A program made the translations under genes and the position numbers. Below are positions 1 through 64,000 of a stretch of 64,000 nucleotides of DNA, in pieces. The notes beneath the pieces are model-generated. The model did not search any database, had not been told where the DNA came from, and was given only the letters and a program-made list of their open reading frames with translations. Source of the stretch: Verrucomicrobiota bacterium (GTDB lineage Bacteria > Verrucomicrobiota > Verrucomicrobiia > Verrucomicrobiales > Akkermansiaceae); the NCBI GenBank assembly GCA_026397725.1, contig JAPLUI010000330.1, positions 1 through 64,000 on the forward strand, given 5' to 3'. Every line of letters starts with the position of its first letter. Position 1 is the first letter of the stretch.

Positions 1-2004
1 TACACCCACCCCACCTTCTGGGATCTCAACACGACCGCCAACTGGAGCGGCGGACCGAATGGCAAGTTCGCCGATGGCGACGTGGTCCGGTTTGACGACA
101 CCGCCACTGCCACCGTCGTAGATGTTCAAGGTTTCATGACGCCGGAAAGCGTGACGTTCGATAACAGCACTGCCAAACCCTACTCGATCATCGGCACCGG
201 CAGCATCGACGGTGCCACCGGCGTCACCAAGAGCGGTGACGGCGCGGTCACCATCGCCAGCGACAATGCCTATACCGGTCCGACGACCCTCAATACCGGC
301 ACGCTCAATGTCAACAGCGCCACCGCACTTGGGACCGGCACGCTCGTCATCAATGGCGGCGTGCTCGACAATACCAGCGGCGTGCCCCTCAACCTGACCA
401 CCAACAATGCCCAGACTTGGAATAGCGACGTGGTCTTTGCCGGCAGCAACGATCTGAACCTCGGCACCGGCGCCGTCCCCTTGGCCGCCAGCCGCGAGGT
501 GAGCGTCACCGCCGGCACTCTCACGATCGGTGGCGCCATCAGCGGCAGTGGTCCGCTCACCAAATCCGGCAGCGGCACGCTCACCCTCCGCGGCATCAAT
601 AACTACTCCGGCGGCACCAGCATCAATGCCGGCACCCTCACCCTGGACCTGTCAGCCCGCTCGGGTGGAATCCCCAACCTTGGCGCGTTCAGCATCGGCA
701 CCTCTGCAAACCTGGAAATCCTTAGTGGTTCCAACCCCAATCCGGACACGACCTATCTCATTGAAAACAGCGTGACCTTCACCGGCACGGGCACGATCAC
801 CAAGACCGGGACCGGCTACCTTGGGTCGGGCGCAAGCGCCGTGGGCCTCAGAGACTTCGCCGGGCTCATTGATATTCAGCAAGGAATCATGGGCAATCAT
901 GGCCCTGGCTGGGGTTCCGGCGCGGGCGCGATGGATCTCAACATCGCGGCAGGTGCCATGTTAGATATGCGCTCGCAAAATGTCAAGGTTGACGCGCTCA
1001 GCGGCACCGGCATGATCGGAAAATCGTGGGTTCCCAATCTCAATTTGAGCATTGGCAACAACGATGGCAGCGCCACCTACAGCGGCACCATCGACCAGAC
1101 CGTCGGTGGCGGCTCCGGCAATATCTCGTTGACCAAGACCGGCAGCGGCACCCAGACCCTCAGCGGCGCGAACAACTACGGTGGCGGCACCATCATCAAC
1201 GCTGGTACCCTGGTCGTCGCCAACACCACGGGCAGCGGCACCGGCAGCGGCGCGGTCACGGTGCAGAGCACCGCCACCCTGGCCGGCACCGGCAGCATCA
1301 GTGGCAACGTCAGCGTCGCGTCCGGCGGCTTCGTCGCCCCGGGCAATGCCGGCACCGGCACCCTCACCGTCGCGTCCGCGGCTCTCACCGGCACCTATCA
1401 ATGCCAACTGGATGTCGCCAGCGGCGACCAAGTCGTCATCAGCGGCGCCCTCACGGTCAACCCCGGCGCGACCATCGCGGTGAGCACGCTGGGCACCCCG
1501 GCGGCGGCGAGTTATGTCATCGCCAGCTATGGCTCGCTGGTCGGCGGCGCACCCGCGGTCACCGGCATCCCCGACGGTTACGTGCTGGACACCGCCACCG
1601 CCGGCCAGCTCAAATTGGTCAAGAGCGGCGGCTTCAGCGCCTGGGCCGACACTTGGCCCGGCCTGACCGACAAGACGCCCGGCGGCGATCCCGACGGCGA
1701 CGGCATCAGCAACCTGCTGGAATACGTCATTGGCGGCGACCCGCGGGTCTCCAGCACCGGGTTCCTGCCCGAACAAGCCATTGTCGGAAGCAACCTGGTC
1801 CTGAGCTACCAGCGCAGCGATGCGTCCGAGGCCGACACCACCCAGATCGGCCAGTGGAGCACCAACCTGGCCGATTGGCACGACCTCGCGCCGGTGCAGG
1901 TCAACGAGAACGACAGCGCCCCGGACGACATGGAGATCCGAATCCCGCTGTCGAACGCGGCTGGCGGCAAACTCTTCGGCCGCCTGCACGTGACGATGCC
2001 CTGA
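1..2004 (+). CDS. PATR-repeat secreted protein, C-terminal part (5' end outside window)
   Basis: The frame is open from base 1, so the ORF-track start at 82 (a GTG) is only a window-edge artefact; the first residues (FWDLNTTANWSG) already match the WTGAASSAWN unit that opens the PATR blocks of the next two genes. The body is a run of Gly/Thr/Ser-rich units of the TLTLxGxNxYxGxTxxxxGTL type, the autotransporter-associated beta-strand repeat (TIGR02601/PF12951 family), which forms extended beta-helical surface or exported proteins. A tail of about 120 residues has a calcium-loop motif, DPDGDGISNLLEYVIGGDP, and ends in LFGRLHVTMP; this tail recurs in the next two genes. No catalytic domain is visible. 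It is likely extracellular or cell-surface. Its start, signal peptide and full length cannot be judged here. A paired-hairpin repeat follows the stop. Confidence 0.85.
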   Translation, partial: YTHPTFWDLNTTANWSGGPNGKFADGDVVRFDDTATATVVDVQGFMTPESVTFDNSTAKPYSIIGTGSIDGATGVTKSGDGAVTIASDNAYTGPTTLNTGTLNVNSATALGTGTLVINGGVLDNTSGVPLNLTTNNAQTWNSDVVFAGSNDLNLGTGAVPLAASREVSVTAGTLTIGGAISGSGPLTKSGSGTLTLRGINNYSGGTSINAGTLTLDLSARSGGIPNLGAFSIGTSANLEILSGSNPNPDTTYLIENSVTFTGTGTITKTGTGYLGSGASAVGLRDFAGLIDIQQGIMGNHGPGWGSGAGAMDLNIAAGAMLDMRSQNVKVDALSGTGMIGKSWVPNLNLSIGNNDGSATYSGTIDQTVGGGSGNISLTKTGSGTQTLSGANNYGGGTIINAGTLVVANTTGSGTGSGAVTVQSTATLAGTGSISGNVSVASGGFVAPGNAGTGTLTVASAALTGTYQCQLDVASGDQVVISGALTVNPGATIAVSTLGTPAAASYVIASYGSLVGGAPAVTGIPDGYVLDTATAGQLKLVKSGGFSAWADTWPGLTDKTPGGDPDGDGISNLLEYVIGGDPRVSSTGFLPEQAIVGSNLVLSYQRSDASEADTTQIGQWSTNLADWHDLAPVQVNENDSAPDDMEIRIPLSNAAGGKLFGRLHVTMP

Positions 2005-2029
2005 TGTCCCCGCCGCGGAAAGACCCCAA

Positions 2030-2091
2030 GTGGCACGGTCCCGGGCCGTGCCACGGCTTGGCGGGAGGCGTTCTGGTTTTCGCCTCCCGCC
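2030..2091. repeat. Paired-hairpin intergenic repeat, copy 1
   Basis: Two adjacent inverted repeats start 26 bases after the stop. Hairpin 1 is GTGGCACGG/CCGTGCCAC (2030-2038 with 2046-2054); hairpin 2 is GGCGGGAGGCG/CGCCTCCCGCC (2060-2070 with 2081-2091) with TTTT in its loop. The same arrangement, with the same flank GAAAGACCCCAAGTGGCACGG, follows the gene ending at 11583, so this is a dispersed repeat and not a one-off. There is no U-tract after either stem, so it is not a textbook intrinsic terminator, but it could stop transcription or protect the mRNA 3' end. A REP-like or MITE-like origin is possible. Confidence 0.7.
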
Positions 2092-2256
2092 TTGCCAGGC
2101 CCTGCGATGCCCAGCCAATTTCCCTGAATGGAAAATCATTCCTCGGATGAACGCGGATGAAGAGGGAGTTGGAATGATCCCGAAATCCGAATTTGAAATC
2201 CTGCGATGGGAATGCTTCACGCACCACCACCCAACGCCAACTGAGTATCACCTCGC
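2092..2256. other. Intergenic region upstream of the PATR-GH172 gene
   Basis: There is no gene here. A direct repeat GAAATCC-GAATTT-GAAATCC sits about 60 bases before the next start codon; its 13-base period could suit a regulator, but resembles the short intergenic filler repeats common in this kind of genome. I see no convincing copy of the cassette found upstream of 6877, 11988 and 20443, and no strong ribosome binding site before 2257. Confidence 0.35.
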
Positions 2257-5200
2257 ATGAACCCACGACACACAGAAACCTCGATCACACCCACGCTTGC
2301 CAGCTTGGTGATGATTCTAATGTCCATGGCAACGGCAACTGCAAGTGCGGAGATCATCGCCGATATCGCCGGTGATTTCACCGGGCCGAGCGCCGTGCCT
2401 GCCAACTGGAGTTATCTATATTCAAACCAGGCGTCCGGTGGAACCGAGGTGGCCCTGACGCCGGACCTCGCTCTTGGCAACGGTGGCAACTCTGGCTTCG
2501 GAAGGGTCGCGCCCGCCATCTTCAACTTGCCGGGGGTGCTTGGCACGCAGACTGGCGCCCAGTATGAGATTTTCACTGACGGCGATGGGAATGCGCCAGT
2601 GCTCGGTACCGACCTGCTCCTTCATCCAGGACCTGATGCTGCGAATAACACCATTATTCTCCGCTACACCATCAGTGCGGCCGAAATCAGTTCATACGGC
2701 ACCTCCGCAAGCATTGCCGGAAGCTTCCGGGAATCGATCGCCGGTGGGGATTCCGTCATGGTCAGCGTCTATCATAACGCGACCCGGTTGTTTTCCAAGA
2801 CCGGTTCGGGCGGGATCCTTGCCGAAGCCAATGGGACGTTTAATATCAGTGGCCTTGCCATGGCCGCCAACGACACGATCAGCTTCGTCGTCAATGCCAA
2901 TACCAACATCGGGGCGGACGAAACCGCGTTGCACGGCACCATCACGCTGACTCCGGTGCCGGCAAAGGGACCGATCATCGCCGACGTCGCCGGTGATTAC
3001 ACCGGGCCGGGCACCATGCCTGCCGGTTGGAGTTATCTATATTCAAACCAGGCGTCCGGTGGGAGCGAGGTCGCGTTGATGCCGGATCTCGCCATTGGCA
3101 ACGGTGGCAACGCTGGCTTCGGCAGGGTCGCGCCCGCCATCTTCAACTTGCCGGCGGTGCTTGGTACGCAGACGGGCGCCCAGTACGAGATTTTCACTGA
3201 CGGCGATCTGAATGCACCAGTGCTCGGTACCGACCTGCTCCTTCATCCAGGACCTGACGCCGCGAACAATACCATCATTCTGCGCTACACCATCAGTGCG
3301 GCCGAAATCAGTTCATCCGGCACCTCCGCAAGCATTGTGGGAAGCTTCCGGAATCGAGTCCCTTACGGGGATTCCGTCACCGTTAGCATCTATCACAACG
3401 CGACCCGGTTGTTTACCCAAACCGGTTCAGGCGGTATCCTCACCCAGGCCGATGGGCTGTTTGATATCAGTGGCCTTGCCGTGGCCGCCAATGATACGAT
3501 CAGCTTCGTGGTCAATGCCAATACCAACATCGCTGCGGACGAAACCGCGTTGCGCGGCACCATCGCGCTGCTGCGGCCCAGGAGCATTTATTGGACCGGG
3601 GCCGCCTCGAGCGCTTGGAACACGGTCGCCACCAACTGGAAACTCACCAGCAACAACGTGGCCGCCGAGTTCCTGACCGGTGACGCGGTGCTCTTCCACG
3701 ACAGCCCGGCGAGTCACACGGTGGCCATCTCCAACGGCGAGGTCAGCCCGTTCTCCGCAACCTTCGACAACACCACCGCCACCGCCTACACCTTGCAGGG
3801 CAGCAATGGCATCGCCACGGGCATTCTCACCAAATCGGGCGACGGGACGCTGACCATCACCAATTCCAACAGCACCAGCGGCGCGGTTGCACTCAACGGC
3901 GGGCTCACCTCGATCACTAACAGCGGCGGCCTCGGCAGCGGTGTCATCACCTTCGACGGGGGCGTGCTGGAATACAACGGCGCGACCGCCAGTTGGGCCC
4001 GCAATCTCGCCGTCAAAGCCGGTGGTGGCTCCATCGATGTCACCGATAGTGGCGCCACCCTCAGCACCACCGGCACCCTCTCCGGCGCCGGCCTGCTCAC
4101 CAAGCTGGGGGCCGGCACGCTGGCGCTCGGGCAAACCACTGGCACCGTCAGCACGCCCATTGCCATCACTGCCGGCACGCTCAATTTGAACTGCGGCGCG
4201 GGAGCGGTCACCTACTCCGGCAAGTTCACCGGCAGTGGCGGGGATTTGCGGCTGGTCGGCAGCGGCACCCTGACCCTCACCGGCGCGAATGACTACACTG
4301 GCACCTCCACCGTCACCCAAGGCACCTTGGCCGTCAACAACACCAGCGGCAGCGGCACCGGCAGCGGCGCGGTCACCGTGCAGACCACCGCCACTCTGGC
4401 CGGCACCGGCAACATCAGTGGCAGCGTCAGCATCGAGTCCGGCGGCTTCATCGCGCCGGGCAATGCCGGCATCGGCACGCTAACGGTTGCGTCCGCGGCG
4501 CTCACCGGCACCTATAAGTGCCAACTGGGTGCCACCGCCGCCGACCAAGTCGTTATCAGTGGTGCCCTCACGGTCAACCCCGGCGCGGCCATCACCATCA
4601 CCACCCTCGCCATTCCGACGGCCGCGAGTTATACCATCGCCAGCTATGGCTCGTTGGTCGGCAGCCTGCCGGTTGTCACCGGCATCCCCTTCGGCTATGT
4701 GTTGAACACCGCCACCGCCGGCCAGCTCAAATTGGCCAAGAGCGGCGACCTCGGCACCTGGGCCGACAGCTTCCCCGGCCTGGCGGACAAATCGCCCGCC
4801 GGTGATCCTGATGGCGACGGCATCTGCAATCTGATGGAATATATCATTGGCGGCGACCCGCGGGTCGCCAGCACCAAATTCCTGCCCACGCCAGCCATCG
4901 TCGGCTCCAACCTGGTCCTGAGCTACCAGCGCCGCGACGATTCCGAGAGCGACACCACCCAGTTCGGCCAGTGGGGCACCGACTTGATCACATGGACCGA
5001 CCTCGCACCGGTTCTGGTCAATGAAAATGGCAGTGCCCCCGACGACATGGAAATCAGCATCCCGCTGTCGAACGCGGCAGGCGGCAAACTCTTCGGCCGC
5101 CTCCAGGTCCCCCTGCCCATCAGTCTGCGCTCGCTGCTGGCGGAGATGACCAACCGCGAAGCGCTCCCTAAGTGGCCGGTCGCGGAATACACGCTCAAAC

Positions 5201-6648
5201 AGGCCAGCAGTTACGACCGCAGGGAGACGAATCCGGCCGATGCGGCGACCTGGTTCGCCAACTATGACAGCGCGGAGTCCATCCGGACTGAAACAAATGG
5301 CGGCCGCACCGAGTGGGTCATCATGGAACACGGCGGCCCGGGTGCCGTCACCCGCATGTGGCTGCCGCTGGAGCCGTCCAAAGACCAGCAAATCATCCGT
5401 TTTTATTTCGACGGTTCCGCGACGTCGGCGATTGAGGTTCCGTTCAACGAATTCATGAGCGGGCGCGGGTTTGTCAAACCGCCGCTGGCGTTCGTGGCGT
5501 CCAATGAAAGCGACTTGCGCAACCAGCTCAATGCCGTGCCGCCGGTCCTGCGGGGCATCGGCGGGAATCTCTATCTGCCGATTCCCTTTGCCCGCGGCTG
5601 CAAAATCACCCTCGATCAAGTTCCGTTCTATTATATCGTCAATTACCGCGCCTATGCGTCCACCGTCCCGGTGGAAACCTTCAGCATGGCCGGCTACGCG
5701 GCCGCACAAGACGCCGTGGCCGCGGCTGGCGAGGCATTGCTCGCCGCGCCGGATTTCACGGTCGGCGAGCCCGGCCAGCAAGCGACCCTCGCGCCGGGGC
5801 AGGAACTCGCCCTCAACCTGCCGCCCGGCGCGGCCGCCGTGCGCAACATTCGCGTGCAAGTCGCTCCCGCGGCCGCTCCTCAGGCGCTGCGTTCGATCGT
5901 GCTGACAGCCGAGTTCGACGGCGAAGCGACCATCTGGTGCCCCATCGGCGAGTTTTCCGGTGCCGGTGCCCGGCTCAATCCGGTGCAGGATCGGTTCCGC
6001 ACGGTGCGGGCCGATGGCGCCATGTTCTCCCGTTGGATCATGCCCTACCACAGCGCGGGCCGGCTGGCGCTGAAAAACCTCGGCAGTGTGCCCGTCACCG
6101 TCACCCTCGCGGCGGTCACCGCGCCGTGGCAGTGGGACGAGCGCTCCTTGTTGTTTCATGCCAACTGGCGCTTCCAGGGCGCGTTCAACACCGTGCCTCA
6201 ATTCGACTGGAACTACCTCGAGATCCAAGGCCGCGGCGTCTATGTGGGCGACACCCTCACCGCCTTCAACCGGGTTGACCCCTGGTACGGCGAGGGTGAT
6301 GAGCGCATTTACATCGACGGGGAAGCCTTCCCTTCCCATCTGGGAACCGGCACCGAAGACTACTACGGCTACGCCTGGGGCATGACCGGATTTTTCAGTT
6401 CGCCGTTCATCTCCCAGCCGCAGCGCGACGCCCAAAGTGGCTGGAAAGGCTTCACCACCACCTCGCGGGTGCGCTTGCTCGATGGCATCCCGCTGCGCAC
6501 CTCGCTCAAGCTCGACATGGAAATCAGCCACCACACCAGCACCCAGTTGGATTATGCCGTCGGCACCTTCTGGTATGCCCGCCCAGGGGCCACCCACAAC
6601 CGACCGCCGCAACCGGCGGCTGCCGCGCTACCGCTGGCGACGTTCTAG
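2257..6648 (+). CDS. Secreted fusion: two beta-sandwich modules, PATR block, GH172 (DUF2961) domain
   Basis: This 1463-residue protein starts with a signal peptide (cleavage near ATASA, residue 31). Two repeats of about 200 residues follow (32-235 and 236-437); they open IIAD(I/V)AGD(F/Y)TGP, end near GADETAL.GTI, and are of unknown function. Residues 445-845 are PATR repeats, then the DPDGDGICNLMEYIIGGDP tail. Where both relatives stop (LFGRLHVTMP), this chain reads LFGRLQVPLP and continues in frame into about 500 residues of DUF2961, now glycoside hydrolase family 172. Glutamates E1346 (WYGEGDE) and E1367 (GTGTEDYYG) are 21 apart, the spacing I recall for the catalytic pair of the characterised bifidobacterial GH172 enzyme (E270/E291). 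GH172 enzymes act on fructofuranose or arabinofuranose linkages; the substrate here is unknown. It is probably a surface-anchored or matrix-bound enzyme. Confidence 0.85.
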   Translation: MNPRHTETSITPTLASLVMILMSMATATASAEIIADIAGDFTGPSAVPANWSYLYSNQASGGTEVALTPDLALGNGGNSGFGRVAPAIFNLPGVLGTQTGAQYEIFTDGDGNAPVLGTDLLLHPGPDAANNTIILRYTISAAEISSYGTSASIAGSFRESIAGGDSVMVSVYHNATRLFSKTGSGGILAEANGTFNISGLAMAANDTISFVVNANTNIGADETALHGTITLTPVPAKGPIIADVAGDYTGPGTMPAGWSYLYSNQASGGSEVALMPDLAIGNGGNAGFGRVAPAIFNLPAVLGTQTGAQYEIFTDGDLNAPVLGTDLLLHPGPDAANNTIILRYTISAAEISSSGTSASIVGSFRNRVPYGDSVTVSIYHNATRLFTQTGSGGILTQADGLFDISGLAVAANDTISFVVNANTNIAADETALRGTIALLRPRSIYWTGAASSAWNTVATNWKLTSNNVAAEFLTGDAVLFHDSPASHTVAISNGEVSPFSATFDNTTATAYTLQGSNGIATGILTKSGDGTLTITNSNSTSGAVALNGGLTSITNSGGLGSGVITFDGGVLEYNGATASWARNLAVKAGGGSIDVTDSGATLSTTGTLSGAGLLTKLGAGTLALGQTTGTVSTPIAITAGTLNLNCGAGAVTYSGKFTGSGGDLRLVGSGTLTLTGANDYTGTSTVTQGTLAVNNTSGSGTGSGAVTVQTTATLAGTGNISGSVSIESGGFIAPGNAGIGTLTVASAALTGTYKCQLGATAADQVVISGALTVNPGAAITITTLAIPTAASYTIASYGSLVGSLPVVTGIPFGYVLNTATAGQLKLAKSGDLGTWADSFPGLADKSPAGDPDGDGICNLMEYIIGGDPRVASTKFLPTPAIVGSNLVLSYQRRDDSESDTTQFGQWGTDLITWTDLAPVLVNENGSAPDDMEISIPLSNAAGGKLFGRLQVPLPISLRSLLAEMTNREALPKWPVAEYTLKQASSYDRRETNPADAATWFANYDSAESIRTETNGGRTEWVIMEHGGPGAVTRMWLPLEPSKDQQIIRFYFDGSATSAIEVPFNEFMSGRGFVKPPLAFVASNESDLRNQLNAVPPVLRGIGGNLYLPIPFARGCKITLDQVPFYYIVNYRAYASTVPVETFSMAGYAAAQDAVAAAGEALLAAPDFTVGEPGQQATLAPGQELALNLPPGAAAVRNIRVQVAPAAAPQALRSIVLTAEFDGEATIWCPIGEFSGAGARLNPVQDRFRTVRADGAMFSRWIMPYHSAGRLALKNLGSVPVTVTLAAVTAPWQWDERSLLFHANWRFQGAFNTVPQFDWNYLEIQGRGVYVGDTLTAFNRVDPWYGEGDERIYIDGEAFPSHLGTGTEDYYGYAWGMTGFFSSPFISQPQRDAQSGWKGFTTTSRVRLLDGIPLRTSLKLDMEISHHTSTQLDYAVGTFWYARPGATHNRPPQPAAAALPLATF

Positions 6649-6670
6649 CGGTGCCTCGAACAACGTCAAT

Positions 6671-6740
6671 TGAGTATCGGAAATTGCGCAAGAAAGTATT
6701 TGCATGCGGCAAAATCCGGCGTAAATTGAACGTCATATCA
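6671..6740 (+). promoter_or_regulatory. Shared upstream cassette, copy A (probable promoter)
   Basis: The sequence runs TGAGTATCGGAAATTGCGCAAG, then TTTGCATGCGGCAAAATCCGGC, then GTAAATTGAACGTCAT. It aligns with copies at 11805, 20346 and 59036. TTGCAT and TAAATT, 16 bases apart, fit a sigma-70-type promoter, with the conserved CGTCAT near the likely transcription start. The 42 bases between its two AAATTG words are missing from the related sequence at 39277. It drives the PATR gene at 6877, 146 bases downstream. Confidence 0.55.
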
Positions 6741-6785
6741 CCCCTTTGCAAGGCGCGCATCATCATGGCTCCTGCGGTGGGGGTG
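6739..6785 (+). ncRNA. Hairpin in 5' leader, copy A
   Basis: CACCCC (6739-6744) pairs with GGGGTG (6780-6785), with an inner GC-AGG/CCT-GC helix. Aligned without gaps from CGTCAT, it occupies the same columns as the stems at 11897 and 39304, and two columns that are C-G pairs there are U-G pairs here. This copy is the weakest of the three. It could be a structured cis-regulatory RNA or a DNA inverted repeat bound by a protein. Confidence 0.4.
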
Positions 6786-6876
6786 GTTCCCAATTCGAGC
6801 CAAGCCCGACCTAGCAAATACAAACCCCGCAGATGGAGATCAACTGAAACCACAACAAACAACAACCAGAGATCAA

Positions 6877-9800
6877 ATGAAGCCACAACACACAACAACC
6901 TCATTCGCACCCAGGATTGCCAACTGGGTGGCGATTCTATTGTCAATGGCAGCGGTGCCGGCAAACGCCACGACCATCGCTGACATCGCTGGTGATTACA
7001 CCGGACCGACCACCTTGCCGGCCGATTGGAGTTATTTTTATTCAAGCCTAACGTCCGGTGCGACCGAGTACGCGCTGACGCCGAACCTCACCCTTGGCGT
7101 TGCTACCGGTGGTACCAATGTTGGCTTCGGCACACTGGGCGGGACGCTCAACTTGCCGGGGGTGCTTGGCACGAAAATTGCCGCCGCCCAGTTCGAGATT
7201 TTTCCTGACGGCGACGCGAATGCACCAGTGCTCGGCACCGACCTGGTCATGCATCCAGGATCTGATGCGGAACATTCAACCTTGATTCTGCGCTACACCA
7301 TCAGTGCGGCTAAAATCGCTTCCTACGGCACCTCCGCAAGCATTGCCGGAAGCTTCCGCGATTTGGTCAATCCCACTGGTGGGAATTCCGTTACCGTAAG
7401 CGTCTATCACAACACGACCCAGTTGTTTACCAAGTCCGGTACAGTCGGTACCCTTACCCAGGCAAACGGGACGTTTAACATCAGTGATCTTACCGTGGCC
7501 GCCGATGACACGATCAGCTTCGTGCTCAATAGTAATAATGAGTGGGGTGGCGACGAAACCGCGTTGCGCGGCACCATCGCGCTGGTGGTTCCGGTGCGGC
7601 CCTCGGCCAACATTGATTGGACCGGTGCCGCCTCGAGCGCCTGGAACGCGCTCGCCACCAATTGGAAACTCGCCAGCAACGACGCGCCCACCGAGTTTCT
7701 GCCCAATGACACGGTGTTCTTCCATGACAACCCGACCACTCCGGTCGTGGACATCTCCGACGGCAATGTCAACCCGCTCTCCGCGACCTTCGACCACACC
7801 ACCGCCACCGCTTATACCTTGCAGGGCACTAACGGCATCGCCACGGGCACTCTCACCAAATCGGGCAACGGGTCGCTGACCATCACCAATTCCAACAGCA
7901 CCAGCGGCGCGGTCGCGCTCAACGGCGGACTCACTTCGATCACCACCAGCGGCGGCCTCGGCAGCGGTGCCCTCTCCTTCGACGGCGGCGTGCTGGAATA
8001 CACCGAAACCGGCGCCACCGCCAACTGGGCGGCGCGCAATCTCACCGTCAACGCCGGCGGGGGCTCCGTCGATGTCACCGACAGTGGCACCACCCTCAGC
8101 ACTACCGGCACCCTCTCCGGCGCCGGCCTGCTCACCAAGCTGGGGGCCGGCACGCTGGTGCTGGGGCAAAGCACCGGCACCGTCAGCACGCCCATCGCCA
8201 TCAGCGGCGGCACGCTCGATTTGAACCACGGCGCGGGTACGGTAACCTACTCCGGCAATTTCACCGGCAGTGACGGGAGTTTGCAGATCGACGGCAGCGG
8301 CACCCTGACCCTCACCGGCGCGAATGACTACACTGGCACCACCACCGTCACCCAAGGCACCTTGGCCGTCAACAACACCAGCGCCAGCGGCACCGGCAGC
8401 GGCGCGGTCACGGTGCAGAGCACCGCCACTCTGGCCGGTACTGGCAGCATCAGTGGCAGCGTCAGCATCGAGTCCGGCGGCTTCGTCGCCCCGGGCAATG
8501 CCGGCATCGGCACCCTCACCGTCGCGTCCGCGACCCTCAGCGGCACCTACAAGTGCCAGTTGGATGCCACCACCGCCGACCAAGTCGTTATCACCGGCGC
8601 CCTCTCGGTGGACTCCGGCGCAGTCATCGCCATCACCACCCTCGCCGTTCCGACGGCCGCGAGTTATACCATCGCCACCTATGGCTCGTTGGTCGGCAGC
8701 CTGCCGGCGGTCACCGGCATTCCCAGCGGCTATGTGTTGGACACCGCCACCGCCGGCCAGCTCAAACTGGCACCGGTGCCGGCCAACGTAGCGATCATCG
8801 CCGCGGTCACCGGGCCGAGCAGCATGCCTGCCGGCTGGAGTTATCTTTATTCAAACCAAGCGTCCGGTGGCACCGAGGTGGCGCTGACGCCAGACCTCCC
8901 GATTGGCAACGGTGGCAACTCCGGCTTCGGCAGGCCCGAGCGCAGCGGGTTCTTCTACTTGCCGGGGGTCATTGGCACGCAGAGTGGCCCCCAGTACGAG
9001 ATTTTCACTGACGGCGATCTGAATGCGGGAGCGCTCGGTAGCGACCTGCTCATTCATCCAGACAATCTCGCTGCAGCTTCAAACGTCATTCTGCGCTACA
9101 CCATCAGTGCGGCCGCAATCGCTGCACACGGCAACTCTGCAAGCATTGCCGGCAGCTTCCGGGAGTTAATCCCCGGCGGGGATTCCGTCACCGTCAGCGT
9201 CTATCATAACGCGACCCAGTTGTTTGCCAAGACCGGTTCAGGCGGTACCCTCACCCAGGCCAATGGGACGTTTGATATCAGTGGCGTGACCGTGGCCGCC
9301 GATGACACGATCAGCTTCGTGGTCAATGCCAATACCACCGTCTCTGCGGACGAAACCGCGTTGCGCGGCGCCATCACGCTGACGGTTCCGGTGCGGCCCG
9401 CGGCAGACATTTATTGGACCGGGGCCGCCTCGGAGGCCTGGAACACGCTCGCCACCAACTGGGAACTCGTCAGCACCAACGTGGCCACCGAGTTCCAGCC
9501 CAATGACGCGGTGTTTTTCCATGACAACCCGACCACTTCGGTCGTGGACATCTCCGACGGCAACGTCAGCCCGCTCTCCACGACCTTCGACAACACCACC
9601 GCCACCGCTTACACCTTGCAGGGCAGCAACGGCATCGCCACGGGCACTTTCAACAAATCGGCCGACGGGTCGCTGACCATCACGAATTCCAACAGCACCT
9701 ACGGGGCGGTCGCGCTCAACGGCGGGCTCACTTCGATCACTTATGGCGACGGCCTCGGCAGCGGTGCCATCACCTTCGACGGCGGCGCGCTCGAATACAC

Positions 9801-11583
9801 TGGTGCCACCGCCAACTGGGGCGCGCGCGATCTCACCGTCAATGCCGGGGGGGGCTCCGTCGATGTCACCGGCAGTGGCACCACCCTCAGCACCACCGGC
9901 ACCCTCACCGGAGCCGGCCAGCTCACCAAGCAGGGAGCCGGCACGCTGGTGCTCGGGCAAACCACCGGCACCGTCAGCACGCCCATTGCCATCAGTGGCG
10001 GCACGCTCACTTTGAACCACGGCGCGGGTGCGGTGTCCTACTCCGGCAAGTTCACCGGCAGCGGCGGGGATTTGCGGCTGGTCGGCAGCGGCACCCTGAC
10101 CCTCAGCGGCCCGAATGACTACACTGGCACCACCACCGTCACCCAAGGCACCTTGGCCGTCAACAACACCAGCGACAGCGGCACCGGCAGCGGCGCGGTC
10201 ACGGTGAAGTCCGCCGCCACCTTGGCCGGCACCGGCAGCATCAGTGGCAGCGTCAGCATCGAGTCCGGCGGCTTCGTCGCGCCGGGCAATGCCGGCATCG
10301 GTACGCTCACCGTCGCGTCCGCGGCGCTCACCGGCACCTATAAGTGCCAACTGGATGTCGCCGACTGCGACCAAGTGGTCGTTATCGGCGAACTAACGGT
10401 GAGTTCCGGCGCGGTCATCTCGGTGAGCACCCTCGGCACCCCGGCGGCGGCAAGTTATCTCATCGCCACCTATGGCTCGTTGGTGGGCAGCCTGCCGGTT
10501 GTCACCGGCATCCCCAGAGGCTATGTGCTGGATACCGCGACCGCCGGCCAGCTCAAGCTGTCACCGATGCCGGCCAACGTAACGATCATCGCCGACGTCG
10601 CCGCTGATTACACCGGGCCGAGCGCCTTGCCTGTCGGTTGGAGTTATCTATATTCAAGCCAGGCGTCCGGTGGGACCGAGGTTGCGCTGACGCCGGACCT
10701 CGCCCTTGGCAACGGTGGCAACTCTGGCTTCGGCAGGGGCGCGCCCGGCATTTTCAACCTGCCGGGGGTGATTGGCACACAGACTGGTGCCCAGTACGAG
10801 ATGTTCACTGACGGCGATCTGAATGCACCAGAGCTTGGTACCGACCTGCTCCTTCATCCAGGACCTGATGCTGCGAATAATACCATCATTCTCCGCTACA
10901 CCATCAGTGCGGCCGAAATCAGTTCATACGGCACCTCTGCAAGCATTGCCGGAAGCTTCCGGGATCTGATCCCCGGTGGGGACTCCGTCACCGTTAGCAT
11001 CTATCACAACGCGACCCAGTTGTTTGCCAAGTCCGGTTCTGCTGTTACTGGCACCCTTACCGAAGCCAATGGGCTGTTCAATATCAGTGGCCTTGCCGTG
11101 GCCGCCGATGATACGATCAGCTTTGTGGTCAATGCTAAAACCAACATCGGTGCGGACGAAACCGCGTTGCGCGGCACCATCGCGCTGGTCAAGAGCACTG
11201 GCGGTTTCAGCACTTGGGCCGACTCATGGACCGCTCCGGCACTGGCCGACAAGACGCCCGGCGGCGATCCCGACGGCGACGGCATCAGCAACCTGCTGGA
11301 ATACGTCATTGGCGGCGACCCGCGGGTGTCCAGCACCGGGTTCCTGCCCGAACAAGCCATTGTCGGAAGCGACCTGGTCCTGAGCTACCAGCGCAGCGAC
11401 GACTCCGAGGCCGACACCACTCAGACCGGCCAGTGGAGCACCAATCTGACCGACTGGTACGACCTCGCGCCGGTGCAGGTCAACGAGAACGACAGCGCCC
11501 CGGACGACATGGAGATCCGCATCCCGCTGTCGAACGCGGCGGACGGCCAACTCTTCGGCCGCCTGCACGTGACCATGCCCTGA
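6877..11583 (+). CDS. Large secreted PATR-repeat protein with three beta-sandwich modules
   Basis: This 1568-residue protein has a signal peptide ending near AVPANA (residue 31). The start at 6877 has an AGAGA purine stretch just upstream. Layout: unknown module A (about 33-240), PATR block (246-630), module A (640-835), PATR block (844-1230), module A (1237-1440), and the calcium-loop tail (1443-1568) ending LFGRLHVTMP. Module A is the same unit found twice in the previous gene; its endings (DTISFVVNANT..ADETALRGTI) suggest a jelly-roll or carbohydrate-binding-like fold, but I do not recognise a named family. No catalytic domain is present. Long stretches of DNA are near-identical between its own two PATR blocks and to the other two PATR genes, so recombination or gene conversion is likely. 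It has its own promoter cassette and hairpin leader and is followed by the paired-hairpin repeat. Confidence 0.85.
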   Translation: MKPQHTTTSFAPRIANWVAILLSMAAVPANATTIADIAGDYTGPTTLPADWSYFYSSLTSGATEYALTPNLTLGVATGGTNVGFGTLGGTLNLPGVLGTKIAAAQFEIFPDGDANAPVLGTDLVMHPGSDAEHSTLILRYTISAAKIASYGTSASIAGSFRDLVNPTGGNSVTVSVYHNTTQLFTKSGTVGTLTQANGTFNISDLTVAADDTISFVLNSNNEWGGDETALRGTIALVVPVRPSANIDWTGAASSAWNALATNWKLASNDAPTEFLPNDTVFFHDNPTTPVVDISDGNVNPLSATFDHTTATAYTLQGTNGIATGTLTKSGNGSLTITNSNSTSGAVALNGGLTSITTSGGLGSGALSFDGGVLEYTETGATANWAARNLTVNAGGGSVDVTDSGTTLSTTGTLSGAGLLTKLGAGTLVLGQSTGTVSTPIAISGGTLDLNHGAGTVTYSGNFTGSDGSLQIDGSGTLTLTGANDYTGTTTVTQGTLAVNNTSASGTGSGAVTVQSTATLAGTGSISGSVSIESGGFVAPGNAGIGTLTVASATLSGTYKCQLDATTADQVVITGALSVDSGAVIAITTLAVPTAASYTIATYGSLVGSLPAVTGIPSGYVLDTATAGQLKLAPVPANVAIIAAVTGPSSMPAGWSYLYSNQASGGTEVALTPDLPIGNGGNSGFGRPERSGFFYLPGVIGTQSGPQYEIFTDGDLNAGALGSDLLIHPDNLAAASNVILRYTISAAAIAAHGNSASIAGSFRELIPGGDSVTVSVYHNATQLFAKTGSGGTLTQANGTFDISGVTVAADDTISFVVNANTTVSADETALRGAITLTVPVRPAADIYWTGAASEAWNTLATNWELVSTNVATEFQPNDAVFFHDNPTTSVVDISDGNVSPLSTTFDNTTATAYTLQGSNGIATGTFNKSADGSLTITNSNSTYGAVALNGGLTSITYGDGLGSGAITFDGGALEYTGATANWGARDLTVNAGGGSVDVTGSGTTLSTTGTLTGAGQLTKQGAGTLVLGQTTGTVSTPIAISGGTLTLNHGAGAVSYSGKFTGSGGDLRLVGSGTLTLSGPNDYTGTTTVTQGTLAVNNTSDSGTGSGAVTVKSAATLAGTGSISGSVSIESGGFVAPGNAGIGTLTVASAALTGTYKCQLDVADCDQVVVIGELTVSSGAVISVSTLGTPAAASYLIATYGSLVGSLPVVTGIPRGYVLDTATAGQLKLSPMPANVTIIADVAADYTGPSALPVGWSYLYSSQASGGTEVALTPDLALGNGGNSGFGRGAPGIFNLPGVIGTQTGAQYEMFTDGDLNAPELGTDLLLHPGPDAANNTIILRYTISAAEISSYGTSASIAGSFRDLIPGGDSVTVSIYHNATQLFAKSGSAVTGTLTEANGLFNISGLAVAADDTISFVVNAKTNIGADETALRGTIALVKSTGGFSTWADSWTAPALADKTPGGDPDGDGISNLLEYVIGGDPRVSSTGFLPEQAIVGSDLVLSYQRSDDSEADTTQTGQWSTNLTDWYDLAPVQVNENDSAPDDMEIRIPLSNAADGQLFGRLHVTMP

Positions 11584-11608
11584 TTTGCCCGCCGCAGAAA
11601 GACCCCAA

Positions 11609-11671
11609 GTGGCACGGTCCCGCGCCGTGTCACGGCAGGGCGGGAGGTGTGCTGGTTTTCGCCTCCCGCCC
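11609..11671. repeat. Paired-hairpin intergenic repeat, copy 2
   Basis: Hairpin 1, GTGGCACGG/CCGTGTCAC (11609-11617 with 11625-11633), has one G-U pair; hairpin 2, GGGCGGGAGG/CCTCCCGCCC (11638-11647 with 11662-11671), has TTTT in the loop. Order, spacing and flanking GACCCCAAGTGGCACGG match copy 1 at 2030. Both copies follow PATR genes with the same 3' end, so the repeat may have been duplicated along with the gene ends. Confidence 0.7.
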
Positions 11672-11804
11672 GGTCATCCCAAGTTGTGGCATCTCCCTGT
11701 AGAGGGCTCTGCCACCGCGCTCCATTGCCAAGCGCCCATTGAGCTTCCCCAGAATCACCTGACCCGGGCTCGCTAGCTCCACCCACTGGGCGGAACGGTC
11801 CTCT

Positions 11805-11896
11805 CGCTGAACTGCACATGACGGCAAAAGCACATCGGACTTCCGCAAGAAACAAGTTGCGTGCTGCAAAATCCGGCATAGATAGATCGTCATCTT
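11805..11896 (+). promoter_or_regulatory. Shared upstream cassette, copy B (probable promoter)
   Basis: The cassette starts CGCTGAACTGCACATGACGG, shared with copy C at 20346, then TTCCGCAAGAAAC, TTGCGTGCTGCAAAATCCGGC and ATAGATAGATCGTCAT. TTGCGT and TAGATA are 16 bases apart. It overlaps the extended ORF-track start (11907), which supports the later start at 11988 for the GH172 gene. Confidence 0.6.
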
Positions 11897-11940
11897 ACCC
11901 CGCCGTATGGCGTGCAGTTCCATCGCCATTGCGGCGGGGT
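11897..11940 (+). ncRNA. Hairpin in 5' leader, copy B
   Basis: This is a nearly continuous helix: ACCCCGCCG/CGGCGGGGT (11897-11905 with 11932-11940), then ATGGCG/CGCCAT (11907-11912 with 11924-11929), with an 11-base apical loop. It lies between CGTCAT and the start codon of the GH172 gene and is followed by TGGCTGTCCG, which the copy at 39304 shares. One G-C pair here is A-T in that copy, a compensatory change that argues for a selected structure. Its role (riboswitch-like, protein-bound or attenuator) is unknown. Confidence 0.5.
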
Positions 11941-11987
11941 GGCTGTCCGTTTCAATCAACCACGATCTAACCAACAACAGGAATCAA

Positions 11988-13676
11988 ATGAAACCCCGCA
12001 AGCAGTCCACCGTCCGCCGCTCCGGCTCAATTTCAGTCGCAGTGAGCTTCGCCATGTCGTTGTCCGCCGTTCACGCCGTGCCCCTCACCGGGGATGGGCG
12101 CTTTGATCAGGGCGGCGGATTCAATTGCCTAGCCCAAACGGTGTTAACCAAGGACGAAGGGAACCTCGGGGATTCCGGCAAGCCCCCGGACACCGTTACC
12201 TTTCCGCAGCTATTGGGGGAGATGAGCGATCCGTCTTCCCTGGCCCGCTGGCAATCTGAGGAATGGACAGGCAAGCAGGCGAGCGCGTTGCGGGTGGACA
12301 AAAGGCATAACGTGGGGTTCCACGCCGAGGTTAAGGAGATTGGCAACTACATTCGCGAAGAGAGGAATGAAAACGGGCAAAGCGAGTTGGTGTTGATGGA
12401 GGACTTGGGCCCCGGGGCCGTGGTGCGGATCTGGTTTGGCAACGTGGAGGGGAATACCAATACGATCATGCGGGTGTATTTTGACGGGGATAAGAACGCA
12501 TCGATCATCACAAAGTGCGGGGATTTCGGTTATGGGAAAGATTTTATCAAGCCCCCGTTTGCCGCCAACCGGGCCCGGGGTGCGAATGTGTACCTGCCGA
12601 TCCCATATGCAAAGTCCTGCAAGATAACGGCGGAGAACAGCAAGGACTTGTTCTATGTGATCCAATACCGGTCGTATGGTCCGCAAACGCGCATCGAGAC
12701 TTTCGATAGATCGCGGTATGAACGCGTGCTCGAACTCGTCGCTGCCACCGGGGCCTCCTTGGTGAAACCCGCCGTTGACTTGAACGATTTCCACGCCGTA
12801 ATCCATGAAACCCTGACCCCTAAATCCTCGGCTCAAGCTGATTTGAAACAGGGAGACCGGGCTGTCAATTTTCTGGCCGTGAAAATTGAAGCCAAGGATA
12901 TGAGGGCCGCCTTGCGCAGCACGTTTCTTAAACTCGATTTCGACGGAAATGAAACCGTCAATTGTCCCGTGGGAGATTTCTTTGGCAGTGGCTTGGGCTT
13001 GAATCCCCTGGACGACTGGATCAGGAGCGTGCGGCCAAACGGCGCAATGTCGTGCCGCTGGGTCATGCCATACCAGAAAGCGGCCCGCCTGAGAATTGAG
13101 TGTAACGGGAGCGAGCCGGTCAAGGTTGCCGTCGCGATCAATTATCAATCCTGGAAATGGGATGATCGCAGCATGTATTTCCACTCGAATTGGGGGCTTT
13201 TGGAGAAGCTGGGGATTCTGCCGCGGCCCAATTTCAATTTCGTCCACATTGAGGGCAAAGGAGTCTATGTGGGAGACACCCTTACGATAACCACTGATTC
13301 GCAGTTATGGTGGGGAGAGGGCCCCGAAAAGATCTGCATTGACGGCGAGGGTTTCCCGTCCCAGATCGGGACCGGCACGGAGGATTACTATGGCTATGCC
13401 TTTGGCGAGCGCGAGTTGTTTTACGCGCCTTTCCACTCCCAGCCCAGGACACCGGAAGGTCCCGCCTGGTTGGGAACAACAGTGAACACAAGGATCCGCT
13501 CGCTGGATGCCATTCCCTTCAAAAAGTCGCTTAATCTGGATCTGGAAATATGGACCCATGATAGCAGTGGAAGCGTTCAAAAGTATGTGGATTATGCCGT
13601 GGCAACCTATTGGTACGGCTTCCCGGATGCCAAGGGGCACTGGATTAGCGAGCCGGTCAGGATGAAGACACCGTGA
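11988..13676 (+). CDS. Secreted GH172 (DUF2961) glycoside hydrolase
   Basis: I take the ATG at 11988, not the ORF-track 11907: it has AGGA six bases upstream, begins a clean signal peptide (cleavage near AVHA, residue 27), and the longer version would translate the leader hairpin. The 562-residue protein is one DUF2961/GH172 domain, about half the length of the fused version at 2257. E444 (WWGEGPE) and E465 (GTGTEDYYG) keep the 21-residue spacing of the proposed catalytic glutamates. Known GH172 members hydrolyse difructose anhydride or mycobacterial arabinan furanosides; the substrate here is open. Base composition is less GC-rich and the CTAAC/GTTAG word common further on is almost absent from this gene and the next two, hinting at a different history. 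Confidence 0.88.
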   Translation: MKPRKQSTVRRSGSISVAVSFAMSLSAVHAVPLTGDGRFDQGGGFNCLAQTVLTKDEGNLGDSGKPPDTVTFPQLLGEMSDPSSLARWQSEEWTGKQASALRVDKRHNVGFHAEVKEIGNYIREERNENGQSELVLMEDLGPGAVVRIWFGNVEGNTNTIMRVYFDGDKNASIITKCGDFGYGKDFIKPPFAANRARGANVYLPIPYAKSCKITAENSKDLFYVIQYRSYGPQTRIETFDRSRYERVLELVAATGASLVKPAVDLNDFHAVIHETLTPKSSAQADLKQGDRAVNFLAVKIEAKDMRAALRSTFLKLDFDGNETVNCPVGDFFGSGLGLNPLDDWIRSVRPNGAMSCRWVMPYQKAARLRIECNGSEPVKVAVAINYQSWKWDDRSMYFHSNWGLLEKLGILPRPNFNFVHIEGKGVYVGDTLTITTDSQLWWGEGPEKICIDGEGFPSQIGTGTEDYYGYAFGERELFYAPFHSQPRTPEGPAWLGTTVNTRIRSLDAIPFKKSLNLDLEIWTHDSSGSVQKYVDYAVATYWYGFPDAKGHWISEPVRMKTP

Positions 13677-13807
13677 GGTCGGGCAATAGAAGAACCACCT
13701 TGCCCTCTCACCCGCGAAGCGCTGATACAGCGGAAGCCATTGGTCTGAACCGCCCGCGCCTCCGCCCTACTCGACCAGTTCAGTTAGAATAGAATAACAG
13801 CAACGCA

Positions 13808-16800
13808 ATGACGACACGGAAACTGATGACGCGAATACTGATGGCGGGCCTGGCGCTTTACACGCTGGCTGGAATCGCCCGAGCTGGAACGGATCTGGCG
13901 GGGGAATTTGTGACTCCTCCGGATACCGCGATGCCGTGGGTGAACATGTGGTGGTTCGATGAGATCACACCTGCGGACATTACCCAGCACATGGAGGAAC
14001 TGAAAGCGAAAGGCGTGGGTGGCGTGATGCTGATCGATACGAGCAGCATGCCGGGTGCGCCTTACATGAGCGACAAGTGGCGCGTATTGTTTCGCCATGC
14101 GGTGCGCGAGGCGGACCGTCTTGGGTTGAAAATGGGTGTGAATGTCTGCGTCGGATGGCCCTCGGGCGGGCCGTGGATCACACCGGAGAATTCGAGTTGG
14201 ACGGTGCTCAGTTCCAGAACCGTCATCAAGGGGCCGCAGCGGTTTTCAGCCAAACTGGTGGAGCCGAATGGCAAGGGGGCACTCTATGCCGATGTCGCGG
14301 TCCATGCCTATCCGATTCCCGACGAAACTTCCGCTCGGGGGCCGCAGATTGCGGTGGGCGGCAATCCGGGTGAGTTGTCGAATCTGCTGAGCGGCAATTT
14401 CAACACCCCTTGGAATTCCGGAGCTGATCCATGGATCAAAGTCGATTTCGGTGGGCCGCATCTGGTGGATTGGATCTGGATTGACGGAGGGAACCGGATC
14501 GTTATCGAGGCTTCGGCCGACGGCGTCGCGTTCACGCCGGTGGCCACGTGGGATGCGCAACCGCGCAGTGAATCGGTCTATCGGTCAGTGCCTGCCACCA
14601 CGGCACGCTGGTTTCGTGTTGGGGTATCGGGCGGCGTGCGCGGCTTCGCGTTGGGCGTGCGGGCCGAAGTGGATCGGGTGGTTCGCCTGGCTGCCAAACG
14701 GGCGATCACCCATCCGTCGAATGTGACGGGCGCCCGACTGGCCGATCAGGTCAGTCTCGTGCGGGAAGATCTGGTGGCGTTGCCCAGCGACCGGCCGCTA
14801 CGGATGCAGGACGCGATTGACCTGACCGCCAAGGTTACCGCTGAAGGAACACTGAACTGGGACGTGCCGCCGGGAAAATGGAATGTGGTGCGGATTGGTC
14901 GTACCACGACCGGGATGAGCGTGGGTGGGGGGCTGTTGCCCGACTACCTCAGCCCGCAAGCGTCGGAGCAAAATTATTCGAAGGGCATGAAGCCGTTGGT
15001 GGGCGATGCCGGCGCGCTTGTTGGGAAGACGCTGCAGTATTTCATTGAGGACAATGTTGAAATCGACCGCGTCTATTGTTGGACGCCACGGCTGCTCGAA
15101 GAATTTCAGCAACGCCGCGGTTACCAACCGGCCCCATACCTTGCGGCGATGGCTGGCGAGATCGTCGAGAACGTCGAAATCACGGATCGCTTCCTGGCGG
15201 ACGTGCGGCGGACGATCGCCGATTGTGTGGCCGACGGCCATTACGGCCGCTGGGCGGAACTGGCCCATGCCGATGGCATCAAGGTGCGGGCGGAAGCCGG
15301 CGGCCAGCATCATCCACGTTTGCTGTGCAACGACGGGCTGATGAATCAGGGGCGCGTGGACGTGCCGGTCGCGGAGTTCTGGGTCAATGAATGGTGGAAG
15401 GAAAATCAGTGGGTTCCGGCCAACCATCATGTCATCACCACCCCGGGTTGGGACGAGGCGGCCCAGAACGTCAACGCGAAACAGGCGGCGAGTGCCGGAC
15501 ACTTGTACGGCAAACCGCTGGTGGCAAGCGAGTCGTTCACGACCGCGATGCGTCGAACAAACTGGGGCGCGGCACCAGCAGATCTGCTGCGTTACGCGAA
15601 CATCGCCTTTTGCGAGGGCATCAACACGTTGTCTATCCATGGATCGGCCACCTCAGGCCCCGCCGCCGGCAAGCCCGGAAAGATGTTTCCGGCGGGCACG
15701 CATTTCAACCACAACGTGACTTGGTGGAATCAGGGTGCCGCACCATTCCTGCTCTATCTGACGCGTTGCTCGCACCTGCTGCGGCAGGGCCATTTTGTGG
15801 CCGATGTGCTGTACTACAGCGGCGATGAAGCGCCCAATTTCGTGCCGCCTAAAACCATCGATCCTGCACGCGGATTCGGCTATGACTATGACGTCTGCAA
15901 TACCGAGATTCTGCTCACGCGTTTGTCGGTCAAGGACGGGCGGATGGTGCTGCCCGATGAGATGAGTTATCGGGTGCTGGTTTTGCCGGATCAAAAAACC
16001 ATGCCGCTGGAAGTGCTCGGGAAAATCAAGACTATGGTTGAAGCCGGCGCGACGGTCGTGGGTCCAAGGCCGGAACGAACTCCAGGACTGAAAGATTACC
16101 CGAAGTGCGACGAACAGCTCCGTCAGATGGCTGAACAACTATGGGGCGACGAGGATAATAAGGTCGTCATGCAGCGCGAGGTTGGTAAAGGCCGGATCAT
16201 TCGCGGCAAGGCAGTGCGAGACATCCTGCAGGCGGACGGCATCGGCCCTGATTTCTCATTTCATACGGAAGAGAAGATTCAGCCACTGAGTAACGGTGCA
16301 GCGTGGGCACCTGTTAGCGTGGTTGGTGGCTATGGCTGTGCGCCATGGGGCACGCCCGGCTCATTCAAAGCCCCGCCGTTCCTGGACTTCATTCATCGCT
16401 CTGTCGATGGGACTGAAATCTATTTCGTGGCGAATCGCAGGGCTTCGGCTCTGCACGCTGATTGCACGTTCCGCGTCAGCGGCAAGCAGCCGGAACTGTG
16501 GGATCAGGTGACGGGCGTGCAACGCGACCTGCCGCAGTTCGAGTCGAAGGACGGCTGCACATCCGTGCCCCTGGAGTTTGAGCCCTACGGCGCGATGTTT
16601 GTGGTTTTCCGCAAGAACGTCCAACAGCGGGATGATACAACTCAGCACCGCGGTGAAGTCAATTTCCCTGGTTTGAGCCAGACGCAGGAACTCACGGGGC
16701 AGTGGACCATTCAGTTCGATCCGCAGTGGTTCTATCCGACCAATGGACTGACTGCCGAGCAAGCCAAGGGCCTGATGGTCTTTGACAAACTGGAGGACTG

Positions 16801-17230
16801 GACGAAGCGTGCGGAACCGGCGGTGCGCAATTTCAGCGGCACGGCGGTCTATAAAAAGGTCTTCAGCATGCCGGCGCCGGTTGCCGGCCAGCGGTGTTAT
16901 CTTGATCTGGGCACGGTCAAGGACCTCGCCAAAGTGCGCCTCAATGGCAAAGACCTGGCGGTGGTCTGGTGCTCACCCTGGCGGGTCGAGATAACCGCGG
17001 CCGCCAAGCCGGGTGACAACGCGCTGGAAATCGAGATGGTCAATCTGTGGCCGAATCGCTTGATCGGCGATAGCACACTACCTGCCACGGAGCGGCGCAC
17101 GCGCACCGGGTTCAATATTGATATTGTTGATACCAGCCAACCAGTCGCGGCGCTCGTGGGATGGATCAGCAAGGATCCGCTATCTTCCGGTCTGCTCGGC
17201 CCGGTGACAATCCAAACAACATTACCATGA
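13808..17230 (+). CDS. Secreted GH106 alpha-L-rhamnosidase
   Basis: This 1140-residue protein has a signal peptide (MTTRKLMTRILMAGLALYTL, cleavage near GIARA). The opening, FVTPPDTAMPWVNMWWF.. followed by ITQHMEELKAKGVGGVMLI, is the diagnostic N-terminal barrel pattern of GH106, which removes alpha-L-rhamnose from plant and bacterial glycans. A discoidin-like insert lies near residues 200-280, the barrel continues to about 640, and the C terminus (about 1000-1100: VYKKVFSM.. RLNGKDLAVVWCSPW) is the sugar-binding beta-sandwich typical of the family. Full length for GH106. The TGA overlaps the ATG of the GH78 gene in an ATGA arrangement, so the two rhamnosidases are translationally coupled. A second intact GH106 lies at 39392 and a broken one at 37611. 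Confidence 0.9.
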   Translation: MTTRKLMTRILMAGLALYTLAGIARAGTDLAGEFVTPPDTAMPWVNMWWFDEITPADITQHMEELKAKGVGGVMLIDTSSMPGAPYMSDKWRVLFRHAVREADRLGLKMGVNVCVGWPSGGPWITPENSSWTVLSSRTVIKGPQRFSAKLVEPNGKGALYADVAVHAYPIPDETSARGPQIAVGGNPGELSNLLSGNFNTPWNSGADPWIKVDFGGPHLVDWIWIDGGNRIVIEASADGVAFTPVATWDAQPRSESVYRSVPATTARWFRVGVSGGVRGFALGVRAEVDRVVRLAAKRAITHPSNVTGARLADQVSLVREDLVALPSDRPLRMQDAIDLTAKVTAEGTLNWDVPPGKWNVVRIGRTTTGMSVGGGLLPDYLSPQASEQNYSKGMKPLVGDAGALVGKTLQYFIEDNVEIDRVYCWTPRLLEEFQQRRGYQPAPYLAAMAGEIVENVEITDRFLADVRRTIADCVADGHYGRWAELAHADGIKVRAEAGGQHHPRLLCNDGLMNQGRVDVPVAEFWVNEWWKENQWVPANHHVITTPGWDEAAQNVNAKQAASAGHLYGKPLVASESFTTAMRRTNWGAAPADLLRYANIAFCEGINTLSIHGSATSGPAAGKPGKMFPAGTHFNHNVTWWNQGAAPFLLYLTRCSHLLRQGHFVADVLYYSGDEAPNFVPPKTIDPARGFGYDYDVCNTEILLTRLSVKDGRMVLPDEMSYRVLVLPDQKTMPLEVLGKIKTMVEAGATVVGPRPERTPGLKDYPKCDEQLRQMAEQLWGDEDNKVVMQREVGKGRIIRGKAVRDILQADGIGPDFSFHTEEKIQPLSNGAAWAPVSVVGGYGCAPWGTPGSFKAPPFLDFIHRSVDGTEIYFVANRRASALHADCTFRVSGKQPELWDQVTGVQRDLPQFESKDGCTSVPLEFEPYGAMFVVFRKNVQQRDDTTQHRGEVNFPGLSQTQELTGQWTIQFDPQWFYPTNGLTAEQAKGLMVFDKLEDWTKRAEPAVRNFSGTAVYKKVFSMPAPVAGQRCYLDLGTVKDLAKVRLNGKDLAVVWCSPWRVEITAAAKPGDNALEIEMVNLWPNRLIGDSTLPATERRTRTGFNIDIVDTSQPVAALVGWISKDPLSSGLLGPVTIQTTLP

Positions 17231-20040
17231 ACAAGTGCAAAGCAGCGGTTTTGACCAAGATTCAGGGAGTATGTCTGACAAACCTCGCCCTGGCCGGCTT
17301 GGGCCTGTTGGCTTCGAGCACCGCCGCCGCAGCGGACCTCCGGCCCGCCGATCTGCGCTGCGAGTATCTGCGGAATCCACTCGGGATTGACCTGCTCCAG
17401 CCGCGACTGTCGTGGAAACTGGAGTCACTGGAACAAGCCAGGGGGGCCAAGCAGACCTCGTATCGCGTGCTGGTGGCCGATTCGCTTGAAGTGTTAGGCA
17501 AGGACGAGGGGACTCTCTGGGATTCCGGAAGAGTGGATACCCGCCAATCCTCTCAGGTGGTCTATGCCGGCAAGCCCTTGGCATCGCGCACGATCTGTTA
17601 TTGGAAAGTGAAGGTGTGGCATGTCTTGGGCACAGTCGAGGGGGCGGCGGCGGGAAAGGAATCGGCATGGAGCCAGCCAGCGCTATGGAGCATGGGCCTG
17701 TTGAAACCCGAAGACTGGTCCGCCAAATGGACCTCCATGCAGCAGAGTCAGTGGGCGCCCACCGAAGACCTGGGTTTGCCGAAGCCGGCCAACGGTCTCA
17801 GTTCCCGCAACAGCCCGCAGCTCCGGAAGGCATTCACGCTCGCCAAACCGGTGAAGGATGCCCAGGTCAGCATCTGCGGGCTGGGCTATTACGAGCTGTT
17901 CCTGAACGGGGCCAAGGTGGGCGATCACGTTTTGGATCCGGCCTGGACCTGTTATCACAAGAATGCGCTCTACGTCACTTATGATATCTCCAAGGACTTG
18001 AAGCCGGGACCGAATGCCCTTGGAGTGCAACTGGCGAACGGGATCTATAACCAGGAATTCGGGGATCCCTGGGGTTTCAAGACCGCGCTGTGGAGAGCGT
18101 TCCCACAGATGCTCCTGCAGTTGGATATCACCTTCACCGACGGCACGAAGCAGCGAGTGCTCAGTGACGAAACGTGGAAAGCCTCAGACGGGCCCATCTA
18201 TTGGGATCAGCTCCGCATGGGCGTGATGTATGACGCGCGGCGGGAGCATCCCGGGTGGAGCCAGGCCGGCTTCGACGACTCGGCATGGCAACCCGCCATT
18301 CTGCGCGAAGGAGTCAAGGGCAAGCTTGCCGCGCAGGTATGTGAGCCGATCAAGGTCATGAAGACCCTCAAACCGGTAAACTTGGTGAAGGGGGATGGTT
18401 TCTATGAAGTTGATTTCGGCCAGAACATCGCCGGTTGGACGCGTATTAGAGTAACGGGCGAGGCGGGAACCAGGATCACGATGGATTATGGCGCGCATGG
18501 AGCCAACATCGAGGGGAAGCCGCTCCAGACCGAAGTCTATACCCTGAAGGGCGGTGGCGAGGAAGTGTGGGAGCCGGATTTCACCTACAATGGGTTCAGC
18601 AAAGTCAGGGTTTCCGGTTTTCCCGGCACGCCTGCCAAAGAGAACTTCGAGGCCCGGGTGGTCCACACGGCCTTTGAGGAACGTGGCGCTTTCGAGTGCT
18701 CCAATCCCCTGCTCAACAGGATTGGCGAGATGACCCGCTGGTCTTACATCGGGAATTTCGTCGGGATTCCCACCGACTGCCCGCACCGGGAAAAGAACGC
18801 CTGGTGCGGCGATGCCCAAGCGGCGGCCGAGATCGGACTCACCTACTATGGCAGCGAGGCTGCCTACACCCGCTGGATCTTGGATTTTCAGGCGATCCAA
18901 CGGGACGACGGCAAGCTCCCCTGCATGGTGCCCGGCAGCGATTGGGGCTTCGACAAATGCGATGGGCCGGCCTGGGAGATTGCCTACATCGCCATCCCCT
19001 GGCACCTCTACGAGTACCGTGGTGATCGGCGCATCCTCGAGGTCCATTACCAGAACTACCAGCGATGGCTCGACTGGTACCGCAAGCACCCCGCGATCAA
19101 CAAGGGGCAAATCATTTACTATGGCCTGGGTGACTGGTGTTCGAACGAGACCCAGACGCCCGTGGAAATCACCTCAACCGGCTACTACTATGCGGCGGCA
19201 AAACGCATCGCGGCGATCGCGGGCATGCTGGGCAGAACGGACGAGGAGCGGGAATATTCCGCGCTGGCCCAGGAGATCAAGCAGGCCTTCAACCGGGAGT
19301 TTTACCATCCGGAAACCGGACTCTACTGGACAGGCTCCCAAACCGCCATGTCCTGTGCCCTTTACCATGGCCTGGTCGATCCCGCAAACCGCGACCGCGT
19401 CGTGAATAACCTCGTCGACTCGATCCGCAAAAACAACTTCGCCCTGGATTGCGGTCTCCTCGGCTCCAAGTACCTCTTGCGGGTCCTGTGTGACAACGGC
19501 TATGCCGAGGTGGCGTATGCCATGGTGGTCAAGGACGAGACCCAGGGCTGGGTCAAGATGCTGCGCACCGGCAACACGACGTTGTGGGAGAATTTCCTGG
19601 GCTTGGGATCGGACAATCACGTGTTCCTCGGTGATGTGGCGGCCTGGTTCGTGAACTACCTGGCAGGGATCCGGCCCGACCCGGCCAACCCTGGATTTCA
19701 GAGATTCTGGATCCGGCCGGAAACGCCGGGCGACCTGACCTGGGTCAAGGCGCACCACGATTCCCCCTGCGGCAGAATCAAGAGCGAGTGGAAGAAGGCG
19801 GGCAAGGCCTTCGCGCTGAATGTCACCATCCCTGCCAACAGCACGGCTGAGGTATTCATCCCCGCGAGCAAGGCCGATGAGGTGACGGAAGGCGGCACTC
19901 AGCTTCTCCCGCCAGGCCCCGCGGGTCAGGCATCTGCGACCGAAGCCATCGGGGTGAAGTTCCTGCGCATGGACAGTGGCCGTGCGGTTTACGAGGTGGG
20001 TTCGGGTGATTATCGTTTTGCGAGCACGCTCATGAACTGA
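17227..20040 (+). CDS. Secreted GH78 alpha-L-rhamnosidase
   Basis: The start at 17227 (not 17161) overlaps the previous stop by four bases and gives a signal peptide (cleavage near STAAAA). The 937-residue protein begins RPADLRCEYLRNPLGID, the usual opening of bacterial GH78 enzymes, followed by beta-sandwich domains, an (alpha/alpha)6 barrel and a C-terminal beta-sandwich. The acid motif TDCPHREK places the general acid at E522; the probable base is E788 in TTLWEN. It would cleave terminal alpha-L-rhamnose. The coupled GH106 suggests complementary linkage specificities on one rhamnose-rich polymer. Confidence 0.92.
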   Translation: MNKCKAAVLTKIQGVCLTNLALAGLGLLASSTAAAADLRPADLRCEYLRNPLGIDLLQPRLSWKLESLEQARGAKQTSYRVLVADSLEVLGKDEGTLWDSGRVDTRQSSQVVYAGKPLASRTICYWKVKVWHVLGTVEGAAAGKESAWSQPALWSMGLLKPEDWSAKWTSMQQSQWAPTEDLGLPKPANGLSSRNSPQLRKAFTLAKPVKDAQVSICGLGYYELFLNGAKVGDHVLDPAWTCYHKNALYVTYDISKDLKPGPNALGVQLANGIYNQEFGDPWGFKTALWRAFPQMLLQLDITFTDGTKQRVLSDETWKASDGPIYWDQLRMGVMYDARREHPGWSQAGFDDSAWQPAILREGVKGKLAAQVCEPIKVMKTLKPVNLVKGDGFYEVDFGQNIAGWTRIRVTGEAGTRITMDYGAHGANIEGKPLQTEVYTLKGGGEEVWEPDFTYNGFSKVRVSGFPGTPAKENFEARVVHTAFEERGAFECSNPLLNRIGEMTRWSYIGNFVGIPTDCPHREKNAWCGDAQAAAEIGLTYYGSEAAYTRWILDFQAIQRDDGKLPCMVPGSDWGFDKCDGPAWEIAYIAIPWHLYEYRGDRRILEVHYQNYQRWLDWYRKHPAINKGQIIYYGLGDWCSNETQTPVEITSTGYYYAAAKRIAAIAGMLGRTDEEREYSALAQEIKQAFNREFYHPETGLYWTGSQTAMSCALYHGLVDPANRDRVVNNLVDSIRKNNFALDCGLLGSKYLLRVLCDNGYAEVAYAMVVKDETQGWVKMLRTGNTTLWENFLGLGSDNHVFLGDVAAWFVNYLAGIRPDPANPGFQRFWIRPETPGDLTWVKAHHDSPCGRIKSEWKKAGKAFALNVTIPANSTAEVFIPASKADEVTEGGTQLLPPGPAGQASATEAIGVKFLRMDSGRAVYEVGSGDYRFASTLMN

Positions 20041-20345
20041 ATGCATCGGGGAAAAATGGAGTGGCTTCACTCAGACGACGGCGAACGCACAGGCAGGAGA
20101 TCATGGACGCGCGCTGTTTCGCAGATAGTGTCCGCAGATTCATGGATGCCGATCGGAAGTGATAGAAATTTGCTTTGAGGCGTGCCCGCCTGTACTTGAC
20201 GCTGCGCGGGTGAGGAGTTGACGGGGGTGGACTGGTTCAAGAACACAGGTGGCCCCCCTTGCAGGATTACTTTGCCGGCGGCAATTCAGTCACCCTTGGC
20301 ATCTTTCAAATCCCGATGCCGTTGTTGACCCAGGCTGCGGCAGTC
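20041..20345. other. Intergenic stretch without a gene
   Basis: About 300 bases follow the GH78 stop. I see no ORF with coding character, no clear terminator hairpin with a T-tract, and no RNA gene. A TTGACG-like word occurs twice (near 20190 and 20220) without a convincing partner. The region ends at the shared upstream cassette. Confidence 0.5.
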
Positions 20346-20430
20346 CGCTGAACTGCACCTGATGGCAAATCAGTATCAAATTTTCCGCAAGAACCCTGGA
20401 CTGGAGCGTGCCATTTCAGAAATAATGCGT
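20346..20430 (+). promoter_or_regulatory. Shared upstream cassette, copy C (probable promoter)
   Basis: CGCTGAACTGCACCTGATGG matches copy B, and GTATCAAATTTTCCGCAAGAA matches copy D at 59036 almost base for base. GCGTGCC.. and ATAAT-GCGTC then align with the promoter part. The ORF-track start (20362) lies inside the cassette, so those first 27 codons are probably untranslated DNA. No hairpin leader follows: the start codon is only about 15 bases past GCGTC. Confidence 0.55.
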
Positions 20431-20442
20431 CTGGCAAAGCTT

Positions 20443-22749
20443 ATGAAAACACTCACCCCACCACTGACCATCGCGCCGGGCGCTGCCACTGCCGCACCCG
20501 GGTTTGAAGCCGCGCGGTGGATCGTCCCTCCCTCCCAGGCCCACGGCGCAGCTCTTCCGATTTTCCGCAAGGAGTTCTTCGTCGCCGCGCCACCCCGCCA
20601 GGCCACCCTGCGCCTGGTCGGCCTCGGCGACTACGATGCGCTGCTGAACGGCACGCGCGTCGCCGACACCGGCATCAATCAACCCTGGTCGCAATACGAG
20701 AAAACCCTGTACTATCGCGACTTCGACGTCACGGCGCTGGTGGTGCCGGGTGCCAACTGCCTTGGCGTGTTGCTGGCCAACTCCTTCTGGAACAATCCCA
20801 ATCCGCCCGCCGGACGCTATAACAAGGATGGTGCGCAGCGCACGGTGGACGAACCGTTCCTGCTCTGCGCGGAACTGATTCTCCGGGGTGGTGACGGTGC
20901 CATCCAGCGCATCGCCACCGACGCCACCTGGCGGACCACGGCGGGGCCGCTGACCTTTTCTCACATCTTCGCCGGCGAGGATTTTGACGCCCGCCGCCGA
21001 CTCCCGGGTTGGGATCGCGCGGGCTTTGACGCCGGCGCATGGTCGCCGGTGAGATTGCTAGATCCGCCGCCCGCTGCATTGGAGCCACAACTCTGGCCCG
21101 GTTTCAAGGAACTGGAGTGCTTTGCTCCGGTGTCGGTGAACGAGCCGGCGGCGGGGACTTTCCTCTACAGCTTTGCCCAGAACTGCTCGGCGCAATTGCG
21201 GTTGGAATTGGCCGGAGGGAAATCCGGGGATTGCATCTCGTTCCGCTGCGGCGAGCATAAGAACGCTCAGGATCGGCTCTTCGGCGGCTACGTGGTGGGA
21301 TGCGACGTGGTGACGGACGGCCAAGCGCTCCGGCACCAGTGGCTGTCGTATTACCTCGGCATGCAGTATGTCGAGGTTATGGGAGCGGTCCCCGCAGGAC
21401 ACCCCAACCCGAATCAGCTTCCGGTCATCCAGCGGCTGGAATTGATTCATGTGCGCACGGCTTTGCCCGAGGTCGGCACATTTCATTGCTCCAGCGAACT
21501 GTACAACCGCACGCACCGGTTGATTGACTGGGCCATGCGCTCTAACATGAGCCATGTGCTCAGTGATTGTCCCCACCGGGAGAAGCTTGGCTGGCTGGAA
21601 TGCGCCTATCTCCTCGCGCCGAGCTTCGGCTATCGCTATGACAGCCGCGAGTGGTTCGGCAAGATCGCCCGGGATATCCGCGATGCCCAACAGCCTAACG
21701 GGAAAGTGCCGACCGTGGCGCCAAGCTACCCCGCGGGGAGGTTTCCGGAGGCATTTGATTACACTCTGGAATGGGGCGCGGCGGCGGTGTTGCTCCCGTG
21801 GCACCATTACCAATGGTACGGAGATCCGGCCATCCTCGGCGCCAGTCTTGACTCGATGCGGCGCTTCACCGACTTCATCGACAACGAGGCACACGACGGC
21901 ATCGCGCCCGACGGCGGCTTGGGCGATTGGTACGACTACGGGCACGGCCAAGGGCCGGGCGAATCCCGCTTCACACCCCCGGATCTGTCCGCCACCGCCA
22001 CCTGGGCACTCTGTGCGCTGACGGTGTCCCGTGCCGCCGAGGTGCTCGGCCGGCCTGCGGAAGCAGACAGGTATCGCACGCTTCACGCGCGGATCGCCGC
22101 CGCTTTCCGGCGGCGCTTCGTCGATCCGGCCAGCCGCAAGTTGCGGCATACGGGCAGTCCCCAATGCGCGAATGCCATGGCGTTGTGCGCAGAGTTGGTG
22201 CCGCCCGGTGACCGGGCCGCCATGCTCGACGACATCATCGCCGATCTTGAGCAGCGCGACTGGCAACAGACGCCAGGCGATGTCGGTCATGTCTATTTCA
22301 TCCGCGCCTTGGCCGAGGCAGGGCGCTCGGATGTCCTGCACCGCGTGTACAGCCGCAAAGGCAGGGGCAGCTATGGCGGCATTCTGAGCAAGGGCCTGAC
22401 CGCCCTGCCGGAAACCTGGGACGCGACGATGGACGGCATTCAATCGCTGAACCATTGCATGCTCGGCCATGTGATTGAGTGGTTCTACGGATATGTCGCA
22501 GGCATCCGCCAGCAATCTAACAGCATAGGCTGGCAACGGGTCCTGATTGCCCCCGATCCGGGCCCCCTGACCTCAGCCGAAGCCAGCTTCCTGACGCCGC
22601 GCGGCCGGGTCGTCAGCCGCTGGCGCAAGGACGGCCACAAGTTTCATCTGGAAGCCGAAATTCCGCCGGGAGTGGAGGCCGCGGCCCTGATGCCATCGGG
22701 TAAGACGCACCCGCTCACGAGCGGCATCAATATTCTTGAAAACCCATGA
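20443..22749 (+). CDS. GH78-type alpha-L-rhamnosidase without a signal peptide
   Basis: I choose the ATG at 20443 because the longer ORF would translate the promoter cassette. The 768-residue protein has the GH78 order: N-terminal beta-sandwich, then an (alpha/alpha)6 barrel with the acid motif SDCPHREKLGW (E380) and the probable base E657 in LPETWDA, then a C-terminal beta domain (VAGIRQQ..). It is shorter than the 17227 enzyme and, unlike nearly every neighbour, has no hydrophobic leader (MKTLTPPLTIAPG). Either it acts in the cytoplasm on imported oligosaccharides, or the start lies elsewhere. It is followed after 52 bases by the 22802 gene. Confidence 0.85.
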   Translation: MKTLTPPLTIAPGAATAAPGFEAARWIVPPSQAHGAALPIFRKEFFVAAPPRQATLRLVGLGDYDALLNGTRVADTGINQPWSQYEKTLYYRDFDVTALVVPGANCLGVLLANSFWNNPNPPAGRYNKDGAQRTVDEPFLLCAELILRGGDGAIQRIATDATWRTTAGPLTFSHIFAGEDFDARRRLPGWDRAGFDAGAWSPVRLLDPPPAALEPQLWPGFKELECFAPVSVNEPAAGTFLYSFAQNCSAQLRLELAGGKSGDCISFRCGEHKNAQDRLFGGYVVGCDVVTDGQALRHQWLSYYLGMQYVEVMGAVPAGHPNPNQLPVIQRLELIHVRTALPEVGTFHCSSELYNRTHRLIDWAMRSNMSHVLSDCPHREKLGWLECAYLLAPSFGYRYDSREWFGKIARDIRDAQQPNGKVPTVAPSYPAGRFPEAFDYTLEWGAAAVLLPWHHYQWYGDPAILGASLDSMRRFTDFIDNEAHDGIAPDGGLGDWYDYGHGQGPGESRFTPPDLSATATWALCALTVSRAAEVLGRPAEADRYRTLHARIAAAFRRRFVDPASRKLRHTGSPQCANAMALCAELVPPGDRAAMLDDIIADLEQRDWQQTPGDVGHVYFIRALAEAGRSDVLHRVYSRKGRGSYGGILSKGLTALPETWDATMDGIQSLNHCMLGHVIEWFYGYVAGIRQQSNSIGWQRVLIAPDPGPLTSAEASFLTPRGRVVSRWRKDGHKFHLEAEIPPGVEAAALMPSGKTHPLTSGINILENP

Positions 22750-22801
22750 TAGCCGACAGCAGTACCAGTCAGCACACGATCCGCAAAGCCACACCTAGAC
22801 C

Positions 22802-25762
22802 ATGAGAACACTCTTCGCACTATTGGCCAGCGCCATGCCGCTCGCCACCGCCACCGCCGCCGTGCAGGAAGTGGCGCACTACAACCTCAAGGGTACCGGA
22901 GGCATCCGCGACACGGCTTGCCCGGAATCCTTGAAGGATCAGGCCGGCAAATCGCCGGACCTGAAACGGCAGGGTTCGCCCAAAGTCATGTCCAACGGGC
23001 CGGAGGCGCGGCGTCAGGAATATGACTCGTCCATCAAGTTTGAGGAACCCAACCAGTGTTACTCGGTCCCGAAGAACCTGGTCAGCGGCGACAACTTCGT
23101 GGTCGAGGCCTGGGCCTACGCGCTCAAGGGCAACGCTGGCGGCTGGCACGCCGTCCTCGCCAACGGCAACGGTGGCATTGGGTTTCTGATAGGTCAAAAT
23201 GAAAGTCAGTGGAGCGTGTTGGTCGGCGGCGTCGGCAGCGTCAACCTCGGCCCGGTACAGCCGGAAACCTGGACCCATCTGGCCGTTGTCAAGAATGGCG
23301 GCCAAGTCTCGGGCTGGCTCAACGGGCTGAAGATATGTCCCCTGCCGGATCTGGGCGGCGGTGCCGCCAATTTCTCCATCGGTGCCACCGCGCCTAACAA
23401 CGAGTCATTCAACGGCTGGATCGCCGAGGTCAGATACGCCACCTTCAAACCGGGCCAGTTCGATCCGACCACGGATTTCCTGCTAGACAACGAGCAGCGC
23501 AAGGCCCTTGAGGCGGCGGGTCAGGCGGAGCGGGCGAAGTTGGTGGACTCGCTGCTGGCCAGCCCCGGCGTGCGGAAGGTCACCCGGTTTGACGAGCGGC
23601 CAGCCACGGCGGACTGGTTGGTCACGCCGCCCGCCACGCCGGCCACGGTGCAGGTGTTGCCCGGGGAGAAGAACCAGAGTGCGCGGATCATGCTATCTAA
23701 CGGTCTTGTCAGCCGCACCTTCCTCGTCACCGATGGCAACCTCGGCTGCATCAGCCTGCGCCGCAGCGACAAGGCCCTGGAATTCGTGCGGGCGATCAAG
23801 CCCGAAGTGCGCGTCCGTCTCGATGGTGGCGAGTGGCGTGATATCGGTGGACTCACCGGCACGCCTGACAATGCGTTCATCACCCCGGCATGGTTGGAGA
23901 ATCTGAAATCCAAACCCGGCGCCTTCCGACTGACCGGCATGTCGGTGGGTGCCACCGTCAAGCCCTACGCATGGCAGCCCAAGTGCAATGCTCCCGCCAC
24001 GCCCTGGCCGGCGGCGGGCCGGCGCGTCACGTTCCATTTCGCGCCGCCCGCCGGGGCGGCCGCACCGCTCAAGGAGGTGATGGTGGATGTCCACTACGAG
24101 ATCTATCAAGGGCTGCCGGTCATCATGAAGACCTTCACCTTGAGCAACAAGGGGAAGACCGGGGTGGTGGTCACCCAGTTCGAGGGCGAGCACCTGGCGG
24201 TGCAGCCAACGGTGTCCCGCCTGTTGCATGTGGAGAGCGACTATTCGTTTGCGCTGGCCAACGCCACCGACAAGGGCAGCAGCCTGGGCATCCACATGGG
24301 CGGTGGCGGCGGCCAGTTCAAGGATTACTATCTGGGCGGCGGCACCACCCGCTTCATCCGCGATCCGGATTGGGGGTCGATGGCCACGCTCAACCAGGCC
24401 GAGGACCTGTTCCTGCAGGACCCGCAAAACGGCCTGCTGCTCAGCCGCCCCACCGTCGGCCCGCATTGGACGGTCAAACCTAACGAGTCATTTGACGCCT
24501 TCCGCACCTTTGAAATCCTCAACGACAGCAGCGAGCGTGAAAGGTATTTTCTCGCCCAGCGTCAGTTCTACAAGAAGCTCGCGCCGCAAAGCACCGAGCA
24601 TCAATTGCAGGTGCTCGCGCCCAATGCGGGTGATCTTGGCACGCTCGGACCCTTGCTCGACCAGATGGCTGAGTTTGGTTTCGAGTTATTGCAAGCCCCG
24701 GCATTCACCGGCAGCTTCAGCCATTCGGATGCGTCCCCGGCCAATATCAACGCGATGAGGCTCGTCTGCGACTATGCCAAGACCAAGGGCATCCACGTCG
24801 GGGCCTATGAACTCATGATCGCATCCCGCGGCTGGGGTTCGCGCCAGGATAACTTCAATTGCATCGACCCGGTCAGCAAACAGCCGGGTAGCATGTTCGG
24901 CCAAAGCGCCTGCGCGGCCAGCGCCTGGGCCGACATGTATTGGACTAACATGTGGAAGACCATCGAGGGTGCCGGCATGGGGGCCTTCATGCCCGACGGT
25001 CCCTATCATGGCGACTGCTGCGCTGCCACCGACCACCCGCACCACCGGGGCCTGGAGGACTCGCAATGGGCGCAGTGGAAATGGATGTGCCAAGTCCTGC
25101 ATGAAGGCCAGCGCCGCAATCTCTATATGCCCGCGCCCGATTGGTATTTCCTCAACGGCCAGGCAGCCACCGGCATGGGCTATCGCGAGGCCGTCGATGG
25201 CATCGACATCGTGCTGCAGAACGTCATCCTCCGTCAATACATTTACGACGGCACCTGGCACAAAACCGCCAGCATGGGTTGGGTCAATCTCAACACCCGG
25301 ATGCTTCCCGGCGGCATGGAACAGAGCCTCGACAAATACGAGCGGGTGTTTTTCGCCCTGCTGTCCTCCGGCGCCGCGGTGTCGGTGACCGGCCACCGCC
25401 TCTACGATGGCCCTAACAGCCAGGCAATGCTCAGGAAGTGGACCGACTGGTACCGCCGCTACCACGCCATCATCCAGGGCGACATCATTCATCTCCGCCG
25501 TCCCGACGGTCGCGACCTCGATTACACGTTGCACGTCAATCCGTCTAACAAGGAAAAGGGCATGTTGCTGGTGTTCAATCCGCTCAACGAGGTGGTGCGG
25601 CAGGACCTCGTCGTGCCACTCTACTACACCGGTTTGACTGACACCGCGCGGATTCGCGAGCGGGAGGGCACCGCTAAGACCTACCAACTCGACCGCGAGT
25701 GCGACGCGCGCGTGCCGGTTGAGATTCCTGCCAACGGCTATAGCTGGTTCGTCATCGAGTGA
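22802..25762 (+). CDS. Secreted LamG plus TIM-barrel putative glycoside hydrolase
   Basis: The 986-residue protein has a signal peptide ending near TATAA (residue 20). Residues 20-230 are a concanavalin/LamG-like domain (NFVVEAWAYALKGNAGGWHA). Residues 290-600 resemble the beta-supersandwich preceding clan GH-D barrels, and 610-960 look like a TIM barrel (FELLQAPAFTG.., MGAFMPDGPYHGDC, NLYMPAPDWYFLNG) with a closing beta domain. I think of GH36/GH27-like alpha-galactosidases but cannot confirm the catalytic aspartates, so the activity is unassigned. A copy lacking about 677 central residues lies at 36606. Spacing to the next gene is short, so it probably heads an operon. Confidence 0.75.
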   Translation: MRTLFALLASAMPLATATAAVQEVAHYNLKGTGGIRDTACPESLKDQAGKSPDLKRQGSPKVMSNGPEARRQEYDSSIKFEEPNQCYSVPKNLVSGDNFVVEAWAYALKGNAGGWHAVLANGNGGIGFLIGQNESQWSVLVGGVGSVNLGPVQPETWTHLAVVKNGGQVSGWLNGLKICPLPDLGGGAANFSIGATAPNNESFNGWIAEVRYATFKPGQFDPTTDFLLDNEQRKALEAAGQAERAKLVDSLLASPGVRKVTRFDERPATADWLVTPPATPATVQVLPGEKNQSARIMLSNGLVSRTFLVTDGNLGCISLRRSDKALEFVRAIKPEVRVRLDGGEWRDIGGLTGTPDNAFITPAWLENLKSKPGAFRLTGMSVGATVKPYAWQPKCNAPATPWPAAGRRVTFHFAPPAGAAAPLKEVMVDVHYEIYQGLPVIMKTFTLSNKGKTGVVVTQFEGEHLAVQPTVSRLLHVESDYSFALANATDKGSSLGIHMGGGGGQFKDYYLGGGTTRFIRDPDWGSMATLNQAEDLFLQDPQNGLLLSRPTVGPHWTVKPNESFDAFRTFEILNDSSERERYFLAQRQFYKKLAPQSTEHQLQVLAPNAGDLGTLGPLLDQMAEFGFELLQAPAFTGSFSHSDASPANINAMRLVCDYAKTKGIHVGAYELMIASRGWGSRQDNFNCIDPVSKQPGSMFGQSACAASAWADMYWTNMWKTIEGAGMGAFMPDGPYHGDCCAATDHPHHRGLEDSQWAQWKWMCQVLHEGQRRNLYMPAPDWYFLNGQAATGMGYREAVDGIDIVLQNVILRQYIYDGTWHKTASMGWVNLNTRMLPGGMEQSLDKYERVFFALLSSGAAVSVTGHRLYDGPNSQAMLRKWTDWYRRYHAIIQGDIIHLRRPDGRDLDYTLHVNPSNKEKGMLLVFNPLNEVVRQDLVVPLYYTGLTDTARIREREGTAKTYQLDRECDARVPVEIPANGYSWFVIE

Positions 25763-25854
25763 GACAGATGTCTCAAGGGCACATTCCACGAACCCATGCA
25801 TGACAACTCCGTATGAACCAGCATTTATCTAACCCTAAGCCGCCATTGAATCCC

Positions 25855-26676
25855 ATGAAATCCACCTTCCCATCATTTCTGGCGCTCTGCCTGACCGTGG
25901 CCACCGGCCATTGGGCGGGAGTGGTGGCCGCCGAGCCTGTCGCCGTGCCCGCCGAGATCAAGGCTTACGACATTGATTTCAATTGGGGCCCGGGCGGTCC
26001 TAATGGCTTTGCCAAACCCGGCCCGTGGACCGAGGCCGACCCTGCGGAACTCCAGGGAGACGAGCGCAATATCGCCGCGCTGGCCCGGGCCTTTCTGGGA
26101 CTGTCGCAGGACGCCGTCCGGGGTGGCTCCGCCGCCACCGCCAAGCCGTTGCCCACCGCACGCGGCGCCGACGCTGCGGCGACGACCGTCCATCCCGCGT
26201 TGCTTCCGGCACCCGCGAGCATCGAGTGGCGTGATGGTGTCTTGCGCAAGGACGGTTCGTTGCGCATGGAGCAGGTCGAGGGTCTCCCGTCGCAAGGCTA
26301 CGAACTCGAGATCGCCCCGACAGGTGCGGTGATTCGTTCGTCAACTGAGGCGGGCGCCTTTTATGCGCCGCAGACGTTGCGGCAGTTGCGTGCGGCGGAT
26401 GGCTCGCTGCCAGGCGTTTTGATTCGGGATGCGCCGCGGTTCGCGTGGCGCGGGTTGATGCTCGATTCGTCGCGGCATTTCCAGACGGTGGATGACATCA
26501 GGCGCTGGCTCGATCTGCTGGCGATGCACAAGCTCAACGTGTTTCATTGGCACTTGGTGGACGGCACCTTCAATGAAAGCTTGTTCTCCGACGGCCTTCA
26601 CCCTAACGCCGCCGGCTACGCCATCCTCGGGAAGGCGTTGTCAACCCTGCCGGACACCACCGGAAAACCGCAATGA
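25855..26676 (+). CDS. Mosaic ORF: GH20 fragment joined to SGNH-hydrolase tail (probably non-functional)
   Basis: The ATG at 25855 begins a signal peptide (MKSTFPSFLALCLTVATG); 25813 is an in-frame alternative with no better ribosome site. The chain reads as three joined pieces: an N-terminal stretch AYDIDFNWGPGGPNGFAKPG, which I recall from large verrucomicrobial hypothetical proteins; the beta domain and barrel start of a GH20 beta-N-acetylhexosaminidase (FAWRGLMLDSSRHF, KLNVFHWHLVDG); and the last block of an SGNH esterase (FSDGLHPNAAGYAILGKAL). The GH20 catalytic Asp-Glu pair and the SGNH Ser block are both absent, so neither activity is expected although the frame is intact. Its TGA overlaps an ATG at 26673. 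Confidence 0.7.
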   Translation: MKSTFPSFLALCLTVATGHWAGVVAAEPVAVPAEIKAYDIDFNWGPGGPNGFAKPGPWTEADPAELQGDERNIAALARAFLGLSQDAVRGGSAATAKPLPTARGADAAATTVHPALLPAPASIEWRDGVLRKDGSLRMEQVEGLPSQGYELEIAPTGAVIRSSTEAGAFYAPQTLRQLRAADGSLPGVLIRDAPRFAWRGLMLDSSRHFQTVDDIRRWLDLLAMHKLNVFHWHLVDGTFNESLFSDGLHPNAAGYAILGKALSTLPDTTGKPQ

Positions 26677-26705
26677 GGCAAATCGAAGAAACACTGAACA
26701 TCCCC

Positions 26706-29147
26706 ATGATAGACCACACCCCGTGCCGCCTGTCGGCTTTCCTTGGCGCAGCCTTGGCGCTGCTGTCTGTATCTAACACCTCACGCGCCGCAACCTCCGC
26801 CATCAAGGATGGCAATGTGGTGGTGCTGCAAAACGAGCAAATGAGGGTTGCCTACGACTTGGCGAGCGGAACCTACTCTGCTTGCAGCCGCACGGACAAG
26901 TCGTCGAACATCACCGGCGCCTGTCTCCGGATTGACGAGTTCTCCTCGGATGCCGCGGGGCTGACCCGCACCTGGGAGAGCGCGAGGATCACGGATGAAC
27001 TCGGTACAGGGCAGAAGCTGTTGATCAAGGCATCCGGTCCGGGAAAGCCGGACCTGCTCCTCGAAATCGCGCTGTACGACGATCGGAGTTTCCTCGCGCT
27101 CTGCGGTGGCCTCAAGAACACCCTCGGCCAGAGTTTGAGCGTCAAGGAGATCAATCCGCTCCATCTCGCCAAGGCCTTTGATGGAGTCAGCGGCAAGGCC
27201 GACCTGCGCATGCTCAACGGCCCCGGCGGCGCGGGCCTCGGCCCGCGGATGGACGGGGTCAAACAAGAGATCGGACTGCAGACCCGGGTCCACAGCACCA
27301 CCACCATGGAATGCCCTAACAACCTACTGGCCACCTTTGTGAGCAATGGCCAGCGCAAGTCCATCGTGGTGGGCGGGCTGACCTATCACGACTATGCCAA
27401 GGTGGCCAGCGCCGCGCGCGTCGGCACCGACGACCTGGTGGCCGGGATCATGAGTTGGGATGGCGCCGGCAAGCAGGTTGATCCGGGCGTCAGCTACCTG
27501 CCGGATGACCGCTATTATCTCGACTTCCTCACCGCCAACCCGTTCGAGGCACTGGAGCAATATGGCCTGGCGGTGCGGGCGGCGCAGAAAGTCAAGCTGA
27601 TGATCAATGACTTTCCGACCGTCGACGGCTGGTACGTCGCGGTCTTCAGCGGCGGCGGTTCCGAGCCTAACAACACGGCCGGGATGGTCGCGCAGATGGA
27701 CGCGGTGGTCAAATCCGGGTTCCTGCGCTACAGCAAGGTTGGCATCAGGCTGATTCCCGACGACTACGGGGCCAACAACGAGCAGGGCTGGTGGGACGAT
27801 GCCCACTGGCAGCAATACGGCCACTACGTCAAACCCTACGAAACCACCAGGAAATGGGGGCAGGCGATCACCGAGCGCGGCGGCCTCCCGTTCACCTACT
27901 GTCAGACCGGCTGCAACTCCCGCGACTTCATTGCCGCCCATCCGGACTGGTATTTGTTCAATGACACCAAGCGGCTCTTCGACGAGAAAGGCAGTTTGAC
28001 TTATATCAAAGGTGCGCTGGACTACACCGATCCCGGCTTCAAGGATCACATGCGCAAGGTTTATGAGAACATGCGGGACGGTGGCCTGGCCGGGCTGATG
28101 TTCGACTACCCCGAGAACCTGTTCCGCCAGGACCGCGGCTTCGAGGACAAGAATGCGACTGCGGCGGCGGCTTATCGGGCTATCTTTGAATTGCCCAAGA
28201 CTGTCCTCGGTGCCAATTGCTACATCGATGAACGCAATGTCTGGGCCATGCCCAATGGCCGGAGCTGCTTCTCGGACGTGACCGCCGGGGTCGTGGACTC
28301 ACAGCGGGTCTGGGGCGACACCGATTTCGCGACCCCCGAGATGATTTCCCGCTGCGGTCACCGCTGGTACAAGAACCGGGTCATCTTCACCTACGACATG
28401 GACTCCAAGAACCTGTTCAAGGTATCGCCTAACAACCGTGACGGCCTGCGGCAGTTGCTCACGATGGTCTATACGGTGGCCCCGAGGTTTGTGCTGGCCA
28501 GCAGCTTCAGCAAGATGACTCCCGAGCAGTTGCACGACCTGTCGCGGATCTATCCGATCCATTCCACTCCGCGCAGCGCGCGGCCGCTGGATGCCTTCAC
28601 GCGGGAGGACGGCATTCCCCATATCTACGACCAGGTGATCGATGACGTGTGGCATCAGCTCGTCTTTTACAATCCGGACGGAGCCGCAGCCGGGACCATC
28701 GGCGTGGAGATCGGCAAGGACAGTTCGTTTGGCGGGATGGGGCTCAAGGCCGACAAGAGCTACTATGTCTATGATTTTTGGAACGACGCGCTCCTCGGCA
28801 AATTCCCCGGCAGCGGCAAGCTCGAACAAGTGCTGCGGCCCGGCGAAGTCAGAATGATGTCGGTGCATGAGGTGGCGGACCATCCGCAGTTCATTTCATC
28901 CAACCGGCACGTCATGCAGGGCTATGTGGATGTGCTCAAGACCGCAACCCTCAGCGGCACCTCCAAGGTGGTGGGCGGGGAAACCTACAAGCTGGTCATC
29001 GCCACCAACGGCCTCAAGCCGGTCGGGGGTTCCGCGCAAGGTGCCAAGGCGGAGGTCAGGATGAACGCGCCCGAGACCGCCGGCATCGCCGTGCTCGGCA
29101 TCGACCAAGCCGACAACGGCACCGTGGACTGGGCTGTGACATTCTAG
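26706..29147 (+). CDS. Secreted putative glycoside hydrolase, TIM-barrel (paralogue 1)
   Basis: I prefer the start at 26706, which opens a signal peptide (MIDHTPCRLSAFLGAALALL, cleavage near TSRA); 26673 overlaps the previous stop in ATGA form and is a plausible coupled alternative. The 813-residue protein has an N-terminal supersandwich (VVVLQNEQMRVAYDL), a barrel-like middle (SKVGIRLIPDDYGANNEQGW, GGLAGLMFDYPE, CYIDERNVW) and C-terminal beta-sandwiches. The layout resembles clan GH-D enzymes, and the Asp in MFDYPE and Asp/Glu in IDERN are candidate catalytic residues, but I cannot assign a family. A close paralogue, frameshifted near its end, lies at 31226. Confidence 0.75.
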   Translation: MIDHTPCRLSAFLGAALALLSVSNTSRAATSAIKDGNVVVLQNEQMRVAYDLASGTYSACSRTDKSSNITGACLRIDEFSSDAAGLTRTWESARITDELGTGQKLLIKASGPGKPDLLLEIALYDDRSFLALCGGLKNTLGQSLSVKEINPLHLAKAFDGVSGKADLRMLNGPGGAGLGPRMDGVKQEIGLQTRVHSTTTMECPNNLLATFVSNGQRKSIVVGGLTYHDYAKVASAARVGTDDLVAGIMSWDGAGKQVDPGVSYLPDDRYYLDFLTANPFEALEQYGLAVRAAQKVKLMINDFPTVDGWYVAVFSGGGSEPNNTAGMVAQMDAVVKSGFLRYSKVGIRLIPDDYGANNEQGWWDDAHWQQYGHYVKPYETTRKWGQAITERGGLPFTYCQTGCNSRDFIAAHPDWYLFNDTKRLFDEKGSLTYIKGALDYTDPGFKDHMRKVYENMRDGGLAGLMFDYPENLFRQDRGFEDKNATAAAAYRAIFELPKTVLGANCYIDERNVWAMPNGRSCFSDVTAGVVDSQRVWGDTDFATPEMISRCGHRWYKNRVIFTYDMDSKNLFKVSPNNRDGLRQLLTMVYTVAPRFVLASSFSKMTPEQLHDLSRIYPIHSTPRSARPLDAFTREDGIPHIYDQVIDDVWHQLVFYNPDGAAAGTIGVEIGKDSSFGGMGLKADKSYYVYDFWNDALLGKFPGSGKLEQVLRPGEVRMMSVHEVADHPQFISSNRHVMQGYVDVLKTATLSGTSKVVGGETYKLVIATNGLKPVGGSAQGAKAEVRMNAPETAGIAVLGIDQADNGTVDWAVTF

Positions 29148-29158
29148 GAACAAGACTT

Positions 29159-31135
29159 ATGATCGAATTGTTAACATTGTTATGGATATTCAACACCTCG
29201 CAGCCCGCGCAAAGTTCCCTTACCGCGCAGGCTCCGCAGGCCGAATTCGCGGCACCGGCGAATCCGAGCGCGGGCTTCACGGTCAAGTTCACAGTGGACT
29301 TGAGGAAGTTCGCCGGCGAGAAAAACATTCTCGAGATCCCCAATGTGCTCAACGTCAGTCTGCGGCAGCATGATCCGCTCGACCGTAACCGGCAGAATTA
29401 TCCGGCGTTCAAGATGGCCGATGGCTCGGTGCCGGTACTGGAGGCGACGGTGATGCTCCATTCCACCGAGCATCCGGACTGGAAGAACATGACCATCGGT
29501 ATTCCGCTCGCTCTGCTCAAGAAGCCGGCAGGCCAACACGAGGTCGTCCTCAACTTCTCCGGCGCGTGCTGGACGATGTATGTTGAAGGCGAATTGCTCG
29601 ACAACGATTTTCCGTTCGGGTATCCGGAATGGAAGGCAAGGAACGCGTGGAAGATGGATGCCGAGTATGTGACAATGGCGGCGATATATCTCCCCGCAAT
29701 CACGCCCGAGAAGCAGGTGGCCAAGAAGCCCGCCGTCGCGCCGGTTCAATACTGGACACCCCCGGGACACAACAGTTGGGTCGGCGATGTGGCGACTTGT
29801 TTCCACAAAGAACGCTATCATGTGTTCTACTTGTATGACCGCCGCCACCACGGCAGCAAGTTTGGCTGCGGCGCGCACTATTTCGAACACCTCTCCACCA
29901 CCGACTTCAAAACGTGGACCGAACATGAAGCCGCGACGCCGCTTGAAGAGCAATGGGAGACCATTGGCACGGGCACGCCGTTCGTCTTCAATGATAAGTT
30001 GTGTGTCAGTTATGGGATGCACACCACGCGCATCTATCCGCAGGACAAGACCACGCTCCCCGCGCAATGGGCCGCCCTCAACCAGACCGGCCGCAGCGGC
30101 GCATTCAACCGTGCCACCACCCCCGGCATTCCCGCAGGCTCGACTTACGCGGTGAGCGCCGACGGCATCAGCAACTTCAAGAAGTCCCAGGTCATGTTCC
30201 ACCCTTGCGAAAACCCAAGCGTCTATACCGACCCAAGCGGCAACTTGCGCATGATGGCGAACTATGGTTCCAGCGGCATTTGGGAAAGTGATTCCATTGA
30301 CGGCGGTTGGCGCTGTGTCAGTCCGGGCTTCCCGCCCGGCGGCGATTGCACCTTCTTCTTCCGCTGGGGCGAGTTTGATTATATCATCGGTGGCTTCGTC
30401 AAGCTCTGGTCGAAACCCGCCGCCGCGCCGGACACGGCATATCAAGATGTGGTGGCTAAAGGACTCGATTTCTACGACGGCCTGTGCGTTCCGGCGATCA
30501 GCGAAATCACCGGCGGACGCTTCCTGATGGCAGGTTGGGTCGGCATCCGCGGCTGGGGCGGCAAGCTGGTGATCCGCGAGTTACTGCAATTCCCCGACGG
30601 CCGAATCGGCGCGAAGTGGCTAAAGGAGATCACGCCCGAAACCGACAAGCCCGCAACACTCACGGCAAAGATTGCCGAACCGACCCCATTTCCGACCGAT
30701 GGCAAACCGTTTCTGCTGACCTTCGACGTGCAGCCCGCAGTGGCCAAACAAGGCAAATTCGGCATTGCGTTCCTGCCTGAAACCGGCACGCAGGCGGCCT
30801 GCGAACTGCAGATCCGGTTAGAGGAGCGGTGCGCGCAATTCGCTCCCGCTGCCTTGACCGACTTCGCAGCGCGTGAAAAGTCACTGCGCGAGGGTGGCGG
30901 GGCTCACGCAATCGATAATCTCATCGACGTTGACAAGCCATTTACGGTGCGCGTGATAGTCAAGGGTGATGCTAAGATTGGGGGGACGCTGATTGATGCG
31001 GAAATAGCCGGACAGCGCACGATGGTGTCTTATCGTCCTGATCTATCCGTCAAGAAGATGCTCTTCCGCACCGAAGGCGTCGAACTGAGGAATGTTCAAA
31101 TTGCGCCGCTCAAGAACCAGGAGCCTCTGCGCTAG
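29159..31135 (+). CDS. GH32/GH43-like five-bladed propeller protein with beta-sandwich N-domain
   Basis: The start at 29159 has AGGA nine bases upstream. The leader (MIELLTLLWIFNTSQPAQSS) is short and weak as a signal peptide. Residues 40-160 form a beta-sandwich; from about 195 the sequence VGDVATCFHKERYHVFYLYD, HLSTTDFKTWTEH and GTGTPFVFNDKLCVSYG has the blade pattern of GH32 and GH43 beta-fructosidase/arabinosidase-type propellers, followed by a C-terminal beta domain. The usual WMNDPNG nucleophile motif is not obvious, so it may be a divergent or uncharacterised family. It lies 11 bases after the previous gene, between the two TIM-barrel paralogues. Confidence 0.7.
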   Translation: MIELLTLLWIFNTSQPAQSSLTAQAPQAEFAAPANPSAGFTVKFTVDLRKFAGEKNILEIPNVLNVSLRQHDPLDRNRQNYPAFKMADGSVPVLEATVMLHSTEHPDWKNMTIGIPLALLKKPAGQHEVVLNFSGACWTMYVEGELLDNDFPFGYPEWKARNAWKMDAEYVTMAAIYLPAITPEKQVAKKPAVAPVQYWTPPGHNSWVGDVATCFHKERYHVFYLYDRRHHGSKFGCGAHYFEHLSTTDFKTWTEHEAATPLEEQWETIGTGTPFVFNDKLCVSYGMHTTRIYPQDKTTLPAQWAALNQTGRSGAFNRATTPGIPAGSTYAVSADGISNFKKSQVMFHPCENPSVYTDPSGNLRMMANYGSSGIWESDSIDGGWRCVSPGFPPGGDCTFFFRWGEFDYIIGGFVKLWSKPAAAPDTAYQDVVAKGLDFYDGLCVPAISEITGGRFLMAGWVGIRGWGGKLVIRELLQFPDGRIGAKWLKEITPETDKPATLTAKIAEPTPFPTDGKPFLLTFDVQPAVAKQGKFGIAFLPETGTQAACELQIRLEERCAQFAPAALTDFAAREKSLREGGGAHAIDNLIDVDKPFTVRVIVKGDAKIGGTLIDAEIAGQRTMVSYRPDLSVKKMLFRTEGVELRNVQIAPLKNQEPLR

Positions 31136-31225
31136 GACACGGCGGAAATGCCACACCACCCTAACGCCCGCCGACCCGGCAAATTTCAATTCCCCCTCGC
31201 ACAAGGCATCACCATAAATCAACCA

Positions 31226-33490
31226 ATGAGAAGCCAAAACAAAGACCATGCACCCCGCGGCCTTGCCATCTGCCTCTGCGCCGCCGCGGCGCTGCTGTCC
31301 GCATCGAACGCCTGCCGCGCCGCCACCACCGCCGTCAGGGAAGGCGCCAAGGTGGTACTGCAAAACGAGCTGGTGAGGATTGAATACGACCTGACCAAAG
31401 GCACCTACTCCGCATATAACCCGAATGACATGTCCTCCAACATCGTCGGTGCCTGTCTCCGGATCAATGACTTCGCAACGGACGCGGCGGGCTTGACCCA
31501 CACTTGGGAAAGCACGCCGGTGACGGATGAACTTGGCACGGGGCGCAAGTTGTTGATCAAGACGAATGGTCCCGGCAAGCCGGAGTTGCAGTTGGAGATT
31601 GTGGTTTGCGACGAGCGCAATTTCCTCGCGCTCTGCGGTGGCCTCAAAAACACCCTCGGCCAGAGTATCAGCGTTAAGGAGATCAATCCGCTCCATCTCG
31701 CCAAAGCGTTCGATGGGGTCAGCGGCAAGACCGACCTGCGCATGCTCAACGGCCCCGGCGGCGCAGGCCTTGGCCAAGTCATGACCGGCGGGGCGGAAGT
31801 CGGGCATCAGAGCCGGGTCCACAACGTCGCCACCATGGAAAGCCCGAACAACCTGCTGGCGGCCTTCGTGAGCGAAGGCAAGCAGAGGTCGATTGTGCTG
31901 GGCGGCTTGACCTACCACGACTACTCGAAGTATGCCAGCGTTGCGCGCGGCGGCGGCGACGAACTTGCTGTCAGCGTGATGAGTTGGGATCCCGTCGGGA
32001 AACGCGTCGATCCGGGCGTGAGCTACCTGCCGGATGACCGCTGCTATGTGGACTTCTGCACTGCCAACCAGTTCGACGCGCTGGAACAGTATGGCTTGGC
32101 GGTGCGGGCAGCACAGAAAATCAAACTCAAGATCAATGACTTTCCGACCGTCTGCGGCTGGTATGTTGCCGTGTTCGGCGGCGGCGGCGGCTCCGAACCT
32201 AACAACACAGCCGGGATGGTCGCGCAGATGGACGCGGTAGTCAAATCCGGGTTCCTGCGTTACAGCAAGGTTGGCATCAGACTGATTCCCGACGATTACG
32301 GGGCCAACAACGAGCAGGGCTGGTGGGACGACGCGCACTGGCAGCAATACGGCCACTACGTCAAACCCTACGAGACCACCAAGAAGTGGGCCCAGGCGAT
32401 CCTCGAGCGTGGCGGCATCCCGCTGATCTACAGCCAGACCACCTCGTATTCCCGCGACTTCATGGCCGCTCATTCTGACTGGTACACGCACAACGACTCC
32501 AAGCGGCTGGTGAAAGCCGATGGCAGCCTGGATCATGCCAAGGGAGCGCTGGATTTCACTGACACAGGGCTCAAGGAACACATGCGCAAGGTCTATGAGA
32601 ACATGCGCGACGGCGGCTTGGCCGGGCTGATGTTCGACTATCCGGAAGACAGGTTCAGACAGGACGGCGGATTCGATGACAAGTATGCCACCGCGGCGGC
32701 CGCCTATCGGACGATTTTCGAATTGCCCAAGACCATCCTTGGCCCCAATTCCTACATCGACGAGCGCAATTGCTGGGGATCCGCCAATGGCAGGGGTGCC
32801 TTCATGGACGTGACGGCCGGGGTGGTGGACTCACAACGGGTGTGGGGCGATACCGATGTCGCCACACCCGAGATGTATTCCCGCTGCGGCCACCGCTGGT
32901 ACAAGAACCGGGTCGTCTTCACCTACGACATGGACTCCAAGAACCTGTTCAAGACCTCGCCCAACAACCGTGACGGCCTGCGCCAGTTGCTGACGATGGT
33001 CTATACGGTGGCCCCGCGCTTTGTGCTGGCCAGCAGCTTCAGCAAGATGACTCCAGAGCACTTGCACGACCTGTCGCGCATCTATCCGATCCATGCCACG
33101 CCGCGCAGCGCGCGGCCGCTGGATGCCTTCACGCGGGAGGACGGCATTCCCCATATCTACGACCAGGTGATCGATGACACGTGGCATCAGCTCGTCTTCT
33201 ACAATCCGGACGTGGCGGCTGCCGGGACGATCAGCGTGGACATCGGTAAGGACACCTCGGTTGGCGGGATGGGGCTCAAGGCCGACAAGAGTTATTATGT
33301 CTATGACTTCTGGAACGACGCGTTCCTCGGAAAACTTCCCGGCAGCGGCAAGCTCGAACAAGTGCTGCGGCCCGGCGAAGTCAGAATGATGTCGGTGCAT
33401 GAGGTGGCGGACCATCCGCAGTTCATTTCATCCAACCGGCACGTCATGCAGGGCTATGTGGATGTGCTCAAGACCGCACGTCCAAGGTAG
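31226..33490 (+). CDS. Secreted putative glycoside hydrolase, TIM-barrel (paralogue 2, C-terminally frameshifted)
   Basis: The start at 31226 (MRSQNKDHAPRGLAICLCAA) opens a signal peptide; the ORF-track 31148 adds an unlikely leader. It is closely similar along its whole length to the protein at 26706, including SKVGIRLIPDDYGANNEQGW and GLAGLMFDYPE. Compared with that gene, 13 bases are missing between GACCGCA and CCAAGGT near 33480, so the frame shifts and it ends DVLKTARPR, about 60 residues early. The missing tail is still readable from 33490. The catalytic core is intact, so it could still fold, but the terminal beta-sandwich is cut. Confidence 0.75.
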   Translation: MRSQNKDHAPRGLAICLCAAAALLSASNACRAATTAVREGAKVVLQNELVRIEYDLTKGTYSAYNPNDMSSNIVGACLRINDFATDAAGLTHTWESTPVTDELGTGRKLLIKTNGPGKPELQLEIVVCDERNFLALCGGLKNTLGQSISVKEINPLHLAKAFDGVSGKTDLRMLNGPGGAGLGQVMTGGAEVGHQSRVHNVATMESPNNLLAAFVSEGKQRSIVLGGLTYHDYSKYASVARGGGDELAVSVMSWDPVGKRVDPGVSYLPDDRCYVDFCTANQFDALEQYGLAVRAAQKIKLKINDFPTVCGWYVAVFGGGGGSEPNNTAGMVAQMDAVVKSGFLRYSKVGIRLIPDDYGANNEQGWWDDAHWQQYGHYVKPYETTKKWAQAILERGGIPLIYSQTTSYSRDFMAAHSDWYTHNDSKRLVKADGSLDHAKGALDFTDTGLKEHMRKVYENMRDGGLAGLMFDYPEDRFRQDGGFDDKYATAAAAYRTIFELPKTILGPNSYIDERNCWGSANGRGAFMDVTAGVVDSQRVWGDTDVATPEMYSRCGHRWYKNRVVFTYDMDSKNLFKTSPNNRDGLRQLLTMVYTVAPRFVLASSFSKMTPEHLHDLSRIYPIHATPRSARPLDAFTREDGIPHIYDQVIDDTWHQLVFYNPDVAAAGTISVDIGKDTSVGGMGLKADKSYYVYDFWNDAFLGKLPGSGKLEQVLRPGEVRMMSVHEVADHPQFISSNRHVMQGYVDVLKTARPR

Positions 33491-33672
33491 TGGGCGGAGA
33501 AACCTATCAACTGGTCATCGCCACCAATGGCCTCAAGCCGGCCGGATGCACCGCACCGGGTGCGAAGGCGGAGGTCAAGGTGATCAGCCCTGAGGCGGGC
33601 GGCATTGCCGCCCTCGACTTGGAGGCAAAGGAAAATGCGACGGTGGACTGGTCGGTGTCTTTCGAGAGGTGA
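33490..33672 (+). pseudogene. Detached C-terminal tail of the 31226 gene
   Basis: In the shifted frame this encodes GGETYQLVIATNGLKPAG.. VDWSVSFER, matching GGETYKLVIATNGLKP.. VDWAVTF at the end of the 26706 protein. There is no start signal of its own beyond a GTG overlapping the TAG. It is best read as the remnant left by the 13-base deletion. Confidence 0.75.
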
Positions 33673-33678
33673 ATAACT

Positions 33679-36609
33679 ATGAATATCCTGACATCACTAT
33701 TGGTCATCGCGATGCCACTTGCGAGCGCCGCCGCCACCGCGCTGGCCGGCAACATCGTTTGTCCAGCGGACGCGCCGGCGAATGTGAAGTTGGCGGCTAA
33801 GGAGATTCGCCGCTATGTCTATCTGCGGACTGGGATGCTCTTGCCGATCACGGCAGATGCCGGGACGATTGTGTTGCGGGTGGACAGTTCGCTGCAACCC
33901 CAGCAGTACCGGCTGAAATCGGAGGGGGAGCGACTGACGGTCACCGGCGGCAGCGATGTGGGGGTGCTGTACGGGGCCTACCGATATGCGGAGTTGTTGG
34001 GAGTGCGGTTCTATTTGCACGAGGATGTGTTACCGGATGAGTCATTGAAGGAGCTGCCGGCGGTGGATGAGGCCGGAAAGCCGGTGTTTGGGGTGCGCGG
34101 GATTTTGCCGTTCCATGATTTCGCACAGGGACCGGATTTGTGGGAAGCGGATGATTACAAGGCGGTGTTATCACAGATGGTGAAGTTGCGGATGAACTTC
34201 ATCGGGCTGCACACATACAGCGAGTGCGGTTGGGGATCGGAGCCGACCGTTTGGATAGGGATGCCGGAAGATGTGGGCCCGGATGGCCGGCCGAAGTTCA
34301 GCTACGCAAGTTATTATGTGAACACCGAGCGCACCACCGGCGGACAAAAGGCCGGGCGCACCAACAAGTTTGGCTACGGCGCGAGCGAGTTGTTTGAGTC
34401 GGATGTGTGGGGACCGTCGGTGATGCGGAGGCTGATGCCGCACGGCAAAACCGTCGAGGATAAGAATGAGGTGTTCGTGCGCAGTGGCAGGCTGCTGAAC
34501 GAGGCGTTCACCTACGCGCACCGGTTTGGCGTGAAGACATGCGTGGGCACGGAGACGCCCTTGACGCATCCGACGCGGTTTTTCCCGATGGAACTGCGCG
34601 CGCATCTCAAGGAACAAGGGAAGTCGATCCAGGATCCCGAAGTCCACAAGGCGCTGTATCGGGGCACCTTCCAGCGGGCGATGCAGACCTATCCGCTAGA
34701 TTACTACTGGCTCTGGACGCACGAGGGGTGGCGCTTGCCGCAATCGGAGGCGGAGGTGCAGCAGGCGCAAGACGACCTGGAGCGGGCGGTTGAAGCGGCG
34801 AAGGAAGTGGGTGTGCCGTTCACGCTGGCGACGGCGGGGTGGGCCCTGGGACCGCTGAAGGATCGCACGATGTTTGACCGCTTGCTGCCCAAGACCATGC
34901 CATTCTCGGCACTGAATCTCGAATTGGGGACCGTGCCGGTCGATGAGGGGTTCGCGCGCTTGAAGGGCCGGCCGGGATGGGCGATTCCGTGGCTGGAAGA
35001 TGACTTGAGCGTGAGTTCGCCGCAGTTATGGGTCGGGCGGATCCGGCGCGATGCGTATGATGCGCAACGCTACGGCTGTGATGGGTTGATCGGGATCCAC
35101 TGGCGCACCGAGGAAGTCGGACCGATGGTCGCGGCATTGGCTCAAGCCCAGTGGAAGGTGCCGCAGCCGCAAGCGGACACCAAGGCCGCCGCGCCGGCGA
35201 TTGTGGTCCACGGTGGCAACGCGGCCGGCTTCGCCGAACCGGTTGTTGGCGCGAACGCCAGTCCCATATACCAAACTGTCAGTTGGGACACGGCGGGTTA
35301 TGATTTCCCGGTGGCCAATGGCGCGTACCGGGTGACGCTCCAGTTCAACGAACCGGCATACGACCGTGCCGGCAAACGCGTCTTTGGCGTGACTCTGCAA
35401 GGCGAAACCGTCGTGCGCCGACTCGACATCTTCGAGCGCGTCGGCAAGAACCACGCGCTCGACCTGACGTTCGACCAGGTGAAAGTCACCCAAGGCAAAA
35501 TGGCAATCGGCTTCCTCAAGAACATCTCGTCGCAATTGCTCGAAGCCGACCGCAAAGCGATGGATGCCGGGTATGCCGACTTTCCGTGCATTGCCGGCAT
35601 TGTCATCGAAGGGCCGAGCACCATCAAACTCAACTGTGGCGGCCCGGCGTGGCAGGATTACGTGGCCGAGCCCGGCCCGCCGGGTTTGCCGCGTAACCTG
35701 CCAGTGCAGGACTTCTACGCGGACTGGGCGGCGCACCAATTTGGTACCGAAGCCGCCACCCAGATCGCCGGGATCTTCGCGCGGATCGACGGTCACTTGC
35801 CCGCGCCGATGACTGGCTGTCCCGGTGGACTAACAACCAACGGCGTGCCGTGGGAACAGGCTCGGGGTGCCTATGACTTCGTGGCCGAACTGGCAGCATT
35901 GCGCCCGAAGATCCGCGGCACCGGCCAGCAAGCACGGTTCGACAAGTGGGTGAACATCTTTGAATACCTCCGCGTGACCGGCAAGGTCGGCTGTGAATGT
36001 GGCGAAATGGATCGTGTGATGGCAGAGTTGGCAGCGATCAAGGAGCCGGTGGCACGCAAGCAATTCGCGCAGGCGACCGTGCTGCCGGTTAGAATTCGCT
36101 TGAACGAAGACTGGGGCAGCATGATGACCTTGGCCATCCAAACCGCCGACACCTGGGGCGGCATCGGCGTGGTCATGGGACAGGAACTCATGAATCGAGG
36201 TGAGATCAATCGCCTGGAGTGTCACGACCCCGCATTGCGCGCCGCGCTCGACGGCGACCTCCCGGCCAGCGCATTGCCGTGGATGGAGTACAGGGGCGCG
36301 CCGCGCCTGTTTGCGGTGACCAAGCGCTCCGTTGTTGACCGTGGCGAATCCTTGACCCTGAGAATCATCGCGCTCGATAAAGTACCGGTAAAGTCGGTCG
36401 CTGTTAGGGTCCGGCAGTTAGGCGGCAAATGGCAGACCATCCCGGCCACGCACCTCGCCCGCGCCGTGTACGAGGCAAAGCTGCCGACGGCGGAGGATGA
36501 CTTCGAGTACCACCTCACCGCCGAAACAGCCGGCGGCCATCATCTCGTTTGGCCCGCCACCGCGCCGTCCGAGAACCTGACCGTGGTGGTCACGGAACAG
36601 AACTTATGA
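33679..36609 (+). CDS. Secreted GH67N-domain / TIM-barrel protein with malectin domain (paralogue 1)
   Basis: This 976-residue protein has a signal peptide ending near AATALA. Residues 25-130 (AAKEIRRYVYLRTGMLLPI.., GVLYGAYRYAELLGVRFYL) match the N-terminal domain of alpha-glucuronidases (Glyco_hydro_67N) and related hexosaminidases. A barrel follows to about 500 (MNFIGLHTY, DYYWLWTHEGW, CDGLIGIHWRTEE), then a malectin-like sugar-binding domain (about 520-650) and a helical/beta C-terminal part. A GH67-like acid-sugar activity is possible but unproven. It is paralogous to the protein at 46772. Its stop overlaps the next ATG in ATGA form. Confidence 0.78.
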   Translation: MNILTSLLVIAMPLASAAATALAGNIVCPADAPANVKLAAKEIRRYVYLRTGMLLPITADAGTIVLRVDSSLQPQQYRLKSEGERLTVTGGSDVGVLYGAYRYAELLGVRFYLHEDVLPDESLKELPAVDEAGKPVFGVRGILPFHDFAQGPDLWEADDYKAVLSQMVKLRMNFIGLHTYSECGWGSEPTVWIGMPEDVGPDGRPKFSYASYYVNTERTTGGQKAGRTNKFGYGASELFESDVWGPSVMRRLMPHGKTVEDKNEVFVRSGRLLNEAFTYAHRFGVKTCVGTETPLTHPTRFFPMELRAHLKEQGKSIQDPEVHKALYRGTFQRAMQTYPLDYYWLWTHEGWRLPQSEAEVQQAQDDLERAVEAAKEVGVPFTLATAGWALGPLKDRTMFDRLLPKTMPFSALNLELGTVPVDEGFARLKGRPGWAIPWLEDDLSVSSPQLWVGRIRRDAYDAQRYGCDGLIGIHWRTEEVGPMVAALAQAQWKVPQPQADTKAAAPAIVVHGGNAAGFAEPVVGANASPIYQTVSWDTAGYDFPVANGAYRVTLQFNEPAYDRAGKRVFGVTLQGETVVRRLDIFERVGKNHALDLTFDQVKVTQGKMAIGFLKNISSQLLEADRKAMDAGYADFPCIAGIVIEGPSTIKLNCGGPAWQDYVAEPGPPGLPRNLPVQDFYADWAAHQFGTEAATQIAGIFARIDGHLPAPMTGCPGGLTTNGVPWEQARGAYDFVAELAALRPKIRGTGQQARFDKWVNIFEYLRVTGKVGCECGEMDRVMAELAAIKEPVARKQFAQATVLPVRIRLNEDWGSMMTLAIQTADTWGGIGVVMGQELMNRGEINRLECHDPALRAALDGDLPASALPWMEYRGAPRLFAVTKRSVVDRGESLTLRIIALDKVPVKSVAVRVRQLGGKWQTIPATHLARAVYEAKLPTAEDDFEYHLTAETAGGHHLVWPATAPSENLTVVVTEQNL

Positions 36610-37532
36610 AAGCACCAGCAGCATTACTAATCATCGCGCTGGCGAACGCCACCGCCACCGCAGCGGTGCAGGAGGCGGCGCACTACAGCCTCAAGGGTGC
36701 CGGGGGCGTCCGCGACACGGCCGGCCCGGAAACCCTGAAGGATCAGGCGGGCAAAGCACCGGACCTGAAACGTCAGGGCTCACCCAAAGTCATGTCTAAC
36801 GGACCGGAGGCGCGGCGGCAGGCATATGACTCGTCGATCAAGTTCGAGGAACCCAGCCAGTGTTACTCCGTCGCGAGGAACCTGATCAGCGGTGATGACT
36901 TCGTGGTCGAGGCCTGGGCATATGCGCTCAAGGGCAACGCCGGCGGCTGGCACGCCGTGGTCGCCAGCGGCAACGGCGCCAGCGGATTCCTGTTGGGCCA
37001 GAATGACAACCAGTGGAGCGTGTTGGTCGGCGGCGTCGGCAGCGTCAACCTCGGCACCGTGCAGCCGGAAACCTGGACCCATCTGGCCAAGAAGAGCCTT
37101 GACCGCTACGAGCGGCAATTCTTCAGCCTGCTGTCTTCCGGGGCTCAGGTGGGCTTGACGGGGCCACGCCTCTATGACGGCCCCAACAGCCAAGCCATGC
37201 TGAAGAAGTGGATGACCTGGTATCGCCGCTACCGCGCCATCATCCAGGGCGACATCATCCACCTGCGCCGTCCCGATGGCCGCGGACCGGACTACTACCT
37301 GCACGTCAATCCGTCTAACAAGGAAAAGGGCATGTTGCTGGTGTTCAATCCGCTCAACGAAGCGGCAAAGAAGGAACTCACGGTGCCGCTCTACTACACC
37401 GGGCTGACTGACACCGCGCGGATTCGCGAACAGGAGGGCCAGCCCCAAACCTATCAGTTCGACCGCGAGTTCAACGTGCGCGTGCCTCTGACGATTCCGG
37501 CCAACGGTTATAGCTGGTTCAGCATTGAATAG
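36606..37532 (+). CDS. Internally deleted copy of the LamG/TIM-barrel hydrolase
   Basis: The start at 36606 overlaps the previous stop by four bases. The 308-residue product has a signal peptide (MKAPAALLIIALANATATAA), most of the LamG domain up to ETWTHLA, and then jumps in frame to KKSLDRYERQFFSLLSSG and the C-terminal beta domain ending PANGYSWFSIE. Against the full-length relative at 22802, about 677 residues (roughly 162-839), including essentially all of the barrel, are gone. The frame is kept and both ends are well conserved, so it may still be secreted as a small binding protein, or be a recent loss-of-function product. Confidence 0.8.
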   Translation: MKAPAALLIIALANATATAAVQEAAHYSLKGAGGVRDTAGPETLKDQAGKAPDLKRQGSPKVMSNGPEARRQAYDSSIKFEEPSQCYSVARNLISGDDFVVEAWAYALKGNAGGWHAVVASGNGASGFLLGQNDNQWSVLVGGVGSVNLGTVQPETWTHLAKKSLDRYERQFFSLLSSGAQVGLTGPRLYDGPNSQAMLKKWMTWYRRYRAIIQGDIIHLRRPDGRGPDYYLHVNPSNKEKGMLLVFNPLNEAAKKELTVPLYYTGLTDTARIREQEGQPQTYQFDREFNVRVPLTIPANGYSWFSIE

Positions 37533-37614
37533 GAGGACTTATATGAAATGCGATCTATCAGTCATGCGTACACGGACCCGCTCCATGAACCCAACATCCC
37601 CGCAACAGCTATGA
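37531..37614 (+). promoter_or_regulatory. Strong ribosome site with short leader frame
   Basis: AGGAGG at 37531 lies six bases before an ATG at 37543 that opens a 23-codon frame (MKCDLSVMRTRTRS..). Its TGA overlaps the ATG at 37611 in ATGA form. This may be a coupled leader peptide for the GH106 remnant, or a leftover gene start. Confidence 0.35.
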
Positions 37615-38612
37615 TCACCACCCCGCCGGGATCCGTGCCTAACGCGGCACGTTCCAGCCAATTCCTCGCCATCGGCGCGTCCTTGATACTGGCGCCGCTC
37701 GCCGCGCTGAGCGCCGCACCACCCGTGGCCGCACCGGCGGCCAAGGCTGCAGCGTTGGCGTGGCCGGAGGTGAGCCGTCCCGAGACCAGGCCGTGGACAT
37801 GGTGGTGGTGGCATGGCAGCGCCGTGACCAAGGCTGACATCACCGCCAACCTGGAAGCCCTGCAACGCAGCGGCATCGGTGGCGTCTCCATCGTCTGCCT
37901 GCTAGATGTGCGTGATGAGCAGGCGGTCAAACTCCGCTATCTGTCGATGGAGTGGATCGAAGCGGTCGCCCATGCCGTGCGCGAGGCCCACCGCCTGGGC
38001 ATGGACGCGGACATGTCGCCGGTGCCCGGTTGGGCCTTCGGCGGGCCTTGGGTCAAGCGCGACGACGCCTGCTCGCAGGTGGATGTGACGCGGCTGCCCT
38101 TGGCCGACTGCCAGAAAAACGGCATGCGGATCGCGAGCTTCGCAAACGGCACCCCCGGCACGCCGGAACGGGGTGATCTAGCAACGGTGATGGCACAGGC
38201 TGCGGACGGGACCATGGTCGACGTGACCGCCCGGGTGGATGACGAGGGGATTCTGCGTTGGACCGCGCCGCCAGGGACGTGGACGCTCTATACAGCCAAG
38301 GCAGGCGGATCATCGGCGAGGTCATCTTTGAGCCTGGCAACGAACTCGATCTCAATGCCCTCTATGACATCCCGCAAGTTGATATGGGTGGGCCGCCGAG
38401 CTGGCACTTTCCCAACGGCCACTACTCCACCTATCATCTGTTCCGCCGCGGCAAGACCGCGAGTTCGCCCGCGCACATCCTCGGCAAGCCGCTGATCGCC
38501 TCCGAGACCCTAACCGTCATGGGCCCCATCCTCGACACGCCGCTCGAACTGGCCAAGGCGAAGATCGACTACGATCTGGTCGGCGGGATCAACCACACCG
38601 CATGGCGTTCCG
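37611..38612 (+). pseudogene. GH106 alpha-L-rhamnosidase remnant
   Basis: The ATG at 37611 begins a leader (FLAIGASLILAPLAAL) and a clear GH106 N terminus (RPWTWWWWHGSAVTKADI, LEALQRSGIGGVSIV). After LYTAKAG near 38300 the frame shifts and a large part of the barrel is missing; a second fragment (GNELDLNALYDIPQVDMGGP, HILGKPLIASETLT) is readable in another frame up to about 38612, where it joins the kinase remnant. Only about a third of a GH106 remains. It would have been the third GH106 of the locus. Confidence 0.8.
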
Positions 38613-39120
38613 GTGTGCATGCCGATTGGCGACAACCAGGCCAGCATCATGGGTGTCGCGGGCCTGGCCCGGGACGTGGCTGTTGTCAACCTGGGCACCG
38701 GCGGCCAGATATCCATTCCCCAGCCCGAGCCCGTGTGGGTCGATGGCTTTGAGACCCGTCCCATGCCCCTCGGCGGCTACGTCCTCGTGGGCGCGAGCCT
38801 TCATTGAAGGGATGGTGGGGGAGTTGGCGGATTTGTTTCACGCCGCCGGGACGGCGGGGGTCGCACGGATTGCTGCCAGCGGCAACGCCGTGCGCGAAAA
38901 CGGCTTGTTGCTGGAGACGATCGCGGCCCGGTTTGGCCGGCAGTGTTGTTTCAGCCAGCACCCGGAGGAGGCCGCCTTTGGTGCCGCTTACGCGGCAGCG
39001 ATCACGACCTGTCCGGGGGCGGTTCCTCCTCGCGCCGAGCACCACAGTCCAATTGCCTTGCCGCCGCTCCTCGGAAAAGCAACCAACTCCAACCAAACCA
39101 CAAATAACGAGCATGAATAG
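38604..39120 (+). pseudogene. FGGY-family sugar kinase remnant (sedoheptulokinase-like)
   Basis: VPVCMPIGDNQASIMG and VVNLGTGGQISIP (to LPLGGYVLVGASL) are the phosphate- and sugar-binding blocks of an FGGY carbohydrate kinase. At about 38800 the frame changes and roughly 100 residues are missing before IEGMVGELADLFHAAG, ASGNAVRENGLLLETIAARF and EEAAFGAAYAA, the kinase C terminus. The N-terminal half is absent. The fragment begins exactly where the GH106 fragment ends. FGGY kinases phosphorylate sugars after import, so the ancestral locus probably had a cytoplasmic catabolic arm. Confidence 0.82.
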
Positions 39121-39252
39121 CAATCCATATCTAATCGGTAGCGTCCTGGTGGCGGCTTTGGGCGGGCTGCTGTTCGGGTTTGACACCATTGTCATCTGAG
39201 GCACGACCGAGCAGCTCACGAAAGTCTTCGGACTGAGTAACTTCTGGCTGGA
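39113..39252 (+). pseudogene. MFS sugar-porter remnant
   Basis: MNSNPYLIGSVLVAALGGLL.FGFDT is the first transmembrane helix and GGLLFGFD signature of a sugar porter (major facilitator family). A TGA at 39197-39199 replaces the usual Ser codon (the family reads FDTxVISGT), and translation past it still reads GTTEQLTKVFGLSNFWL before homology stops. About 45 of 450-550 residues remain. It overlaps the kinase remnant by eight bases. Confidence 0.85.
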
Positions 39253-39276
39253 AGAAGGTCCGGCGTTGATGAAAGA

Positions 39277-39303
39277 TTGGTCGGAAATTGCACGTCATAT
39301 CAG
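39277..39303 (+). promoter_or_regulatory. Deleted copy (E) of the shared upstream cassette
   Basis: TTGGTCGGAAATTGCACGTCATATCAG equals the two ends of copy A joined across its repeated AAATTG word; the -35/-10 part between them is absent. The GH106 gene downstream therefore probably relies on another promoter or read-through from upstream. Confidence 0.45.
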
Positions 39304-39342
39304 CCCACCGACGACGCTCTGTTCAATGGGTGACGCGGTGGG
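39304..39342 (+). ncRNA. Hairpin in 5' leader, copy E
   Basis: CCCACCG (39304-39310) pairs with CGGTGGG (39336-39342), followed by ATGGCTGTCCG as in copy B. Relative to copy B a G-C pair has become A-T, preserving the stem. The distance from CGTCAT to the start codon is 99 bases here and 100 in copy B. Confidence 0.45.
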
Positions 39343-39391
39343 ATGGCTGTCCGGTCCGGCCAGCCGCAAGCCGATATCCCCAACCAATCCA

Positions 39392-42300
39392 ATGAACCCC
39401 GCAAGCAAAGTCCAACCTGCATGTTCCCACCGCCGCCTCGTTGCCGTTGCGGTCCTGATGTTTGCCACCGGGCTTGCCGCAGTGGCGCAGGGGACCCCGC
39501 CCGCCAGCGACCTGGCGGCACAATTCGCCGCCCCGCCGATGGCCGCCAAACCGCACGTCATGTGGCACTGGATGGGCGCGGACTTCTCCAAACCGGGAAT
39601 CACCAAAGACCTCGAAGCCATGCAGGAACTCGGCATCGGCGGGGCCGAAATCTTCAATCTGGGTGCGGCAATCGGCCAGGTGCCCTGGCCGGAGCAAACC
39701 TATCGGGGCCAGGCCTACTGGGAGGCCATGCGCCATACCCTCGCTGAGGCCAAACGCCTGGGCATCGAGATCAGCCTGATTGGCACCCCCGGCTATTCCA
39801 CCACCGGAGGTCCGTGGATCGGCCCGGAGCGCGGCATGCAGAAGGTGGTGTGGAGCATCACCGAAACCGAGGGCGGCAAGCAATTGTCGCTAGCGCTGCC
39901 GGCCATCAGCGGTGGGGCCTTGGGGCGGGGGATTGCGGTGCTGGCGGTGCCGCTCAACCAGGCGTACTTAAGCGTCAAGGAGGTAGTGGATGTCACCGCC
40001 AAGACGGATGCCGCAGGCACCTTGACGTGGCAGGCGCCGCCAGGGAAATGGAAGATCTATCGGTTTGGCCACGCGCCGACCGGCAAAGCGCCGCACCCGA
40101 TCCCGGAGGACTTGGTCGGGCATACCTTTGAAGTGGACAAGATGAGTGCCGAACACAACCAATACAACTGGCAGAATGTGCTAGGCCCGATCAAACAGCA
40201 CCTTGCCGAGTATGTGGGCAACACCTTGAAAAGCATCTCCATCGACAGCTATGAATCAGGCGATCAGAATTGGACGGCGGGTTTCAGGGAGGAGTTCATC
40301 AAGCGCAAGGGATATGACCCGGTGCCGTGGTTGGTGACGCTGGGTCAGCCATTGGTTCATACTTGGTTCTTTGATGCCAACCGGCACGTCAGCATGTATG
40401 CTTTGGCCGGTCCGACCACTTATGCCACGGAGTTGTCCAATCCGGCGCTCACGGTATTGGGCAGCGCCGAGGAGACCAAGCGTTTCGAGTGGGATTACCG
40501 TGATGTGATCAGCGGCCTGTTTTTTGACAACGGCTGGAAGGTGGCCAAGCAGATGATGAATGAGTCAGGCCTTGAATTCAGGCATGAATGTTACCGGGGG
40601 CCGTTCGACAGGAACCAAGGCGTCACCGCCTCGGATGTTCCCACGGTTGAGTTTTGGACGGAGAAGGGGAATGTCAATGCGCCCCCCATTTTCCCGTCCG
40701 ATATTGGCGCGGCTCAAGCCGCCGGCAAAGCCCTGATTGCCTCCGAGGCGCTCACCGGCAGTCCAAATCTGAGCATGTGGACCGAGGACCCCGCATGCCT
40801 GAAAATCTTTTGTGACGAGGCATATGCCCAAGGGGTGAATCGGTTTATCCTGCACCACTGGACGCAGCAACCGTTTGACGACAAATACCAGCCGGGGCGG
40901 ACCATGTATGCGTGGGGCACGCACTTCGGGCGGCATCAGACCTGGTTTGAACCGGGCAAGGCGTTTTTTGCCTATTTGGGTCGCTGCCAGACGCTGCTGC
41001 AACAAGGCGAACGGGTGATGGATTACCTCTGCATGGATCAGTTGGACGGCGAAGCGGATGTGATCGCCAAGGATGTGTTTCTGCAAAGCGAGATCAAAGT
41101 CAAGGACGGCAACATCGTTTTGCCAACGGGCCGGAGTTATGCCTTCATGGTGTTTTCGCGGGATGGGGCAATGCTGCCCGAGGTGGCGCAGAAAATCAAA
41201 GCCATGGTGGCGGCTGGTGCCACGGTGGTCTCGACCCGGCCTAACAAATCACCGAGTTTGAAGGATTACCCGCAATGCGAGGAGGCCCTGCGCCAATTGG
41301 GCGATGAAGTGTGGGGCACCGGCACGGAGAACCGTTATCAGAATGGTTATGTGTTTGCCAAGGTCGAGGATGCGAGGAAAAAGCTCAACCTCAAATCGGA
41401 TTACACCATCGAGAAAGCGAGTGTCGAGGCCGCAAAGGTCATGGTCCTGCACCGGCGCAATGCCGAGGTGGACCTTTACTACATCGCCAACCAGTCGGAC
41501 AAGGCGCAGGACCTTTTGCTGTCGTTCCGGATTGCCGGCAAGCAGCCCGAACTGTGGCAAGCGGAAGATGGCACCATGACCGATGCGCCGGTGTGGCATG
41601 AGCAAGACGGCCGCACCTGTGTCGATCTTCACTTGAAGGGCGTCCAGACAATCTTTGTCGTGTTCCGCAAGGCAGCCTCGCAAACCGGGCAGATCGTGGC
41701 GGTTGATACCAAAGGCGTCCCAGCCGTGGTGGTCATGAAGCAACCGGGCGTGGCAGTCTTGCGCTCGGCAACTCCCGTTACCGCCGAGGTCGTGTACTCC
41801 ACAGGCAAGAAACGCGCGGTGGCACTCACGCCGGAGCCGGCGGTGGCGGTGACGGGCGATTGGGCGGTGACCTTTGCGCCGAAACTCGGCGCGCCATTCA
41901 CCAAGACGTTGCCTGAGTTGATAGATTTCAGCAAGGCGGAGAGCAAGGAAGTGAAGTATTTTTCCGGTTCGGCGACCTATCGAAAGAAGATCGCCCTATC
42001 CGCCGGCTCCCCGCAGAACAGGCGCACGGTATTGGATTTGGGGCTGCTCAATGATATCGCGCAGGTGCGGATCAACGGCAAGGATGCCGGCGTCTTGTGG
42101 TATCCACCGTACACGGCGGATATCACCGATTGCCTCAAGGCCGGCGACAACCAGCTCGAAATCGTCGTGACTAACAACTGGGCGAACCAGCTCATCGGCG
42201 ATGAGCAGGAACCCCGGGATTTCGAGGTCGGCGCTAATGTGGATTTTGGCGCCGGCAGTTTCGGTGGCCCGTTGACATGCTATCCGGAGTGGTTCATCAA

Positions 42301-42433
42301 GAACCAGCCGCGGCCATCCCGAGGGCGCAAGACCTTCACGACCTGGCTCTACTTCACCAAGGACAGCGCGGTGCAACCCGCGGGACTGGTGGGCCCCGTG
42401 CGCTTGGTCATGCAAGCGGAGCAGGAGTTGTGA
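39392..42433 (+). CDS. Secreted GH106 alpha-L-rhamnosidase (second copy)
   Basis: The ATG at 39392 is preferred over 39266 because the longer version would translate the leader hairpin; it opens a signal peptide (RRLVAVAVLMFATGLAAVAQ). The 1013-residue protein has the GH106 opening (HVMWHWMGADFSKPGITKDLEAMQELGIGGAEIF), the barrel (SIDSYESGDQNW, KALIASEALTG, RFILHHWTQQPF) and the C-terminal sugar-binding sandwich (YRKKIAL.., RINGKDAGVLWYPPYTADIT). It is complete for the family. It heads a series of closely spaced genes to 59026. Confidence 0.9.
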   Translation: MNPASKVQPACSHRRLVAVAVLMFATGLAAVAQGTPPASDLAAQFAAPPMAAKPHVMWHWMGADFSKPGITKDLEAMQELGIGGAEIFNLGAAIGQVPWPEQTYRGQAYWEAMRHTLAEAKRLGIEISLIGTPGYSTTGGPWIGPERGMQKVVWSITETEGGKQLSLALPAISGGALGRGIAVLAVPLNQAYLSVKEVVDVTAKTDAAGTLTWQAPPGKWKIYRFGHAPTGKAPHPIPEDLVGHTFEVDKMSAEHNQYNWQNVLGPIKQHLAEYVGNTLKSISIDSYESGDQNWTAGFREEFIKRKGYDPVPWLVTLGQPLVHTWFFDANRHVSMYALAGPTTYATELSNPALTVLGSAEETKRFEWDYRDVISGLFFDNGWKVAKQMMNESGLEFRHECYRGPFDRNQGVTASDVPTVEFWTEKGNVNAPPIFPSDIGAAQAAGKALIASEALTGSPNLSMWTEDPACLKIFCDEAYAQGVNRFILHHWTQQPFDDKYQPGRTMYAWGTHFGRHQTWFEPGKAFFAYLGRCQTLLQQGERVMDYLCMDQLDGEADVIAKDVFLQSEIKVKDGNIVLPTGRSYAFMVFSRDGAMLPEVAQKIKAMVAAGATVVSTRPNKSPSLKDYPQCEEALRQLGDEVWGTGTENRYQNGYVFAKVEDARKKLNLKSDYTIEKASVEAAKVMVLHRRNAEVDLYYIANQSDKAQDLLLSFRIAGKQPELWQAEDGTMTDAPVWHEQDGRTCVDLHLKGVQTIFVVFRKAASQTGQIVAVDTKGVPAVVVMKQPGVAVLRSATPVTAEVVYSTGKKRAVALTPEPAVAVTGDWAVTFAPKLGAPFTKTLPELIDFSKAESKEVKYFSGSATYRKKIALSAGSPQNRRTVLDLGLLNDIAQVRINGKDAGVLWYPPYTADITDCLKAGDNQLEIVVTNNWANQLIGDEQEPRDFEVGANVDFGAGSFGGPLTCYPEWFIKNQPRPSRGRKTFTTWLYFTKDSAVQPAGLVGPVRLVMQAEQEL

Positions 42434-42504
42434 GAAATGCCAATGCCCCCCTGACCCTGCGCAATCCCATCGCTCCTCGCAGAACATCCCAAGCCAAACC
42501 TCCA

Positions 42505-43563
42505 ATGTGTCTTCAAATCAACGACCCCACCTTACCGCGCTTGGCATCCATTCTCGTCGCCAGCTTGCTGGCCGCGCCGGGTGGCGTTGCCGCCGACACC
42601 CCGGCACCTGCCAGCGGGAAAGCCGGCGTGGAGAGCGGTTCTGACGGCAACGCGGTTACCGCCCCGAAGGAGGCGTGCGATCTGCTGATGAGTGGGGATT
42701 CCCTCATCGGCACTAACAATACCGATGCGCGCGCCAATCCGCCCGCTCACACGCCCGAGCAGATCTGCGCGACCACCAAGGCGATCGTTGCGAGCATTCT
42801 GCGTCAGTCCCCCGCCATCAAAGTCCTGACCCTGAGGATTTTCCCCAAAGGCGGGGATGACGAACCAGGGGTGGGCGAGGGGATTTTTCATTCTTCAGCG
42901 CAGGCGATCGAAATCGCCCGCCGTGCCGGTGAACTCACCGCCGAGTTGGCCGATGGCAAACAGGTGTTCTGGTTGGACATCAATCATGTGTTTCTGCGGC
43001 CCGACGGCAGCATCAACAGCGACCTGATGCCCGACCCGGTCCACCCGAATCAAGCCGGCGCCAAGGCCTGGGCACAGGCGATTGAGCCGACCCTGGCGCA
43101 ACTCATGGGCGACCAACCGATTGTGGATCCGCTAGCCAATCCGCTGCGGGTCCCCGCCAGCGGCGGCGGCGACGGCACCTACGACTGGATGCAACGCCAC
43201 CACTCCGGGCTCAAAGTCAAATCCACCAAGCCGCAGGTGGTCCTGCTCGGCGACTCCATCACCCACCACTTTGGTGGCATCCCCACCGAAGGCACCCCGC
43301 CGTCGGAACAACCGGTCTGGGACCGGTTGTTCCCCCAAACCCGCCCCGCCACCAATCTGGGTTTCGGTGCCGATCGGATCCCGCAAGTCCTCTGGCGCTT
43401 GGATCATGGCACGTTGGACGGCATGGCCCCCAAGCGGGTGGTGCTGATGATCGGCGCCAACGATGTGCTTGGCGGTGCGGAACCGCCCGACGCGGTGGTC
43501 GATGGGATTCGTGCCTGTCCCGCTGGCGTCAATGCCGCGGTGTCTGCCGTGTTCATTGACTAA
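42505..43563 (+). CDS. Secreted ORF made of two incomplete SGNH-hydrolase halves
   Basis: The start at 42505 opens a signal peptide (ending near GGVAA). The 352-residue protein contains two SGNH (GDSL-type esterase) pieces. The first has GDSL followed at once by IGTNN, skipping the stretch that normally separates blocks I and III, then runs to DPVHPNQAG (block V, Asp-His). The second has GDSIT (block I), NLGFGADR (block II) and IGAND (block III) but stops before block V. Each half lacks what the other has. They could complement each other in one fold, but two deletions are the simpler reading. Intact relatives deacetylate polysaccharides. Confidence 0.72.
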   Translation: MCLQINDPTLPRLASILVASLLAAPGGVAADTPAPASGKAGVESGSDGNAVTAPKEACDLLMSGDSLIGTNNTDARANPPAHTPEQICATTKAIVASILRQSPAIKVLTLRIFPKGGDDEPGVGEGIFHSSAQAIEIARRAGELTAELADGKQVFWLDINHVFLRPDGSINSDLMPDPVHPNQAGAKAWAQAIEPTLAQLMGDQPIVDPLANPLRVPASGGGDGTYDWMQRHHSGLKVKSTKPQVVLLGDSITHHFGGIPTEGTPPSEQPVWDRLFPQTRPATNLGFGADRIPQVLWRLDHGTLDGMAPKRVVLMIGANDVLGGAEPPDAVVDGIRACPAGVNAAVSAVFID

Positions 43564-43590
43564 CAACCGCAGACAATCCGATATATTGAC

Positions 43591-46500
43591 ATGAACATGA
43601 AATCACTCGCCGTACTACTGACCCTCACGATGCCGTTTGTCGCCATCGCGGCAGCGCCGGACCCCCCCGGCAAACACCTCGACGGAGGCGGCACCTTGGT
43701 CTTCGCCAAACCCGGCGATGGCGGACGGTCCTACTTGCGGACCTCGCGTGCGGACTTTGCCAAAGGGGACTTCCAAGCCGAGGTGACCGTCACGCTCAAG
43801 GGCGGCGGCGGTGCCGGCTGCGCGTTTTTCGGCATCGGTTGCGGCCGGGAAAACCCCGGCGCATCGCAAGAGCCATCCACGGCACCGTCAGTCTATGTCC
43901 GTCTTGCCCCCGGCGATTTTGCCGGCGGGGTGGTCACGACTTCCGTCAACGGCCAGGAATCCGTTAGCCACCCGGCACCGGCGGGAGACGGCACGCACCG
44001 CGTGCGCTTCACGTGGGATGCCGCGGGCAAGCGCGCCCTGTTCGAGATCGACGCCAACTGGGACGGTAAAGCGTTTCAGGCGGATTGGGCGGCGACAGTC
44101 CCCGCCGGCAGCGTTGCCTTCGGCGATGCGGGGCATCTCTTCGTTGGTGGCGCCAATGGCGTGCGCGTCGCGGACTTTGCGGTCAAGGCGGTGTCGCCCG
44201 CGCAGATCCAGGCCGCCGGCTTCGCCGAAACGTTCTCTAACGACCCGACGGCAGGCACCTGGCTGGCACCAACCAAAGGCGCGCGCTTCATCGAGGCGCT
44301 GCGGGCCGGCAGGAAGGTGACCCTCGCCACCATGGGCACCAGCCTGACCGGCGGCACCTGGCGCTGGCCGGAGGTGATGATGAACGACTGGCTCAACAAG
44401 GAGTGGCCTGGCCAAGTCACGCTGTGCAACGAGGGCGTGGGCGCGTCCGCCTCCAGCATGGGGTTCAACGGCGACATGACGACTTCCGGCCTGGGCAAGC
44501 TCGACGCGGTCATCGCGCACAAACCCGACGCGGTCTTCATCGAGTTTGGCACCAACGATGCTTTTCTGCCCTACAGGATTTCGCTGGAGGATTCCAAGAA
44601 GAACCTCAATGTCATGATTGATAGGTTGTTGGCGGCGAATCCGGCGACCGAGGTCATCCTCCAGACCATGAACTCGTGCATGGATCAGCCGCAGCCGGGC
44701 GGTGGCAAGCACGCCACGGACCGGCCGCAGGTGGCCGCCTACTTCGAGGGTTATCGTGAGGTGGCGAAGGCACGCGGCTTGCTGCTGGTGGATCATTACC
44801 CCAACTGGCTGAAGATCATGACCAGCGACCTGCCCCTGTTTGATAGACTCGTGCCGGACCGCATCCACCCCCAGGCGGAGGGTTATCAAAAGGTCCTGCT
44901 GCCCGAACTCAAGGCCACCCTCTGTCCGCCCCCTGTCGCCGAAGCCCCGAACACCGCCGTCGGTAAGTTGTTAGAACCGCTGGGTGGAAACCTGCGCTTG
45001 CTGGCCTGCTGGTATGATGGACCGAAGCTGGCCGCCTCCCGGCCCTTTGCCGCGGGCGAACTCCGAACCCCGAGCAATCGGTGGACGAGCGAGGTCCGCA
45101 CCACGCCCGTCCCCAATGAGAATGACGCGCTTGACCTGGCCGTCACCTTCAAGCTGGCCGAAGGCAGGAACAAATCGGCGGGTATCGCGGTGGCGTTTGA
45201 TTTCGCCAAGTGGAGTGCTAACAATTATGTCTTGATCCCGGCATCGGTCTATAACGGCAACCGCAACCGCATCGAGTATCGCGGCTACTGCACCGGTTTC
45301 AATGCGGGGGATTTTTCTAACAAGGACCTGCCGGTCACCCACGGTGATGTGCCGCGGCTTGAACTCGCGGCCGGCACGCCCTCGAAGATCGAGGTCAACG
45401 CTTCCAACGCGTCCACTCCGGCTCTGTGCTTTTACAACCGTGAGACCAAGCGCGGGTTCATCGTGCTGGCGGAGCAGGGGCTTCGCGAGGGTGGCCGGAT
45501 CCTGGATCACGGCCTGATGAACACCTTCCCGATGCTCGCCCTCGGCGACGCGATGCACCGCGAGCGAGCGATCAAGACCTTCAACTTTGTCATGCCCGCG
45601 GCGGTGGGCAAATCGGGATACTTCCTCGCCTCGGTCTATGCTGACGGCAAGGCGGGTGGCCGGGATTGGTATCCCAAACTGCCCATCGTGCTCACGCGTC
45701 AGAATGCCGACGTGCTGTATTGGATGACCAAACAATTCATGTTGCTCAAAGCACAAGGGCACGCCGCTGCCATCAAGCCGGCATGGGAGCAAGCCGTTAG
45801 ACAACTGGCCCAGGCGTTTGTGAACACATGGAAACGTCACGGCCAATGGGGCAACTATGTGAACCACGAGACCGGCGAGATCGCCATTTTCAATTCCACC
45901 GGCGGCGCCACCGCCATTGGTGGTCTGGCGCTTGCCGCGCGGTATTTCAACAACCCCGAATTCAGCAGCGTGGCCCAGGCCGCCGCCGACTATTATTACC
46001 AGCAGGATTTCCTCGGCAAAGGTTTCACCTACGGCGCCTGCTCCGACATCATGCAGAACGCCGATTCGGAGACCGCCGCCGGATTCATGACCGCGCTGAT
46101 GACTTTGCATGAAACCACCGGCGAGAGGCGCTGGCTGGAGATGAGCCGCAACCTGGCGAACCTGGCGGCCACCTGGACCGTGTCGTATGACTATCAACTG
46201 CCCGCGAACACCGAACTGGCCCAACTCGGCGCCAAATTGGCCGGCGTCTATTGGGCCAGCACCCAGAACAAGCACGGCGCGCCTGGCATTTGCACCTCCT
46301 CTGGTGATGCCTTGTTCAAGATCTACCGTGCCACCGGCGACCGGCGTTACGCCGAACTCCTGCGAGATATTGTTCACGCCCACGCCGAAGGCATCAAACC
46401 CGATGGCCAGATCACCGAGCGGCTGACATATTGTGACGCCGACAGCCGCGGCTCGCGCGGCGACGGATCCACCGGTTGGAACGAACTCAACGGCATCCTG

Positions 46501-46764
46501 ATGGCCATGGAATTGCCGGGCATCTACGCGCGCACCGACACGGACGAAATGTTTGTCTTCGACCACGTTGCGGCCCAGATGCTCCAGCGTGGCAACGACG
46601 GCGTGACCATCAAGATCACCAATCCCACCGAGTTTGAAGCCCAAGTGGCGGTTCTAACCGAGAACGCGGAGCAGGCGCAACGCCCGCTCGGCGCCACCGC
46701 CTTCCTCAAGTGGCGGAAGGTCGCCGTCAAGGCGGGCGCAACCCTCCAAGTCAACTCCAACTAA
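43591..46764 (+). CDS. Secreted three-domain protein: beta-sandwich, SGNH esterase, (alpha/alpha)-barrel
   Basis: The 1057-residue protein has a signal peptide (MNMKSLAVLLTLTMPFVAIA). Residues 30-220 are a concanavalin-like beta-sandwich. Residues 230-450 are an SGNH hydrolase: MGTSLTGG carries the Ser, then NEGVGASAS and FGTNDA, and DRIHPQAEG carries the Asp-His pair; GTS instead of GDS is seen in some sialate-esterase-like members. The remaining 600 residues hold a beta domain and helical repeats (YWMTKQFMLLKAQGH, GGLALAARYFN, GDALFKIYRATGDRRYAELL) resembling an (alpha/alpha)6 glycosidase barrel of no family I can name. The protein may couple ester removal with glycan cleavage. Confidence 0.75.
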   Translation: MNMKSLAVLLTLTMPFVAIAAAPDPPGKHLDGGGTLVFAKPGDGGRSYLRTSRADFAKGDFQAEVTVTLKGGGGAGCAFFGIGCGRENPGASQEPSTAPSVYVRLAPGDFAGGVVTTSVNGQESVSHPAPAGDGTHRVRFTWDAAGKRALFEIDANWDGKAFQADWAATVPAGSVAFGDAGHLFVGGANGVRVADFAVKAVSPAQIQAAGFAETFSNDPTAGTWLAPTKGARFIEALRAGRKVTLATMGTSLTGGTWRWPEVMMNDWLNKEWPGQVTLCNEGVGASASSMGFNGDMTTSGLGKLDAVIAHKPDAVFIEFGTNDAFLPYRISLEDSKKNLNVMIDRLLAANPATEVILQTMNSCMDQPQPGGGKHATDRPQVAAYFEGYREVAKARGLLLVDHYPNWLKIMTSDLPLFDRLVPDRIHPQAEGYQKVLLPELKATLCPPPVAEAPNTAVGKLLEPLGGNLRLLACWYDGPKLAASRPFAAGELRTPSNRWTSEVRTTPVPNENDALDLAVTFKLAEGRNKSAGIAVAFDFAKWSANNYVLIPASVYNGNRNRIEYRGYCTGFNAGDFSNKDLPVTHGDVPRLELAAGTPSKIEVNASNASTPALCFYNRETKRGFIVLAEQGLREGGRILDHGLMNTFPMLALGDAMHRERAIKTFNFVMPAAVGKSGYFLASVYADGKAGGRDWYPKLPIVLTRQNADVLYWMTKQFMLLKAQGHAAAIKPAWEQAVRQLAQAFVNTWKRHGQWGNYVNHETGEIAIFNSTGGATAIGGLALAARYFNNPEFSSVAQAAADYYYQQDFLGKGFTYGACSDIMQNADSETAAGFMTALMTLHETTGERRWLEMSRNLANLAATWTVSYDYQLPANTELAQLGAKLAGVYWASTQNKHGAPGICTSSGDALFKIYRATGDRRYAELLRDIVHAHAEGIKPDGQITERLTYCDADSRGSRGDGSTGWNELNGILMAMELPGIYARTDTDEMFVFDHVAAQMLQRGNDGVTIKITNPTEFEAQVAVLTENAEQAQRPLGATAFLKWRKVAVKAGATLQVNSN

Positions 46765-46771
46765 CAAACAT

Positions 46772-49504
46772 ATGAACATGAGAAAACCAGCATTAGTCCT
46801 GGCCGTTGCCTGTGCCTGCACGGCACAAGCCGGCCAGATCATGGTGACAAGTGACGCGCCGGCGAAGGTGAGGCTGGCCGCGAAGGAAGTCCGCCGCTAT
46901 GTCTATCTGCGGACTGGCGAGCTGCTGCCCATCGCGGCGGGAACCGGCTCGATCCAACTGCGGGTGGACGGCGCACTCCAGCCGCAGCAATTCCGGCTCA
47001 AGTCCGACGGCAAGTCCCTAACGATCACCGGCGGCAGCGACATCGGCGTGCTCTATGGCGCGTATGCCTTCATCGAGAAGCTCGGCGTGCGGTTCTATCT
47101 GCACGGCGACGTGATACCGGATGGCAGGATTCCGTTGGCATTGCCGGCCTTGGATGAGATCCGCCAGCCGCTGTTCGAGCTTCGCGGCATCAACCCGTGG
47201 GGTTGCCACCCGGCCGGCATGGATGCGTGGACTGCGGATGACTACAAGGCCGTGTTCTCGCAACTGGCCAAAATGCGGATGAACTTCCTCGGCATCCACA
47301 CTTACCCGGACGGCTTGCCATTTGCCGAACCGACCGTGTGGCACGGGTTGGCCGGCGACTTCGACGCGCAGGGGCAGGTCAAGTTCAGTTACCCGTCGCA
47401 CTATTTCAGCACGCTGGCGAGCGGGTTTCAGGGCTATGTGGCGAAGAAGACCGGCAACTACAGTTTTGGGGGGTCGCTGCTGTTTGAGCGGGACGATTGG
47501 GCGCCACCGGTGATGGTGGGCCAGTGTCCGCAGCCAACGACGCCGGAGGGCAGCAACGAAGTGTTCAACCGGATGGCAGCGCAATTCCGCGACGCGTTTG
47601 GTTTCGCCAGGCAGGTGGGCGTCAAGACCTGCCTTGGCACCGAGACGCCCTTGGCGATTCCCAAGGCGGTGCAAGCACGGTTGAAGGCGCAAGGCAAGAA
47701 TCCCGCCGATCCGGCCGTGGTGCGCGATGTTTACGAAGCCACTTTCCGCCGCATCATGGCCAGCCATCCGCTCGACTACTATTGGCTTTGGACGCCGGAA
47801 GGCTGGAGGATAGAAGGCACGCCCGCGCAACACCAAGCCACCGTGGCCGACATCAAACTTGCGTATGAAGCGCTGCGCAATGTCGGCGCGCCGTTTCAGT
47901 TGGCCACCGCCGGGTGGATGCTTGGCCCGAAACATGACCGCGCCGCGTTCGATGCCGATCTGCCCAAGGACATTTCCATGAGCACCCTGCTTGAGGAACT
48001 CGGCACCATTGTCGTGGACCCGGCATTCGGCCGCATCAAGGGCCGCGCCAAGTGGGCGATCCCCTGGCTTGAAAGCGACGTCTATCAGGGCCTCGCCGGG
48101 GTCCAGTTGCTCGCCGGCCGGATGCGCCGCGATGCGGCGGACGCCGCGGCCTATGGCTGCACCGGCCTGATGGGGCTGCAATGGCGCACCGACATCCTCG
48201 CTCCTAACATCTCGGCCCTGGCCCAGGCGGCGTGGGATCAGAATTGGAAACCCGTGCCCAAGACGGTTTGGCAGATGGAGGGCAACATCGCCGATTACCC
48301 CAACGCGAAGATCACGGGTACCGCCGATGAAGTACCCTATCGATCCTGCCGATACGACCTCAAGACCATCAAAGTGAAGGTGCCTAACGGAAACTACAAG
48401 GTGACCCTCAAGTTCTGCGAGCCGCACTTCCAGGCACCCGCCCAACGGGTCTTCGACGTGCAGTTGCAGGGCCGGACGATGATCAAGGACCTCGACATCT
48501 TCGCCAAGGTCGGCCAGTTCGCCGCCTTGGACTTCACCTTCGACGAGGTGGCGGCAAGCGATGGCGTGTTGACCATCGACCTGATCGCCCGCAAGTCGCT
48601 GCCATGCATCTCCGCCATTGCCGTGGATGGCCCCGGCTTCACCAGCAAGCTCAATTGCGGCGGCCCCGCCTCTAACGAGTGGCAGGCCGACACCGCAGGC
48701 AACCCCCGCAACCTGCCCTGCGACGATTTTTACGCCGACTGGGCTCTCGCCAATTTCGGCCCTGAAGCGGCCGCCGACATCGCCACCATCTTCACGCGCA
48801 TCGACGGCCGGGTGCCCTGGGCCACGGCCGACGGCTGTCCGGTCGGTCCGCTTACACCGAATGCCACTCCTTGGAGCAAGGAGTCCGCCCAGTTTGCGTT
48901 CGTCGATGATTTTGCGAAGTTGCGGGCTCGCGTCCGCGGGGCCGGCAACCTCGAGCGCTTCGCCTACTGGCACAACACCTTCAGCTATTACCGCTTGCTG
49001 GCGGAAGTCCGCTGCGCCTTGGGTGCGAAGGCCCCGCCCGCGGAAATCACCCGCCTCTGGGGGGAAACCTATCGACACTTGTTAGCCTCGGTCAACACGC
49101 CCGGCGCGCTCGCCGCCGTCGTCACCATGGAGAATTATCCGGACTGGGGGCCGCGGGTCGCGCCGCATGCCACGCAGCCCTGGCCCAAGGCATACCAAGG
49201 CACGCCCCGGCTCATCGTGACGACCGTGCGCAGCATCGTGGCGAAGGACGAGGCGTTGACGCTCAAAATCATCGCCCTCGACAACCAGCCGATGAAATCG
49301 CTCAGCGTGAAGATCCGCCCGCTCGGCTCGGCGAACTGGCAAATCGTCCCGACGCGGCACCTCGCCCGCGCCGTGCATGAAGCAACGTTGCCGCCGGCAC
49401 AGGATGATTTTGAGTATCATATCACCGCCGAAACCGCCGCCGGCCAAACCCTCGTCTGGCCAGCCACTGCACCCGACCTCAACCAGTCGGTTGTCATCCA
49501 TTAA
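46772..49504 (+). CDS. Secreted GH67N-domain / TIM-barrel protein with malectin domain (paralogue 2)
   Basis: The 910-residue protein has a signal peptide (MNMRKPALVLAVACACTAQA). It has the same domain order as the protein at 33679: GH67N-type N domain (AAKEVRRYVYLRTGELLPI, GVLYGAYAFIEKLGVRFYL), barrel (MNFLGIHTYPDG, DYYWLWTPEGW, GLMGLQWRTDI), malectin-like domain (about 510-630) and C-terminal beta part (DDFEYHITAETAAGQTLVWP). The start follows the previous stop by seven bases. Two copies in one locus, one beside the pseudogene cluster and one inside the later operon, point to duplication of a block. Confidence 0.78.
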   Translation: MNMRKPALVLAVACACTAQAGQIMVTSDAPAKVRLAAKEVRRYVYLRTGELLPIAAGTGSIQLRVDGALQPQQFRLKSDGKSLTITGGSDIGVLYGAYAFIEKLGVRFYLHGDVIPDGRIPLALPALDEIRQPLFELRGINPWGCHPAGMDAWTADDYKAVFSQLAKMRMNFLGIHTYPDGLPFAEPTVWHGLAGDFDAQGQVKFSYPSHYFSTLASGFQGYVAKKTGNYSFGGSLLFERDDWAPPVMVGQCPQPTTPEGSNEVFNRMAAQFRDAFGFARQVGVKTCLGTETPLAIPKAVQARLKAQGKNPADPAVVRDVYEATFRRIMASHPLDYYWLWTPEGWRIEGTPAQHQATVADIKLAYEALRNVGAPFQLATAGWMLGPKHDRAAFDADLPKDISMSTLLEELGTIVVDPAFGRIKGRAKWAIPWLESDVYQGLAGVQLLAGRMRRDAADAAAYGCTGLMGLQWRTDILAPNISALAQAAWDQNWKPVPKTVWQMEGNIADYPNAKITGTADEVPYRSCRYDLKTIKVKVPNGNYKVTLKFCEPHFQAPAQRVFDVQLQGRTMIKDLDIFAKVGQFAALDFTFDEVAASDGVLTIDLIARKSLPCISAIAVDGPGFTSKLNCGGPASNEWQADTAGNPRNLPCDDFYADWALANFGPEAAADIATIFTRIDGRVPWATADGCPVGPLTPNATPWSKESAQFAFVDDFAKLRARVRGAGNLERFAYWHNTFSYYRLLAEVRCALGAKAPPAEITRLWGETYRHLLASVNTPGALAAVVTMENYPDWGPRVAPHATQPWPKAYQGTPRLIVTTVRSIVAKDEALTLKIIALDNQPMKSLSVKIRPLGSANWQIVPTRHLARAVHEATLPPAQDDFEYHITAETAAGQTLVWPATAPDLNQSVVIH

Positions 49505-49522
49505 TCACAAGTATCCACGATC

Positions 49523-51352
49523 ATGAAAGAACTCGCCGCATTCCTGGCCATCCTCATGGCGGTTGCCGTCACCGCTGCTGAAGCCACCACTACCGACACT
49601 GGAAAGTTGGTCCCGCAGGACGCCGGCGGGGTGGTGTGGGAATCGGCAGCAGGACGCGCGGTGCGCATCAAGGTGCCGCAATTGACGCTGGAAGATGCCA
49701 GCGACCACGCCCGCTTGCCATTCAAGGTCGAACTCAAGGGGCGTTCGCTGGAGCAGGGCCAGGCGGTGCTGGAGTATCTGCTAAGTCTGAACGACAAGGG
49801 TTTCAATATCAGCGGCTCGGCGACCCTCAAGGCGTCGCTGCCGGCAGACTCGCAGGCGGACGTGCTCATCAGTCACCTCGAGCTCGCCTTCCGGGAAGCG
49901 GTGCCGGCCGACGTGGAAGCGGTGTGTGCGTTCGACGTGCAAGGCGAACCGGCCCGCCAGATGGGCCTGCCGGAACGGGATGGCTGCTTCAAGCTCTGGC
50001 CGCTCGCACCGGACGGCGGCGGCGCGGGCCGGTTTGACCTGGGCAATGCCGCCAAAGGCCCTGTGCCATGCAACGCCCTTGGCCTCCCCGTGGTGGGACT
50101 GGTTTTTGACGCCAGGGAGTCGCCCGGCACGCCGCCAGCACTGCAATTGTCCATCGCCGCCGACCCGTACTGTGGCAGCTACTTTCAGGCCCAGGTGACT
50201 GCGGCAGGAACGCAAGTGGCGCTGCGCACCACCTACAACGGAGCGGTGGTGCCGGTGCGCGCCGAACGCCGCACTTTGGCGCTGGAGTTCAACCGCCATG
50301 GTGCCGACGGGATCTTGCGCAATTTTTACCGCACGATACCGGAGATCCGGCCGGGGCCGCCGTGGCTCCAGGGGATCCATTTGGTTTACTACGATTACTT
50401 GTCGCAGAAGGGCGAGGGGTGGTTCAAGGATCTCAAGGTCTTGGCCGATCGGATACCAGCGGAGCAGCGCGGCGGGGTCGCCGTTTGTTTGCACGGTTGG
50501 TATGACTACTACCAGCACTACGCCTACGACCACAAGAACGGGAAGTTGCTCAAGGAGTGGACGGCCTTCCCCGGCACATACAAGGTGCCAATGAGCCTAA
50601 CCGATATGCACCGGCGCCTGAAGTTTGCGAAGGATCTCGGCTTCCGGGTGTTGCTCTATTTTTGCGACGGCACCAACAGCGACGAAGGCGCGCCGGATTT
50701 CAACAAGGACTATGTGTTGAAGGACAAGGCCGGCAAGACCTTCCCCGGCTGGAAAGGACCGGACTCGCTGGGGCAACCCTGGATGATGGATCCGAGCGTG
50801 CCGGGACTGCGTGAATGGTACCGTGGTTATATGAAGGCGTTGCTGGATGAATACGCGCGGGACATGGATGGCTTGGTGTGGGATGAGACGTTTTACATTC
50901 CTGTGGATTTCATCTCGCACGGCCAGGCCGGGCCGGCTCATGCGGATCGCGCGATGATGAGCCTGGTGGCGGAGCTGACCCGGATGGTCCAGTCCTATCA
51001 AGACCGGAATCCGGACCTGGTTTTGCTGGCTGCCGATAACGGTACCACCAGTTATGCATTGGTCGCACACGGCACCTATCAAGACAGCGGCGCGGGCGAG
51101 CAGCATTGGGGGCCAAGCATGTTCGCCAACTACCGCAACAGTCTTTGGAGCTGCAATTGGTGTCCGGTGACTGGCGCCGCTAACAACCAGATCGCCGCCG
51201 AGAAGTATGGGCTGCCGCAAGGGGTGTCAAACGGCTGGGGTGACAACTGCGGTCCCAGCCAGATGCCGCCCGAGTTGCTGGAAACCGTCCTCAAACGATT
51301 CACCAAAAACGTGGAGTCCAAGCGCCAACACCTCCGCTATCTGGCTCCATGA
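49523..51352 (+). CDS. Secreted protein of unknown function, probable TIM-barrel glycoside hydrolase
   Basis: The 609-residue protein has a signal peptide (MKELAAFLAILMAVAVTA). Residues 30-270 are beta-rich; residues 280-600 look like a TIM barrel: GIHLVYYDYL, GVAVCLHGWYDYYQHY, FRVLLYFCDGTNSDEG, ARDMDGLVWDETFYIP and LVLLAADNGTTSYA fall where barrel strands end in acidic residues. DGLVWDE is a plausible catalytic site. I do not recognise a named GH family. It lies 18 bases after its predecessor, in the same operon. Confidence 0.6.
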   Translation: MKELAAFLAILMAVAVTAAEATTTDTGKLVPQDAGGVVWESAAGRAVRIKVPQLTLEDASDHARLPFKVELKGRSLEQGQAVLEYLLSLNDKGFNISGSATLKASLPADSQADVLISHLELAFREAVPADVEAVCAFDVQGEPARQMGLPERDGCFKLWPLAPDGGGAGRFDLGNAAKGPVPCNALGLPVVGLVFDARESPGTPPALQLSIAADPYCGSYFQAQVTAAGTQVALRTTYNGAVVPVRAERRTLALEFNRHGADGILRNFYRTIPEIRPGPPWLQGIHLVYYDYLSQKGEGWFKDLKVLADRIPAEQRGGVAVCLHGWYDYYQHYAYDHKNGKLLKEWTAFPGTYKVPMSLTDMHRRLKFAKDLGFRVLLYFCDGTNSDEGAPDFNKDYVLKDKAGKTFPGWKGPDSLGQPWMMDPSVPGLREWYRGYMKALLDEYARDMDGLVWDETFYIPVDFISHGQAGPAHADRAMMSLVAELTRMVQSYQDRNPDLVLLAADNGTTSYALVAHGTYQDSGAGEQHWGPSMFANYRNSLWSCNWCPVTGAANNQIAAEKYGLPQGVSNGWGDNCGPSQMPPELLETVLKRFTKNVESKRQHLRYLAP

Positions 51353-51399
51353 TGCTGGTGAATGACGATTGATTGCCCACAACCAAGAAAGCCATGACC

Positions 51400-54300
51400 A
51401 TGAAAACATTCACAACATCGGCCCCGCTGACCATCACCTTACTGTTAGCAGCGGTCACCGCCGCAGCGCAGGAGGCGCCGGCCGGATACACCGGGCTGCA
51501 GACCGAGATTGCACCCTTTCGGTGGCCGTCCAAGACGCCCGATGGCTGTCCGTTTCCACCCTCCGAGACGCTTGCCGGCATCGAATTCACCGGTCGCTAT
51601 CGCAACTACACCAACGCGGACACCTGGTATCCAACCTGGGCGGATGACGGCAATCTCTATTCACCGTGGACCGACGGTTATCTGCTGGATAACGGCGGGA
51701 CCTGGGTGGAGACAACCTGCACCCCGACCCAGCCGCTGTTTGGCGAGGACCCTGCCAAGGCTCCGGTTAGGTTTGGTGCCCCGCACTTCGTTGATTTCGG
51801 CAGGAACATGCAGCATTCGCCGGACGGCAAAGCCTACCTTGTGGCCCACGGGTCAACCCGCCGGGAACCCCAAGCCGAATGGCAAATGACCGATCAGGTG
51901 TATATGGCGCGAGTCACCCCATCGCCAGCTACGATCAATGATCCCAAGGCGTATGAATTTTTCGCCGGCTACAACGCCGAGGGCAAGGCGCAGTGGTCTA
52001 ACGATCTTGCCAAGGTCAAGCCGCTGCTCACCTGGGAAGGGCGCCTGGGGATTGTGACGGCCTTTTATGTCGCGCCGCTGAAGAAATTCCTTATGTTCAT
52101 CAGCCGGGCGACGAGCTTGGCGAGTGACGCTCCGCACGATACCATCATCCTGGAGGCCGACGCCGTGGACGGCCCGTGGAAGCTGGTGGAATATCTGCCG
52201 GCATTCGGGCCCAATGCCTACTTTGTCAACCTGCCCACGAAGTTCATCAGCAAGGATGGTCTAACAGGGTGGTTGTGTTATTCGTCGTGTTGGGACAACA
52301 AGGCGAATTTCCGGCCCGGCAACCCAAGCGGCAGCCATTATGCCATGTCGCTGCACGAAATCCGCTGGCTGCCACGAGTCGTTGCGCCAGCCAGCACTAA
52401 CAACAAGCCTGACTCCCCTGTCGTCAAGGTTCCCGCCGCAAGTGCCGCGCTTCCGGCGACCGCTGCATCTGCCACACCTGCGACCGCTGCGGCTGCCATC
52501 TCGTGGCGCCGGACGGAGACCACACTGGCGCTGGTCAGAGGATCTAACATCCTTTGGCAGGCGGTGGCGGATCCGGCCCAGGGCAAGCCGTATTTTCATC
52601 CATTGGCGACGCCGGGTGGCGTGGTGGTTAGTGATTTGCGGCCGCCGGATCATCTGTGGCACCGTGGTTTGTGGTGGTCGTGGAAGCTCATTAACGGGCT
52701 CAACTACTGGGACCAGGATCCCGGAGAGGCTAACATGAATGGACTCTCGGGCGCTTTCAACCTCCAGGGCGCCGCTGACAAACTGGCCCGGCCCACGCCG
52801 GAACAGATCGCCTGGCACGACCAGGAGCGGATCATGTTCATCCACTTTGGCGTGGCGACATGGGAGGGCACCGAGTACGACGCCGACGGAACGACTGATT
52901 TGTCGAAGATGAATCCGGAAGGGTTTGACGCGGAAGCGGTCTGCCGGGTCGCGCAATCGTGGGGTGCCAAGCAGATCCTGCTGGTGGCGAAGCATGTGGG
53001 CGGCTTCTGCTGGTGGCCCACGGTGACCACCGATTATTGCGTCCGCAACATCCCGTGGCAGAACGGCAAAGGCAACCTGGTCAAGGAGGTTGCCGCGGCC
53101 TGTCGGCGTCACGGGCTGAGTATGGGAATCTATATCTATCCGGACGACGTCCGCTTCGCCAAGGGCATCGGATGCAGTGGCAAGACCGACGACCCCGCGA
53201 AGCAGGAGGAGTGGAACCGGCTGTTCCGCCAACAGTGGACCGAGGTTCTATCAATCTGCGGTCCGGATCTGGTGCGGGAAGTCTGGCTCGATGGCGGCTG
53301 TTCCATTGCGCTCGACGACATTCTCAAGACACTCGCCCCGCGCGCCGTCGTCTTCCAAGGACGCCACGCAAGCATCCGCTGGGTAGGCAACGAGCGCGGC
53401 ATTGCCCGCGACCCTAACTGGAACACGCTGAAGAAAGCCGATCTGGAAAGCGGCGTGGCCACCGACGCGCAAAGCACTCCCGACGGCGATGCATGGGCAC
53501 CCGTGGAGTGCGATGTCACACTCTATGATCACAACTGGTTCTGGAATCCGGGCAACGAGCGCAAGCGCCGCAGCGCGGCCCAACTCATGGAACTCTACGT
53601 CAAGTCCGTGGGCCGGGGATCGATCCTGCTGCTCAATTCCACACCGATGACCAGCGGCGGTTATCCCGAAGGTGATGTCGCACGTTATCGCGAATTCGGT
53701 GAGGCAATCGAACGCAACTTCGGTCACCCCGTGGCCGTCGCGGCGAATCTAACAGGCTCCACCGCCGAACTCGACCTGGGAGACGCGCGGCGAGTTAACT
53801 GTTCCGATGTGTGGGAGGACTTCCAACTCGGGCACCGCATCCGTGAATACGTCATCGAGGGACGCGTCAGCGGCACCTGGGTGAAGCTTGTGCAAGGCAC
53901 CGCGGTCGGAAGACGCAAGCTGGATTTCTTCGCACCGGTGATGGCGGATCGCTTGCGGCTGCGGGTGGTGCAGTCCGCTGGGGATCCTTTGATCCGGAAA
54001 TTCCAGGCGCACCAGGTGGATGACTCGCTGGCTGGGATGCAGTCGCCGCCGTTGAGCCAGGATGCCGCGGCGACGTCCTCGACCGCGCATAGCGCGCCCT
54101 ACGCGGCGAAGTTCCTGGTGGATGGCGATCCTCAGACCCGCTGGAGCGCGGCGGACGCTGATCCTGATCCGTGGGTCGAACTGGATCTCGGGCGGCCCAG
54201 GAAAATCGCCAGCCTGTCGGCGAGTGAACTGGCTGATCGTGTTAGCGAGTTCCGCGTCGAGGCCCGCAACACCAGCGACGAACCATGGCGGACCGCGTTC

Positions 54301-54744
54301 GAGGGCGGGCGCATCGGCCAGGACTTCCACGCCGACTTTGATCGCACCACCGCACGCTATGTTAGGCTGCATGTGACCCGCTACGATGGCCCTGCCCCGA
54401 CACTGTGGGAATTCCGGCTGCTAGACCGGCCCGAGGCATGGGAGAACGCCGGAACTTGGGCCGGCCCGACCGCAGCGGTGGACTTGTCGGCTGCGGTCAA
54501 CGAGCCCGCTCAATATGACGTGCGCTTTGTCGGGGCGGAAGGAGCCCCGGTGGGAATTCGCGGCGCGGTCCTGCTGTTGGAGGGCAAAGCCGCCACACCG
54601 GACCAGATCGAAGGCGTCGGCACGCCGACGCTGCGCATCAATCGCAGCCAGGCGCTGGGTCCCGGCGCCTCAACCGGAGTGCGGGTGGAGCTGGACGCGG
54701 CAGGCGGCGCGGGAGGAATCGTCCAGATCCGGCCACGGCAATGA
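51400..54744 (+). CDS. Three-part secreted fusion: propeller, PmoA-like fragment, GH29 alpha-L-fucosidase with CBM32
   Basis: I use the ATG at 51400 (51394 is a close alternative); the signal peptide is MKTFTTSAPLTITLLLAAVTAAA. Residues 25-330 are a propeller-like domain resembling DUF4185/GH43-like proteins. After a Pro/Ala linker, residues 366-445 (ISWRRTETTLALV.., PDHLWHRGLWWSW) match the front of the PmoA-like DUF6807 family only. From about 464 a GH29 alpha-L-fucosidase begins (RIMFIHFGVATWEG, KHVGGFCWWPT, NGKGNLVKEV) with nucleophile D631 in EVWLDGG, and then a discoidin/CBM32 domain near 895-1000. The GH29 part looks complete; the PmoA part does not. It reads as a multi-gene fusion. 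Confidence 0.8.
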   Translation: MKTFTTSAPLTITLLLAAVTAAAQEAPAGYTGLQTEIAPFRWPSKTPDGCPFPPSETLAGIEFTGRYRNYTNADTWYPTWADDGNLYSPWTDGYLLDNGGTWVETTCTPTQPLFGEDPAKAPVRFGAPHFVDFGRNMQHSPDGKAYLVAHGSTRREPQAEWQMTDQVYMARVTPSPATINDPKAYEFFAGYNAEGKAQWSNDLAKVKPLLTWEGRLGIVTAFYVAPLKKFLMFISRATSLASDAPHDTIILEADAVDGPWKLVEYLPAFGPNAYFVNLPTKFISKDGLTGWLCYSSCWDNKANFRPGNPSGSHYAMSLHEIRWLPRVVAPASTNNKPDSPVVKVPAASAALPATAASATPATAAAAISWRRTETTLALVRGSNILWQAVADPAQGKPYFHPLATPGGVVVSDLRPPDHLWHRGLWWSWKLINGLNYWDQDPGEANMNGLSGAFNLQGAADKLARPTPEQIAWHDQERIMFIHFGVATWEGTEYDADGTTDLSKMNPEGFDAEAVCRVAQSWGAKQILLVAKHVGGFCWWPTVTTDYCVRNIPWQNGKGNLVKEVAAACRRHGLSMGIYIYPDDVRFAKGIGCSGKTDDPAKQEEWNRLFRQQWTEVLSICGPDLVREVWLDGGCSIALDDILKTLAPRAVVFQGRHASIRWVGNERGIARDPNWNTLKKADLESGVATDAQSTPDGDAWAPVECDVTLYDHNWFWNPGNERKRRSAAQLMELYVKSVGRGSILLLNSTPMTSGGYPEGDVARYREFGEAIERNFGHPVAVAANLTGSTAELDLGDARRVNCSDVWEDFQLGHRIREYVIEGRVSGTWVKLVQGTAVGRRKLDFFAPVMADRLRLRVVQSAGDPLIRKFQAHQVDDSLAGMQSPPLSQDAAATSSTAHSAPYAAKFLVDGDPQTRWSAADADPDPWVELDLGRPRKIASLSASELADRVSEFRVEARNTSDEPWRTAFEGGRIGQDFHADFDRTTARYVRLHVTRYDGPAPTLWEFRLLDRPEAWENAGTWAGPTAAVDLSAAVNEPAQYDVRFVGAEGAPVGIRGAVLLLEGKAATPDQIEGVGTPTLRINRSQALGPGASTGVRVELDAAGGAGGIVQIRPRQ

Positions 54745-54751
54745 GTCTGGC

Positions 54752-57700
54752 ATGTCTAGCGAAGTAACAATTCTATCTATCTATCTATCTATCTATCAAA
54801 TGAAAACCACCCCAAGACCCGCCATGCGACCCCCTGTAACTCCCCTCTCAGCGCTGCCCCCCCACCGGAAACGGCGGGTTCTAACCATTCTCGCGGCGAC
54901 GCTGGGGTCGTTGCTAGGTTGCCAACAGGCGCATGCCGCCGCCGAGCGTGCGGACAATTACGAGGACGCGTTGGCGCGGGCGAAGGCTGTCGGCAAGGAC
55001 CTGGTGGTGTTCCAGCGCGGCAGCGACTGGAACCGGCTCAGCGAAACGCTTTATCAGAATGTTTGGATGAAGGACGAATTCGCCAAGGACCTCGGCGACG
55101 GCTTCGTCCTGATGGCGGTGGACCGGCCGGAGTCGGAGGATGGCGCGGCAGGAGCGCGGCTGGCCAAGCTGGTGGATGAAACGGCGCCGCTGCCGCCCAA
55201 CGAGATGACGGCGGTGGAATCGGAGGCCAAGATCCCGTTCACGGTGCGGCCCGACGGCACGTATCTCGGGGCGATGACGCCCAATCCCGGCCAGGATGTG
55301 TTGGCCCTCAAGCTCAAGGCCAAGAACGGCGGCCGCGTCTTGCGCCTGGATTTCCCGATGGATCCGAGTCTGCCCGGCGGCGGCCCGGGCCGGGTCGCCC
55401 ACGGCAACTTTGCCATCTCCGAAGTGGCGGTGCAACAAGGCGCGGCGCCGGTCAAGCTGACGGCGGCTTGGGCCGATGCCTTCGACTCCGCCTGGGGGCC
55501 GTGGCAGGCCATCGACGGCATCAGCGACAAGGGCGAGAACATGTGGAACGCGGTGGGTCATGCGCGGCAGCGCCGCACGCTCATGCTGGTGATGGACAAG
55601 CCGGTCCCGGCGGGCACGGAACTCACGGTGCGCCTGATCTGCCGGATCCTCTGGGGGCAGTTCCTGCCGGGGTGCTTGCGGGCGGCGGTTGTTGGGGAGA
55701 GGGCGATGGTGGATGACATCGCCGAGGCCTCCGCCGCCCAACAATTGCGGGTGAAAAACAGCAAGTTCTCATGGTGGGACACCACCTTCTGCCCGCGGGT
55801 GGCCTTGCTGGACCGCGAGGGCCGCGCCGTGGCCTGTGACAACAAGCCGCGGTTGGGTCTAACACCGGCGACGCTTGCAGCGCGGGTTAGGGAGTTGCGC
55901 GCCGTGCGCGAGAAACGCGACGCGTTGTGGGCCAAGGCGGAAGCCGCCACGGGGCCGGAGCAGGCCGAGTTGTTCCGGCAGAGTCTAGACGTGATGGGAT
56001 TTGCCAACTGGGCGGGCAACGAGAACTGCTACAAGCCGATCCACGACAGAATCCGTGCGGCCGATCCCAAGGACGAGAGCGGCGCAGTGCGCTGGCTCAG
56101 CTTCGGCGGCGATCCGCGCGATGGCTTGGTGTGGACCGAGCCAAGCTGGGCCAAGGCGTTGGAGAAAAAAGACCTCACCGACGCGGATTTCACAGAAGCC
56201 CTCGCCCGCGTTGACAATGAACTCAAGGACCCGCGCAACCGCATCCTCGACCACGAACGCATCCAGCGCATCATGGCCGGCAAATACCTCGTGTACAGCC
56301 GCTGGCCGAAACACGAGGAGCAGCGGTTCGACGTGCAGCGCGAAATCGCGGCGTTTGACCCCGATACCTTCTGGGGCATCGGTGCCAGAGGCGAACTCGG
56401 CCTCCACTTCCATTCCACCACGCCCATGCTCACCTACGGCTGGGGCGGCAAACAGGTGAAACCCGGATCCAACATTTGGGACATGACCGACACCGCGTAT
56501 TTCTTCGATCACGCCGGACCCTACAAGCTGCGCCTCACCACCACGGGCGGCAAGAACACGGTGACGATCCAGCGCGTCGCGTTGCTAGACGGCAGCACGG
56601 TCCTATCAGAAGCGCGGCCGGCAGCCCGCCTCGGCCCGGGCGCTCCGCCAGTGGAAGTGGACTTGGACTTGAAAGCGTGGCGGGCCGAGCGCATGCTGGT
56701 GCTGCGGGTGGAGGTGGAGGCCGCCGATGGCCAAACCGAGAGCGCGGGCGCGTTCGCGGTGGAACCGCAATTGTTGCCAGCCCCCGCCCCCGCACCCCAG
56801 CCGACAGCAACCGATAGCGGGTCACGGATGCTGGCAGGCGACGGGATTCACCCGCTCTATCAGAAACTCGGCGGCTTGCTGCTGGCCGAGGCGGCCACGG
56901 GCGAGGCCGGCATCGCGCGGCTCACCGATGTGCCCGCGCTGCGCGCGAACTTGGCGCAGGCCACCTTGATTCGTCTTTGTGGTGAGGCACAACTCGAGAG
57001 CATCGCCAAACAAGATGGCGGCGCGGCATTCTTGCAGTCCTTCTTCAAAGATACCGCCTGGCTGGAATCGTTTCTCGGCTCGGGCAAGGCGGAGTGGCCG
57101 CAAGCCCTGCAAAACCTCTATCTGCTGCGGCGGCATGGTGCGGGATGGGAGCAACCGTTGAATCAGCGCCTTGCCACCGCGCTCGCCCTGCAGTGGGGGA
57201 AAGTTTCGCCATACCGGTTGGTGGATCGATTCCGGCACATCCAGCAGTCCTTGCGAGATGGCCTGATGCACATCAGTTTCGAGAGCTTGGACGTGCGCGA
57301 AATGCGCTGGGCGGCGCCCAACTACGGTTCGGCCAAGGATTTTCAATTTATGTTAGATGACCGGCAGACCCTGTTGCGGGATTATCTCGGCGCACACGGT
57401 GGCGTCCGCTACGTGAGCTTCAACGTGTATGGCGTGTCGTGCCAGGACGGTTGGAACTACGTCGGCCCGTGGGCGCATGTCTATGGCAACGGTTCGGACA
57501 ACCGGCCGTTTCCGGCGCATCGCCAGGTGGGCGGGGTGTGCGGCACGGTTTCCACCTACGGATCGGCCGCGGCCCAGGTGCATGGCATCCCGTCAACCGC
57601 CATTGGCCAACCCGGGCATTGCGCCTATGTCGTGCGGGTGGGCCGGGAGTGGCCAGTAGGCAATAGCGTGACTTGGCCCAGCGACGCGAGCGTGCCCGGT

Positions 57701-59026
57701 TGGGAAGGCACGAACTATCCCACCATGAATAGCCTTTACGAACCGGTGAACCAGGATCGCGAGCGCTTCATGAAGGCCGCGCGTCTGGGTTGGTTGGGGC
57801 AATTGCAGCTCGAACGCGCCAAGGGCCATGTCGGCTTCGACAGCGTGCCGCCGGCAGCGGCCACCGACTGGATGAAAACGTACGAACTGGCGATCGCGGC
57901 CCAACCGGGCAATTACGGCACTTGGCTGGATTACGTCAAGGTGTTGGAATCCATCAAAGACGTGCCGCCAAAGACCTGGCTGACTCTCGCCCGCGGTGCC
58001 GCGTGCCACCTCGCCGTCTGCAACGAAGCCGGCTGGGCGATCACGATGCGTTGCCTCAACAAGGTGCTGCCGGGGATGACGCCCGCCGAGCGCGTGGAGG
58101 TGTTGGCGGCCTGCAACCGCGATTTGCGTCAGGAAAACTGGCTCAAGCTGATAGGGTTTCCCTATGATGGGATTCTCAACTGGCAGGCCGATGCCATCGG
58201 CGACCCGGCCTTGGCCGTCAAGTACCTGGGGGATCTGCTCACCATTCATTACAGCCCGAAACCCGACGGCAACTGGATTTTCGGCAGTGTGTTGAGTTGG
58301 GGCGCGAATCGATTCGCCGGCAATCCGGCGACCGCGTCCGGTCATGCCCAGGTCATGGCCGCGTTCTTCCAGGGCAAGGGCGAGGCCATGGACAAGAACC
58401 TGCTCACCACCACGGTGCAAACCGGCATCCGCAAGGCCAGCGAGGCCGGCGACATCGTCAGCTTCCGGCTCTGGTGCGACATGGCGGCAAAGCTGCTGCC
58501 GGCGCTGCAGCCCGCCGACGTGTTTCTCAATCCGCAACAGATGGCGGACTTCCCGAAATCCGCGCCGTTCCCCGGCGACCTGCTGAGCCAGGACGGACTG
58601 CTGCAAACCAGCAGCGCCTGCGCGACCGACCGACCGCTGTCCTACCGCCAGGTCCTGAGCGGTGGTGGTGGCGGTGGCGGTTGGTTCGATACCAACCCCG
58701 AGGAGAAACCGTGGGCGCAGGTCCAGTTGCCTGGCGAAGCCGAACTGACCGGCATCGTCCTGGTCAATCGCTATGAAGTCGGACCCACCCAGGACGAGTT
58801 CCAGTGGGCGGTGCCGTTCAAAGTCTCGGTTTCCCTCGACGGCAAAACCTGGACCGAAGTCGCCTCGTTCGACAAGGCCGAGGCGGTCTTCCGGATCGAC
58901 CTGCTAGACCGCAAACTCCAAGCGCGCCATGTGCGGGCCGAACGCATGCCCGTCGCGGACAAGACCAAACCGCCCGGACGCTTCCATTTCCGCAGCTTCC
59001 AGGTCTTTGGGAAAAAGTCATACTGA
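54752..59026 (+). CDS. Large secreted transglutaminase-like protein with thioredoxin-like N-domain and F5/8 C-domain
   Basis: Two in-frame starts compete: 54752 (MSSEVTILSIYLSIYQ..) and 54800 (MKTTPRPAMRPPV..). The later one begins an ordinary leader (RKRRVLTILAATLGSLLGCQQAHA, possibly a lipoprotein at LLGC); the earlier one would read through a TCTA repeat. Counting from 54800 there are 1408 residues. A thioredoxin-like part (YEDALARAKAVGKDLVVFQRG) is followed by helical regions, a beta domain and, around 890-960, a transglutaminase-like core with C914 in GGVCGTVS and H940 in GQPGHCAYV, then helical repeats and an F5/8-type C-terminal domain. It may crosslink or cleave amide bonds; its substrate is unknown. 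Last gene of the operon. Confidence 0.72.
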   Translation: MSSEVTILSIYLSIYQMKTTPRPAMRPPVTPLSALPPHRKRRVLTILAATLGSLLGCQQAHAAAERADNYEDALARAKAVGKDLVVFQRGSDWNRLSETLYQNVWMKDEFAKDLGDGFVLMAVDRPESEDGAAGARLAKLVDETAPLPPNEMTAVESEAKIPFTVRPDGTYLGAMTPNPGQDVLALKLKAKNGGRVLRLDFPMDPSLPGGGPGRVAHGNFAISEVAVQQGAAPVKLTAAWADAFDSAWGPWQAIDGISDKGENMWNAVGHARQRRTLMLVMDKPVPAGTELTVRLICRILWGQFLPGCLRAAVVGERAMVDDIAEASAAQQLRVKNSKFSWWDTTFCPRVALLDREGRAVACDNKPRLGLTPATLAARVRELRAVREKRDALWAKAEAATGPEQAELFRQSLDVMGFANWAGNENCYKPIHDRIRAADPKDESGAVRWLSFGGDPRDGLVWTEPSWAKALEKKDLTDADFTEALARVDNELKDPRNRILDHERIQRIMAGKYLVYSRWPKHEEQRFDVQREIAAFDPDTFWGIGARGELGLHFHSTTPMLTYGWGGKQVKPGSNIWDMTDTAYFFDHAGPYKLRLTTTGGKNTVTIQRVALLDGSTVLSEARPAARLGPGAPPVEVDLDLKAWRAERMLVLRVEVEAADGQTESAGAFAVEPQLLPAPAPAPQPTATDSGSRMLAGDGIHPLYQKLGGLLLAEAATGEAGIARLTDVPALRANLAQATLIRLCGEAQLESIAKQDGGAAFLQSFFKDTAWLESFLGSGKAEWPQALQNLYLLRRHGAGWEQPLNQRLATALALQWGKVSPYRLVDRFRHIQQSLRDGLMHISFESLDVREMRWAAPNYGSAKDFQFMLDDRQTLLRDYLGAHGGVRYVSFNVYGVSCQDGWNYVGPWAHVYGNGSDNRPFPAHRQVGGVCGTVSTYGSAAAQVHGIPSTAIGQPGHCAYVVRVGREWPVGNSVTWPSDASVPGWEGTNYPTMNSLYEPVNQDRERFMKAARLGWLGQLQLERAKGHVGFDSVPPAAATDWMKTYELAIAAQPGNYGTWLDYVKVLESIKDVPPKTWLTLARGAACHLAVCNEAGWAITMRCLNKVLPGMTPAERVEVLAACNRDLRQENWLKLIGFPYDGILNWQADAIGDPALAVKYLGDLLTIHYSPKPDGNWIFGSVLSWGANRFAGNPATASGHAQVMAAFFQGKGEAMDKNLLTTTVQTGIRKASEAGDIVSFRLWCDMAAKLLPALQPADVFLNPQQMADFPKSAPFPGDLLSQDGLLQTSSACATDRPLSYRQVLSGGGGGGGWFDTNPEEKPWAQVQLPGEAELTGIVLVNRYEVGPTQDEFQWAVPFKVSVSLDGKTWTEVASFDKAEAVFRIDLLDRKLQARHVRAERMPVADKTKPPGRFHFRSFQVFGKKSY
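54772..54797. repeat. TCTA tetranucleotide repeat, about 6.5 copies, at a translation start
   Basis: TCTATCTATC... runs without interruption for 26 bases and ends two bases before the ATG at 54800. It fills the place where a ribosome binding site would be and, read from the ATG at 54752, it lies inside the coding frame. Four-base units change the frame when gained or lost, the usual architecture of phase-variable genes. Confidence 0.85.
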
Positions 59027-59035
59027 GCCAACCGC

Positions 59036-59103
59036 GTATCAGATTTTCCGCAAGAGAATACTTGTGTGTTTCAAACTGCGGCCTCAGCATAATCGTCTTA
59101 TCC
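59036..59103 (+). promoter_or_regulatory. Shared upstream cassette, copy D (probable promoter)
   Basis: GTATCAGATTTTCCGCAAGA matches copy C; TTGTGTGTTTCAAACTGCGGC and CATAATCGTC align with TTGCGTGCTGCAAAATCCGGC and ATAGATAGATCGTC of copy B, with three extra bases in the spacer. CCGCCG of the leader stem's 5' arm is kept but its 3' partner is not. It starts nine bases after the previous stop and lies 47 bases before the oxidoreductase start. Confidence 0.55.
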
Positions 59104-59149
59104 AACCGCCGAACCAGCACCTTAACTCCACCCGTAGCCGTTCATCCGT

Positions 59150-60624
59150 ATGAAAACCGTACTGAGTCGCCGCCACTTCCTCCACACCGCCGCTGCGGCA
59201 AGCCTCGGCCTCGCCACCCTGGGTCGTGCGCCGGCGCGCGCCGCCTCGCCGAATGGCAAGCTCCGCGTTCTGTCCATCGGCGTGGTTGGCACCATCGGCA
59301 GCCTTGACCGCAAGCAGGTGGCCGGTCATCCCGAGGCGACTCTGTTAGCCGTCAAGGCCACCCGCTTCCCGGGCCAGGAACTGCGCTGGGACAAATCCCA
59401 GCTCGGGGGGCATTGTACCGGTATCGGGTTGGATACCAACTGCCGACGGGAAACGCGGTGTTGCCGGTCTATCATTTCCGGACGCCGGACCCGCAGGCGA
59501 AGACCTTGCGCTTGGTCGCGTTCAACGATCTGCACAGTCAGGACCAGACCCTCGAAGCACTCATGCGCTTCGTGAAACCCGACGACTACGCGTTTTCCAT
59601 GTTGCTGGGCGACAAGTCGATTGACGCGGTCATCATCGCCACCCCCGATCACTGGCATGTGCCGGTCGGCTTGGCGGCAGTGCGGGCGGGTAAGGATGTC
59701 TATATCGAGAAGCCGCTCGGCCACACCCTCAACCAGAACCGGGCGCTGCTGGAGGCCTGCCAAAAGCACCAGCGGATTTTCCAATACGGCACCCAACAAC
59801 GCAGTCAGGAACTGCTCAAGCGCGGCATCGAGTTGGTGCTCAATGGTTACATCGGCGAGTTGCAGCGCATCGAGGTGTGGGCGCCCGCCGGCATGGGCGG
59901 CGGCTCGCTCGACGAAATCCCGGTGCCGGCCGGCCTCGACTATGATCTTTACCTCGGACCCGCACCGATGAAACCGTGCAGCAAGGACCGAATCACGAGC
60001 AATGGCTCCTATCATTGCTCCGATTATTCGATCGGCTTCATCGCCGGCTGGGGCGCCCACCCGCTCGACATCGCGATCTGGGGCATGGACTACGACCAGA
60101 AAGGCCCGGCCAGTTTCCGCGGTACCGGCAGTTTCCCGACCCCAGACGCGCTGTTTAACAATTGCGCCACCTGGGATGTGGAAATCAAGTTCGCCGGCGG
60201 CCTGCAGATGCACTTCATGAGCAGCAACCACTCCGCACCCATCGTCAAAAAGTATCGCAGCTCTGGTGGTGATGGCGACGGCACGACCTTTTTCGGCTCG
60301 AAAGGCTGGGTCAGCTTGAGCCGCGGCGGCGTCGCCGCGAGCAACCAGGAGTGGTTCAACATGCGGGAGTGCGAAGGCACCAAGCGCGTGCTCTATCACA
60401 ACCAGTACTACCAGTCCTTCGTCGATTCCGTCCGCGACCGCAAGCCTTCGATCGCACCCATGGAGGACGCGGTGCGCTCAGACGCCCTCAGCCACCTCTC
60501 GCTGCTCGCCATCCAATCCGGCAGCGAAGTGGTCTGGGACCCGCAGGCCTATGCCATCCAGTCCCCCGAGGCGCTCAAGGCCCGGATGACCCACCAAGTC
60601 CGCGGAGCGTGGGAACAAAGCTAA
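59150..60624 (+). pseudogene. Gfo/Idh/MocA oxidoreductase interrupted by a metallophosphoesterase fragment
   Basis: The ATG at 59150 encodes a Tat signal (SRRHFLHTAAAASLGLATLG) and the first Rossmann strand of a Gfo/Idh/MocA oxidoreductase (KLRVLSIGVVGTIGSLDRK, to HPEATLLAV). The next 200 bases, in another frame, read YRYRVGYQLPTGNAVLPVY, LVAFNDLHSQDQTLEALM and MLLGD, which resemble the Fn3-like and metal-site parts of a calcineurin-type phosphoesterase. From SIDAVIIATPDHWHVPVGLA (about 59610) the oxidoreductase continues to its normal end, including YIEKPL and GWGAHPLDIAIWGMDY. The front and the rest are out of frame and about 60 residues of the NAD-binding fold are replaced, so no working enzyme is expected unless translation starts at 59413. 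Confidence 0.78.
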
Positions 60625-60953
60625 TACCCCGGCCATGGAGGCTCGTATGCCGGTGGCCGCGGCCAGTTCGAGGGGCAAGCCCGGAACGCTGCCACCGACA
60701 CAAGCCGGCATCATGTTTTCGAGAAAAGGCGTGGTCGTGAAGCCATTCGGCCCAATCCCGACGTGGCAGGCACGGTGTTCCGCATGTGGCAGCAGAGCGG
60801 AGTTGGCTGCGTTAATTGAACTCGTCCGGTTCTGTGGGCGTCGTCGTCCGGCCTGCGGGCCGGACGGCCCTATCCCGGTCAGTACATCGTGCTCTGCCGC
60901 AGCCTCCCTGCCAGCGCCGACATCGCCGATGCCATGGACGAATTTGGGCGCTG

Positions 60954-60981
60954 CTGAATGTTGAATGCTGAATGTTGAAAT
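60954..60981. repeat. Heptamer tandem repeat
   Basis: CTGAATG TTGAATG CTGAATG TTGAAAT: four seven-base units, i.e. two copies of a 14-base unit with small changes. It is a short simple repeat between genes; no function is visible. Confidence 0.75.
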
Positions 60982-61354
60982 CTTCGGCGTGACGCATGGT
61001 GTAGCCGCAGCTCTAACGGTTGACACGAAGACGAGGCGGCCGTCCTGGCCTTCCTCGCCGCCCGTGAGAAATCCACTGAGGTCGTTGCCAGCGTCGCCCG
61101 CTTCCTCGCATGGAAAGTCGAGAGCAAAGGCGAGGAAACCCGCAACCTCGCCAACGTCCGCCGCCATCCTGCCCCAGTACCGCAGCGACATCGTCCGGCA
61201 GGCGTGCTGTGGATTTCGTCCTGAGGAAATCAACGCAACCCCCCTCTCTTGCCCGAGTTGCGGACAGCCGGCGACAGGCTTCCAGCCGGTGATGGCAGAC
61301 CGTGCATCCGGCCTGTCCGCCAATGAAGCGACAAGCTGGATGCCCGTCGGCCAA

Positions 61355-61381
61355 GACAGGCAGGATGCCGGTCCTCCTGTC
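61355..61381. repeat. Intergenic hairpin
   Basis: GACAGG-C-AGGA-TGCCGG-TCCT-CCTGTC folds into a six plus four base-pair stem with one bulge. It has no T-tract. It is probably part of a dispersed repeat. Confidence 0.5.
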
Positions 61382-61484
61382 CAGTTAGCACAGGGCTGGT
61401 TAGCACATGGCTTGACAAACGGGTGGCCCGGCGGTTTTTCAAGGCTTGACCGCACGCTCCGGTTGCCTCAAACCCACGGACCCT

Positions 61485-62420
61485 ATGACTGACCCAGCCA
61501 CCGCCGCCCGCTTGGAATCCGCTGTGTGTTCCGTCGTGCGCGGCCAACGCGACGTCGTCCGGCGGGTGCTGGCATGCATGGTCGCCGGCGGCCATGTGCT
61601 GCTGGAGGATTTCCCCGGAACCGGCAAGACCACGCTGGCCAAGGCGATCGCCAGGTCGATCAGCGGCACGGTTTTCAAGCGGGTGCAGTTCACGCCGGAC
61701 CTGTTGCCCTCCGATATTCTCGGCATCTCCGTGCTCGATCCGCAGACCCACGAGTTCCGGTTTCATCCGGGACCGATTTTTGCCGACATCCTGCTGGCCG
61801 ATGAAATCAACCGCGCCTCGCCGCGGACCCAAAGCGCCTTGTTAGAAGCCATGGGCGAGCGGCAGGTGACCATCGATGCCCAACGTCACGATTTGGACGG
61901 CGTGTTTTTTGTCATCGCCACCCAGAACCCGGTCGAGTTTCGCGGCACCTATCCGCTGCCGGAGGCACAGATGGACCGCTTCGCCATGCAATGCTCGCTC
62001 GGGTATGTGAGCGCGGCCGAGGAAGCCTCGATCCTGGCCGATCAGGCGGAGCGCCACCCGCTCGATTCGCTGGCGGCGGTGGCGACGCGGGAGGAAGTGC
62101 TGGCGCTGATGGCGGCCGCCAGGCAAGTGCGCTTCAGCGATGAGTTGCGGGACTATGTGGTCGCCTTGGTGGGTGCCACGCGGGGGCGGCGGGAAATCCA
62201 GCTTGCCGCCAGTCCGCGGGCGTCGCTGGCGCTGATGAAAGTGTCGCAGGCGATGGCCTTGTTTGAAGGCAGTGATTTTGTCTCGCCGGAAATCATCCAG
62301 CAGATGGCGGCGGACGTCATCGCCCATCGCTTGGTGTTGGAACCGGAAGCCAGGTTTTCTGGCCTGAGCGCCCGCCAGATCGTCATGGATCTCATTGCGC
62401 AAACCCCGGTGCCGGTGTAA
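61485..62420 (+). CDS. MoxR-family AAA+ ATPase
   Basis: The start at 61485 gives a 311-residue protein of normal MoxR length. The Walker A motif is in EDFPGTGKTTLAKAIA (about residues 45-50), Walker B in FADILLADEINRA, and the sensor region in ATQNPVEFRGTYPLPEAQMDRF, all diagnostic. MoxR ATPases act as chaperones for metal-binding or von Willebrand-type partner proteins. It lies 13 bases before a DUF58 gene, the standard pairing, and ahead of a membrane protein. It is a separate housekeeping-type unit, not part of the glycan locus. Confidence 0.95.
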   Translation: MTDPATAARLESAVCSVVRGQRDVVRRVLACMVAGGHVLLEDFPGTGKTTLAKAIARSISGTVFKRVQFTPDLLPSDILGISVLDPQTHEFRFHPGPIFADILLADEINRASPRTQSALLEAMGERQVTIDAQRHDLDGVFFVIATQNPVEFRGTYPLPEAQMDRFAMQCSLGYVSAAEEASILADQAERHPLDSLAAVATREEVLALMAAARQVRFSDELRDYVVALVGATRGRREIQLAASPRASLALMKVSQAMALFEGSDFVSPEIIQQMAADVIAHRLVLEPEARFSGLSARQIVMDLIAQTPVPV

Positions 62421-62433
62421 GGCCAATCCTGCC

Positions 62434-63840
62434 ATGAGCCCCGCCGCGCCAACACCCGCCGCCGACCCCTACGCGCCGCACAGTGCCGCGTTCCTCCGCT
62501 TGTTGTACCGCGCTTATTTTCACAACTCCGGCCTCGGGCATCTGCTCATGCGGCGCGTCTGCCCGGCGGGCCTCGGCCTGGCGGTGGTGCTGATGTTAGC
62601 CGGGGTGCTGGGCGTGGGGCAGCCGCGGCAGTCGGTCTTTGAGTTGTTTGCGCTGGCCTGCGGGATGGGCATGCTCGGGTTGCCGCTGGTGCTCATGCGG
62701 CGAGCGTCCGTGGCCGCCAGTCGCGAAGTCCCCCGCCATGGCACGGTCGGGGAACCGCTCCGCTACACCCTGCGCGTGACCAACACCGGACGCCGCCGCC
62801 TGCGCCGCGCCTGGCTCGCCGAAACCCAGCCCGACGCCAGGCCGGGCCTAACGGAATTCTCCTTCCTGCGCGAACCGGGCGAGGAGGAACGCAACTGGTT
62901 CGACCGCACCTTCGCCTACTATCGCTGGCAATGGCTGATGTCCCGCAAGCGGCTGTTTTCCGGTGGCGTCCCGCCGGATGAAATCAAGCTGGCCCCCGGC
63001 GGGCACGTCACCGTGACGGTGACGATCATCCCGCAGCGGCGCGGCGTGATCCGGCTCAACGATCTGCGCGTCCTGTTGCCCGATCCCTTGACCCTGTTTC
63101 AGCGGTGCCGCAAGGTGGCCGCTCCGCCCGCCACCATCACCGTGCTGCCACAGCGCTGGCCCCTGCCTCCCAGCCAAGTCCCCGGCAGCGCTCGGTTTCA
63201 AATCGGCGGCGAAGTGACCGGCAACGCGATTGGCAACGCCGGCGAATTCGTGGGCCTGCGCGACTACCGCGAGGGCGATCCATGGCGGCAGATTCATTGG
63301 AAAAGCTGGGCCCGCACCGGCCGGCCGATCGTCAAGGAGTTGGAAGACACCTGCTATCCCCGCTATGGACTGGTGCTGGATACCTTTCCTGCAGCCGGCG
63401 CGGGGGCGGTGTTTGAGGAGGCAGTGTCGGTGGCCGCATCGTTTGCCGCCACCCTCGACACGCGGGAGTCCTTGTTAGATCTGATGTTCATCAAGGACGA
63501 GGCCCATCATGTAACCGCCGGGCGCGGCTTGGCGCGGGCCGAGAAACTGCTCGAAGTGCTCGCTGCGGTGGAACCCGAGGCGGACGCCGACTTTGACACG
63601 CTGGCCCGCCTCGTGCTGCGCCATCGGGATGAACTCACCTCCTGCCTCGTCATCTTCGCGGGCTGGGATGAATCCCGCGCCGCCTTGCTGCGCACCTTGG
63701 TCCGCGGTGGCATCACCTGCGCCCCCATCATCATCGGCCACGGGCCGCCGCCAGTCGGCATCCCCGGCCACTGGATCGAGAGCGGGCAACTCGCCCGCGA
63801 CCTGCGGCGGCTGCCCGCCCGCCTTGGCCAGCCGTTCTAA
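62434..63840 (+). CDS. DUF58 domain membrane protein
   Basis: The start at 62434 gives 468 residues. Two hydrophobic segments lie near residues 38-58 and 67-87, then a beta-rich part and the DUF58 signature GLRDYREGDPWRQIHWKSWARTG, followed by the von Willebrand-A-like fold (ELEDTCYPRYGLVLDT). DUF58 proteins are the usual partners of MoxR ATPases. The function is not established; a role in envelope or complex assembly is likely. Confidence 0.93.
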   Translation: MSPAAPTPAADPYAPHSAAFLRLLYRAYFHNSGLGHLLMRRVCPAGLGLAVVLMLAGVLGVGQPRQSVFELFALACGMGMLGLPLVLMRRASVAASREVPRHGTVGEPLRYTLRVTNTGRRRLRRAWLAETQPDARPGLTEFSFLREPGEEERNWFDRTFAYYRWQWLMSRKRLFSGGVPPDEIKLAPGGHVTVTVTIIPQRRGVIRLNDLRVLLPDPLTLFQRCRKVAAPPATITVLPQRWPLPPSQVPGSARFQIGGEVTGNAIGNAGEFVGLRDYREGDPWRQIHWKSWARTGRPIVKELEDTCYPRYGLVLDTFPAAGAGAVFEEAVSVAASFAATLDTRESLLDLMFIKDEAHHVTAGRGLARAEKLLEVLAAVEPEADADFDTLARLVLRHRDELTSCLVIFAGWDESRAALLRTLVRGGITCAPIIIGHGPPPVGIPGHWIESGQLARDLRRLPARLGQPF

Positions 63841-63845
63841 CAACC

Positions 63846-64000
63846 AACTCCGCCGCCGCCATCGCCACCATCCATCCACCGCCCCGTCTGCTGTTAGGCT
63901 CGGCACTCCTGTTCTGGGGTGGCATGACCGGCAACGCGCTGCTTGGCCTGGTGCTGGCGCTGTGGGTGGAAGCGGCACATTGGACGCGGCTGCGGTGGGA
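63846..64000 (+). CDS. Start of a membrane protein after DUF58 (TgpA-like transglutaminase candidate, cut by window end)
   Basis: Just after the DUF58 stop an open frame reads PPPRLLLGSALLFWGGMTGN.. LLGLVLALWVEAAHW, the start of a transmembrane region. MoxR-DUF58 operons commonly continue with a multi-spanning protein carrying a periplasmic transglutaminase domain, so this is my guess. No ATG, GTG or TTG occurs in frame before the ATG at 63924, so the true start is unresolved. Confidence 0.45.

Follow-up and report, generated by a model that had tools for sequence, protein, structure and literature searches.

The leaders found upstream of three genes in a verrucomicrobial glycan-degradation region contain a real, modest and lineage-restricted element. 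Its stem is part of a start module composed of a promoter, the block CGTCATATC, a hairpin, a C/A-rich stretch, the start codon and, in some copies, a signal peptide. There are seven homologous copies in two species, five in the source genome (G000) and two in a congener (G058), all on the same strand and upstream of genes for signal-peptide proteins. The hairpin is probably real and, as an RNA, probably an ordinary leader element; the status of a new riboswitch is unsupported. We hypothesize, at about even chances, that it lies close to the 5' end of the mRNA and stabilises or tunes the message, within a copied start module that drives secreted or cell-surface proteins.

Three leaders in a glycan-degradation region

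The window, by which we mean the whole stretch of DNA analysed, comprises positions 1-64000 of contig C22 of G000, a genome of 12.56 Mb in 584 contigs. This size far exceeds that of every genus member searched (1.5-7.0 Mb), and contamination is 5.5%; the assembly possibly contains mixed strains or has undergone a genuine expansion. The window is a glycan-degradation region with GH106, two GH78-type rhamnosidases, DUF2961 and a GH20 fragment, and also encodes GDSL esterases, an alpha-L-fucosidase-like protein, malectin domains, and LamG and PATR surface proteins. The window contains three occurrences of CGTCATNTNANCC in all, every one on the + strand (6731, 11888 and 39293; 0.10 expected from shuffling), and each of them sits at one of the leaders at 6739, 11897 and 39304 (copies 1, 2 and 3). 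The features of the leaders, and of a relative in the same window, are:

6700..6727, +, sigma-70-like promoter of copy 1 (TTGCAT, 16 nt, TAAATT), read from the sequence and conserved in two further G000 copies (on contigs C173 and C90); it overlaps ECF-like GCAAAAT-N15-CGTC spacing and fails a stricter generic sigma-70 scan
6731..6739, +, CGTCATATC block of copy 1, directly 5' of the stem
6739..6784, +, leader hairpin of copy 1, arms ~6739-6750 and 6773-6784, with U.U and A.G mismatches
6841..6879, +, start region of copy 1, a tandem repeat (GATCAACTGAAACCACAACA..., then GATCAAATGAAGCCACAACA...), with the ATG at 6877 that starts a PATR-repeat protein (Pfam PATR)
11845..11860, +, imperfect upstream dyad GCAAGAAACAAGTTGC of copy 2, seen in the alignment (perfect GCAAG-N6-CTTGC in the C90 version); a possible regulator site overlapping the -35 element
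11857..11884, +, sigma-70-like promoter of copy 2 (TTGCGT, 16 nt, TAGATA), absent from the generic scan
11888..11896, +, CGTCATCTT block of copy 2
11896..11941, +, leader hairpin of copy 2, arms 11896-11907 and 11930-11941, with a perfect 9-bp inverted repeat (11897-11905/11932-11940) at its core
11988..13676, +, DUF2961 gene with signal peptide, its first ~30 codons a near-identical match to those of otherwise unlike PATR genes on C173 and C90
39270..39296, +, ECF-like promoter of copy 3 (TGAAAG, 17 nt, CGTC)
39301..39345, +, leader hairpin of copy 3, arms 39301-39313 (bulged A39311) and 39334-39345, with a G.A mismatch
39392..42433, +, GH106 alpha-L-rhamnosidase gene with signal peptide (Pfam)
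59043..59143, +, decayed relative with a similar promoter block and no hairpin, 5' of a frame-broken gene at 59150

Aligned from CGTCAT, the three leaders place the stem in identical columns, as the first-pass annotation of this DNA had proposed. Its description of copies 2 and 3 was also borne out: one G-C pair becomes A-U between 11897 and 39304 with the helix kept (alignment columns 68-101), TGGCTGTCCG downstream of the stem is common to both, and the spacing from CGTCAT to the ATG is 100 and 99 nt. For copy 1, the two reported C-G to U-G changes are present (columns 69-100 and 70-99), but the single mismatching column is in fact accompanied by another; U.U is found at 68-101 and the unmentioned A.G at 63-106. 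The spacing from CGTCAT to the ATG in this copy is 146 nt, and its start region appears tandemly duplicated by eye. The greater length is mostly due to a ~31-nt tandem repeat at 6841-6905, which is near-perfect, surrounds the start codon of the PATR gene and has CTG for ATG in its upstream unit.

The Tat-signal oxidoreductase-like gene at 59150-60624 is interrupted by stops or a frameshift, through either decay or assembly error. At 39114-39260 there is the truncated start of a sugar-transporter-like gene (MNSNPYLIGSVLVAALGGLLFGFDTIVI, followed by a stop), and a GH106 fragment (37548-38495) also lies upstream; the region just 5' of the intact GH106 gene, with this transporter start and GH106 fragment, is a rearranged junction.

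Copies and distribution

DNA and covariance-model searches recovered two further strong copies in G000, C173:26035-26149 and C90:3836-3950, both of which keep the stem. Two more are present in one congener, G058 (Akkermansiaceae bin-1587, isolate Loc090519-7m_bin-1587): one is the ortholog of the 39304 leader, located 5' of a GH106 gene that is 93% identical over the query, and the other precedes a LamG gene and is missing the CGTC. A five-sequence model was run over 73 genus genomes, and a seven-sequence model over 260 family genomes, 387 genomes drawn from the order and 39 relatives with laxer filters; no additional true copy was found in any of these sets, and the element is present in 2 of the 73 genus genomes. 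Distant copies could escape detection, because searches over more than 40 genomes apply strict filters. Rfam 15 (4227 families) yielded no match at gathering thresholds and no leader family at E<=10.

No leader of this type precedes the other GH106 paralogs (78-84% identical in G058, 35-56% in other species), many of which resemble internal operon genes. In the G058 counterpart of the C173 and C90 genes (locus L026), the 5' arm is not kept, as judged by eye. Several weaker candidates were dropped as leader relatives: the weak model matches in genomes G040 and G038 fall on a promoter and coding start, those in loci L013, L018 and L019 on the promoter of a TetR-like/efflux gene pair, and the pattern matches in G044, L057 and L059 are located within coding sequence.

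Conservation of the helix

In the seven-row sequence alignment, the stem pairs run from columns 62-107 to 73-96, and 91.6% of the cells of the 12-bp helix are paired, a value that falls to 39-61% when the helix is slid by 1-3 columns. Shuffled alignments matched the real one in pairing in 1 of 500 cases, in the number of helix pairs with two-sided changes (three) in 18 of 500, and in covariation score in 22 of 500. The columns 73-96 vary among the copies as A-U, G-C or G-U, and G-U pairs favour pairing at the RNA level over the DNA level. Among the three closest paralogs, 1 of 20 columns is variable in the arms versus 9 of 26 in the loop (p 0.017). Compared with shuffled sequences, folding gave z-scores of -4.3 for 11897, -3.5 for C173, -2.6 for C90, -1.9 for 6739 and -1.5 for 39304.

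Between the 39304 leader and its G058 ortholog, five substitutions fall in the arms, and four of these add up to two compensations (naive p 0.002-0.02). Each of the four is an AT-to-GC change, and the leader of G058 is rich in GC; the tidy compensation is partly expected from such drift. Corrected for drift, p is 0.006 with the leader rate outside the arms and 0.16 with the loop rate. The predicted minimum-energy fold of the G058 ortholog differs from the shared helix (-30.8 versus -27.3 kcal/mol).

Statistical support for a conserved helix is thus moderate. The covariation lies at the borderline, with GC drift as a partial confounder; the helix is likely to be under selection, though this is unproven. 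The first-pass reading of a conserved cis-acting RNA holds for a structured 5' leader before glycan and secreted-protein genes, seen in seven copies, with the helix kept through G-U pairs and compensation and with arms steadier than the loop; it gave the covariation too much weight and did not separate promoter conservation. Significant covariation in many genomes, the support it called for, did not appear; the covariance-model searches confine the element to two species, and shuffled alignments reach the two-sided count as given above.

Promoter conservation and its separation from the hairpin

The conserved block begins ~50 nt 5' of the stem and reaches 5' of the likely transcription start, so that much of the conservation is promoter conservation. 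Four G000 copies carry a dyad (GCAAG-N6-CTTGC or a variant of it) upstream, together with a sigma-70-like TTGCAT-N16-TAGATT element, whose spacing is fixed and which persists on contig C129 of G058 as TTGCTT-16-TAATTT; a generic promoter scanner does not flag the TTGCAT-N16-TAGATT promoters. The 39304 leader and its G058 ortholog instead carry TGAAAG-N17-CGTC, and clear similarity between the two species begins there. An early reading in which copy 3 arose from a copy-1-like leader by promoter deletion was abandoned, since the G058 ortholog has the same TGAAAGATTGG promoter.

The pattern TGMAARAT-N10-TTG-N2-CGTCATATC, with at most 3 mismatches, retrieved all five G000 leaders and three G058 operons, together with three more sites that are likely chance matches; the reversed control gave none, which speaks for specificity and not for independent discovery, as the pattern was drawn from these very leaders. 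Several operons share a conserved -35 element and a CGTC -10 element at fixed spacing, the pattern of an ECF-type promoter, of which a CGTC -10 box is typical (PMC3426412). The hairpin begins 8 nt after the start of the CGTCAT block, and judging by the spacing, either promoter type would place the predicted transcription start 0-8 nt 5' of the stem.

Promoter motif and hairpin are separable, because some relatives have the promoter and no hairpin: two G058 promoters of this type are without a comparable hairpin, as is the 59043 relative. In G058, the motif is found 5' of a DUF2961 gene that has no hairpin, and the hairpin is consequently not merely promoter DNA.

Related promoter blocks were seen by eye 5' of two uroporphyrinogen-decarboxylase-like genes of G058 (loci L028 and L031, contigs C198 and C216), which suggests a regulon wider than glycan enzymes. 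In L013, L018 and L019, which belong to three genomes, a GCAAGTAATCGCTTGCATGCAAGC-type palindrome lies between the TetR-like gene and an efflux outer-membrane-like gene (around locus position 1501); it is a probable TetR operator and resembles the dyad upstream of the leaders. GCAAGTAATCGCTTGC, which is similar to the dyad GCAAGAAACAAGTTGC, adjoins a TetR-like/efflux gene pair in other loci.

A start module on different genes

The genes that bear the module encode PATR, DUF2961, GH106 and LamG proteins. The 11897, C173 and C90 copies share promoter, leader and ~30 signal-peptide codons (MKPR.QSTVRR...SFAMSLSA.HA), and despite this shared start the mature proteins differ, with DUF2961 at 11897 and PATR-like repeats at C173 and C90. 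Such a shared start on unlike mature proteins points to a start module that was duplicated or recombined, or to a stretch in between that was lost. Because another window gene, 2257-6648, joins PATR and DUF2961, a simple way to this outcome would be for the PATR part to have been deleted.

To our knowledge, little is known about how glycan-degrading loci are regulated in Verrucomicrobiota. The start module shared by PATR, DUF2961, GH106 and LamG genes makes a co-regulated regulon a concrete hypothesis that can be tested, and suggests a way for new secreted proteins to gain promoter, leader and signal peptide in one step.

Proposed function and alternatives

In the function that we favour, the transcription start would probably lie between the CGTCAT block and the stem's first base, making the hairpin the first structure of the mRNA, ~40 nt or more 5' of the start codon, and leaving the rest of the leader short, C/A-rich and predicted to be mostly unpaired. 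The hairpin would act passively. Secondary structure at the 5' end stabilises bacterial mRNA, as both RppH and RNase E require a 5' end that is single-stranded (PMC3997798), and pairing here may likewise slow pyrophosphate removal and 5'-end-dependent RNase entry, giving these long mRNAs a longer lifetime and higher output. Duplication or recombination would have spread the module. No terminator-like site was found at the leaders, the stem of copies 2 and 3 stops ~46 nt short of the start codon and does not sequester it, and no aptamer-like or ligand-binding core was seen; neither form of riboswitch expression platform, terminator or sequestered start, was observed. A passive, decay-hindering hairpin is the simplest function because there is no terminator, start-codon pairing or core beyond the promoter-proximal block. 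Against stabilisation stand the 6739 and 39304 leaders, which fold only modestly better than shuffled sequences, the alternative minimum-energy fold of the G058 ortholog, and the lost 5' arm of L026.

Shared ancestry could by itself explain the hairpin as a functionless passenger copied along with promoter and genes, its apparent covariation arising from descent and composition drift. We consider this possible, with clearly lower confidence than stabilisation. There are just seven copies in two species, the covariation shuffles are borderline (18-22 of 500), AT-to-GC drift accounts for the two compensations of the ortholog with p up to 0.16, and related leaders without a hairpin exist; nevertheless, nearly all outer-stem cells stay paired while the loop diverges, and columns 73-96 alternate between G-C, A-U and G-U across paralogs. 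That the leader senses a sugar, or binds a protein or sRNA regulator, and so controls the glycan genes in the manner of a riboswitch is unlikely. Its position before rhamnosidase, DUF2961 and surface-protein genes would suit this role, as would some conserved sequence after the stem (GGCTGTCCG or GGATAGCCG) and the alternative folds that the GH106 leaders allow, but there is one simple helix with a variable loop and no terminator, start-codon overlap or Rfam match; the flanking conserved bases coincide with promoter and start site, and none was found beyond the two species. It would be rather improbable, too, that a lineage-specific sugar-sensing or protein-bound RNA acts with the ECF-type promoter to coordinate a rhamnose-rich glycan regulon, and that promoter, leader and signal peptide travel together as a cassette fusible to new secreted enzymes.

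We regard it as quite improbable that the element works at the DNA level, as an operator dyad or a mobile palindromic repeat. Palindromic REP repeats tagged with CGTC are a described class (PMC3733652), and the element opens with CGTC followed by a palindrome. Yet it has just five full copies in 12.6 Mb, with constant promoter context and orientation and similar start-codon distance; no stem-only copies rise above noise, the absence of dispersed copies weighing against a REP; and the G058 LamG copy is without CGTC. The 22-26 nt between the arms and the presence of G-T wobbles are unsuited to a DNA operator. Translation of the region, either as a leader peptide or as an N-terminal addition to the main protein, we judge very unlikely, even though the upstream frame is open in several copies (for example, ATG 11907 is in frame with 11988) and an ATG is found at the matching place in G058 C129. 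In-frame stops interrupt C90 and the G058 GH106 ortholog, the frame is not constant between copies, the changes among close paralogs hit all three codon positions, and the signal peptides begin at the downstream ATG. The leader-peptide reading was rejected.

Comparison with known systems

Like the riboswitches and motifs in Rfam 15, the element is a cis-located 5' leader with a conserved helix; unlike them, it matches none of the 4227 families and has no conserved multi-helix core. A CGTC tag followed by a stem-loop is shared with the CGTC-tagged REP sequences (PMC3733652), but those are many, dispersed and mostly downstream of genes, whereas the five full copies here are promoter-linked, 5' of genes and in one orientation. 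ECF promoters such as ECF41 (PMC3426412) similarly have a CGTC -10 element and a ~17 nt spacer common to unrelated operons, although the -35 element of the leaders is TGMAAR and not TGTCACA. The 5'-terminal stabilising stem-loops of enterobacterial mRNAs, of the ompA/papA type, are cited in PMC3997798. The leader sequence is not known to be related to theirs, and the phylum is another. The element resembles them in its hairpin near the predicted 5' end, the single-stranded stretch before the start codon, and the exported or surface proteins encoded downstream.
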